38,362 nucleotides of DNA from Microcaldota archaeon (GTDB lineage: Archaea; Micrarchaeota; Micrarchaeia; Micrarchaeales; Micrarchaeaceae). The notes under the pieces were generated by a model. The model searched no databases. It was not told the origin of the DNA and worked only from the letters and a program-made list of their open reading frames with translations. Below are positions 1 to 38,362 of this stretch, one piece after another (within the stretch, counting starts at the first letter, position 1; each line of letters starts with the position of its first letter). The position numbers and the translations under genes are program-made. The DNA is taken from positions 1-38,362 of the forward strand of contig JAJYWI010000007.1 of the NCBI GenBank assembly GCA_021791535.1, in the 5' to 3' direction.

Positions 1-2
1 GC

Positions 3-65
3 GATGCGGCTTTAGGGCCAGGGGCCAGTTGCAGCCAAGATAAAGCCGCGAAGATCGAAGGATAA
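3..65 (+). CDS. possible 3' end of a gene entering from the left edge
   Basis: Frame 3 is open from the window edge for 20 codons and ends in TAA at 63-65; the peptide ends DKAAKIEG. The two other forward frames stop earlier. It could be the tail of a protein-coding gene whose body lies outside the window. Twenty codons are too few to assign a family or exclude chance. The same stretch also holds complementary arms (GCGGCTTT at 6-13 and AAAGCCGC at 42-49), so a structured RNA end is an alternative. Confidence 0.25.
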   Translation, partial: DAALGPGASCSQDKAAKIEG

Positions 66-94
66 AGTCGGCAACCGTGGTCACGCCAATAAAA

Positions 95-107
95 GATAAA
101 TAGCTAT
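95..107 (+). promoter_or_regulatory. TATA box for tRNA-Ala
   Basis: An AT-rich TATA-like element (GATAAATAGCTAT) ends about 25 bases before the first base of the tRNA, the usual archaeal spacing. It is the only good TATA-like block between the upstream stop codon and the tRNA. Confidence 0.5.
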
Positions 108-131
108 ACTGCTTTTAGTTTAACGTTCAAG

Positions 132-203
132 GGGCTCTTGGCTCAGTAGTAGAGCGTCCGCTTTGCAAGCGGAAGGTTGCGGGTGCGACTCCTGACGAGT
201 CCA
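132..203 (+). tRNA. tRNA-Ala (UGC)
   Basis: The 72 bases fold as a cloverleaf. The acceptor arm contains G3:U70, the alanine identity pair. The D-stem is GCTC/GAGC, and the anticodon stem TCCGC/GCGGA encloses loop TTTGCAA with anticodon TGC. The discriminator is A73 and CCA is not encoded. Odd points: 7:66 is U-C, 49:65 is G-A, and the T-loop reads TGCGACT, with G where U55 (the pseudouridine site) is expected. The mismatches sit next to each other at the acceptor/T-stem junction. It is probably functional, but the T-arm is weak enough that decay cannot be excluded. Confidence 0.85.
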
Positions 204-221
204 CTTAACCCGGTAATTGCA

Positions 222-617
222 TTAAGATATGGAACGGCTTCTCTGCGATTCCCTGCCTTCTATGAACTTGGCCAATTCCCTCGCTGCTCTCTCAATCCGG
301 AAGGCCCTCTTTCCTAGGATAGACTTAGACAGATCACTCTCGATCCTGATTGTGGGCAACCCTCCGAAATAAGCTTTATAGTCGCCAGCACGATCCAACG
401 CGCTGTATAGTAATCTGAGGCGCTCAAGCTTTTTCTCCATGGCGTCTACCCGCATTCCCGGAAGGCTGTAGCTCAGGGGGTTAGGCGCTGCTACACCTTT
501 AAGGTCCATGGCTCCGGGCAGTTTATCCAACTGGCGCTCAAGGTAGTCCAGCGCTGCAACGGCTGCCAGTATGGCTTCCGACTCTGTCCTTGTCTCCGTG
601 GTCTCCGCGTCTCCCAT
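222..617 (-). CDS. hypothetical protein, 131 aa
   Basis: I do not recognise a family. The protein is soluble and mostly charged, with predicted helical stretches (residues about 15-35, 58-78 and 100-125) and no membrane segment or metal motif. An AAGGAG sequence lies about 13 bases before the ATG, and a TATA-like AATAAATATCTT lies just upstream of it, so the start is reasonable. It is convergent with tRNA-Ala, whose 3' end lies 18 bases from its stop. Codon use resembles the neighbouring genes (ATA, AGG, CTC), which supports it being real. Confidence 0.6.
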   Translation of the reverse strand: MGDAETTETRTESEAILAAVAALDYLERQLDKLPGAMDLKGVAAPNPLSYSLPGMRVDAMEKKLERLRLLYSALDRAGDYKAYFGGLPTIRIESDLSKSILGKRAFRIERAARELAKFIEGRESQRSRSIS

Positions 618-683
618 ATAGAATTATTACTCCTTAAGATATTTATTCCTGTTCATGGCCAAACCCGCGCTACACTGTAAGAC

Positions 684-712
684 GTCGCGCCACTCTGGTC
701 CCGTGGGGCGAC
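684..712. other. imperfect inverted repeat / RNA hairpin
   Basis: Arms GTCGCGCCAC (684-693) and GTGGGGCGAC (703-712) pair over nine of ten positions around a nine-base loop. The element lies in the 156-base divergent gap between the hypothetical gene at 222-617 and the LUD gene. It sits upstream of both promoters, so it is not an obvious terminator. A regulator site or small structured RNA is possible. Confidence 0.4.
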
Positions 713-797
713 AAATTAGCACGGCTAATAAATATATGATATCCTATATTTTTAAATACCTTCTGCGGCATAATTGTGCCCTATAAGAGTGGAATCA

Positions 798-1409
798 ATG
801 GAGTGGAACAAGTTGGTTAGTGAGGATGTGCTGAGCGCAACGATAAAGACGCTCAATGCAAACGGCATATCAACAATTGTCGTGGAGAATGGTGAAGAGG
901 CGAAAAGGAAAGCGCTGGAGTTGATACCGGAAAAGGCAGAGGTATTCACTGTCACATCCACAACTGTCAACGACATAGGCCTCGCGAAGGAAATCAATGA
1001 ATCCGGCAAGTATGTGTCTGTGCGCGACATGCTCAATGACATGGACAGGCGGACGCAGGGAAGGGAGATGGCAAGGATCGGCGCCGCTCCTGACTGGGTG
1101 GTCGGCAGCGTCCATGCGGTCACTGAGAGCGGCAACGTAATCATAGCGTCGCAGACAGGCAGCCAGCTCTCGGCTTACGCGCACGGCGCCCAGCACGTCA
1201 TCTGGATTGTAGGGACGCAGAAGATAGTCAAGGACCTCGATGAAGGGATGAAGCGCATATACGAGCACTCGTTGCCGTTGGAGAGCGAGAGAGCGAAAAA
1301 GGCGTACGGTGCACCAGGCAGTGCGGTGAACAAGCTGCTCATCGTTAACAAGGAAGTGGTCCCTAACAGGACTACGATGATACTCGTGAAGGAGAGGCTG
1401 GGCTTCTAG
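798..1409 (+). CDS. LUD-domain protein (LutC/YkgG-like, DUF162)
   Basis: The protein has the LUD fold of LutB/LutC lactate-utilisation proteins. Diagnostic stretches are VGSVHAVTESGNV, SQTGSQLSAYAHGAQ and the C-terminal NRTTMILVKERLGF. LutC-type proteins work with iron-sulfur partners in lactate oxidation, but no LutA or LutB homologue is in this window, so the substrate is open. I chose the ATG at 798 (MEWNKL). A TATA box TTTAAATA at 751-758 would start transcription near 780, and the open frame from TTG 774 would begin before that. The AhpD-like gene follows in the same direction after 49 bases. Confidence 0.85.
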   Translation: MEWNKLVSEDVLSATIKTLNANGISTIVVENGEEAKRKALELIPEKAEVFTVTSTTVNDIGLAKEINESGKYVSVRDMLNDMDRRTQGREMARIGAAPDWVVGSVHAVTESGNVIIASQTGSQLSAYAHGAQHVIWIVGTQKIVKDLDEGMKRIYEHSLPLESERAKKAYGAPGSAVNKLLIVNKEVVPNRTTMILVKERLGF

Positions 1410-1458
1410 CCCAGAAAGGAGTATAAACATTCTCTACGATGTGTTACTTGGTGGGCAT

Positions 1459-1803
1459 ATGAGAAAAGAGGACATGAAAGGGCTACTGGATGAGTTCTAC
1501 GAATCTGTAGGCAAATGGCAGAAGGACAGCCCTGCGCAGATAGGCAAGTTCATGGAGCTTCTAGAGGCGATAGAGAAGCCAGGCGCGCTGGACAAGAAGA
1601 CAAAGGAGCTGATAGCCGTTGCGCTCTCGATAACAGGCCACTGCGAATGGTGCATAGCCTATCACGTAAAGGCGGCTTTCGATGCTGGTGCAAAGGACAC
1701 AGAGATCCGCGAGGCAGGGTGGGTCGGAGTGCTGATGGGTGGCGGACCAGCTCTGTCATACAGCCAGCTAGTTGAAGACGCAATAGAGGATTTCAAAAAG
1801 TAG
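1459..1803 (+). CDS. carboxymuconolactone decarboxylase / AhpD-like protein
   Basis: This is a small all-helical CMD-family protein of about 114 aa with the active-site motif CEWCIAYH (CxxCxxxH). In AhpD-like proteins that motif acts in thiol peroxidase relay chemistry. The following AGAKDTEIREAGWVGVLMGGGPALSY block is typical of the single-domain archaeal and bacterial versions. The ATG at 1459 is preceded by GGTGGG; the frame is open back to GTG 1441. A TATA-like AGTATAAAC at about 1419-1427 suggests its own promoter. The likely role is peroxide or thiol stress defence. The partner reductase is unknown. Confidence 0.85.
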   Translation: MRKEDMKGLLDEFYESVGKWQKDSPAQIGKFMELLEAIEKPGALDKKTKELIAVALSITGHCEWCIAYHVKAAFDAGAKDTEIREAGWVGVLMGGGPALSYSQLVEDAIEDFKK

Positions 1804-1813
1804 AGGACACGCG

Positions 1814-2545
1814 CTAACGCTCCCTCCACACTGTGGCATATCTTGCAAGGAGGAATAGGATTACGGTCTCGGCTATGAGTATGTAGAGCATGTACCAGAG
1901 CGTTGGCGCAAGCCCGAAGAATCCCTGCTCCAGCACTGCAGCAGGCGTCGTCGGCGATATTGTAAGGATGAGCAGTATTGGATGCGGCAGGTACGTGTAT
2001 GGGTAGAATGTCGGAGGGAATATCATCATCACAAGGGAGAGCATCCCTGTAATCGCCCAGACAAACCTCTGGTGCTTCACAAGGCTAGTTAGCACGAACC
2101 CGAGAGACGCGGTGGATAGGAGGACTAGCGACGCAACGATTAGCGTCATCACGAACGCATACGGCGTAAGTATGTGGAAGATCATGTCGAGTATGAAATA
2201 GAGCACTATGCTCGGTATGGACCAGAAGAAGTCGGCAAGCATCACGCCGAACATGTAGTCCATCGGCGATGTCCTTGTCGATACTATCAGGTCCTTGAAC
2301 ATGTACTCGAACTTGAACATGCCCAGATCCGCCATGGTGAATATGCCGTTAGTCGCGACTATCGAGATCAGCCCGCCAGCAAGCGCGTACGGAAGAAAAG
2401 CCCCTTTTGAAAGGACACCGACAACGAACAGCAGCGACAGCGGGAAACCCATCCCTGTTATCATGTATAGCCAGTTGGACCTGAGCGCCGCTCCGCCTGT
2501 GAGCCATGCGTGCGCGCTTACGAACTTAAGATTCAAGGTTGACAC
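1814..2545 (-). CDS. ABC-2 type transporter permease
   Basis: An integral membrane protein of 243 aa with about six hydrophobic helices, arranged as in ABC-2 exporters (DrrB/NodJ-like). Residues 22-45 and 50-75 form the first helices and the last ends near residue 240 with LLARYATVWRER. It is encoded directly after the ATPase and overlaps it by 20 bases, so the pair is translationally coupled and forms one exporter. The substrate cannot be read from sequence; relatives move drugs, polysaccharides or lipids. Its end is convergent with the AhpD-like gene, 10 bases away. Confidence 0.85.
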   Translation of the reverse strand: MSTLNLKFVSAHAWLTGGAALRSNWLYMITGMGFPLSLLFVVGVLSKGAFLPYALAGGLISIVATNGIFTMADLGMFKFEYMFKDLIVSTRTSPMDYMFGVMLADFFWSIPSIVLYFILDMIFHILTPYAFVMTLIVASLVLLSTASLGFVLTSLVKHQRFVWAITGMLSLVMMIFPPTFYPYTYLPHPILLILTISPTTPAAVLEQGFFGLAPTLWYMLYILIAETVILFLLARYATVWRER

Positions 2546-3365
2546 CCCGTTTTATGAAAAGGTCATCGAGCGTTACTGGCTTGATCACATCCCCTTTGCC
2601 AACCATTGACTTTGCCCTGCCCTTCTTGACATAGGATATCCAGGTGCTCCCCACCCTGTACGCGCGCCGGTTCCTCCTCTGGCTCTCCACCCTAACAAGG
2701 CCATCGAATGGCCTTAGCAGCCTGTCCACCGTGTTGTGGGCGAATATCTTCCCTGCCTCCATCATGAGGACGTCATCAGAGAGCGCCTGCGCCTCCTCCA
2801 TGTAATGCGTGGTTAGTATAACCTGGCCCTTTATCGCCCTTATTGCGGACCAGACCTCGACCCTGGAGAAAGGGTCCAGCCCTGTGGTCGGTTCGTCGAG
2901 GAATATTATGTCCGCATCAGAGGCTATCGCCATCGCTACAAACACCTTCCTCTTCATTCCGCCTGAGAGCTCGTAAGCGAGCTTGCGCATGTCGTTGCCG
3001 AGCCCTACCGTGCGGAGCGCCTTCTCAGCCCTGGCTGTTGCCTCCTTGCGCCCGAATCCCCTGGCAGCGAGGTAGAGCTTCACGCAGTCCATAGCCGGCA
3101 TGTAGTCAATCGGCTTCGCCTCCTGCGGTATGCTCACCGCCATCTTCCTTATCCTGTTCGGTTCGCCTATCACGTCAATGCCGTTTATCCTCGCGGTCCC
3201 GGATGTCGGCATTATCTGGGTTGAGAGTATCCGCATAAGCGTGGTCTTCCCGGCGCCGTTCCTGCCTATTATCGCGCTTATCTTCTTGTCGAGCCTGAAG
3301 CTGACGTTGTTGAGCGCTACCGTGCCATCGTGGTAGCGCTTGCTCAGTGCCTTTACCTCTATCAT
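2526..3365 (-). CDS. ABC transporter ATP-binding protein
   Basis: A nucleotide-binding subunit of 279 aa. It has Walker A GRNGAGKTT (34-42), Q-loop SIPQ (78-81), signature LSGGMKRK (133-140), Walker B IIFLDEP (153-159) and the switch His in TTHYMEEA (H187). It belongs to the CcmA/DrrA class that powers ABC-2 exporters, consistent with the overlapping permease gene. The start is the ATG at 3365. A TATA-like ATTAATAAAA about 25 bases upstream implies a nearly leaderless mRNA. The roughly 60 residues after the core probably form the small regulatory tail common in DrrA-like proteins. Confidence 0.93.
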   Translation of the reverse strand: MIEVKALSKRYHDGTVALNNVSFRLDKKISAIIGRNGAGKTTLMRILSTQIMPTSGTARINGIDVIGEPNRIRKMAVSIPQEAKPIDYMPAMDCVKLYLAARGFGRKEATARAEKALRTVGLGNDMRKLAYELSGGMKRKVFVAMAIASDADIIFLDEPTTGLDPFSRVEVWSAIRAIKGQVILTTHYMEEAQALSDDVLMMEAGKIFAHNTVDRLLRPFDGLVRVESQRRNRRAYRVGSTWISYVKKGRAKSMVGKGDVIKPVTLDDLFIKRGVNLES

Positions 3366-3472
3366 ACAAACGAAGGAATAGGCGTCTCTGTTTTATTAAT
3401 GTTTATGGCGCCCTTACGCAAGCCTCTTTATTATGTGTAAAAAGAAATTTGGTATGCAAGCTGTGAAGATGC

Positions 3473-4978
3473 TTAACTTGCTGTTCTCCCGCTATATTTT
3501 TGTAACAGAAGCTCTGCATCTGCGGCAAGTTCGCTTTCTCTTTCAACAATGAGTTCCGATTTTTTCATTGTAGCACGTAAGTCAGCACGTACCCCTACAG
3601 CATCTAAATCCACTTTTGGCGGTTCCCTCATGTTTCCTATAGCAGCTGTAGCAAGAGTTGTAATAAAGTTAGACCAGCTTCTTGCATCTCTATCTCTCGC
3701 TTTCTTGGCAGCCCTATACTCTTCATCGAAAGCCTGGCTGCGGGCTTGTGTGTATCTATCAACATATGACTCTATGAGCTCCTTTTTCTCTTTCCCCAAC
3801 GCTTCCCTCAACGCGTTGAACTGTAGTGGGTCGTTCAGAACAGCTTTAACAAAGTCCGCCATAGGCATACCGGTCTCGAGTAATGCTTTGCAAATTGCGA
3901 TTTGCGGGGTAAAATACATCATATCCTGTACAAAGAGGCCAGGCGATGTTGCATCGAGTAGGCGCTCCATTCTTGTCGTAGTTGCAACGAGCTTCGGGCT
4001 ATTTGCTTGCAACGCCTTTTCTGCAGCCGCAAGATAACCTTTAACAGAGTCTGAACAGTACCTTGCAGTTGTGGCAGTTTTGGATAACACAGCTAACGCC
4101 GCATCTCGCTCTGGGTTAACCGAGCCCGCTTCCTGTTTTAGAACATAATTTCCTATAAGCTCAGCCAGGCTCTCCCTGAGCATCTTTACTCTTGCGAGTT
4201 CGTTCATGCCTTGCGTGTTTGAAGAAGGTCCAAACACTTTAGCATCAAAGATATGCGAAAGTTCATGAGCAATATCCCGTTCAAATGTTGACTTATGTCC
4301 ATCTCTATGCAATTTGTATTTGTCGAATAGATGTGCATCGTAGAATATTACAACATATCCTCCCTTGTCGTCCACGGCAAATTCTCCCACCAATCCTTCG
4401 GGGTCCTTTTCACTGTTGGTTTTAAAGGTACACCGTGGCTCCGGCAAATCTTCACCAAAAACGGCCATCCCCAACACATTGATACGCTGGAAAAAACGGT
4501 GGGCACTCTCCTCAACAGCGGTTCTATATTGCTGGAATGCGATTGTATCACTGCTGCGCAACACTTCCTCCCTTTTTTCAAGCGTTGATTTAAGCATTGG
4601 CAGGGTGCCTTCCGAAGCTCTTTCTAATCCAACCATGCCTTCATGCTGAACTGTTTTCACTTCCGCCATCACTACATCTCCTCTCCTTCTTTTTCTAGTA
4701 ACTTTTATCTTATACTGTTTGTATTTTCTGCCAAGTTTCTTGGCTTTTAGAAAGCCAATCTTGTTCAGTTCATTAAACAAAGCAGAAATGTCTGTGTCGT
4801 CATTTACATTTAATATAATATTTTTTGATGATATGCCTGTGAAGAATGCACTCAATTTTGAGTTTACACTTTCTATCGCTTTGGCGTTATTTTTAAGTGC
4901 TTCGATAGTCCCTATGTGGTAATTAAGCTGCTCTTTAAGCTCACCCAGTTCCATATCGCCACCTACCACTTCGCCCAT
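3473..4978 (-). CDS. HExxH metallopeptidase-like protein with N-terminal helical region
   Basis: 501 aa, not assignable to a named family. Residues 1-50 look coiled-coil, and 60-100 look like a small DNA-binding-type helical domain ending in a basic run (TRKRRRG). A zinc-protease motif HELSH lies at 238-242, followed by SLAELIGN with E273 as a candidate third ligand, so a gluzincin-like peptidase is suggested. The C-terminal half is helical. GC and codon use are lower than in flanking genes, hinting at transfer. Met104 is preceded by a strong purine-rich AAGGAGAGGAGA and could be an internal start. TTAAATAT upstream of 4978 fits a near-leaderless promoter, and Met9 is also preceded by GGTGG. 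Confidence 0.7.
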   Translation of the reverse strand: MGEVVGGDMELGELKEQLNYHIGTIEALKNNAKAIESVNSKLSAFFTGISSKNIILNVNDDTDISALFNELNKIGFLKAKKLGRKYKQYKIKVTRKRRRGDVVMAEVKTVQHEGMVGLERASEGTLPMLKSTLEKREEVLRSSDTIAFQQYRTAVEESAHRFFQRINVLGMAVFGEDLPEPRCTFKTNSEKDPEGLVGEFAVDDKGGYVVIFYDAHLFDKYKLHRDGHKSTFERDIAHELSHIFDAKVFGPSSNTQGMNELARVKMLRESLAELIGNYVLKQEAGSVNPERDAALAVLSKTATTARYCSDSVKGYLAAAEKALQANSPKLVATTTRMERLLDATSPGLFVQDMMYFTPQIAICKALLETGMPMADFVKAVLNDPLQFNALREALGKEKKELIESYVDRYTQARSQAFDEEYRAAKKARDRDARSWSNFITTLATAAIGNMREPPKVDLDAVGVRADLRATMKKSELIVERESELAADAELLLQKYSGRTAS

Positions 4979-5088
4979 GATATATTCTCTTTTTCATGAT
5001 ATTTAAGACTATTCCTGCTTTAAAAAGCTCTTAAGTCTGCCTGCAAAAAGTAGCTCGGTTTATGTAGGATTTTCAAGTGATAGCCGAA

Positions 5089-5369
5089 CTAAGCCAGTCT
5101 GCGGATGATGTGATAGCCGAATTGCGTCCTTATCACTGGCGAAACCTGCCCAACTTCGAGCGCAAAGGCTGCCTGCTCGAATTCCCTCACCATCTCGCCG
5201 TGGCCAAAGAAGCCGAGGTCTCCGCCCCTTTTTCTTGTTCCGTCGATTGAGTATTGTTCAGCGAGCTTGGCGAAGCTCTCCCCCTTGATTATCCTATCGT
5301 GTAGCTCGTCCGCCAAAGACATCTTCCCAACGAGTATGTTGCGCACCTTATCTTGTTTGCCATGGCCAT
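5089..5369 (-). pseudogene. parvulin-type peptidyl-prolyl isomerase with an apparent one-base frameshift
   Basis: The open frame from 5346 encodes a parvulin rotamase, with GGDLGFFGHGEMV, FEQAAFALEVGQVS and the ending TQFGYHIIRRLA. It lacks the usual beginning. That beginning is present in another frame: ATG at 5369 or 5363 reads MANKIRCA, and the family expectation is KIRCxHILV. Adding one C between 5340 and 5339 restores HILVGKMSLADE, including the conserved active-site His. The corrected protein would be about 93 aa, the size of archaeal single-domain parvulins. Start codon ATG 5369 overlaps the upstream stop as TGATG. Either a real frameshift, a sequencing error or recoding; the remaining frame could only start at GTG 5346 without the His. 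Confidence 0.75.
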
Positions 5370-5695
5370 CACTGCTTTGAGTAGCGTTTCGCGTACGGAC
5401 CTATGACAGGTATCACTATGTCCTGCCCCGTATAGGCGATTACGCCTATTATCACTCCGAGTATCCACAACGCGACAGCCACTATATCAACTATCGGTAT
5501 GAACGCCAGTACGAATATGACTATGCCAAGGAATATCGACTGCAGGGCGTGGAACTTTGCGCGCTTGTCCGACTGGCCTTCTGTCACGTATACTATTATG
5601 CCGGAAAGCCATATGAAAAGGTACGAGACTATGTAGACTATCCCGCCTGTGCTGTCTTGCTTGGGTTGCTGCGTAGCCACGGTATCAATACTCAA
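5369..5695 (-). CDS. DUF4870/Tic20-like small membrane protein
   Basis: A protein of 108 aa with three hydrophobic helices (about 18-38, 54-72 and 72-92). It has the family-like layout of a short polar N-terminus, the conserved KRAKFHALQSIFLG between helices 1 and 2, and a final helix rich in Ile and Val. The function of this family is unknown. The start is TTG 5695 or GTG 5680. Its stop overlaps the ATG of the parvulin gene (TGATG), so the two form a coupled pair. Confidence 0.8.
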   Translation of the reverse strand: MSIDTVATQQPKQDSTGGIVYIVSYLFIWLSGIIVYVTEGQSDKRAKFHALQSIFLGIVIFVLAFIPIVDIVAVALWILGVIIGVIAYTGQDIVIPVIGPYAKRYSKQ

Positions 5696-5741
5696 ACAAA
5701 GCCAAAAGCTAAAAGAATATCGAAGAGCTTCGGCGAGGCCT

Positions 5742-6062
5742 TCAGGCGCTTCCTTTTATGCCAGCCATTCCCCCCGTCAGACTGTATCCCCGTATGCCCC
5801 TGCTTTCAAGCTCCTTCACAAGCTCATAGGAGCTTATCCCGTGCTCGCAGACGAATATCGGCCTATCGTACCTCTTTAGCTCTTCGGGGTACTCCTTCTC
5901 ATCGAGTATCAGCTTGAAAGGGCTCTCGTTGATGATCATCCTGTCGTCTATACCAAGGAGCTCTGCAAGCGGCGTGGTCGTCCATCCGCCAATCCATACG
6001 AAAATGGATCTTCCAGATTTTACAAGCTCGAGCGCCTCGCCCAGCTCTATCTCGCCGTCCAT
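5742..6062 (-). CDS. rhodanese-like domain protein
   Basis: A single rhodanese domain of 106 aa. The active-site loop is VCEHGISSYELVKEL with Cys72, followed by the typical GYSLTGGMAGIKGS end. Such proteins carry persulfide sulfur for tRNA thiolation, cofactor synthesis or cyanide and sulfide chemistry; the partner is not evident here. TATA-like TATAAAAAG (minus strand, about 6097-6105) and AATATATAC lie upstream of the ATG at 6062, so it has its own promoter. Confidence 0.85.
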   Translation of the reverse strand: MDGEIELGEALELVKSGRSIFVWIGGWTTTPLAELLGIDDRMIINESPFKLILDEKEYPEELKRYDRPIFVCEHGISSYELVKELESRGIRGYSLTGGMAGIKGSA

Positions 6063-6380
6063 GCTCTCCGCAATTGTATATATTGGCAGGAAGTCTTTTT
6101 ATACATCTGGGAGAGCGCCGCTTAGTAGTCAGAGCCTGCGTAAGGAAGCCTCCTGACCGTTTCTGTGGATAATATAGATGGTCTGAGTAAGCTGAGCCCT
6201 GGCTGCCTTTCGGTATCTATTTTAGTCTGCCTTGGCGCTGAAACTTCCTTGCTCGAAGGAAGATGCGCACTTGTAGTTGCCATAATGCCACTTGTGAGCC
6301 CACACACCGCATGTTTAAAAAGACGTTGTAGCATACGGCGATTGACGCGCAGTGTTTTAGTCCGAAAGCCCTCCTTATCG
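6063..6380. other. 318-base gap with a GC-clamped hairpin
   Basis: No convincing gene. A strong hairpin spans 6235-6268: CTTCCTT (6244-6250) pairs with AAGGAAG (6256-6262) around a five-base loop, and GCGC arms (6235-6238, 6265-6268) clamp the outside. A minus-strand open frame starting at ATG 6388 overlaps the preceding stop codon (ATGATTAG) and runs to 6122. Its codon use (many CGN arginines, Thr/Ser-rich) differs from nearby genes, so I do not call it. The left part of the gap holds the rhodanese promoter. Confidence 0.4.
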
Positions 6381-6662
6381 CTAATCATTGCTGCCGAGCT
6401 TTGCAAGCGCAGCCTTCTTCAGCTCTTCGACTATAAGGAATCCGACTATCTGCTTCCCGTCAGGCAGCGTCAGGTGCGGTTGCCCTTCGCCGGGTTGGTA
6501 GCTTATCTTGACGTCAAGCCCTTTTATATTCGCGCGCAACGATGTTTCGATTGCTCTTCCAACCATCATCATGCCCGGATCGCATGTTATCTCTACAGAC
6601 CCACTTCTCAGCATTTCCGTTAGCCCCTTTTTGGTGCCCTCAACGGTGTTTACTGGAGCCAT
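6381..6662 (-). CDS. hypothetical protein, 93 aa
   Basis: A small soluble protein I do not recognise. Its centre (VEITCDPGMMMVGRAIETSL) and end (GKQIVGFLIVEELKKAALAKL) suggest an alpha/beta fold. The open frame reaches GTG 6671, but ATG 6662 (MAPVNTVEGT) is the more natural start. A TATA-like ATATTAATATG lies about 40 bases upstream. Codon use matches the genome. The 3' neighbour on this strand is the gap with the hairpin; upstream lies the isochorismatase-fold gene in the same direction. Confidence 0.6.
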   Translation of the reverse strand: MAPVNTVEGTKKGLTEMLRSGSVEITCDPGMMMVGRAIETSLRANIKGLDVKISYQPGEGQPHLTLPDGKQIVGFLIVEELKKAALAKLGSND

Positions 6663-6738
6663 TGTTACCACGGTAAGTACTCAAAATATTCACATATTAA
6701 TATCTTTTGCCAAACCCGAATAAGCAGCCAAGCAGATG

Positions 6739-7332
6739 TCACCGCAGGGCCGCCAGCACCTCGTCAGTGCTGCGCACCCTGCCGATCCTCTTTAGCGCTA
6801 TGCTTATCGCTGCGTTGTGCATGTCCGCAGACATTGATGACATTGCATCCTCTACGAACACCTGGTTGAATCCATACTCGTAAGCAAATCTTGCGGTGCT
6901 CTCCACGCCGTGGTTCGTAGATACGCCGCAAAGGACTATCGTGCTTATCCCCCTTCTCCTGAGCTGAAGCTCCAGGTCTGTCCCGTAGAAGGCGCCCCAC
7001 TGCCTCTTGGTTATTATTATGTCGCCTTCCTTTGGTCCGAGCTCAGGCACGAGGTCCGCCCAGTCCTTAGGCATCTGTGCGTTGCCCCAGCCCTGATCGT
7101 CCGCAATCACGTTCAGCCTGTCCGGCCCTGAGGACATCACATGGACAAGGAAGACCGGCATCCCAGCCCTCCTGAAAGCATCTGCTATCCTTGCCGCATT
7201 GTCTATGACCTCCCTTGCGCTGTGCGGTGCAAGCTGCCTGTCCGCAGAAGCTATGCCCCTCTGCAAGTCTATTACAACCAAGGCTGCGCTTTTCTTGTCT
7301 ATGTCAAGCCCCATCGAATCACTTAGCGTCAC
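6739..7332 (-). CDS. isochorismatase-fold hydrolase, YecD-like (Cys replaced by Gly)
   Basis: A protein of 197 aa with the isochorismatase/nicotinamidase fold. Asp22 in VVIDLQ and Lys109 in IITKRQWGAF are two of the usual three catalytic residues. The third motif reads GVSTNHGVESTAR, so the nucleophilic Cys of cysteine hydrolases (TNxCVESTAR) is Gly142. E. coli YecD shares this TNxGVEST pattern, and true isochorismatases also lack the Cys, so amidase chemistry is unlikely. The substrate is unknown. GTG 7332 follows the preceding stop directly and has AGGAAG upstream; ATG 7314 (MGLDID) is an alternative start that fits family length. Confidence 0.85.
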   Translation of the reverse strand: MTLSDSMGLDIDKKSAALVVIDLQRGIASADRQLAPHSAREVIDNAARIADAFRRAGMPVFLVHVMSSGPDRLNVIADDQGWGNAQMPKDWADLVPELGPKEGDIIITKRQWGAFYGTDLELQLRRRGISTIVLCGVSTNHGVESTARFAYEYGFNQVFVEDAMSSMSADMHNAAISIALKRIGRVRSTDEVLAALR

Positions 7333-8355
7333 TCACTTCCTGCCTTTCTCAACCTGCCAGTTCTCCAGCTTTATCGCCCTGTTCATCAGGTCTGAAAACC
7401 GCTTGTCCGCCTCCTTGAAGTTAATCTTCGTTATATGCTCGCTCCTCGTGTGTATTATGTTGAATGGCGGCACCTTGTATGCCACCTTGTCGTCCATCAG
7501 TATGCGCTCGTGCTGCACCACCGTGTCATTCTGGTCCATGAGACGCACGTCAAGCTCTATGCCCGCGCCTGTGAGCTCCGTCCTGAAGTCGTTTATCTCC
7601 TGGGAGAAGCTTCCGCCCAGCATCTCCCTAGATGTCAGTATGGTAATCTTGGTGAAGTTGCCAGTGTCCTTCTCTATCAGCCTGTAGAAGTTCTGCAACG
7701 CAGTTGAATTGAAGTGCTTGTCTATCACGCGTATGTGTCCCACCATCTTGGAGAATAGCTGCTCCTGCAGCGACATCATGTTCGAGAAGGGCTTCGCCGG
7801 GTTCAGCGCCATAGCCGTCCTCCCCCTGGCCGGTATCCTGTGCTGCTTCGCCCTTATCACATACTCTATGTATGAGATGCTGCCTATGCAGAGGATGAAG
7901 CCGAAGTACGGCACCATCTCGTATGTGCTGTTGTATCCCAATGGTATGCTCGATGATGCTAGGAAGAACAGCAATATGTAGACTATGCTCAGGATTGCGC
8001 CCATGAACGTGTACCTGCTGGTTGATTTCGACGGCAGGTCACGCCTGCTTAGGAGGAGTATGAAAGATGCGGCTCCCATTGCCAGCGCGACTACAAATGC
8101 CACGAACGATTCCAGTATACCGCCACCTATGTCAGAGTTGCTGAGCACCAGCGCAGCAACGCTTGAGGTGACCGATTTGTTGTAGGCCAGGCTCTGAGTG
8201 GCAGCGCCTATCCCTATTCCGTAAAACAATGATAGCTTGTAAACTATGTAAAGCGATCCGAAAAGCAGCATCAGCGCGCCTATGCTGAGTATGATGTAAG
8301 CATACGCCACATTCCTCTTGAGAGCTGCGTTTTCCTCCACAATACTGAATGGCAA
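7333..8355 (-). CDS. four-helix membrane protein with phospholipase D-like C-terminal domain
   Basis: 340 aa by the longest frame. Four hydrophobic helices (about 18-42, 82-102, 118-138 and 148-168) are followed by a cytosolic domain. That domain has features of the PLD-like sensor fold: FTKITILTSREMLGG, then IELDVRLMDQNDTVVQHERILMDD, where HERILM resembles a degenerate HxK half motif, and a helical end. No complete HKD catalytic motif is seen, so binding rather than hydrolysis is likely. TTG 8355 is the longest start. GTG 8340 lies 25 bases from the TATA-like GTTAAATAA at 8361-8369 and would be leaderless. The YecD-like gene follows immediately. Confidence 0.65.
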   Translation of the reverse strand: MPFSIVEENAALKRNVAYAYIILSIGALMLLFGSLYIVYKLSLFYGIGIGAATQSLAYNKSVTSSVAALVLSNSDIGGGILESFVAFVVALAMGAASFILLLSRRDLPSKSTSRYTFMGAILSIVYILLFFLASSSIPLGYNSTYEMVPYFGFILCIGSISYIEYVIRAKQHRIPARGRTAMALNPAKPFSNMMSLQEQLFSKMVGHIRVIDKHFNSTALQNFYRLIEKDTGNFTKITILTSREMLGGSFSQEINDFRTELTGAGIELDVRLMDQNDTVVQHERILMDDKVAYKVPPFNIIHTRSEHITKINFKEADKRFSDLMNRAIKLENWQVEKGRK

Positions 8356-8422
8356 GTAAGTTATTTAACTATGCTATTTAACGAAGCCTGGGCAAAACAT
8401 AAATATCTGGAAAATCCACGTT
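8356..8422. promoter_or_regulatory. divergent promoter region
   Basis: The 67 bases between two diverging genes hold TATA-like elements for both. Leftward are GTTAAATAA (8361-8369) and GTTAAATAG (about 8373-8381); rightward is CATAAATATCTGG near 8398. The rightward one lies about 20-25 bases before GTG 8423. Confidence 0.5.
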
Positions 8423-9262
8423 GTGCGTGGTTGGTTGGCTAATTCATATGTGCGCAGGGCGCCTGTGCACCATGCGAAGACGATAAATGAACACTATATC
8501 CTGCAGAGCGCGAATTTTAGCGACGAGCAGCTGGAGGAGAGACGCAACTATTCTCCTCAAACCCCAGCATACAGGTTCCTGAATGCCAAGCTTGAGGAGC
8601 TGGACATATCGGAAGACCCCAAATGGGTCGCAGAGGAGTTAGTGGAAGAAATAGAGAAGAAGCCGAGGAGATCCGGCGCCGAGATTATCACATCCGGAAG
8701 AGGGGCCTTTCTTAGAGTTGAGAGGGCAACCCTGCGCGGGGTAGGGGATTTTAACACGTTTGCAAACCTCCAGCTTAAGTATGCGGGGCTCACCCGTGAC
8801 ATGGTGGCAGACATGAGCGCAAAACTCAATGCACAACAGCAGCCGCGTGGGGTGCGCACGACGCAGGATGCGATTGAAGGAGATGAGATCCTGAGCGGCC
8901 TGCTTAGCTTTGTAAACGAATGCGACGATGCGATAGCTGAAATGATGAAACTTAAAAGTAAGGAGCATCCTATCGTGCTTGCCATCGTCTCCATACTCGC
9001 GGAACAGAGGGCCAAAACACTTGCGCATGCCAGGCAGCGCTCCCCAAATGAGCCCGAGGGCACGCATCCACCGGCTGGCCTGCCTAGCGTAACAGATGCG
9101 ATTAGGCCTGCTTTCGATGAGGCGCGCAGCTGGCTCAGCGTTATTTCCGATGAGATGCTTCGCGCCTTCGCAATGAAAAAGGCGCTGCTGTACGGCACCG
9201 TGCGCGACGAGAGAGAATACAACTTTGTGCTCGCCATGCTGGATTCGCAGGCGACAATGTAG
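8423..9262 (+). CDS. hypothetical protein, 279 aa
   Basis: Not recognised. A soluble, largely helical protein without metal motifs or membrane segments, with acidic and alanine-rich stretches and a polar linker around residues 205-220 (RSPNEPEGTHPPAG). GTG 8423 lies about 25 bases after the TATA-like CATAAATATC, so a leaderless GTG start is plausible; GTG 8450 is an alternative. It is followed by lipA after a 38-base gap with its own TATA box, so it need not be part of the lipoate cluster. Confidence 0.6.
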   Translation: MRGWLANSYVRRAPVHHAKTINEHYILQSANFSDEQLEERRNYSPQTPAYRFLNAKLEELDISEDPKWVAEELVEEIEKKPRRSGAEIITSGRGAFLRVERATLRGVGDFNTFANLQLKYAGLTRDMVADMSAKLNAQQQPRGVRTTQDAIEGDEILSGLLSFVNECDDAIAEMMKLKSKEHPIVLAIVSILAEQRAKTLAHARQRSPNEPEGTHPPAGLPSVTDAIRPAFDEARSWLSVISDEMLRAFAMKKALLYGTVRDEREYNFVLAMLDSQATM

Positions 9263-9270
9263 GACGAATA

Positions 9271-9280
9271 CCTTTTATAA
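9271..9280 (+). promoter_or_regulatory. TATA box of lipA
   Basis: TTTTATAAAT ends 20 bases before the lipA ATG at 9301, in the gap after the preceding stop. The spacing implies a leaderless transcript. Confidence 0.6.
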
Positions 9281-9300
9281 ATTCTGATTGAATTAGTGTC

Positions 9301-10176
9301 ATGCCCAAACCAGAGTGGCTCGCGATAAGGCCGGCTTCCACGAAGAAATACGACGATGTAAAGAACAGAATAAAGGAGCTTGGGCTGCATACTGTGTGCG
9401 TAGAGGCGCACTGCCCGAACATCACGGAATGCTGGAGCTCAGGTACGGCAACCTTCATGGTGCTTGGCGACGTCTGCACCAGGGGATGCCACTTCTGCGC
9501 GGTGCGGAAGGCTCAAAACGGCATAAATGCCGACAGGATGGAGCCGGAAAAGCTGGCGCAGCTGATAAGCGAGTGGAAGCTTGACTACGTCGTGATAACC
9601 TCTGTGTGCAGGGATGACCTTGAGGACCAAGGGTCATCGCACTTTGCCGAGTGCATACTTGCTATAAAGAGAGCTGCGCCTTCAACGCTGGTTGAGGTGC
9701 TGATACCTGATTTCAGGAATGACGACGTAGCGCTAGGCAGGATAGCAGAAGCCATGCCTGATGTCATAGGCCACAACATAGAGACCGTAAGGCGGCTAAG
9801 TCCTATTATAAGGGACAGGAGGGCGTCATACGACCAGTCGCTTTCGGTGCTCGGCAAGGTCAAGGCGATGGATAAGCGGATATATACGAAATCCTCGATA
9901 ATGCTTGGCTTAGGAGAGACCAACGATGAGATAATGGAAGCCATGGAAGACCTGAGAGACAACGATGTGGACTTCCTAGCCATAGGCCAGTACCTTAGGC
10001 CGCTCTCGAACGGCTTCTATGCCGAGGTAAAGGAGTACGTGACCCCGGAAAGGTTCGAGGCGTTGAGGAAACTCGCGATCGAGCTCGGCTTCAAATACTG
10101 CGCAGCCGGCCCGTTCGTAAGGAGCTCATACAGGGCTGGCGAGCATTTCGTAAAGGCGATGGTGCAGGAAAAGTAG
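9301..10176 (+). CDS. lipA: lipoyl synthase
   Basis: A radical-SAM enzyme that inserts two sulfurs into octanoyl groups on lipoyl domains. All diagnostic residues are present: auxiliary cluster cysteines C33, C38 and C44 (CVEAHCPNITEC), radical-SAM cysteines C59, C63 and C66 (CTRGCHFC), and the C-terminal RSSY (274-277) that ligates the auxiliary cluster. At 291 aa it is full length. Its target here is presumably the E2 lipoyl lysine encoded 8 kb downstream. A separate TATA box indicates independent transcription. Confidence 0.97.
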   Translation: MPKPEWLAIRPASTKKYDDVKNRIKELGLHTVCVEAHCPNITECWSSGTATFMVLGDVCTRGCHFCAVRKAQNGINADRMEPEKLAQLISEWKLDYVVITSVCRDDLEDQGSSHFAECILAIKRAAPSTLVEVLIPDFRNDDVALGRIAEAMPDVIGHNIETVRRLSPIIRDRRASYDQSLSVLGKVKAMDKRIYTKSSIMLGLGETNDEIMEAMEDLRDNDVDFLAIGQYLRPLSNGFYAEVKEYVTPERFEALRKLAIELGFKYCAAGPFVRSSYRAGEHFVKAMVQEK

Positions 10177-10185
10177 AGTGCCAAT

Positions 10186-10455
10186 CTACTTTTTGTACTG
10201 GTAGTAGCTGACAATCTTCCCGTATTTGCGCGCAACGTTGCGCTCTATGTATTTCGTGACATCCCTGGGCTCCTCATCCTTCTGGAAGTGCGCCTTGACT
10301 ATATAGCCTATATCGCCGTCTGTTATGTAGACCTCATCTACAGGGCCAAGCGAGAGGAGGCGTTCAGCGAAGCGGCCTGCGTCTGTGTCCTCCTTTGGAG
10401 GTATGAGATAAAACCTGTACATGGTGCCCTTTCTTGCGTTTTTGTTGCCTTTCAT
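10186..10455 (-). CDS. small conserved-looking protein, 89 aa, possible ACT/RAM-like fold
   Basis: A basic N-terminus (MKGNKNARKG) is followed by an alternating strand/helix pattern: YRFYLIPPK, GRFAERLLSLGPVDEVYITDG, IGYIVKAHF, and a final helix with KIVSYYQYKK. This resembles Lrp-type effector (RAM/ACT) domains without a DNA-binding half. The assignment is by pattern only. The alternative start ATG 10422 (MYRFYL) removes the basic tail. It is convergent with lipA, nine bases between stop codons. Confidence 0.5.
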   Translation of the reverse strand: MKGNKNARKGTMYRFYLIPPKEDTDAGRFAERLLSLGPVDEVYITDGDIGYIVKAHFQKDEEPRDVTKYIERNVARKYGKIVSYYQYKK

Positions 10456-10760
10456 TCAAGAACCCAGCAGGTCTCTGCTACTGAAGATCGCCGCCTTTAC
10501 AGAGAAATTCCTTGGCTGTGGGGAATTGGTGGGATTGGGGACCAGGAAAAAGAGCCATCTTAGGGTTATCCTTACATTTTGGGTAGATCCGTTTTTCGTT
10601 ATGGGGTAGAGGAACGAATCCTTATAGGTAATAAGGCGATGAGAGTCAGGCCCGGCTGCTTTCTTGGAACAACCATTCGCTGGCTTCACCCAATCACACC
10701 TGTAAGGTATTATGAATGAAGTCTTATATATGGGTGAACATATTATTTGAGCATACATAT
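10456..10760. other. gap without a confident gene
   Basis: About 300 bases between the 89-aa gene and the AT-rich block. One minus-strand frame is open throughout (10456-10758), but it is rich in Ser, Pro and Asn with no family signal and unlike local codon use. No tRNA or clear hairpin was found. Base composition changes sharply toward AT near 10730, marking the left edge of the AT-rich block. Confidence 0.4.
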
Positions 10761-10821
10761 TTAACTTTAGATGGATTAGGATAGAATTATCTCTATATTT
10801 TATAATTAACCATAAGTATAT

Positions 10822-10878
10822 TAGTTCAAATTAACTATAATATTTAAATAATGCTAATAGAAAGATTTATATATTATA
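10822..10878 (+). promoter_or_regulatory. promoter of the AT-rich regulator gene with a dyad
   Basis: A TATA element GATTTATATATTATAG occupies 10863-10878 and the ATG is at 10897, so the transcript should be nearly leaderless. Upstream, TAGTT (10822-10826) and AACTA (10833-10837) form an inverted repeat with a six-base spacer, a candidate site for self-regulation by the Lrp-like product. Confidence 0.45.
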
Positions 10879-10896
10879 GATACAAAATCGTGATTA

Positions 10897-12240
10897 ATGA
10901 TACAATTACCGGAGCAAATAGCAAGGACTTTGACAGAGTTGAAGAAGAGATATAAGTATACTGTGAGTATTAAACTAATCAAAGGCGGATACTACGCATA
11001 CGAAGAGTTCACGAAGTGGGATAAAATAATAAAGAAAAGAAGGACATATTCTGTTTATCTAGGTAAAATAGAACAGGACGGGACGCTGATTTCACCACAC
11101 AGGAAAAAAGTCAGAACAGAGACAAGAAGTATCGGCGGTTACTTAAAGAACATAAGCGAAGAAAAGAAAGAAAAGAAAGCAAAAGAGTTAGAGCTTTACG
11201 AGGAGGCAATAATAAAGGCTCTTAGTACTAATGCGAGAGCGTCGGTAGAAGAATTGAGCAGAACTGTTAACCTTTCTCCTTCAACGCTAAATTATCAAAT
11301 GAAGAGATTAGAAAGTAAATATGGTATAACGTACACAATAGACACCTACACTGCTTATAATTTTGGATTTTATAGATTTATAATTACTGTAAGGTTTAAA
11401 GATAGGAAACCACCTATAGATTCAATAAAACAAATTCTAGGTAAAGATCCGCACGTGCAATTAGTGATGCTGACAAAAGGTTACTTTGATTTATTCATCT
11501 ATTTGCTTTTCGAAAACACAGTAAGTCTCGAAAACTGGATTTATGACTTGAGAAAGAGTAATGTGTTTGCCTCATGCAGAGCAGAGTGGAACGTATCTTA
11601 TTTTCTGATAGGCCATGGCATTATACCATTTAGAGATGAATTTTTTGATTTAATAAAAGGAAAGATATGGCACAGAACCTCAGATACACCTAGAAAATTA
11701 TCTGGGCAGATTTTTAATAGAGAATATGCTGTTTTAAAAGCGTTGAATAAAAATGGGTTAACAAAATTTAGAGATATAGATAAAGATTACGGACTTAATC
11801 CTGGAAGCGCCCAGTACACTTATCATGAACTGGTAAAAAGCGGAGTAATAAGAAGAGTTACCATATCGATGAGTAAGCTGCCAATTCGATACAGAGTAAT
11901 AGTAATAATGAAGCAGATTAATATCCAACAGTACGCTAGTACTAGAAATAGATATTTCTCCTACACCCTGCAGGATGAAGGGCTATTAACCAATAAGTTA
12001 TCTTTAATGGGGGACCTAGGATCACCATATGGGCAGATACTTATTTTGCCGATGTATAGCGATACAAATCCAGATAAAATAGAAGAGGAATTAAGAAAGG
12101 TTATCAAAGGGGTTAAATTACAGACAACCGTTATAACTGATATAGTCCTAGGCTCAATATGTGATAATAAAATAGAGAAAGAGAGTACATTCATGTATGA
12201 TAAATTAGACAAACAAGACCAATACCTTAAGGAAACCTAG
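10897..12240 (+). CDS. double winged-helix (Lrp/AsnC-like) regulator with transposase-like N-terminus
   Basis: 447 aa. Residues 20-70 (GGYYAYEEFTKWDKIIKKRR, then YLGKIEQDGTLI) resemble the N-terminal strand region common in archaeal transposases. A winged helix follows at about 100-145 (ASVEELSRTVNLSPSTLNYQ), then an ACT/RAM-like region up to about 240. A second winged helix lies at about 272-322 (EYAVLKALNKNGLTK, then GSAQYTYHELVKSG), with another RAM-like tail. The arrangement suggests a fused pair of Lrp-like units. The gene is much richer in A+T than its neighbours, suggesting horizontal acquisition or domestication. No terminal inverted repeats or catalytic transposase domain are visible. 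Targets are unknown. Confidence 0.7.
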   Translation: MIQLPEQIARTLTELKKRYKYTVSIKLIKGGYYAYEEFTKWDKIIKKRRTYSVYLGKIEQDGTLISPHRKKVRTETRSIGGYLKNISEEKKEKKAKELELYEEAIIKALSTNARASVEELSRTVNLSPSTLNYQMKRLESKYGITYTIDTYTAYNFGFYRFIITVRFKDRKPPIDSIKQILGKDPHVQLVMLTKGYFDLFIYLLFENTVSLENWIYDLRKSNVFASCRAEWNVSYFLIGHGIIPFRDEFFDLIKGKIWHRTSDTPRKLSGQIFNREYAVLKALNKNGLTKFRDIDKDYGLNPGSAQYTYHELVKSGVIRRVTISMSKLPIRYRVIVIMKQINIQQYASTRNRYFSYTLQDEGLLTNKLSLMGDLGSPYGQILILPMYSDTNPDKIEEELRKVIKGVKLQTTVITDIVLGSICDNKIEKESTFMYDKLDKQDQYLKET

Positions 12241-12272
12241 TCATATCTTAGACTAAGAATAAGATTTTAATT

Positions 12273-12311
12273 TTATGCTCCTCCGCCGTCTCCGTTCATC
12301 TGTTTCACCAT
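12273..12311 (-). CDS. candidate leaderless micro-ORF, 12 codons (Gly-rich end)
   Basis: The reading frame MVKQMNGDGGGA begins 24 bases after TATTTAAG (minus strand, 12336-12343), exactly where a leaderless archaeal mRNA would start. The upstream promoter block is a diverged copy of the one before the 41-aa micro-ORF at 12437-12562, and both frames share ATGAAC and a Gly-rich end. Twelve codons can arise by chance; the paired structure is the main argument. Confidence 0.3.
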   Translation of the reverse strand: MVKQMNGDGGGA

Positions 12312-12336
12312 CTCAAATAAGCTTTTCTAGGAAGCC

Positions 12337-12435
12337 TTAAATACCTTTCTATGCGTTTTTTTTACCTAGTTTCGTGTGGCCATCTTTGACCAAATTGCAA
12401 GACTACCTACTGAAGTTCCAGGAATCGCTCGAGTA
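12337..12435. repeat. direct repeat copy A (99 bp)
   Basis: Matches 12595-12689 closely. Shared are the TTAAATACC block, a run of seven or eight T, and the exact stretch GCAAGACTACCTACTGAAGT followed by TCCAGGA(A/G)TCGCTCGAGTA. The right part equals the last codons of lplA (YSSDSWNFSR and stop, on the minus strand), so the lplA tail plus its downstream promoter block has been duplicated in tandem with a period of about 255-258 bases. The T-run could also end rightward transcripts from the regulator gene. Confidence 0.9.
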
Positions 12436-12436
12436 T

Positions 12437-12562
12437 TCAATTGTTTGGCATCATCCTTACTACCGGTTTCACCGCATTGCCACCGCTTCCGTTGCCCATC
12501 ATCCTTACTACCGGTTTCACTGCATTGCCACCGCTTCCATTGCCCATCGTCATTATGTTCAT
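12437..12562 (-). CDS. candidate micro-protein, 41 aa, with two 16-residue repeats
   Basis: Starts MNIMTM and contains the unit GNGSGGNAVKPVVRMM twice in perfect tandem, then PNN and stop. A TATA-like TATTTAAG (minus, 12594-12601) lies 31 bases upstream. The frame can be extended upstream to 12733, but that part overlaps lplA and carries no signal. The 48-bp DNA unit is in frame, and its two copies differ by only two substitutions, both silent. Function unknown; a short repetitive peptide or simply repeat-driven open frame are both possible. Confidence 0.35.
   Translation of the reverse strand: MNIMTMGNGSGGNAVKPVVRMMGNGSGGNAVKPVVRMMPNN
12449..12544. repeat. two tandem copies of a 48-bp unit
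   Basis: Units 12449-12496 and 12497-12544 begin CATCATCCTTACTACCGG and end in TTGCC, and differ at two positions. A degenerate partial third copy (CATCGTCATTATG) follows. The length is a multiple of three and there are no spacers, so this is not a CRISPR array. Confidence 0.9.
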
Positions 12563-12594
12563 TGTCTCACTGTGAATACCATTTCTGATAATAC

Positions 12595-12689
12595 TTAAAT
12601 ACCCTTCTATGTTTTTTTTGACCCAGTTTCCGCGACCTTTCGCCAAACACGCAAGACTACCTACTGAAGTTCCAGGAGTCGCTCGAGTA
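12595..12689. repeat. direct repeat copy B (95 bp), overlapping the lplA 3' end
   Basis: Second member of the pair with 12337-12435. It includes the authentic lplA stop and the last ten codons, the sequence downstream of it, an eight-T run, and the TTAAATACC block that serves as a minus-strand TATA for the 41-aa micro-ORF. Confidence 0.9.
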
Positions 12690-13403
12690 AACGCTTTTCT
12701 CCAATTCCCTTGCCCTTTCAGTCTCATTCCCATTCAAGCTGTCAAACTGGTATTCCTTGCCTTCGGTAAACCCTTTCAGTAGCGCCTCGTAAAGGCCCTC
12801 CTGCGTGGTGCCTGCATGGTCAACAACCCTTGTCACTCTCTCTTCTGCGCTCTTGATCATCTTGTCCGATATCTTCTCGTTGCTGACCTTCAGCACGCTG
12901 AACATCCTCTTTATGTTGGTGCTGTAGAGTACCGTGCCGTGCTGGAGCAGAACACTGTCGCTCCTAGCCTGCGCATTTCCTGATATCTTTTTGCCATTGA
13001 CTGTTATGTCGTTTATAGGAGCGAACTCTGCCTCTATGCCTAGCTCCGCCAATCCTGATATCACCCAGCCGCATATCAGCTTGTAGCTCTCTATTATGTT
13101 CTTCGGGAACTCCCGCTCCGGGGCTATTACGCTGTAGGTTATCTCACCGTCGCTGTCGTGGTATACAGCGCCGCCGCCGGTTATCCTCCTTACGTAAGAG
13201 ATGTTAAGCTCCCTGCATTTTTCCACATTGACCTCGTCGTTCATGCTCTGGAACCGGCCTATCGATACTGCGCTAGGCATCCACCTGTAGAACCTTATTG
13301 TTGGAGCAGAGCTCCCGGCCCTGATGCCCTCCATTATTGCGTTGTCTACAGCCATGTTCGAGTACGCATTTCTGGTCTCAAGCCTTATTACTCTCCATTC
13401 CAT
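12657..13403 (-). CDS. lplA: lipoate-protein ligase A, catalytic subunit
   Basis: Activates lipoate (or octanoate) with ATP and transfers it to lipoyl-domain lysines. The lipoyl-adenylate binding motif RRITGGGAVYHD lies at 72-83 and the catalytic Lys in KKISGNAQ at K139. At 248 aa it lacks the C-terminal accessory domain of bacterial LplA, which is encoded by the overlapping upstream gene, the split LplA/LplB form described in Thermoplasma. The start ATG 13403 lies inside lplB (26-base overlap), so the two are coupled. Its last ten codons are duplicated downstream in the repeat at 12337-12435. Confidence 0.95.
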   Translation of the reverse strand: MEWRVIRLETRNAYSNMAVDNAIMEGIRAGSSAPTIRFYRWMPSAVSIGRFQSMNDEVNVEKCRELNISYVRRITGGGAVYHDSDGEITYSVIAPEREFPKNIIESYKLICGWVISGLAELGIEAEFAPINDITVNGKKISGNAQARSDSVLLQHGTVLYSTNIKRMFSVLKVSNEKISDKMIKSAEERVTRVVDHAGTTQEGLYEALLKGFTEGKEYQFDSLNGNETERARELEKSVYSSDSWNFSR

Positions 13404-13683
13404 CGCTCATCGCCCTCTTCACTACGCTTGCTATCGCTTCCGGGGTTACCCCAACAAGAGTCACGTTGTTCCGCCTTGTGAATTCAGATACCCTCTTTGC
13501 AATCTCGCCCTCTTCTGCGTCTGCGCCAAGCCCTTCAAGCGTCTCCTCTATGCCGTTAAGCCCGCTGTCCGGGTAAACGAAGAAGTCGCCAAGCAGCTGC
13601 ACTCTCTTTATCGTGCTGCCGTACTCCAGCTTCGCCTCCACCATCTTGCCGTTCGGCACCTTCATCTTGGCGGAACCGTGCAA
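13378..13683 (-). CDS. lplB: lipoate-protein ligase accessory subunit (LplA C-terminal domain)
   Basis: A protein of 101 aa matching the accessory domain of lipoate ligases. It starts HGSAKMKVPNGKMVEAKLEY, contains RVQLLGDFFVYPDSG, and ends in a helical region. In archaeal split ligases this subunit is needed for the adenylation step. The start appears to be TTG 13683, which keeps the family N-terminus; ATG 13665 would remove it. The gene precedes and overlaps lplA. A TATA-like GTTTAAGATT lies about 30 bases upstream. Confidence 0.92.
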   Translation of the reverse strand: MHGSAKMKVPNGKMVEAKLEYGSTIKRVQLLGDFFVYPDSGLNGIEETLEGLGADAEEGEIAKRVSEFTRRNNVTLVGVTPEAIASVVKRAMSDGMESNKA

Positions 13684-13810
13684 TGAATCACATTGTATCT
13701 GTTGGAACAGAATCTTAAACCTCTCATACTACCTACATTATCAATGTAAAATTCAACAGCCTAAAATATGCAACATAAACTTTTATTAATCTGAACAAGC
13801 ATATGTTAGA

Positions 13811-13978
13811 GTGGCTGATTATTTTGGTGTGGAACCCAAACATTTACGTCCGGCTAAGGAGCTAGGCATGACAACAATTCTTGTTGGGACTAGTACACCA
13901 GTACATACCGGCATAGATTCTTATGTAGAAAGAGTGCATGACATCCTCCCATATGTAAAGTGCAAAACAGATTGGTGA
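13811..13978 (+). pseudogene. truncated HAD-superfamily hydrolase (C-terminal fragment)
   Basis: A 55-codon frame from GTG 13811 reads DYFGVEPKHLRPAKELGMTT, then ILVGTS and a final DSYVERVHDILPYV. This matches the last third of HAD phosphatases of the pyrimidine 5'-nucleotidase type, where the acidic motif and the xxPAKELGM helix sit. The N-terminal DxD nucleophile part is absent, and the frame is closed by TAA at 13787-13789. A TATA-like TTTTATTAAT lies at 13781-13790. The nucleoside phosphorylase ATG follows six bases after its stop, so it may now act mainly as a leader for that gene. Confidence 0.55.
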
Positions 13979-13984
13979 ACTGAC

Positions 13985-14749
13985 ATGCTACAACCCCATT
14001 TAAAGATAAAAAAGATAGCTAAGAATGTCATAGTTGTGGGTGACCCGGCTAGGGTCAAGCGCGTAATAAGTCATCTCAAAAATGTGAAGGAGATAGGCTT
14101 GAATAGAGGGTATCGTAGCTGTGAAGGTGAGTACAAAGGAGTAAAAATTGCAGCTGTTTCGCACGGCATAGGCTCTCCCTCGGCCGCTATTGTTGTAGAG
14201 GAATTGGCTAAGGCGGGTGCCGAAAATGTAATAAGGGTTGGCACATGCGGTGGGCTTCTCAAAGAGATGCAACCCGGTGATTTGGTAATACCTAACGTTG
14301 CTATGTGCTTTGATGGCACTACAAAAGAATATGACCCGAAAATAAAAAAAGTGGAGGCTGACAAAAGAATTGTTGCTGCGTTAATCGGTGCTGCAGAGAA
14401 AGAAGGAGCAAGATACTTCGTAGGCACAAATAGGACGCATGATGCATTCTATGAACCTACAGAGAACTTCATAAAGCTCTCTGGCAAGAACTATATAAGC
14501 TCAGAGATGGAATGTTCTGCAATATTTCTTGTATCGAAACTCAGGAAGATGCAAGCGGGCGCCATACTGGTTGTAGTTACTCCGGAGCCTCCAGAGGAGA
14601 TAATGAAGAACCCCAATATGGTATACGCTTTGGTAGACGAGAAAAGGGTCAGAGATGGCATAGAGTTAGCTATAAAAATAGCATTGCAAGCACTGCATAC
14701 GATAAAAAGGAGTGATGATGGTCGAAAGAACTTTGTGGAAAACCACTGA
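13985..14749 (+). CDS. nucleoside phosphorylase (PNP/UDP family 1)
   Basis: 254 aa, the size of uridine or purine nucleoside phosphorylases of the hexameric class. Motifs are VVGDPARVKR near the N-terminus, SHGIGSPSAAIVVEEL, IRVGTCGGL (phosphate site) and SSEMECSAIF (ribose-binding MExE-like motif). It cleaves nucleosides with phosphate for base salvage; whether it prefers uridine or purines is not decided. The promoter appears to lie before the truncated HAD gene. The 3' end overlaps a small frame with a good ribosome-binding site. Confidence 0.92.
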   Translation: MLQPHLKIKKIAKNVIVVGDPARVKRVISHLKNVKEIGLNRGYRSCEGEYKGVKIAAVSHGIGSPSAAIVVEELAKAGAENVIRVGTCGGLLKEMQPGDLVIPNVAMCFDGTTKEYDPKIKKVEADKRIVAALIGAAEKEGARYFVGTNRTHDAFYEPTENFIKLSGKNYISSEMECSAIFLVSKLRKMQAGAILVVVTPEPPEEIMKNPNMVYALVDEKRVRDGIELAIKIALQALHTIKRSDDGRKNFVENH

Positions 14750-14837
14750 TGCAAAAGAGATAGCGCTTGACTTTGTGGTTGGGGCGTTCCAACCCATTTT
14801 AGCAGAAATAGAACTGATATTCAGATTGCTGAGATAA
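14715..14837 (+). CDS. candidate small protein, 40 aa, overlapping the phosphorylase end
   Basis: The frame begins ATGATG at 14715 directly after AAAAAGGAGTG, a strong ribosome-binding sequence inside the 3' end of the phosphorylase gene. The product is an acidic to hydrophobic amphipathic peptide ending in AEIELIFRLLR, with no recognised family. The 35-base overlap and the ribosome-binding site suggest translational coupling. At 40 codons chance is possible. Confidence 0.45.
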   Translation: MMVERTLWKTTDAKEIALDFVVGAFQPILAEIELIFRLLR

Positions 14838-14921
14838 GGCGGCGTAGCCCCAATGTTCAATTTGAAAACCCACCACCGTAACTTATAAGTAGAAAGAAGT
14901 AATCAATATCACGGTGCATCT

Positions 14922-15668
14922 GTGCTGCTTAAGAGCCTGATGGAGCGCTTCTTCGGGTGGAAGGTCCTCATAGAGATACCTGAAAGCAAGATAACTGTGG
15001 TGAAAAGGAAAGACGACAGGATCCTCCTATACTCAAACGTAATCTACTCAAAGCTGAGCGACAATTCCATATACACGCACAGCTACTGGGACTACCTCAC
15101 CGCGCTTGCGGCGCCGCACAATGTCACCAGGGTCCTTGTGCTCGGCCTTGCCGGAGGTACAGTCCCGTACCAGATAAACAAACTGTTTGATGGGAAGGCA
15201 AGCATAGACGCTGTGGATGTTGATAGGAACATGGTGAAAGCCATGCGTGTGTTCCTCCCGGAAAGGCTGAAAGCCAAGGTTATTGTAGAGGACGGCTACG
15301 ATTACGTTAAGAGGTCGAGTGGGATGTACGACCTTGTGATATTCGACATGTTCAAGGACCTCGACATACCAAAGAAATTCATGAGCCAGGATTTCATAGA
15401 CAGGGTTTACGCGATGCTAAGCGACGACGGAGTTCTGGCAGTCAACTATGTGTTCAAGCATTCCGGGATGCGCCAGTACGGATTCAAGCGCAGGCTGGGG
15501 AAACGTTTCATTATGTACACGATAAGCGAGCCTAGGCTTTTCGGCAACAGGATATTCGTGTGCTCGAAAAGGCTCAGCAAGGAGATGATAATTGAACGGA
15601 TGAAGCAGGGCCTGCCAGAAGGCAAGGACAATGAGCACATATACGACGGGTACAGGAAAATGCGCTAG
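14922..15668 (+). CDS. spermidine synthase-like methyltransferase-fold protein
   Basis: 248 aa with the Rossmann core of the polyamine synthase family: VLVLGLAGGTVPYQI (glycine loop, about 71-85), DAVDVDRNMV (acidic strand-2 end) and YDLVIFDMFKD (the catalytic-loop region). The classical spermidine synthase DSTDP motif is replaced by FDMFKD, so polyamine synthesis is not assured. A GTG start at 14922 lies about 35 bases after a TATA-like CTTATAAGTA. It immediately precedes the pyruvate dehydrogenase genes but has its own promoter. Confidence 0.8.
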   Translation: MLLKSLMERFFGWKVLIEIPESKITVVKRKDDRILLYSNVIYSKLSDNSIYTHSYWDYLTALAAPHNVTRVLVLGLAGGTVPYQINKLFDGKASIDAVDVDRNMVKAMRVFLPERLKAKVIVEDGYDYVKRSSGMYDLVIFDMFKDLDIPKKFMSQDFIDRVYAMLSDDGVLAVNYVFKHSGMRQYGFKRRLGKRFIMYTISEPRLFGNRIFVCSKRLSKEMIIERMKQGLPEGKDNEHIYDGYRKMR

Positions 15669-15718
15669 GACGCAAATGAATATATTGCTTTGTTGCGTAT
15701 GCGTCTTGTGGTGGGTCT

Positions 15719-16786
15719 GTGATAAAGGAGGCATTCAGCACTTCGATAAACTACATGCAGGTCATGGACGAGCAGGGCAACATCGACCAGCAGCTGCTTC
15801 CCAAGGATGTAGACGATAGCAAGATACTGGAGATGTACAAGTGGATGTCCTTCGCAAGGCAGCTGGATGCGAAGGCGCTCAGCCTGCAGAGGCAGGGGCG
15901 TGCAGTCACGTACGCGCCGCTTGTTGGAGAGGAGGCCACACAGATAGGGAGCGCGATGGCCATGGGGCAGAACGATTTCTTCGTCCCGAACTTCAGGCAG
16001 CATGGCGTTTTCCTGGTCAGGCGGCTGCCCCTCTACGCCATCTTCCTGTACTGGAAGGGCTTTGAGGAAGGCAGCGTGGTCGGCAAGGACGTGAACGCAT
16101 TGCCTTACATAGTGCCTGTCAGCACGCAGCTGCCGCACGCAACAGGCATCGCACTTGCCCAGAAGTACAGGAAAACTGGCGGTGCTGTCGTGACATATGT
16201 CGGGGATGGAGGCACATCTGAGGGCAACTTCTACGAGGCTATAAATTTTGCAGGCATAATGAAAGCGCCTCTTGTGATGATAATAGAGAACAATGGATGG
16301 GCGATATCCGAGCCGAGGAGTGAGCAGACTGCCGCGCAGACGCTGGCGCAGAAGGCCGTCGCGGCAGGCATCCCATCCATACAGGTGGACGGCAACGATG
16401 TGATTTCGGTCTACAAGGCGACAAAGGACGCCATATCAAAAGCGGCTGACGGGCCAATTGTGATAGAGTGCATCACCTACAGGATGAGCATGCACACGAC
16501 GGCCGACGACCCGTCAAAGTATAGGCCTCAAGCGGATGTTGAAGCGTGGAAGCCGAAAGACCCGCTTCTCAGGGTTAGGAATTACCTCGCTAAGAAGGGG
16601 CTCTGGGATGACGCCAAGGAGTCAACTTTATCAGAAGAGCACCTCAAGGAAATAGACGCGGCGGTGGACGAGGCAGAGAAGTTCAAGGCTGATCCAAAGA
16701 GCATGTTCCAGAACCTTTATAGCTTCATACCGGATACTTTGAAGGAGGAGATGGACGCCGCGGCAGCGGCGAACTTCTGGCAGTGA
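15719..16786 (+). CDS. pdhA: 2-oxoacid (pyruvate) dehydrogenase E1 component alpha subunit
   Basis: Thiamine-diphosphate enzyme that decarboxylates the 2-oxoacid and passes the acyl group to lipoyl-E2. The TPP motif runs from GDG (162-164) in VGDGGTSEGNFYEAINFAG to NN (191-192), and the phosphorylation-loop equivalent YRMSMHTTADDPSKY is intact. At 355 aa it is full length. The GTG start at 15719 is preceded by GGTGGG. TATA-like GAATATATTGC lies about 30-38 bases upstream. First gene of a run pdhA-pdhB-E2; pyruvate versus branched-chain substrate is not certain from sequence. Confidence 0.95.
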   Translation: MIKEAFSTSINYMQVMDEQGNIDQQLLPKDVDDSKILEMYKWMSFARQLDAKALSLQRQGRAVTYAPLVGEEATQIGSAMAMGQNDFFVPNFRQHGVFLVRRLPLYAIFLYWKGFEEGSVVGKDVNALPYIVPVSTQLPHATGIALAQKYRKTGGAVVTYVGDGGTSEGNFYEAINFAGIMKAPLVMIIENNGWAISEPRSEQTAAQTLAQKAVAAGIPSIQVDGNDVISVYKATKDAISKAADGPIVIECITYRMSMHTTADDPSKYRPQADVEAWKPKDPLLRVRNYLAKKGLWDDAKESTLSEEHLKEIDAAVDEAEKFKADPKSMFQNLYSFIPDTLKEEMDAAAAANFWQ

Positions 16787-16790
16787 TATC

Positions 16791-17756
16791 ATGATGCAGA
16801 ATATGGTGGGCGCACTGAACAGCGCGCTAGACTCGATACTGCATGACGATGACAGGGCCGTGATACTCGGCGAGGATGTAGCGAAGGATGGCGGAGTGTT
16901 CAGGGTCACAGACGGGCTGCTTGATAAGTACGGGCCACAGAGGGTCATAGACACACCGCTATCAGAGGCAGGTATAATAGGAACATCGATAGGGATGGCG
17001 CTTGGCGGGCTGCATCCATTCCCTGAAATACAGTTTGCAGGCTTCATGTACCTGGCTTTCGACCAGTTGATAAACCATGCCGCGAGGTACAGGAGCAGGA
17101 CAAGATCCACGAAAAGCGTGCCGATGGTCGTCAGGACCCCAGTAAGCGGCGGGGTTAGGACATTGGAGCACCACTCCGACAGCCCAGAGCAGTACTACTC
17201 CCATGGGGGCGGGCTGATAGTCGTCGAGCCGTCAAACCCTTACGATGCAAAGGGGCTGCTGATCAGGGCCGCGCACATGGACGACCCGGTGATATTCCTT
17301 GAGCCGACAAAGCTGTACAGGCTGTTCAAGCAGGAGGTGCCTGACAACCAGTACGAGGTGCCGATAGGCAAAGCAAACGTCGTGAGGCAGGGTGGAGACC
17401 TGACCATAGTCACGTGGGGAACGATGGTGCCAGTGGTGAAGAACGCTGTTGAGAAGAAGGGCACCGATGCAGAGATAATAGACCTCAGGACTATCAACCC
17501 GCTAGATGAGGATACGATAATAAGCAGCGTCAAGAAGACAGGCAAAGCAATGATAGTGCACGAGGCACAGCTCTCGTTCGGGCCAGGGGCAGAGATAGCA
17601 GCCAGGATAGCCGAGAAGGCGATATTCGAGCTCGATGCGCCTGTGATGAGGGTCGCGTCAGCGAGCCTGCCGTATCCATACCCTGGCTACGAGCAGTACT
17701 ACATACCGAACGAGGCGAAGGTCTCGCAGTACATAGACAAGATGATGTCGGAATGA
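16791..17756 (+). CDS. pdhB: 2-oxoacid (pyruvate) dehydrogenase E1 component beta subunit
   Basis: 321 aa. Partner of E1 alpha in the alpha2-beta2 tetramer. Characteristic segments are VILGEDVAKDGGVFRVTDGL (the Glu contacting the thiazolium ring), DTPLSEAGIIGTSIGMA, GVRTLEHHSDSPEQYYSH and the C-terminal transketolase domain with VRQGGDLTIVTWG and RVASASLPYPY. It begins four bases after the pdhA stop and ends four bases before E2, so the three are cotranscribed. Confidence 0.95.
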   Translation: MMQNMVGALNSALDSILHDDDRAVILGEDVAKDGGVFRVTDGLLDKYGPQRVIDTPLSEAGIIGTSIGMALGGLHPFPEIQFAGFMYLAFDQLINHAARYRSRTRSTKSVPMVVRTPVSGGVRTLEHHSDSPEQYYSHGGGLIVVEPSNPYDAKGLLIRAAHMDDPVIFLEPTKLYRLFKQEVPDNQYEVPIGKANVVRQGGDLTIVTWGTMVPVVKNAVEKKGTDAEIIDLRTINPLDEDTIISSVKKTGKAMIVHEAQLSFGPGAEIAARIAEKAIFELDAPVMRVASASLPYPYPGYEQYYIPNEAKVSQYIDKMMSE

Positions 17757-17760
17757 TGCC

Positions 17761-18975
17761 ATGAAAGACATAAGATTCGTTGATGTAGGAGAAGGTATCA
17801 CAGAGGGCAAGATACAGAAGTGGCTTGTCAAGGATGGCGACCAGGTCAAGGAGGACCAGTCCGTAGCGCAGGTCGAGACCGACAAGGCTGTCGTCAACGT
17901 GCCATCCCCAATAACCGGCACCATAAGGATAAACATGAAGGAGGGCTCGACGCTGCACATCGGCGATACGCTCGCTTCCGTAGGAGCGCCGGATGAGCTG
18001 AAGGCTGCTACGGCTGTGCAGCCGACCCAGCAGCCGGCTGCGAAGCAGGCGCAGCCCGCGCCTGCGCAGAAGGCAGCGCAGCAGCAGAAGGAAGCGATAG
18101 CTACGCCATCTGTCAGAAAGCTTGCTGAGCAGCTTGGAGTCGACATCGGCGTAGTCACTGGCACAGGGCCTAACGGACGCATACTTGAGAATGACGTCAG
18201 GGCGGCAGCCTCGCATGGCGCGCAGAAAAGTGCGCCGCAGCAGAAATATTCTGAGGTGCTCGAAGAGGCGCACAAGGATAGGGTAGAGCGCGTGCCGATG
18301 TCGATGACCAGGAAGGCCATCGCAAGGAACATGGAGGAATCCTGGAAGACGCCCAGGGCTACCCACATGGACCTGATAAACGCTACTGAGCTATGGAACC
18401 TGGTGGGCAAGGAGAAGGAGAAGATGAAGAAGGAGCAGGTGCATCTCACGTTCCTCCCATTCATAGTAAAGGCGCTTGTCAAGGCGCTCCAGGAGAACCC
18501 TCACTTCAACGCCAGCTACGACAGGGACACGCAGGAGATAATAGTCAAGAAGTACTACAACATAGGCATTTCGGCCGAGGCTGACGATGGACTGAAGGTG
18601 CTTGTCGTGAAGGACGCGGACAAGATGAGCATCGAGCAGATCGCCAAGAAGATAACCGAACTTGCAGACAAGGCGAGAAACAAGACCATAACCATAGATG
18701 AGATGCGCGACACATCAATAACCATAACTAGCATAGGCAGCCTGGGAGGCGGCTTCCTTGCTGTGCCGATGATAAACCCACCAGATGTGGCGATAATCGG
18801 CGTCCTTGAGATACGCGACTGGAACTTCGTGCAGGATGGCAAGAGCGTTGTTGGCAAGGTGATGCCGTTCACGGTGACTTTCGATCATAGGGTTGTGGAC
18901 GGTGCTGAGGCTGTGAAACTCGGAAATGCGTTCAAGGGTTATATAGAGGATCCGGAGTTTCTTGAGATGTTGTGA
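17761..18975 (+). CDS. pdhC: 2-oxoacid dehydrogenase E2 component (dihydrolipoyl acyltransferase)
   Basis: 404 aa with the classic layout: one lipoyl domain (residues 1-78) with lipoylation site K42 in ETDKAVVNV; an Ala/Gln/Pro-rich linker (80-113); a peripheral-subunit-binding domain (114-150, ATPSVRKLAEQLGVDI); a second linker; and the catalytic domain ending in TFDHRVVDGAEA with H376 and D380. It transfers the acyl group to CoA. This is the substrate for the LipA and LplAB encoded nearby. The stop codon overlaps the start of the SDR gene (TGATG). Confidence 0.96.
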   Translation: MKDIRFVDVGEGITEGKIQKWLVKDGDQVKEDQSVAQVETDKAVVNVPSPITGTIRINMKEGSTLHIGDTLASVGAPDELKAATAVQPTQQPAAKQAQPAPAQKAAQQQKEAIATPSVRKLAEQLGVDIGVVTGTGPNGRILENDVRAAASHGAQKSAPQQKYSEVLEEAHKDRVERVPMSMTRKAIARNMEESWKTPRATHMDLINATELWNLVGKEKEKMKKEQVHLTFLPFIVKALVKALQENPHFNASYDRDTQEIIVKKYYNIGISAEADDGLKVLVVKDADKMSIEQIAKKITELADKARNKTITIDEMRDTSITITSIGSLGGGFLAVPMINPPDVAIIGVLEIRDWNFVQDGKSVVGKVMPFTVTFDHRVVDGAEAVKLGNAFKGYIEDPEFLEML

Positions 18976-19706
18976 TGTATAACAAGACGGCTATAGTAAC
19001 AGGCGGCAGCAGGGGAATTGGAAGGGCTATTGCCGAGGAATTAGCGAGCATAGGCTACGACCTTGTGGTGCTTTCTAAAAACAAAGCCAAGTTGGAAGAA
19101 ACCAGCAAAGAAATCGCCTCAAAATACAAAAGAAAAGTGACTCCGTTCCCTTGTGACCTTTCAGATATGAAAGCGATAGACAAGTTTGAAAAGTTCTGTA
19201 TGACCAACAGGGTAATCCCTGATGTGCTTGTCAATAATGCAGGCATATGGGCTCCGGCAAGCACCGGTGAGTCAAGCTCTGAAAGATACGATGAAATAAT
19301 GACCACAAACACGAAAGGAATGTTTTACCTTACGCAAAGACTTTTACCCCTTTTGAAGAAAGGCAGCGCTAAAAGAATTGTCATTATTTCATCTACATGG
19401 GCGCAAGATCTCAGTTTGGCTGAAGGGAAATCAGAAAGTACCGTTTACGCAATGTCTAAATGGGCGCTGCGTGGATGGGGCCACATGCTTAGAGAAGAAG
19501 TGAGAAAAGAAGGCATTTCGGTTACGATAGTTTACCCTGGAGCCGTTTTTACCGATGAATGGAGGGGTACCAAAGAGCCTAAAGAAAAGTTCATAAAACC
19601 TGAGGATATTGGCAAAGTTGTACGCGCGGCAGTGGAAATAGGTCCTAGCAGTTGTATTGATGAAGTTATAGTGAACACAAGAGTTGGAGCACTTTCGTAT
19701 GATTGA
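18975..19706 (+). CDS. short-chain dehydrogenase/reductase
   Basis: 243 aa from ATG 18975 with a full SDR signature: TGGSRGIG (9-16) for NAD(P), VNNAGIW, active-site Ser in IISSTWA, YxxxK as YAMSKWA, and PGAVFTDEW after it. The substrate is unknown; fatty-acyl carrier or general carbonyl reduction are typical. Codons are more A/T-ended than in the pdh genes on both sides. It lies between E2 and E3 and, with the next gene, looks like an insertion that has become coupled to the operon by 1-base overlap with the E2 stop. Confidence 0.9.
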   Translation: MYNKTAIVTGGSRGIGRAIAEELASIGYDLVVLSKNKAKLEETSKEIASKYKRKVTPFPCDLSDMKAIDKFEKFCMTNRVIPDVLVNNAGIWAPASTGESSSERYDEIMTTNTKGMFYLTQRLLPLLKKGSAKRIVIISSTWAQDLSLAEGKSESTVYAMSKWALRGWGHMLREEVRKEGISVTIVYPGAVFTDEWRGTKEPKEKFIKPEDIGKVVRAAVEIGPSSCIDEVIVNTRVGALSYD

Positions 19707-20205
19707 TTTAATGATGGATCTTGAAAGTTTTGATTGGAAAAAGTACGTTCTTGAATGTTTAAATTCAACTTTTTTTTGTACACTTGCAACATGGGAGGAA
19801 AAGAGCGTATGGTCGAATCCAGTTTATTTTGCATGGGACTCTAACTACTGCCTCTATTTTATCTCTCCGCCAAAATCAAGGCACATGTCTAACATAAGAA
19901 TTAACCAGAATGTTTCTCTATCAATATACAGCACGCAGCAGTCTCCAGACGGGGATGTTTGTGGGCTTTATATTGAAGGGAAAGCCACGATTGTGCCAGA
20001 TGACGAGGTAGAGAATGCATATTCTGTTTACTATAAAAGACGTTTTCCAGATACGGGTAAAAGTGATACTCCCATATCTGCTCATATGGGTGAATCAGCA
20101 GCATGGAAATTTGTAAAGATAGTGCCAGTCCACATCTATTATTTTGACACTAGATTCTTTGATGAAGTAAGGCAAGAGGTACCAATTTCAAAACTTAAGA
20201 GTTAA
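19699..20205 (+). CDS. pyridoxamine 5'-phosphate oxidase-like FMN-binding split-barrel protein
   Basis: About 168 aa with the split-barrel layout: a first strand FFCTLATWEEKSVWSNPVYF, then LYFISPPKSRHMSNIRINQN (phosphate-contacting region), then CGLYIEGKATIVPDDE, and a final WKFVKIVPVHIYYFD. The family binds FMN or related cofactors (F420, haem) and reduces small molecules; the substrate is unknown. ATG 19699 overlaps the SDR stop (ATGATTGA); TTG 19684 is an alternative. Strongly AT-rich codon use, like the SDR before it and unlike E3 after it. Confidence 0.8.
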   Translation: MIDLMMDLESFDWKKYVLECLNSTFFCTLATWEEKSVWSNPVYFAWDSNYCLYFISPPKSRHMSNIRINQNVSLSIYSTQQSPDGDVCGLYIEGKATIVPDDEVENAYSVYYKRRFPDTGKSDTPISAHMGESAAWKFVKIVPVHIYYFDTRFFDEVRQEVPISKLKS

Positions 20206-20217
20206 TGGGGATGCACT

Positions 20218-21591
20218 ATGGTAATGGGATCGCTTCCTGAGCAGGTCGATGTCGCAGTGATAGGCGGCGGCGTAGGCGGCTACGTAGCAGCTATACGTGC
20301 GGCGCAGCTTGGCAAGAGTGTGGCTCTTGTGGAGAAGGAGAAGCTGGGCGGCCATTGCCTGAACTATGCCTGCATACCATCGAAGACGCTCATACACATC
20401 TCCGACATATTCTATCAGGCCCAGCACTCGCAGAAATTCGGAATAAACGTGCAAGGTGCGTCCATCGACGCCAAGAAGATGCTAGATTGGCGCATGTCTG
20501 TCTCGAAGAAGCTAGAGGACGGCGTGGCATTCCTCTGCAAGTCCAACGGCATAGACGTGCTCAAGGGAACCGGCACCTTCCTATCGTCAAGCAGCATACA
20601 GCTTACAGATGGCGTCACCCTTGAGTTCAAGAAGGCGATAATAGCCACAGGGTCAAATCCGACCGCGCTGAAGGGTTTTGAGTTCGGCGACGGCATAATA
20701 GACTACAAGCAGGCCCTCATGCTGGACCACATACCAAAGACGATGCTGATAATAGGGGCTGGCTATGTAGCAGTGGAGATAGGGACGCTCTATGCAAAGC
20801 TAGGCACCCAGGTCACCGTGCTCGCGAGATCAGATGTCCTCTCGCACTTCGACAGGGATGCCGTCGAGCTGGTCAAGGGCAGGATGGTGGAGCTCGGCGT
20901 GAAAATAGCCACTGGCGTGACTCCAACATCGAGGAACGGCAGCGCAGTGTCGCTGAGCGACGGGAGCAAGGTAGATGCGGAGACGATAGTGGTCGCCACA
21001 GGCCTTTCGCCGTATACTAAGGAGCTTGGCCTCGAGAACACGAAGGTCAAGCTTGACGATAAAGGGTTCATAACCGTCGACAAGGCGCTGCAGACATCGG
21101 ATCCGAACATACTTGCTGTTGGGGATGTGATAGGCGAGCCGCTGCTCGCCCACAAGGCGATACGCCAGGGCGTTATAGCTGGGGAGGTGGCAGCAGGCCA
21201 GCACTCCGCCTACGAGAATCTAGTAGTGCCAGCGGTGATATTCTCAGACCCTGAGATAGCGATAGCCGGCAGCGTCGAGGAATCGGAAGGCATCAAGGTT
21301 ACAAAGTTCCCGCTTACAGCGCTCGGTAGGTCTATCGCGCTAGGCTCCACAAACGGCTTCGTCAAGATCGCATACGAGGACGACGGGCTTGTCAAGGGCG
21401 TGGAGATAGTCTCCCCGGACGCGAACTCGATGATAGCCGAGGCGGCGCTGGCGATAGAGATGGGTGCGACCATAGAGGACATAGCCGACACGATACACCC
21501 CCACCCGACGTACAGCGAGGCCATACAGGAGGCTGCGGAGGCCGCTCTGGGCAGGCCTGTGCATTTCTTCTACGGCAAGCCAAGCGGGTAG
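20218..21591 (+). CDS. lpdA: dihydrolipoyl dehydrogenase (E3)
   Basis: 457 aa flavoprotein disulfide reductase that reoxidises dihydrolipoyl-E2 with NAD. FAD motif VIGGGVGGYVAA near residue 14; redox disulfide C47-C52 in GGHCLNYACIPSK; NAD-binding GAGYVAVEIG; second FAD motif ILAVGDVIG; and the C-terminal His429-Glu434 pair in HPHPTYSE. The first Cys motif reads GGHCLNYAC where most E3 have GGTCLNRGC, a mild variation. Start ATG 20218 follows GGGGATG. It completes the complex despite being separated from E2 by two foreign-looking genes. Confidence 0.96.
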   Translation: MVMGSLPEQVDVAVIGGGVGGYVAAIRAAQLGKSVALVEKEKLGGHCLNYACIPSKTLIHISDIFYQAQHSQKFGINVQGASIDAKKMLDWRMSVSKKLEDGVAFLCKSNGIDVLKGTGTFLSSSSIQLTDGVTLEFKKAIIATGSNPTALKGFEFGDGIIDYKQALMLDHIPKTMLIIGAGYVAVEIGTLYAKLGTQVTVLARSDVLSHFDRDAVELVKGRMVELGVKIATGVTPTSRNGSAVSLSDGSKVDAETIVVATGLSPYTKELGLENTKVKLDDKGFITVDKALQTSDPNILAVGDVIGEPLLAHKAIRQGVIAGEVAAGQHSAYENLVVPAVIFSDPEIAIAGSVEESEGIKVTKFPLTALGRSIALGSTNGFVKIAYEDDGLVKGVEIVSPDANSMIAEAALAIEMGATIEDIADTIHPHPTYSEAIQEAAEAALGRPVHFFYGKPSG

Positions 21592-21597
21592 TGTCGA

Positions 21598-22332
21598 ATG
21601 GACTATGAGATGTTTGAGGACGGCTTCTCACACACATCGCTCGGTGCAATACACTTCAAGCATCACCCAGGCACAGGCGAGAAGCTGATATTCCTTCACG
21701 GGCTCGGCGGGACAACACTAGTGTGGAAAAGGCTGATGGAGGAGATGCCTGACGACCTTGACATATACCTGATAGACCTGCTCGGCCACGGAGAATCAGA
21801 TGCGCCTGACATAGACTATACCGTCAGTGCGCAGTTCCAGGCCCTGAGGGAGTTCATATCCCTAAACAACAACGGCAACAGCTATCTGTTCGGCCACTCC
21901 TACGGCGCATGGGTGGCAGCTTATTACGCGACGCAGCCGTATACGTGCAACGGCCTTATACTTGAGGACTCGGCAGGGGTTAAGGAGGAGTTTGAGGACG
22001 CCGCCTCTAGCGGCACCCTTGACTCTAGCAGGGCCGCGCTGATGAAGGCAGCGCTGGAGTTTGGAGCGAACGAGCGCGTGCTAAGGAGCATACTCTATTC
22101 AAACTACATTGAGGACGCGCTGGACCGCAGCATGCTGTCAAACATAAAGCAGAGAACGATGTTGCTCTGGGGTGCAAACGACAGCGTTGTGCCACTGAAG
22201 TATGGAATGATACTCAACAGCGAGATAAAGGGCAGCGCTCTCGAGATAATACCTGATGCAGGCCACGAGCCGCACTACGAGAAACCGAAGGAGGTGGCCG
22301 ATGCCGTCTTAAGGTTCGTCTCTAAAGCCTAA
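21598..22332 (+). CDS. alpha/beta hydrolase
   Basis: 244 aa with oxyanion-hole motif HGLGGT, nucleophile elbow GHSYG (S101), acid in WGANDSVVP and catalytic His in DAGHEPHYEKP. Esterase, lipase or other hydrolase activity; the substrate is unknown. Starts six bases after E3 and likely belongs to the same transcript. In many acetoin/2-oxoacid dehydrogenase operons an alpha/beta hydrolase-fold E2-like gene is adjacent, but this protein has no lipoyl domain. Its end overlaps the convergent AK6 gene by 11 bases. Confidence 0.9.
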   Translation: MDYEMFEDGFSHTSLGAIHFKHHPGTGEKLIFLHGLGGTTLVWKRLMEEMPDDLDIYLIDLLGHGESDAPDIDYTVSAQFQALREFISLNNNGNSYLFGHSYGAWVAAYYATQPYTCNGLILEDSAGVKEEFEDAASSGTLDSSRAALMKAALEFGANERVLRSILYSNYIEDALDRSMLSNIKQRTMLLWGANDSVVPLKYGMILNSEIKGSALEIIPDAGHEPHYEKPKEVADAVLRFVSKA

Positions 22333-22900
22333 TCCTGCCGCTTTTTATGCCAAGAAGCAGCTCATGCATCAGGCTTATCGGCCTTGGTTTTGGCCTTGTT
22401 GCGCGCATCCCCAGTGAGATCCGCCTTATGTAAAGCATTACCGCCCTCCTGTCTTTATCGTCCATCACTTCATACACCTCATTTGCCTTATTCCTTGCCC
22501 TTATCCCGCAGTAATCGAGCGCCTCAGCCAGTAGGTTTTCTATCGTCTTTTCCATGTCATACTTCCTAATAGCGAAGACCTTCATCAGCCTCGACAGCCT
22601 TGCCCTTGTCACCACGCATACATCGTATCGAATCCCCATCTCAGGTATGAGGTGCCCCACAACTATCGTTGTACCCCTCCTGTGCTTCAGCTCATCCTTA
22701 AGCCTCTTTTCCAGTTGGGCCATCCTGACGATCTTTGACCCGTGCGAATCTATTCTTGAATAAAGGTGGTGCTGCGCTACGATATCATTTATCTCTATCA
22801 GGCTCGCCCCTGGCACCAGTTTCGCAAGTTCGGCTGCAAACCTGCTCTTTCCTGTCCCGGGCGTGCCGGTCACCGCTACGAGCAGGCGCCTTCCGGCCAC
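22322..22900 (-). CDS. adenylate kinase AK6/Fap7 family NTPase
   Basis: 192 aa P-loop kinase with Walker A GTPGTGKS (12-19), NMP-binding-like INDIVAQHHLYSR, and VVGHLIPEMGIRYDVCVVTRA, a pattern typical of AK6/Fap7, where the lid is short. Archaeal Fap7 helps mature the small ribosomal subunit with uS11, besides adenylate kinase activity. The start is GTG 22900, right next to the stop of the upstream gene at 22902. A 33-base stretch of its 3' region has a degenerate copy near 31148-31180. Confidence 0.88.
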   Translation of the reverse strand: MAGRRLLVAVTGTPGTGKSRFAAELAKLVPGASLIEINDIVAQHHLYSRIDSHGSKIVRMAQLEKRLKDELKHRRGTTIVVGHLIPEMGIRYDVCVVTRARLSRLMKVFAIRKYDMEKTIENLLAEALDYCGIRARNKANEVYEVMDDKDRRAVMLYIRRISLGMRATRPKPRPISLMHELLLGIKSGRIRL

Positions 22901-22901
22901 T

Positions 22902-23501
22902 CTAACCCCTCAGGGATGCGCTAGCTGCGTCGAAAAGGTCGTTCAGCTCCTGCCTGCTGAGCTCCATGTTTATCGCATCGTTCGGCTCTATCCTGACCAT
23001 AAGCACGTAGTTCTTTCCCTCCCTGCCGAACAGCCACGATCCTATCGTTGTATTCTTGTAATCTGTTGTGAAATCAGCGACCATAATGGCACCGTCGGTA
23101 AGCCTTTCAGCGAGCCTGAGCACCTGGTCGTCAACCCTGTCAACCTCTATGGTCTCCTCATTTGCTGTGTTCCTGGCAACATTGAACGGCTTTATCAGCG
23201 GCACATTGTGCTGCCTAGTCTGCATCGATATGTTCTGGGCTAGCTGCCTAGTGATCTCATTCGCCTTCGCCAGGCTCTCCTCCATCGCCTTCACCTGCTC
23301 AGGCATCCCTTTCAGCGCATCGTCTATGTACCTGTTGACGTCCTCGCGCATGTTGCCAACAACCGTCTGTATGTTCTGCCTGCTTGCGTATTTCTGCACG
23401 TTGGAAAGCAGATCCGCTATCCCTATCTTGTACTTGTCGCCTATGCCCCTGTCTATCTCCTTTATCAGAGCGTCTGTATAGTCGCTCCACAGATCCGCCA
23501 T
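22902..23501 (-). CDS. hypothetical coiled-coil protein, 199 aa
   Basis: Unknown family. ATG 23501 (MADLWSDY) is the start; longer frames upstream run through the promoter. The N-terminal two thirds are predicted helical with coiled-coil character (IQTVVGNMREDVNRYIDD, KAMEESLAKANEITRQLAQN). The last third alternates strands and helix (VADFTTDYKNTTIGSWLFG, YVLMVRIEPNDAINMELS). It is followed by AK6 with a one-base gap, so the pair is an operon. Divergent from the DUF357 gene. Confidence 0.7.
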   Translation of the reverse strand: MADLWSDYTDALIKEIDRGIGDKYKIGIADLLSNVQKYASRQNIQTVVGNMREDVNRYIDDALKGMPEQVKAMEESLAKANEITRQLAQNISMQTRQHNVPLIKPFNVARNTANEETIEVDRVDDQVLRLAERLTDGAIMVADFTTDYKNTTIGSWLFGREGKNYVLMVRIEPNDAINMELSRQELNDLFDAASASLRG

Positions 23502-23550
23502 TGAAACACGATATGTATTAAAGCCGAACTTATAAATAGCATATGATTTG
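23502..23550. promoter_or_regulatory. divergent promoter, hypothetical gene / DUF357
   Basis: The 49-base gap holds ACTTATAAATAGC (about 23528-23540). It is AT-rich on both strands and can serve as TATA for the rightward gene (ATG 23551) and, with TTTAATACATAT nearer the left, for the leftward gene (ATG 23501). Confidence 0.5.
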
Positions 23551-23787
23551 ATGGAGGATGAAGACAATAACGGCATACGCAAGAGGATCGAGAAGGACAT
23601 AGCCTCTTTCTATCCTAGCGTTGAGAGCGCGAAAACCGACGGAGCGGCAAGCAAAGTGATCGAGATGGCAAGGATGTACGCCAGCGACGCGAAAAGCTAC
23701 TTTGAGAAAGGAGACCTATACACGGCATTTTCATGCATATCGTACGCTCACGGCATGCTCGACGCTGTAAAGGAAATGGGTGGTTAG
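23551..23787 (+). CDS. DUF357 family protein
   Basis: A 78-aa all-helical protein with the family core ARMYASDAKSYFEKGDLYTA followed by FSCISYAHGMLDAVKEMG, widespread in archaea and of unknown function, often near translation or DNA-processing genes. ATG 23551 (MEDEDNN) is preferred over TTG 23548. trm1 follows 15 bases later in the same direction. Confidence 0.9.
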   Translation: MEDEDNNGIRKRIEKDIASFYPSVESAKTDGAASKVIEMARMYASDAKSYFEKGDLYTAFSCISYAHGMLDAVKEMGG

Positions 23788-23802
23788 ATCTACATTGAGG
23801 GC

Positions 23803-24903
23803 ATGGCGAGGATAAGCCAGGGCAGGGCGTTCCTCAACCCAAAAGCGAAGTTCTTGCGCGACATAAGCGTAGCCTTCGTTGCGGCCAGGGCGAAGCGGAA
23901 TTCAAGCGTACTCGACGCCACCGCAGGCACAGGCATACGCGGCATAAGGTATTTTTTGGAGGGCGGAGCTAGGAACCTGACCATGCTCGACATGAACAGG
24001 AGCGCATTCGCATCAGCTAAGAGGAATGCCGCATCTAACAGCACGAAGGCGGAGGTGCTAAACAAGAGCATACAGGAGTTCGCCAACACTACCGATGATA
24101 GGTTTGATTTCATAGACGTTGACCCTTTCGGCGGCATCACGCCCTACATCTATGACGTCATGAAGGTTGCAAAGGATGGGACATACCTCATGCTGACCGC
24201 GACAGATACGGCGGTGCTGTGCGGCGCGCACGCAGCGGCGTGCATCCGCCTTTACGGCTCAAAGCCGTTGCACAACGAGCTCTGCCACGAGACAGGCATT
24301 AGGATAATGATAAACTACGCCGTAGGCGTCGCCGCCCAGCTCAACTTCGGCGTAGAGGCAATCCTGTCGGTGTATTACGCGCACTACCTGAGGGCAGTGC
24401 TTAGGCTGGCGCATGGCAGCGCGAAGGCATCATCGTCGATATCCAACACAGGCTATGTCCACTACTGCAATGCGTGCGGCTTCTGGGAAGCAGAAAAGGG
24501 GATTATACCCCATCAGAGAGCATGCAGGGGCTGCGGCGCCACGATGCCCACGTACGGCCGGATGTGGCTAGGCCAACTGTACGAGAGGAAGGCGCTTGCA
24601 GATGTCGCAGGCAGGAGCAGCGCAATGGGGATGGGAGCTGTAGAAGAAAGGCACGTGGAGACGATGCTAAACGAGTACGATACGCCTCTCTTCTATTCCA
24701 TACCGAGGATGACAAAGCGGATGCACATCGCGTCAGTAGGGCCGTCAGGCGTAATAGAAAGGCTGAAGGCCAAAGGCCATGTGGCGACAAGGACCCAGTT
24801 CGATGACAGCGGGATAAAGACCAACGCCGATGCTGCTGCGCTCATCGCAGCTATAACCGGCCGCGGCACAAGGACGCGAACGCCAGCTTTGGCTGATGCC
24901 TAG
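23803..24903 (+). CDS. trm1: tRNA (guanine-N2)-dimethyltransferase, position 26
   Basis: 366 aa. Uses SAM to make N2,N2-dimethylguanosine at tRNA position 26. SAM motif LDATAGTGIRGIRY (37-50), acidic LDMNR, catalytic DVDPFGG (105-111), and a C-terminal zinc-binding set HYCNACG ... ACRGCG (CxxC and CxxC), as in archaeal Trm1. The length is normal. The N-terminal VFYNP-like segment appears as AFLNPKAKFLRD. Probably cotranscribed with DUF357. Confidence 0.96.
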   Translation: MARISQGRAFLNPKAKFLRDISVAFVAARAKRNSSVLDATAGTGIRGIRYFLEGGARNLTMLDMNRSAFASAKRNAASNSTKAEVLNKSIQEFANTTDDRFDFIDVDPFGGITPYIYDVMKVAKDGTYLMLTATDTAVLCGAHAAACIRLYGSKPLHNELCHETGIRIMINYAVGVAAQLNFGVEAILSVYYAHYLRAVLRLAHGSAKASSSISNTGYVHYCNACGFWEAEKGIIPHQRACRGCGATMPTYGRMWLGQLYERKALADVAGRSSAMGMGAVEERHVETMLNEYDTPLFYSIPRMTKRMHIASVGPSGVIERLKAKGHVATRTQFDDSGIKTNADAAALIAAITGRGTRTRTPALADA

Positions 24904-25019
24904 CCAGTTTAGATGGCTCACTTCCGCTTTTGCTAAGAATCAAAAAGGTATAAATATCTCAACCCCGTAATTTTGGTTAAGGAAGGGGGTAGACGCCTGG
25001 GTGGAGGGGTCTAAGAGAG
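24904..25019 (+). promoter_or_regulatory. promoter and leader of the zinc-ribbon gene
   Basis: A TATA element AGGTATAAATATC lies at about 24946-24958, so transcription should start near 24980. This leaves a leader rich in G runs (GGAAGGGGG, GGTGGAGGGG) before the start codon, unlike the leaderless genes around it. GGAGGGG ends about ten bases before TTG 25020. Confidence 0.5.
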
Positions 25020-25421
25020 TTGTTGGTGTGGGGGTTGGCAGGAACGAATGGGTTTGATGGGATAGAGGAAAAATGCAGTAGATGCGGCACAGCAATATAT
25101 CCTTTCTCTTCAAGAACGGCGATGAGCGACATGCAGAGATACTGCATAAGCTGTGCTGAGAAGCTGGACGCGGTCTACCTGCACAAGAACAGCTGCTCGC
25201 TGTGCGGCAGGCTCTTCAGGAAACACGAGGTGAAATTCGTGCTGCCTTCGTCAGTGTACGGAGAGGCAGCCATGCCTCTGCAGGAGAGGCTTGCATGCAA
25301 CCAGTGCTACAGGAAGAGCCAGAGGAGGAGCAGGCTAAGGATGGTGCGCACAGACGCAGATGCAGGGAGAGGTAGGGGCAGCTTCAGCAATCAGATAATA
25401 AAGCAGCTGATAGGCCGCTAG
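25020..25421 (+). CDS. zinc-ribbon protein with three CxxC pairs and a basic tail
   Basis: 133 aa, function unknown. Cysteine pairs CSRCG, CISCA and CSLCG, with a fourth CNQC, give two probable zinc knuckles. The C-terminus is strongly basic (RKSQRRSRLRMVR) and could bind nucleic acid. No ATG is available before the first Cys pair, so the start must be TTG 25020/25023 or GTG 25026. It runs toward the convergent C39-like gene. Confidence 0.65.
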   Translation: MLVWGLAGTNGFDGIEEKCSRCGTAIYPFSSRTAMSDMQRYCISCAEKLDAVYLHKNSCSLCGRLFRKHEVKFVLPSSVYGEAAMPLQERLACNQCYRKSQRRSRLRMVRTDADAGRGRGSFSNQIIKQLIGR

Positions 25422-25468
25422 CTTAGTTTGCGCGTTTGCAGAAACAGGGCCGCCGCAGACCTAGGAAT

Positions 25469-26140
25469 CTATTTCCTTTTCGCATCGACCGTAATCATGT
25501 GGAACTCGCTCTCGTAGCCGAGCGCCGCCTTGAATGCATCAGGCTCCATAGTAACGGTGCTGTCAGAATACGGGTCATTTATGTAGAATGTGTCCTTGTC
25601 GTAGCCCTTGACAACCACCCAGTGCGGAGAGGACTCAAGGTACGGGTTTATCGCATTCGCATTTACAAGCACAATCGGTATCTTGCGGCTGTTAAGCGCC
25701 TTCTTTATAGTCCCTACGCTAGCACCGCTGTGGCTCTCCTTTATGTTCATGCTGCGTGCCTTGTCGCGTATCTCCTTGAACGACGCCGCCAGCGCATCGA
25801 GATTCACGCCCTCATACACAGCCAGCTTCTTCTCGTAGCCCTCGTCCTTCACATTGCTTGTTATCTGCGGCTTCGCACCCCTCTTTGCAAGCGCATACGC
25901 AAGTCCGTACCTCGATCCATGCCAGACGCTGCCGTTTACGGCCTGCTGCCATATCTCGAACTCATTCTCCTTCTTGAGCTGCGTCCTCTTGTTGACGTAT
26001 TTGAGAACCATGAGCGCGCATGCTGCCGAGCTTGTGAACTGCTCCGTCTGCGCATAGTTCGGTATATCAAACATTTTGGCTGCGCTAGGCCTGCGTGCGC
26101 TTTTCCTGCTCTTGTGCCTGTTTTTCTTCGCCATAGCCAT
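25469..26140 (-). CDS. C39-like peptidase-fold protein (DUF3335 type) lacking the catalytic Cys
   Basis: 223 aa from ATG 26140. A basic N-terminal tail (KKNRHKSRKSARR) precedes a C39-like domain: DIPNYAQTEQFTSSAACALM (25-44), FEIWQQAV, HGSRYGLAYALAKRG, IPIVLVNANA, and SPHWVVVKGYDKDTFYINDP with H173 and D189. Relatives have FTCGPA at the first motif, where Cys is the nucleophile; here it is FTSSAAC, so Ser37 replaces Cys, while a Cys stands four residues later. His and Asp are kept. Either a non-peptidase, a serine variant, or a re-positioned Cys. The two GTG codons upstream are less likely starts. Confidence 0.8.
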   Translation of the reverse strand: MAMAKKNRHKSRKSARRPSAAKMFDIPNYAQTEQFTSSAACALMVLKYVNKRTQLKKENEFEIWQQAVNGSVWHGSRYGLAYALAKRGAKPQITSNVKDEGYEKKLAVYEGVNLDALAASFKEIRDKARSMNIKESHSGASVGTIKKALNSRKIPIVLVNANAINPYLESSPHWVVVKGYDKDTFYINDPYSDSTVTMEPDAFKAALGYESEFHMITVDAKRK

Positions 26141-26154
26141 CACCACATGAAATA

Positions 26155-26252
26155 TGCAGGGAGGGAGATTTGTTCACGTGTTTTGAACTCCCGCAGGCCT
26201 AAGCCAACGGATCTTGAGTCCGCCGCGTTTGACCGAGCTCCGCCATCCCTGC
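26155..26252 (-). tRNA. tRNA-Leu (CAA) with a 20-base T-loop (probable short intron)
   Basis: Acceptor GCAGGGA/TCCCTGC, discriminator A73, D-stem GCG/CGC, anticodon stem GCGGA/TCCGT with loop CTCAAGA (anticodon CAA), and a long variable arm with GGC/GCC as in class II tRNA-Leu. The T-stem GGGAG (26188-26192) pairs with CTCCC (26163-26167), but 20 bases lie between instead of 7. They start TTCAAA and end T, so removing 13 bases gives the normal TTCAAAT. Inside, TTCA and TGAA pair around a seven-base loop, the bulge-helix-loop form of non-canonical archaeal introns. A TATA-like ATATCTATAA lies 24 bases upstream (26271-26280). CCA is not encoded. Confidence 0.88.
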
Positions 26253-26540
26253 ACCTTCCATTTTTGTCGATTATAGATATAATTGTTTGCTTGCAATCTC
26301 GTTGGTCGCAACAAATGAGATTACAGTGACCTGATATATATACTTTGTTATGCTGCGCGGCGTCTCATTTATAAGCCTTTCTGTGGCTTCAGCTTTGCCA
26401 TAACTTATATTCTGCACATAAAATCTGGTTCCTGCACATAAATTAATATGCTTCTTTCGTAGTTATCTTATGCCTACTCCTTGCCATATCATGCAACACC
26501 ATTAAAAACGGAGCGCAGAATAATACTTGTCGGTGAATAA
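26253..26540. other. 288-base gap with hairpin, TATA boxes and a direct repeat
   Basis: No gene seen. The left end holds the tRNA-Leu promoter. A hairpin spans 26295-26322: AATCTC pairs with GAGATT and GTTG with CAAC around GTCG, with a four-base bulge. GATATATATACT (about 26333-26344) could be a rightward TATA with no gene behind it. CTGCACATAAA occurs twice (26412-26422 and 26432-26442). Confidence 0.5.
26412..26442. promoter_or_regulatory. 11-bp direct repeat, 20-bp period (candidate operator)
   Basis: CTGCACATAAA is repeated exactly with start points 20 bases apart, two turns of the helix, which would put two bound proteins on one DNA face. It lies about 100 bases upstream of the phosphatase-fold gene. 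Confidence 0.4.
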
Positions 26541-28061
26541 GTGAGCGAAGCGAAAAGGAAGATGTACATAATAGGTATAGACTCGGCGCCGCTCTGGATA
26601 CTCAAGGATTATGCCAAGAAGCGCAGGTTAGAGGGCTTCGCCAGGATCATGAAGGAAGGTGTACTTACCAATCTTGAGTCGACCATACCGCCAATGACCG
26701 GGCCTTCGTGGCCAAGCATATACACCGGGTTCAGGCCAGGCGACCACGGAGTGCCAGAATTCTTCAAGCTCGAGCCCTCATACACGAAGACGCTTGTCTT
26801 CTACGACCCTAAGATAAAAGCGCCGTTCTGGGAAAAGCTAGCGAGGAGAGGGCTGAAGAGCCTTGTGGTCACCCCGCCGATGCTGATCAGGCCAACAGAG
26901 GCTAGGAACGTAGACATGATAACAGGATATCCGATGCCGGCTAAGTTCAGCTCGAAAAAGGTGAAGGATGCGGCAGACAGGCAAGGATTCACAGGAGAGC
27001 CGGAGCTGGAGGGCAAGATGAGGAGCGGCGAGCTCTCCCTAAAGGAGTGTTCAGACGGGTACTTGCAGGGCATAGAGGCGCGCAGCGCTGTCAGCAAGGA
27101 CCTGATAGAGGAGAACGACTATGACCTTGCATTTGTATGCTTTACAGAGCAGGACCGGGTGCAGCACTTTTCGCTCAACCTTCCGGAGTGGAAGGATTAC
27201 GTGATGCAGCTCTACGAAGGGATATCGGATTTCCTTACATGGGTGGAGAGGCGCGCAGAGCGCGAGGAAGCAACAGTGATGGTCGTGTCAGACCACGGCG
27301 CGCAGCCGGTGAAGGAGAAATTCCTGATCAACGGATGGCTGATCAACAACGGGTTTGCTGTACTTAAGCCGCACATAACCGAGGAGGGTGCGTCGAGCTC
27401 GTTGAAGTATAATCTTAGGGAGAAGATGATATCAAGCAGCATGCGCAAGAAGATATACTACAAATTGCCGAAATCTGTCAGGGAGACCGTGAAGAGCGCC
27501 TTCGAGAAGAGCCTTGCCGGAACATCCGCAGGGGACCTTACGCTGATACACGATTTCGATTATGACATGAAACGCACCAGGGCTTTCGCAAGCCTGTCAA
27601 AATGCCCGATGACGATGATATTCATAAACGACGAGAGGTTCGACACCCCGGCTGTAAATGCCGGCGAGAAGGCCGCACTCAAGAGGAAGCTGATGGCCGA
27701 CCTCAGGAAGATAACCGATGAGAAGGGAAGGAAGATAATTACAAGGGTGTTCGACCCGTCGGATTACTACGATGGCACGAAGCTCTTCATAACGCCTGAC
27801 ATAATAGCCGAGATAAAGGACGGGTACATACTCGATCCGGGAAGCTACCTCAAGAGCGGCGGGCTGATGACCAAGCCGGAGGTGGCGAAGAGAGGAGACC
27901 ACATCCAGCAAGGCGTATTCGGCGTGATAAGCTACGGCCGGAAGCTGGAATACAGCGCTATAGCAAGGAAGCATCTCTACGTATACAACATAGAGCCTAC
28001 TGTTATGCGCTATTTCGGGTATCCACCTGAGAACGACAAACGCTACAAATATATATTTTAG
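26541..28061 (+). CDS. alkaline phosphatase superfamily protein (type I phosphodiesterase-like)
   Basis: 506 aa. Metal and nucleophile motifs of the superfamily are visible: IIGIDSAP (D14), PPMTGPSWPSIYTG with candidate nucleophile T53, PGDHGVPEF, VVSDHGAQ and KRGDHIQQGVFG toward the end. It matches the archaeal AP-fold proteins related to nucleotide pyrophosphatase or phosphoglycerate mutase. No signal peptide, so cytosolic. GTG 26541 (MSEAKRKMYI) is used; ATG 26562 is possible. The glycosyltransferase follows after seven bases, which suggests a role in nucleotide-sugar or polyprenyl-phosphate metabolism, by context only. Confidence 0.85.
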   Translation: MSEAKRKMYIIGIDSAPLWILKDYAKKRRLEGFARIMKEGVLTNLESTIPPMTGPSWPSIYTGFRPGDHGVPEFFKLEPSYTKTLVFYDPKIKAPFWEKLARRGLKSLVVTPPMLIRPTEARNVDMITGYPMPAKFSSKKVKDAADRQGFTGEPELEGKMRSGELSLKECSDGYLQGIEARSAVSKDLIEENDYDLAFVCFTEQDRVQHFSLNLPEWKDYVMQLYEGISDFLTWVERRAEREEATVMVVSDHGAQPVKEKFLINGWLINNGFAVLKPHITEEGASSSLKYNLREKMISSSMRKKIYYKLPKSVRETVKSAFEKSLAGTSAGDLTLIHDFDYDMKRTRAFASLSKCPMTMIFINDERFDTPAVNAGEKAALKRKLMADLRKITDEKGRKIITRVFDPSDYYDGTKLFITPDIIAEIKDGYILDPGSYLKSGGLMTKPEVAKRGDHIQQGVFGVISYGRKLEYSAIARKHLYVYNIEPTVMRYFGYPPENDKRYKYIF

Positions 28062-28068
28062 TGACTGA

Positions 28069-29328
28069 ATGAGGGTGCTCATATTAGATACGAGCGGAAA
28101 AGAGGGAATCGCACTAGGCGGCGCGTCAATAGTTGCAGCTAACCTGTTCAACGAACTTGGGAAGCGCGGCATAGAGACGTATTATCTTGGCTACAGCAAC
28201 GGCAGGATAGGCAAGAGCCCTAGAGCGTTCGTGCTAAGAGGCGGAAGAGCACAGGCGACAGCAAGGAGGATGGCGCGTTCCGGTGTGTTGAATGACCTCG
28301 CTGAGAGCAAGTTCGCTAGGGTCATGTATTATATTGCTCACTCAGCCTTCGGTGTGGCCCTTGGCAGCGCAGCCGGCTGGGTCGAGCAGGTCAAGCCTGA
28401 CGTAGTGATAGCGAGCTCTATCCAGGACTACGTAGCCCTCAAAAAGCTGAGAAGGCGTCTAAGAGGAGCAAAGCTTGTGTATATAGAGCACGCTAACGCG
28501 TCTGGAAACTACAAGGGCGCGCTAGACTACAACATCATCGGGCTTACGTTCGGCACAGGCGGTTATGCAGGCCTGGAAGGCGCGCGTCGAAGGTTCTTCT
28601 CGTTCTTCGACTCTATAATCGCGCTCAACACAGAGCAGTACAGGAACATATCGCGATACAACAGGGACGTCACCATAATACATAGCGCCGCGAACATAGC
28701 GCTGAAGAGGCCTTCAGCTGCGCAGGTTGCTGCTGCGAGAAGCAGTGCTGGAGTAAGGCCGCGTGACAGGATCGTAATGTACCTTGGCAGGCTGCAGGAT
28801 GAGCAAAAGAACGTGAGCGCGCTGATATTGGCTGTCAAGGCTATAAGGTCAGACTCGATGAAGCTGCTGATAATAGGGAACGGCAGGTCGGAATCCTTGT
28901 ACAAGGATATGTCGAAGGGCGACCAGCGCATCAGGATAATCCCGGGCGGCATGACCGACATGGAGGTGGCAGCATATTATTCGATAGCGGACCTGTATGT
29001 GCTCCCATCTTTGTGGGAGTCGTTCAACGCTACGATAATAGAGGCCGCCCATTTCGGCACAGGGCTGCTCCTCTCTTCGAAGGCGGTGAACGAGGACATG
29101 AAGAACAGGTTCGGCAGAGCGCTTTACACGTTCGAGCCAGGCGACGTAAGCGAGCTGAAGAGGAAGATAGAGAGATACTTCTCTGACGGGACGCTCAGGG
29201 CAAGGCTGAGGAAGCTCTCAAGCGAGATAGACAGGGAATACGGCAGGAAGAGGCAGATGGACGCATATGCGGATGCGTTGGAGAGGCTGTACAGGACAGG
29301 GAGGATATCCGGCCAGTCTACTTCCTGA
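28069..29328 (+). CDS. glycosyltransferase family 4 protein
   Basis: 419 aa GT-B fold enzyme. An N-terminal GGASIVAANLFNELGKRG acceptor domain, then the donor domain with MYLGRLQDEQKNVSALILAV, LLIIGNGRSE, YYSIADLYVLPSLWESFNAT (the family E-x7-E-like region, with E1018-type Glu as ESF and IIEAAHFG). It transfers sugar from a nucleotide sugar to an unknown acceptor, probably for surface glycans. Cotranscribed with the phosphatase-fold gene. The 3' end overlaps the convergent tyrosyl-tRNA synthetase gene by 11 bases. Confidence 0.9.
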   Translation: MRVLILDTSGKEGIALGGASIVAANLFNELGKRGIETYYLGYSNGRIGKSPRAFVLRGGRAQATARRMARSGVLNDLAESKFARVMYYIAHSAFGVALGSAAGWVEQVKPDVVIASSIQDYVALKKLRRRLRGAKLVYIEHANASGNYKGALDYNIIGLTFGTGGYAGLEGARRRFFSFFDSIIALNTEQYRNISRYNRDVTIIHSAANIALKRPSAAQVAAARSSAGVRPRDRIVMYLGRLQDEQKNVSALILAVKAIRSDSMKLLIIGNGRSESLYKDMSKGDQRIRIIPGGMTDMEVAAYYSIADLYVLPSLWESFNATIIEAAHFGTGLLLSSKAVNEDMKNRFGRALYTFEPGDVSELKRKIERYFSDGTLRARLRKLSSEIDREYGRKRQMDAYADALERLYRTGRISGQSTS

Positions 29329-30373
29329 ACGCCTCCATCAGGTCACCAGTCCGTAACAGCTCCTCCCTGACAGGCGTGAGGATCCTGTCAAGCGATGCCG
29401 CTACGGCAGATTTAAGGTCTGCGGGATGGAGCTTGCCAGAGGCGAAATCCGCCTCAAGCTCCCGGTATGACGAGTAGGTGCGATCGCCGCCGTGCTCCCT
29501 CTTTCGCTCCACCAACAGATTGTTTTCTATAGGCAGTATCGCATACCTGCAGAGAAGCAGCACAGGGTTGCCCTCTACAACTTTGGCTTCGCACCAAGCA
29601 GCGTTTATCGTTTTCCTTATCTCATCTGCCGTTGCTACGGCAGGTATGAAGGAGCCTGGCTTCGACTTGCTCATCTTCATCTCAGCCACCCTCTCCTCCT
29701 TGCTCTCCCCCTCCTTGAACTTGAGCTGCGATGTCATAGCAGGCATAAGGTGGTGGTGCAGAGGAACGATGGTGCCGAACTTCAAGTCCTTGAACAGCTC
29801 CTTCGCGAGGACGTGGACCCTGCGCTGGTCCATCCCTGCATGCGGTATGTCGACTCCAAGGGCGCGTATGTCCATCGCCTGCATTATCGGGTAGATGTAC
29901 TGCGATACGTGGAGCGTATCAGTCTGGCTCCTTCCCTCTATTATGAGCGTCCTGGTGGCGCGCGCCATCGTCGTCCTTACAGCAGCGTTCATCAGCTCTT
30001 TCCAGTATTCGTCATTGTTGTGGTAAAGGTCCGAGCCAAGCACCACATCTGTCCCAGGGCAGAAGACATTGAACATTTTCCTGTAAAAATCTGAAGCCTT
30101 CCTTATCCTGTTCCAATCGGAGTCCATCTTCCTGTTAGCCACGGTGTGCCAGTCAGCAAGCAGTATCTGCGTCTTGGCGCCTATCCTCCTGAGATCATTT
30201 ATCTTTTTGCCCCCGAAAAGAAGGTGGCCTATGTGCGGCATGCCGCTTATCTCGAGGCCAAGATAGTGCGTTGGTCTTTCCTTCGTCTCGAGGAGGGTCC
30301 TAAGCTCTGCGTCAGTTATCGCCTCTTCGAAAGGCTCAGATCTAATGATCTCAAGTTTTGTATCTACGTCCAT
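29318..30373 (-). CDS. tyrS: tyrosyl-tRNA synthetase (archaeal type)
   Basis: 351 aa class Ic synthetase that charges tRNA-Tyr. HIGH signature as HIGH (47-50) in SGMPHIGHLLFGGK; KMSKS (233-237) in EMKMSKSKPGSF; the tyrosine pocket SQYIYPIMQAMDI and AGMDQRRVHVLAKEL are the TyrRS rather than TrpRS pattern. The C-terminal anticodon-binding helical domain is the short archaeal/eukaryotic version, with no S4 domain. ATG 30373 is the start. It has no same-strand partner. Confidence 0.93.
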   Translation of the reverse strand: MDVDTKLEIIRSEPFEEAITDAELRTLLETKERPTHYLGLEISGMPHIGHLLFGGKKINDLRRIGAKTQILLADWHTVANRKMDSDWNRIRKASDFYRKMFNVFCPGTDVVLGSDLYHNNDEYWKELMNAAVRTTMARATRTLIIEGRSQTDTLHVSQYIYPIMQAMDIRALGVDIPHAGMDQRRVHVLAKELFKDLKFGTIVPLHHHLMPAMTSQLKFKEGESKEERVAEMKMSKSKPGSFIPAVATADEIRKTINAAWCEAKVVEGNPVLLLCRYAILPIENNLLVERKREHGGDRTYSSYRELEADFASGKLHPADLKSAVAASLDRILTPVREELLRTGDLMEAFRK

Positions 30374-30521
30374 TCACGCACGTTCACTATTCTATAGATT
30401 GCTCTTTATTCCTTGTGTTTGACAAACGTCCATCACCAGTAAACATTTAAGTATCTCCTAAGCCATAATATACATTACGGTTATAAGGGGTGGGGGAACG
30501 AGACAAAAACAAAGCGTTAGC

Positions 30522-30998
30522 GTGCGGCGTATCCCGAGAAGCGAGCAGGTCCTTGGCGTAAGCAAGTACGAGGCGATAGAGGCGATACTTCGCGGCGTAT
30601 GCGCCGTATCAGACAAGATAATAATGAGGAGCTTGTCCAAGGTGCTGAAGGACAGGGAGGTCGACGAGCTGATAAGACACGGGATGCTGCCATACGTCTA
30701 TGCCGCCGGGTTCCTGAGCTTCGCAGGCAGGAGTATAAGCCGGAACAACATGGCGAGCATTGTCCAGTCAATAGGGATAATTCCGGACGCCCGGATAATA
30801 ACCCTGTTCCTCAACTCCGGGGTGAGAAGCCACCTGATATACCTTTACTCGTTCTACTTCCTTCTTGCGAACGGGGTAGAGCCGAGCAGGGATAAGATAG
30901 CCGCTGCAGTCAGGTCTTTGGGAATAGATGTAGATGCGATTGCGCTAGACGACGTTCTGAGTTTCCTAAGGAGGAACAGCGAGTTCACGCATATCTGA
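30522..30998 (+). CDS. protein with two tandem P1/L12-like helical domains
   Basis: 158 aa. Residues 56-100 (LPYVYAAGFLSFAGRSISRN and on to GIIPDARIITLFLNSG) and 104-152 (HLIYLYSFYFLLANGVEPSR and on to GIDVDAIALDDVLSFLRR) repeat one pattern. Each resembles the N-terminal dimerisation domain of archaeal stalk protein P1 (YIYAALLL...GIEVDxxRVxxLVxxL). The acidic hinge and conserved C-terminal tail of true P1 are missing, so it should not recruit elongation factors the same way. A basic N-terminal region (1-50) is unassigned. GTG 30522 start; TATA-like GGTTATAAGG about 37 bases upstream. Confidence 0.6.
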   Translation: MRRIPRSEQVLGVSKYEAIEAILRGVCAVSDKIIMRSLSKVLKDREVDELIRHGMLPYVYAAGFLSFAGRSISRNNMASIVQSIGIIPDARIITLFLNSGVRSHLIYLYSFYFLLANGVEPSRDKIAAAVRSLGIDVDAIALDDVLSFLRRNSEFTHI

Positions 30999-31206
30999 TT
31001 AGGTTATCCAGACGATGGATTCAGGCCCCAAACCTTCTGCTTTTACAGTTCCTTGATCCAGCCTGGGCTCAGTAGAATGTTGAGTTTATGCTTCTTTTTG
31101 TTTTTGCTTTAAGCGCCAAGTACTCCTCTTTGGTGCATGTTGTATAATCCCCAGTGATATCCGCCCTTATCTAAGCATTCCAACATTCCAAACTGCCCAT
31201 CAGGGA
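30999..31206. other. gap with a degenerate copy of part of the tRNA-Thr gene
   Basis: 31026-31060 (CCCCAAACCTTCTGC, then ACAGTTCCTTGATCC) resembles 31226-31258 inside tRNA-Thr, including intron sequence, with small insertions and deletions. 31148-31180 resembles 22408-22439 inside the AK6 gene (ATCCCCAGTGA, ATCCGCC, TTAT, TAA, GCATT in order). T-runs near 31091-31111 may end the P1-like transcript. No intact gene. Confidence 0.45.
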
Positions 31207-31313
31207 AGCCCAAAGAGGGAATTGAACCCCCGACCTTCTGCTCTACAGGTTCTTGATCAAACATCTTTCAAGAAGCTTACCATGCAGACGCTCTACCACT
31301 GAGCTACTTGGGC
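31207..31313 (-). tRNA. tRNA-Thr (GGU) with a 35-base intron
   Basis: Acceptor GCCCAAG/TTTGGGC with G1-C72 and C2-G71, discriminator U73 as in archaeal tRNA-Thr, D-stem GCTC/GAGC, anticodon stem TCTGC/GCAGA, T-arm GGGGG TTCAATT CCCTC. The anticodon loop reads ATGGTA, intron, A, giving anticodon GGT and the intron at the canonical 37/38 site. The intron occupies 31243-31277. Bulge-helix-bulge: ATGG pairs with CTGT (two wobbles), bulges TAA and AGA are each cut after the second base, and TTCTTGA/TCAAGAA closes the intron stem. It lies 10 bases after the EF-Tu-like gene and is probably cotranscribed. Confidence 0.92.
31243..31277 (-). other. intron of tRNA-Thr
   Basis: 35 bases between A37 and A38 of the tRNA. 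TTCTTGA and TCAAGAA form a seven-pair stem with an 11-base loop. The central helix of the splicing motif contains two G-U pairs, a relaxed form. Confidence 0.85.
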
Positions 31314-31323
31314 GCAAGTTCCA

Positions 31324-31656
31324 TCACAATCTGTAAACTTCGCTGTTGCGGGCCACCTTCCTGTCAACCTTTATGCCAACGGAATCGCCTTGGCCTGCTT
31401 CGCTCACGTCGCGCCTGTCTATCTGCATGCTCTCGACTCTCTGGCGCAAAGTATCGGTTCCGTTCACTATCTCTATGGTGTCACCAGCTCTAAGGGTCCC
31501 GGTGAGCACTATGGCCGCAACGCCCGCCTTGTCGAAGTAGTGGTCGACCTTCCCTATGGCTACCCTGCTTTCATCGCCAGGCGGACTGTTCCCGACAGAG
31601 CGCTCCCTTTCCTCGATGTTGCTCATCGCATCCTCAAGCCCTTCGTTCTTTGCCAT
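31324..31656 (-). CDS. translation elongation factor domain 2-like protein
   Basis: 110 aa from ATG 31656 (MAKNEGLED). After a charged N-terminal helix, residues from about 35 on match the beta-barrel of EF-Tu/EF-1A domain 2: AIGKVDHYFDKAGVAAIVLTG, LRAGDTIEIVNG, then QRVESMQIDRRDVSEAGQGD and GIKVDRKV. No GTPase domain. Such stand-alone domain-2 proteins occur in many archaea and their role is unclear. The open frame extends to 31671. A TATA-like CTATATAG about 25 bases upstream supports the ATG. tRNA-Thr follows. Confidence 0.82.
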   Translation of the reverse strand: MAKNEGLEDAMSNIEERERSVGNSPPGDESRVAIGKVDHYFDKAGVAAIVLTGTLRAGDTIEIVNGTDTLRQRVESMQIDRRDVSEAGQGDSVGIKVDRKVARNSEVYRL

Positions 31657-31691
31657 GCACCATACTCTCAAGAAAACTATATAGAGCTTAT

Positions 31692-33098
31692 CTATGGAAC
31701 GTTGGTGATGGAGCCGAAGCTGGCCGAAGGCTCAATGCCGTTCGGCGGATAGGTACGGGTGCGGAGCCAGTCTATCTTGGCTAATTGCGAAGCGGAATAC
31801 AGACCAACATAATAACCGCCCGATGGAAGGTCGGATGTAAATGATTGAGCATCTGCGTAATTTATTTCGTCTGTCTGAGTTGATAGGCTTGGGACTTCTA
31901 CCGTGAATATGCTTTCTGTTGTGGTGTATGATGTTACCTCGTTGCCAAACGTGCCTTGATATATAACATAGAAACCGGCATTGCCGTTATTATTGCTTAT
32001 CCCGGAATAATCAGATACTGATGATGCGGAGTATAATAGGTCTGTCGAATAAGTAGTGGAAGGCGAGGCCGGATATGCCATATAGCTATCTACTATGAAC
32101 GGAGTTGATATTGGAGTGGAGTAATAGGCGAATGACCCTACTGCTTCGCTACCGCTCCAAGTAGATGGGAGGGTGCTTGTGCTTAGCTGTGCGCCGTTCC
32201 AGTAGTTGTTGAACACATTCGCACCATTGTCGTATTCGGCGTAGACAGGGCTGAGCTGCGGTGCCTCGCCAGCGTGCACGCCATCGTAGTTCACGCTCAT
32301 AGGCAGGAAATACGCCTGCAGGTCGATTGCGCTGCCCGCAGGTATAGACCTGTCTAGCTTGACAAAGAAAATGGTGTTCGAGCTGGTGTTGCTGCAGCCG
32401 CTCTCGCACCAGCTATACAATTCGATTGCCCCGTCATAGAACCTTATGTTGCCCAAGTTGCTGTTCGCATGCGCCGCGTAGCTGCTCGCCGAGAACGATA
32501 CCGGCACCTGGAGCCCAGCCTTTGACTGCACAATCTGGCCGTTCGTCATCGTGATCGGCAGGTAAACAGCGACGGTGTTAGCGCCTATCGGCAGGGACGA
32601 CGCCTGGACCTGCATGTTGCCCTTGTAAGAGTAGTTGCTGTCAGCTGCGCAGCTGTAGCTGTACAGCTGCATGCCATGCGGGCAGTAGCCGGCCGATATG
32701 TTGAACGATCCGGTATAAAGCGTCCCGGCAAGCGCAGCAGAGCTGAAGTCCGCAGTGCAGTATATGCTTTGGCCTGCAGTCGCCACGTTAGGCGTGCACT
32801 GCCCGGACGTGCTCGCTGCCGAGCCTATCAGCGCGTTGAACGAACTCACGTTGACTATGCCCGGTTGAGTGTCTGTGGCTATCAGCAGGAGCTGCGCCGC
32901 GACAGAATTGCTGCCTGTGCTGGATGTATATACTACAAAGCTGCAGGTGAATCCTCCGAAGAAGCTGCACTGTGCTGGGACCAAGGACCTGCCTGCGTTC
33001 GCGAATATAATGACAAAGGCGATGGCCACGGTTATTATCGTTATAACTATCGAATACGTGAAAATGAACTCCATGGCGTTCTGACCTTTCATTGCCAT
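31692..33098 (-). CDS. type IV pilin-like surface protein with DUF2341-like domain
   Basis: 468 aa. The start MAMKGQNAMEFIFTYSIVIT is a class III (prepilin) signal: a short basic leader, cleavage expected after KGQ or nearby, then a hydrophobic helix through residue 35. The exported part is rich in Ser, Tyr, Asn and Thr with Cys pairs. The middle (GNIRFYDGAIELYSWCE, then VKLDRSIPAGSAIDLQAYF, then VYAEYDNGANVFNNYWNG) resembles DUF2341, a beta-sandwich common in archaeal surface proteins. It probably is a pilus tip or adhesin-like subunit anchored by the helix. ATG 33098 lies 26 bases from the shared TATA box; longer frames run into the dim1 gene. Confidence 0.75.
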   Translation of the reverse strand: MAMKGQNAMEFIFTYSIVITIITVAIAFVIIFANAGRSLVPAQCSFFGGFTCSFVVYTSSTGSNSVAAQLLLIATDTQPGIVNVSSFNALIGSAASTSGQCTPNVATAGQSIYCTADFSSAALAGTLYTGSFNISAGYCPHGMQLYSYSCAADSNYSYKGNMQVQASSLPIGANTVAVYLPITMTNGQIVQSKAGLQVPVSFSASSYAAHANSNLGNIRFYDGAIELYSWCESGCSNTSSNTIFFVKLDRSIPAGSAIDLQAYFLPMSVNYDGVHAGEAPQLSPVYAEYDNGANVFNNYWNGAQLSTSTLPSTWSGSEAVGSFAYYSTPISTPFIVDSYMAYPASPSTTYSTDLLYSASSVSDYSGISNNNGNAGFYVIYQGTFGNEVTSYTTTESIFTVEVPSLSTQTDEINYADAQSFTSDLPSGGYYVGLYSASQLAKIDWLRTRTYPPNGIEPSASFGSITNVP

Positions 33099-33117
33099 GG
33101 TCTGGTTGCTCAATGCA

Positions 33118-33129
33118 GGTTTAAATAAC
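33118..33129. promoter_or_regulatory. shared symmetric TATA box for two leaderless genes
   Basis: GGTTTAAATAAC is near-palindromic (core TTTAAA). The left gene's ATG (33098) and the right gene's ATG (33150) each lie about 26 bases from its centre, and no second TATA exists in the 51-base gap. One element therefore appears to drive both directions with leaderless mRNAs. Confidence 0.65.
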
Positions 33130-33149
33130 ATGGAGAAAAAAGCTCGTTC

Positions 33150-33941
33150 ATGGACGAATCCCAGTACAGGGGAGTGATAGACTCCATGAGGCCGCACAAG
33201 CGCCTCGGGCAGAGCTTCCTTGTCAAAAGGTACGTGGCGGTCGCAGAAGCGGATTACTGCAGGGGCAAGCGCGTGATAGAGCTCGGCCCTGGGCTCGGGA
33301 TACTGACGGAAGAGCTGTGCAAAGTGGCAAGGCATGTCACCTCAATAGAGATAGACAGGAACATCTATGCTTTCCTGGTCTCGAATGTTATGCATGAAAA
33401 CTGCACCATAATAAACTCTGATTTCTTTTCGATGAAGGATTACAGGAGGGCAGATATGATGGCGTCAAATGTCCCATATAACCTGTCGAGCAGGACGCTG
33501 ATGTGGCTTGTGGAGCGCAGGATGCCTGCCGTGCTCTGCCTGCAGAAGGAGTTCGTAGACAGGATGACCGCGAAGGCTGGTACTGGCAACTATTCCAAAC
33601 TCAGTGTATTCTGCTCGCTGCAGTTCGATGTCGAAAGGGTCATGAAGGTGCCTGCCGATTCATTCTATCCTACGCCAAAGGTCGATTCAGCCGTGGTCGT
33701 GCTCAAGCCTAAGAAATTCAGGATAAACAAGGAAGAGATGCGTATCATAACCCTGATGATGGAGCACAAAAACAAGAAGGTGAGGAATGCGATAGAGGAT
33801 TCATCAAGATATCTCGGGATCCGGAAGGACGACGCGAGGAAGAGGGCAGACGGCATAGCCCACCATTCCGACAGGGTGACAAAGCTGGAGCCAAAAGTCC
33901 TTGTGCAAGTCGCAAGGGAAATGCTCAAATCACTGGAATGA
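33150..33941 (+). CDS. ksgA: 16S rRNA adenine dimethyltransferase (KsgA/Dim1)
   Basis: 263 aa. Dimethylates the two adjacent adenosines of the small-subunit helix 45 with SAM. Motifs: LGQSFLV at the N-terminus, SAM loop ELGPGLG (44-50), acidic IEIDRN, catalytic NVPYNLSS (107-114, NIPYxxSS family), and PADSFYPTPKVDSAVVVL. The C-terminal helical domain follows and is the usual size. The leaderless ATG 33150 sits 26 bases after the TATA centre. The 3' end overlaps the convergent UPF0173 gene by 12 bases. Confidence 0.96.
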   Translation: MDESQYRGVIDSMRPHKRLGQSFLVKRYVAVAEADYCRGKRVIELGPGLGILTEELCKVARHVTSIEIDRNIYAFLVSNVMHENCTIINSDFFSMKDYRRADMMASNVPYNLSSRTLMWLVERRMPAVLCLQKEFVDRMTAKAGTGNYSKLSVFCSLQFDVERVMKVPADSFYPTPKVDSAVVVLKPKKFRINKEEMRIITLMMEHKNKKVRNAIEDSSRYLGIRKDDARKRADGIAHHSDRVTKLEPKVLVQVAREMLKSLE

Positions 33942-34598
33942 GTATGTCGGTTCCGCTATCTCCTTCATTATGAGTGCGCTCTTCAGCCCGTTTTTGAACT
34001 TCTCCTCAGCTATCATCGACCCCTGCCTGCCTAGCAGGTTCTTGTAGTGCATCGGCACTGTCGACTTCGCGTCTATCTCCCGCCCGGCATCTATCGCCTC
34101 CTCTACGGTCATCACGTAGGTCCCGCCTATCGGGAGCAGTGCGGCGTCCAGCCCCTTGAGGTCTCTCATCTCCTTTATGAAATCAGTGTCCCCGGCATGG
34201 TAGATCCTTGTCCCGTTTATGTCAAGCACATAGCCTACCCAGTTGTTTGCCTTTGGATGGTAGTTCAACCGCTCTTCGACTATGTTGTATGCTGGCACCG
34301 CCTCGATATGTATGCCCTTGAAATCGTGCTTGAAGCCTGGCTTCGACGTTATCACATCCCTGTAGCCTTTCTCCTCCAGGCAGCCTTGTGAAGATATCAT
34401 GACGGTATCCTTCTTCACCACCTTCTCTATGTCGTCTTTGTTGCAGTGGTCGAAATGCGCATGCGTTATCAGCAGCAGGTCGGCCTTCTCATTGAGCTGC
34501 GCAGGCACCCTGAACGGGTCTATGAATATGTTGAGGCCATTTGCCTTCACATAGAAGCAGGCGTGCCCAACCCAGAACAGTATGTCGTTAAGCTCCAC
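33930..34598 (-). CDS. UPF0173 metal-dependent hydrolase (metallo-beta-lactamase fold)
   Basis: 222 aa. Metal motif THAHFDH (45-51), early FWVGHACFYV and IDPF, then YVLDINGTRIYHAGDTDF with metal ligands, and PMHYKNLLG near the end, exactly the UPF0173 layout. Related proteins hydrolyse ester-type bonds of unknown substrates. ATG 34598 starts the gene. It diverges from the giant surface protein at 34673, with 74 bases between. Confidence 0.93.
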   Translation of the reverse strand: MELNDILFWVGHACFYVKANGLNIFIDPFRVPAQLNEKADLLLITHAHFDHCNKDDIEKVVKKDTVMISSQGCLEEKGYRDVITSKPGFKHDFKGIHIEAVPAYNIVEERLNYHPKANNWVGYVLDINGTRIYHAGDTDFIKEMRDLKGLDAALLPIGGTYVMTVEEAIDAGREIDAKSTVPMHYKNLLGRQGSMIAEEKFKNGLKSALIMKEIAEPTYSFQ

Positions 34599-34672
34599 TC
34601 AATCCCTGAATTAGGTATTCTGAGGAAAAGTATTAATATAGTTTAGCGTTGCTTGTTAAAGCAAGGGGTCGC

Positions 34673-37600
34673 ATGGGCTACAATCTCCGCAACACCGCCA
34701 TTCCACTCTATGTGTTCTTGATATCGCTAGCGCTCATCCTCGCCCTGTTGCCGGCAGCATATGCAGCTACTACCACATTGGGCGGCGGAGGCAAGTGCAC
34801 CGCCGGGGTTTACAGCGAAACCTGCACAAGCTCACTCACCTTCAACACTCCTTTCCCTGCCGGAGGCGGCGGCACTTTCGTGCCAAGCCAGGAGGCCAAC
34901 GGCATAGTTCCCCTAACAAGCAACGTCATCTCCTATGACAACTCATACAACCAATGGCTGATAACCTGCCCGAACGCGCCGAACCAGCAGGACGAGCTCG
35001 AGTACATAATCTTCGAGGGCGCGGTCAGCCCCACAGAAGGCGGCATAGGCGGAAACGCCTGCCAGGCGCAGAGCTCCAACATGGTGACAACGGCTACGCT
35101 GTCTATGGACATAGGCTGGGGTGCGAACTCCCCCGCCAGCGCCAGCACGTCGCTCGCCATAGCCGGCGCCGGCGAGCTGAACGTGAACAACCTCGCTTAT
35201 TCCGGAGAGGCCTACAACTCTAGCAGTGGCATAGGCTCAGCCAACGTATCAAGCGGATACAACTCAAAATCTAATGTTTTCGATGGTGTGCCACCGTCGT
35301 CGCAGGGCGGCATCTGGACATGGAATGCGCGAGTGGCAGACCTTTCGCCAATATCTGGGCTTGCTGTGGCGTCAGGTCCGCTGAGCCTGAGCTATACCAC
35401 GCTGCCGCAGACAGACGCCAACGGCAAGGTCTTCACATGCACGTACAGCTATACATTCACAGGCTCCGCGCAGATAACCGGCATCAGCAACTCCAACGTC
35501 GTGGTCCCTGCTAGGCAGCTTCCGGCAGACAACTACATCTCATTCAACAACCAGAGCTACAACGGCGTGGTGACAAACAGCGAGCCGCCCGGGCTGCCTG
35601 GCGGCGTGACAGCCGATGCAGCTGCAATGTCAGAGTGCTACATGCCAAACTTCTGGGGCGGATGGCACCTTTCCGGCACAAACGGGATATACGTCAGCAG
35701 CTCCGACAGCCGGTATACCGGCCTTTGCATCTACCAGTACGCAGACACGCCATACTACGTCACAGGGTATCCAAAGGGGTCGAAGTCGGCGCAGCTGGCT
35801 TACGTGCCGTCTACGCAGTCTACTTACGAGAGCGCATACCTGCTCCCGGTGCTCTACTACAACACCACCATACCGTCGGCGTACAGCGCGCTATCGTCAC
35901 AGCTCTCATTCTACAACAGCTCGTACTATATATACAGCCAGCACAACCTCCAGTCGCCTGGCAACTACATAGAGCCTGTCACGCTCAACGGGAGCTCAGG
36001 CATATTCCTGAACGACAACGGGATACTAGCCGACCTCTCTTCAAGCTCCTTCTGGGGAGGGAGCAACTACACAACAAGCACGAGCCCGCCAGGGCTCAAC
36101 CTGCAGTCGGATTATGTGCTGGCGTCCAGCCCCACAGGGCTCTCTGATGTGCAGCAGGTGAACGGCTACTACGTTGGCATGATAACAAACGTCATGTACA
36201 TGTCAGAATCCGCAAACAACAACCTGTTCGTGGTTGCAAACGACGGCGGCAGCTACTACCTGTACAGGATACAGCTCATGCCGCAAGGGCAGCTGAACCT
36301 GACTGCCAACCCGCCCAGCAGCATAGTTGGCGAATCTGGGAGCGCCCAGCAGGCGTACTGGAACGCAGTCGAGAATCTGCAGTCCTACCCTATGTACTTA
36401 GATGCTGTCACGCCGCTGCCTGTGGTAAGCAGCAGCGGGCCAAGCACTCCTGGAAACGGTCCGCCGCTTGCGCTAGCATCCGACTATGCCGGCGATGCGT
36501 TCGTGGTGAGTGCTAACTACACATGCACGGACGCAGGGTACTGCAGCAAACTGGGTGGCCTGGGTTTCGTGCTGACGTACGTATCCGCCAACGGAATAAC
36601 CAATACGCAGTGGGTCACCAGCGCTCCCTCCAGCCTCGGCTCTGACATCGGCGGCTACGGCTGCAGCCAAACGGACCCGTCAGCGCTTTGCTATCCTGTG
36701 CAGTACTGCTCCGGTGGTGTCTGCCAGTTCCCGCCCTCCCTGGCCGTCTCGCCGACAGGCCAATACCTCTATATATCGGATCCAAACATGCCGGATGTTT
36801 ACATATACAGCATCTCATCCAATTCGGTAGGCGTGTCTGCCGATTACCTCTCCGCGATAAACCTCTCGTATTCAACCAGCCAGTACAACATGAGCATAGC
36901 GCAATACCTCCTTGATGGGGGGCCGTTCGGCTCTAACGCCATATCAAACTGGGTGACGAACAATGGCGATACAAATTGCAAACGCGCTCCGGCCCCGTAC
37001 TACAACTACTACAACGACACGCCTGTGCCGTTGAACACATTCTCGGCTGGCTCAGGGTGCTTTGACGGCGGTGTATACCATGTTCCGCTGGGCATAGCGG
37101 TATCAGGCAGCACCCTCTACGTCCTTGACAACTGGCTTTTCGCCCCTCCATTCCCAAGCAGCGTCCGCTCGGCGGCCTCGATCCTGATGCTGCGCGCGTT
37201 CTTGCTCAATGGCACAGAGATACCGATACACGCATCTACAGTGCAGGACATCGTGCCGAAGACCAGCGGCGCATCGCTCACCACAGGATACGTGGCAGAC
37301 AAGCTGTACCCGCCATACGGATGGCCCATATCAGCAAACTTCACGCTGTACACCGGCTCCGGTTTCAGCTACCTGAGCTATTGCGCCTACTACTGCAACA
37401 ACACCCCGAGCGCAAGCGGCTCCCTGACTAACAATTTTGCATTCCCGTCAACCTCATACGAGTATGGAGGGTATCCGCCAGTAGGGCCTGCAGTGGCTGC
37501 TGACAGCCCTGGCTTCTTCGGCCCTGAGAGTGGCATCTCAGGGAAACCTTACTTCAACCCTTCCCCGATATCCGTACTCTCTGACTTTAACAACACGCTG

Positions 37601-38362
37601 TATCTGGATGGCTGGTCGCTATCCGTGCCGCAAGGGACGCAGTGCAAGGCGTCAGGCAGCGGCCCTCAATCGGGTGGCATAGACGTGGGGGACTACTACT
37701 ACGCATGCGACCTCTACACAGAACTGTTGGCCATACACATGAACGTTGACAACTACACAAAGATGTCAAACGCATCGGCATCGCCTCAGTATGGCTGCTA
37801 CTATGTGCTTGGGTCCGGAGTTGCGTGCCCGAGTAGCAGTGCCGCCACAACCGGCTACCTAAACAGCAACTACCTGGCCAACAACGGCATAGCCCAGCTC
37901 CCTTCCTCGTATATGTGTTACATAGGCGTGAACACGACAACCTGGTCAGAGCTTAATCCAGGGAAAACGTACCCTGGCGGGGCAGCATACTCTTATGGAG
38001 CATTCCCTTACGGATCTCCGTACGGCAGCCCGTGCTCGTTCGGAAGCGTGGCGACAATAAGCACAATGACTCTCCATGGCGCTATGGTTACAAAGATTGT
38101 AAACCTTAGCCTGCAGCGCCCTCCGTTCATAGGCATGCCGAACCCATTCGCGTTCTCTGAGAGCCTGGGCAGCCCTGTCAACTATTTGGTCATACCAAGC
38201 CTCGCTAGCCAGTATGTCGGCTCTGCTGGTGATCCTCCGGATCCACCTGGCCTCTCTGCTGGCGCCATAACCCCGCAGAACCCAGTGATAGAATCAGGCC
38301 AGAGTGTAATACTCACCGCAAACCCATCCGGAGGCACGCCACCGTACAGCTACCAGTGGTAC
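34673..38362 (+). CDS. giant secreted surface protein, partial (runs off the right edge)
   Basis: An uninterrupted 1230-codon frame from ATG 34673 to the last base. The signal peptide has a polar start, hydrophobic core PLYVFLISLALILALLPAAY (11-30) and AYA-type cleavage around residue 31-32. The mature part is rich in Ser, Tyr, Asn, Gly and Pro with many N-glycosylation sequons (NNT, NSS, NYT) and Cys pairs. One segment (GVCQFPPSLAVSPTGQYLYI, then SDPNMPDVYIYSI) resembles an NHL/beta-propeller strand set. The end (IESGQSVILTANPSGGTPPY, then SYQWY) begins an Ig/PKD-like repeat. Function is probably S-layer or adhesion. AAGGGG lies five bases before the start, and a TATA-like TATTAATATAG at 34630-34640. 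Confidence 0.85.
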   Translation, partial: MGYNLRNTAIPLYVFLISLALILALLPAAYAATTTLGGGGKCTAGVYSETCTSSLTFNTPFPAGGGGTFVPSQEANGIVPLTSNVISYDNSYNQWLITCPNAPNQQDELEYIIFEGAVSPTEGGIGGNACQAQSSNMVTTATLSMDIGWGANSPASASTSLAIAGAGELNVNNLAYSGEAYNSSSGIGSANVSSGYNSKSNVFDGVPPSSQGGIWTWNARVADLSPISGLAVASGPLSLSYTTLPQTDANGKVFTCTYSYTFTGSAQITGISNSNVVVPARQLPADNYISFNNQSYNGVVTNSEPPGLPGGVTADAAAMSECYMPNFWGGWHLSGTNGIYVSSSDSRYTGLCIYQYADTPYYVTGYPKGSKSAQLAYVPSTQSTYESAYLLPVLYYNTTIPSAYSALSSQLSFYNSSYYIYSQHNLQSPGNYIEPVTLNGSSGIFLNDNGILADLSSSSFWGGSNYTTSTSPPGLNLQSDYVLASSPTGLSDVQQVNGYYVGMITNVMYMSESANNNLFVVANDGGSYYLYRIQLMPQGQLNLTANPPSSIVGESGSAQQAYWNAVENLQSYPMYLDAVTPLPVVSSSGPSTPGNGPPLALASDYAGDAFVVSANYTCTDAGYCSKLGGLGFVLTYVSANGITNTQWVTSAPSSLGSDIGGYGCSQTDPSALCYPVQYCSGGVCQFPPSLAVSPTGQYLYISDPNMPDVYIYSISSNSVGVSADYLSAINLSYSTSQYNMSIAQYLLDGGPFGSNAISNWVTNNGDTNCKRAPAPYYNYYNDTPVPLNTFSAGSGCFDGGVYHVPLGIAVSGSTLYVLDNWLFAPPFPSSVRSAASILMLRAFLLNGTEIPIHASTVQDIVPKTSGASLTTGYVADKLYPPYGWPISANFTLYTGSGFSYLSYCAYYCNNTPSASGSLTNNFAFPSTSYEYGGYPPVGPAVAADSPGFFGPESGISGKPYFNPSPISVLSDFNNTLYLDGWSLSVPQGTQCKASGSGPQSGGIDVGDYYYACDLYTELLAIHMNVDNYTKMSNASASPQYGCYYVLGSGVACPSSSAATTGYLNSNYLANNGIAQLPSSYMCYIGVNTTTWSELNPGKTYPGGAAYSYGAFPYGSPYGSPCSFGSVATISTMTLHGAMVTKIVNLSLQRPPFIGMPNPFAFSESLGSPVNYLVIPSLASQYVGSAGDPPDPPGLSAGAITPQNPVIESGQSVILTANPSGGTPPYSYQWY

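Follow-up and report, generated by a model that had tools for sequence, protein, structure and literature searches.

The only tRNA-Leu(CAA) gene found in this genome (26155-26252, minus strand, of the window, by which we mean the whole 38,362-nt stretch analysed) has a T-loop of 20 bases. Our comparison with related sequences indicates that the 13 extra bases are very probably a mini T-loop intron, which would be spliced by an epsilon2 endonuclease and then ligated. A first-pass annotation of this DNA had already proposed a mini-intron, and the proposal is supported by the presence of the insert across the genome's order of Micrarchaeota, by clean absences that leave a normal loop, by a constrained pairing and by the type of endonuclease that the genome encodes.

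The tRNA-Leu(CAA) gene

The gene matches Rfam RF00005 with 44.1 bits, and the Rfam alignment puts the extra bases in the T-loop. ARAGORN makes no call on the unspliced gene and calls it tRNA-Leu(CAA) once 13 nt are removed. Together these results confirm the 20-base T-loop, UUCAAAACACGUGAACAAAU (26168-26187, minus strand; sequence and cmscan alignment). Apart from this loop the cloverleaf is normal, as the first-pass annotation had stated. The acceptor stem is GCAGGGA/UCCCUGC, the variable arm is that of a class II tRNA, and the anticodon CAA (26214-26216, minus strand) lies in the loop CUCAAGA with no intron at 37/38, as judged from the sequence and alignments. The 3' strand of the T-stem, CUCCC (26163-26167, minus strand), faces its partner GGGAG at 26188-26192 in both the sequence and the cmscan alignment. 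The tRNA is 85 nt long when CCA and the 13-nt intron are not counted, and homologues in relatives are about 98 nt long. Removal of the insert restores a standard tRNA, as expected of an archaeal bulge-helix-bulge (BHB) tRNA intron, and homologues that lack the insert are also standard. A second intact tRNA-Leu(CAA), which had been named beforehand as what would count against an intron, was looked for in the genome assembly (741 kb, 25 contigs, 93% complete); none was found besides the copy at 26155-26252.

Inserts also occur in other tRNAs of this genome. A second intron-bearing tRNA, probably tRNA-Thr(GGU) as read by eye, lies at 31207-31313 of the window (minus strand; Rfam, 57.1 bits) and has its insert in the anticodon loop, and inserts in the anticodon-loop region are seen in eight tRNAs of the genome (L023, L025, L026, L028, L092, L093, L096 and L097). 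In the alignments examined no T-loop insert was seen in the genome's other tRNAs, tRNA-Leu(CAA) alone having one.

Distribution of the insert

The search of related genomes shows that the insert is no oddity of a single gene. We surveyed 164 genomes of the order and located the gene in 143 of them, a script parsing 140 copies and the other three being read by eye; because the survey pattern demanded an uninterrupted anticodon arm, any copy whose anticodon loop holds an intron would have been missed. Of these 143 genomes, 135 carry an insert at the same place, 10-21 nt long with a median of 13; the insert-bearing set comprises 134 parsed genes from 51 genera and three further ones examined by eye. 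When 60 relatives were searched with blastn, 59 were matched, and in nearly all cases the matching copy has the T-loop insert. One homologue (L338 in genome G029) has the anticodon loop CTCAAAA rather than CTCAAGA, with a T-loop insert of 12 nt.

The parsed loops begin with UUCAA (UUCGA in one insert-free case) and end with AU; one conservation script accepted only loops that start with UUCRA and finish with AU, the T-arm search pattern fixed similar flanks, and the blastn-found set and the order set, in which the AU end was not demanded, give a matching picture. The insert is far beyond chance, its place and junctions being conserved in the 134 parsed copies of the order. Eight genomes belonging to four genera (G010, G013, G032, G037, G207, G178, G209 and G211) lack the insert, and their loops are the standard UUCAAAU or UUCGAAU. 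Since three of these genera (g3, g6 and g28) hold both insert-bearing and insert-free members, the insert seems to have been cleanly lost on separate occasions. The intron would be old, order-wide, very short (10-21 nt) and cleanly lost in at least four genera.

We also examined the gene in 43 genomes from other families of the same class, reading three (G112, G122 and G164) by eye where the automatic entries were wrong. In most of these an intron interrupts the anticodon loop of tRNA-Leu(CAA), and in about a dozen of the 43 there is, additionally or instead, a T-loop insert at the same place. These inserts measure 31 nt (G060), 44 (G075), 54 (G149), 60 (G111), 86 (G066), 96 (G140), 98 (G062), 122 (G100) and 134 nt (G106), with others seen by eye in G104, G105 and G112, and the one in G111 folds as a clear BHB. 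The mini form is seen only in the order, since none of the wider-class inserts is of 10-21 nt. Given that the longer inserts, found in seven other families, occupy the place of the mini-intron, the latter may be a shrunken form; we infer that the long and short forms share an ancestor, with independent insertion at a favoured site being possible.

Among the loci with longer T-loop inserts (L408 in G062, L243 in G140, L379 in G111, L382 in G060, L400 in G149, L401 in G112 and L404 in G100), hairpins of the CTTTTCTTT...AAAGAAAAG type are common to the T-loop introns L400, L401, L404 and L408 and to the anticodon-loop introns L402, L403 and L388, a resemblance suggestive of related introns that form one family and move from site to site. 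In genome G071 the anticodon loop of tRNA-Leu(CAA) (L373) holds an intron, and the variable arm has an apparent extra insert.

Geometry of the proposed splice motif

In the precursor, G53-U54-U55-C56 (26185-26188, minus strand) would pair with GAAC at 26172-26175 (minus strand), inside the intron, where it takes up the four bases preceding the last four of the loop; in the MFE fold of the precursor GUUCA is paired with UGAAC. The 3' strand of this central helix varies among the 134 genes (GAAC in 98, GGAC in 14, GAGC in 11, GAAU in 10 and GGGC in one). The variants of GAAC occur in 36 genes from 24 genera, and each can still form standard or G-U pairs with GUUC, which is invariant. In 134 of 134 genes the intron strand opposite GUUC is GRRY and pairs with it, giving an exon-intron helix of about 4 bp. 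The pairing of TTCA with TGAA in a bulge-helix-loop (BHL), noted in the first-pass annotation, is therefore real and constrained, and the homologues add to it a covarying inner helix.

This inner helix was assessed from the complementarity of the intron's inner ends at 5' bulges of 0-5 nt, with re-dealt 3' halves as controls. At a 3-nt bulge the complementarity was 1.26 against a control value of 0.96 (sd 0.039; 0 of 1000 shuffles), at 2 nt it was marginal in the full set (p ~0.05), and at 0, 1, 4 and 5 nt there was no excess over the re-dealt controls. When each genus was represented by a single gene (n = 51), z averaged about 6 at the 3-nt bulge and at most 1.4 at other sizes. Shared ancestry does not explain the peak, because a change of register keeps relatedness the same. 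The first inner pair is A-U in 95 of the 134 genes, U-A in eight, G-C in five, G-U in five and C-G in two, and wherever U stands on the 3' side the opposite base is invariably A or G. A plain extended hairpin of UUCA with UGAA, lacking the 5' bulge, was rejected: there is no covariation excess at offset 0, and the U that it requires opposite A57 is missing in 34 of 134 genes.

The covariation places positions 57 and 58 and the first intron base in a 5' bulge, AAA in this genome (26182-26184, minus strand) and AAA in 98 and AAU in 36 of the 134 genes. On the 3' side the putative bulge AAA (26169-26171, minus strand) is conserved, these three bases and the next one reading AAAU in 127 genes, ACAU in five, UAAU in one and AUAU in one. 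It is followed by U60 and C61, which may be unpaired too; pairing of G53 with the intron would make the unpaired run 5 nt long. An inner helix of at least two pairs with a loop of at least 3 nt is found in 33 of 111 distinct loops, and Ca. Micrarchaeum harzensis A_DKE, whose 18-nt insert lies in the loop UUC AAA AUAA UAU UUAU GGAC AAAU, has a full one; the main text of the A_DKE culture paper makes no mention of tRNA or introns. The 3-nt bulge with its inner helix is a property of the order, not of this genome's own copy, where no more than one inner pair can form if the loop is to keep at least 3 nt. The motif here is closer to a BHL, with a BHB in many relatives.

BHB motifs are usually cut behind the second base of either bulge. 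Applied here, this rule predicts cuts at AA|A in both bulges and an intron of 13 nt, AACACGUGAACAA (26170-26182, minus strand), between positions 58 and 59, and the flanks of this putative intron, UUCAA and AU, are invariant across the 134 homologues. The sequence alone permits four placements of the 13 bases. The first-pass annotation chose one of these, after TTCAAA, and comparison favours another, after UUCAA; a cut between 58 and 59 is the best-supported. A cut at 59/60, leaving exons ending in UUCAAA and beginning with U, would be a variant of the splicing reading and would yield an identical mature tRNA in this genome. Known archaeal introns occur at this site (PMC4090602), and the longer introns elsewhere in the class fit a UUCA/UGAA helix whose 3' bulge, AAU, would be cut AA|U. 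We nevertheless regard it as unlikely, given that the order's inner helix covaries in register with bases 57-59 in the bulge and that the intron base opposite G53 is always C or U.

The same hairpin raises a different prospect, that the insert is retained and the mature tRNA has an enlarged T-loop with an extra hairpin, the novel loop shape offered earlier as the alternative to an intron. The near-universality of the insert in the order would suit this, as would the ability of UUC(A) and (U)GAA to pair in the folded precursor. However, such pairing would occupy U54, U55 and C56, the bases that in a normal tRNA join with the D-loop to build the elbow, and both the D-loop GG and the UUCAA/AU flanks remain conserved. 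The covariation fits an endonuclease motif with a 3-nt bulge, four genera have insert-free members with a standard loop, and the inserts of 31-134 nt at this place elsewhere in the class are too large for a plausible retained loop. Retention is therefore very improbable. The idea that the gene is a pseudogene or has been damaged, the true tRNA-Leu(CAA) lying elsewhere, would account for the missing ARAGORN call and can be dismissed almost outright, as all stems are intact, the form recurs in 135 of 143 genomes and this is the sole CAA leucine tRNA found in a genome 93% complete.

The endonuclease and the significance of the probable mini-intron

Splicing of the insert would call for a suitable enzyme. 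The genome has a single PF01974 gene, on another contig than the window, encoding a protein of 386 aa with the Pfam endonuclease N- and C-terminal domains. It matches the ARMAN-2 epsilon2 enzyme (4FZ2/9W2K) over its full length with 562 bits, and in the alignment the catalytic Y236/H251/K282 and the Y160-K161 of the ARMAN-specific loop fall on identical residues (numbering from PMC12397907). A single three-unit protein with the Tyr/His/Lys triad and the loop Tyr-Lys is what defines the epsilon2 type, and by this alignment the genome's enzyme is a close relative of the ARMAN-2 epsilon2 enzyme, which has broad specificity. The broad-specificity endonuclease that the first-pass annotation had linked to T-loop introns is thus present, as its proposed check of enzyme type brings out, although it is not of the Thermoproteales type (PMC6379350, PMC12397907). 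All 42 genomes tested in the order and class have a relative of this enzyme, insert-free ones included, so the endonuclease does not track the insert; a tie between insert loss and loss or change of the enzyme was rejected on these 42 genomes.

We hypothesise that, once the gene is transcribed, G53-U54-U55-C56 pair with the insert's GAAC to form a small BHB or BHL hairpin on the T-stem. The homodimeric epsilon2 endonuclease would cut AA|A after the second base of each bulge, releasing about 13 nt, and a tRNA ligase would join the two exons, restoring the standard loop UUCAAAU and with it a normal elbow. We know of no epsilon2 assay with this tRNA-Leu(CAA) precursor. Other precursors, tRNA-Ile and tRNA-Cys, have been used to test the enzyme, which cuts both BHB and BHL introns in vitro (PMC12397907).

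Archaeal non-canonical tRNA introns are known at T-loop positions 56/57 and 59/60, as in the tRNA-Pro(UGG) of Pyrobaculum islandicum with an intron at 56/57 (PMC4090602). The mini-intron shares with them the T-loop position and a BHB or relaxed BHB motif, and differs in being seen in one isoacceptor, order-wide, at 10-21 nt, in a DPANN lineage and with an epsilon2 enzyme. Lineage and enzyme type are the same as for the disrupted tRNAs of ARMAN-1/2 (Fujishima 2011 and Hirata 2012, as cited in PMC4033280 and PMC6379350), where the enzyme cuts BHB and BHL introns (PMC12397907). A T-loop intron in tRNA-Leu(CAA) was not found in the accessible ARMAN-1/2 literature; Fujishima 2011 may list it. Inserts of 3-24 nt, some of them in T-arms, are reported for nucleomorph tRNAs of Guillardia theta, where removal was shown by RT-PCR, the mechanism being given as unknown (Kawach 2005, as cited in PMC4090602); by that account they are likewise very short, but belong to a eukaryotic nucleomorph.

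T-loop introns, relaxed BHB motifs and a broad-specificity enzyme are already known (PMC4090602, PMC6379350, PMC12397907). What is new is the tiny size of the mini-intron and its retention across an order. We looked in the literature for the size of the shortest archaeal tRNA intron without finding a figure, so we claim no size record. That the intron is kept by selection for a job, such as gating T-loop modification or elbow formation of tRNA-Leu(CAA), rather than as a neutral relic of a longer intron, seems to us quite unlikely. The 134 genes from 51 genera form a large natural series of one very small intron. As an endonuclease-RNA complex has been solved in this lineage (PMC12397907), the series is a good test of the minimum motif that the epsilon2 enzyme needs. 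It also tests tRNA gene finders, one of which is blind to the gene at 26155-26252, and how introns shrink without vanishing.
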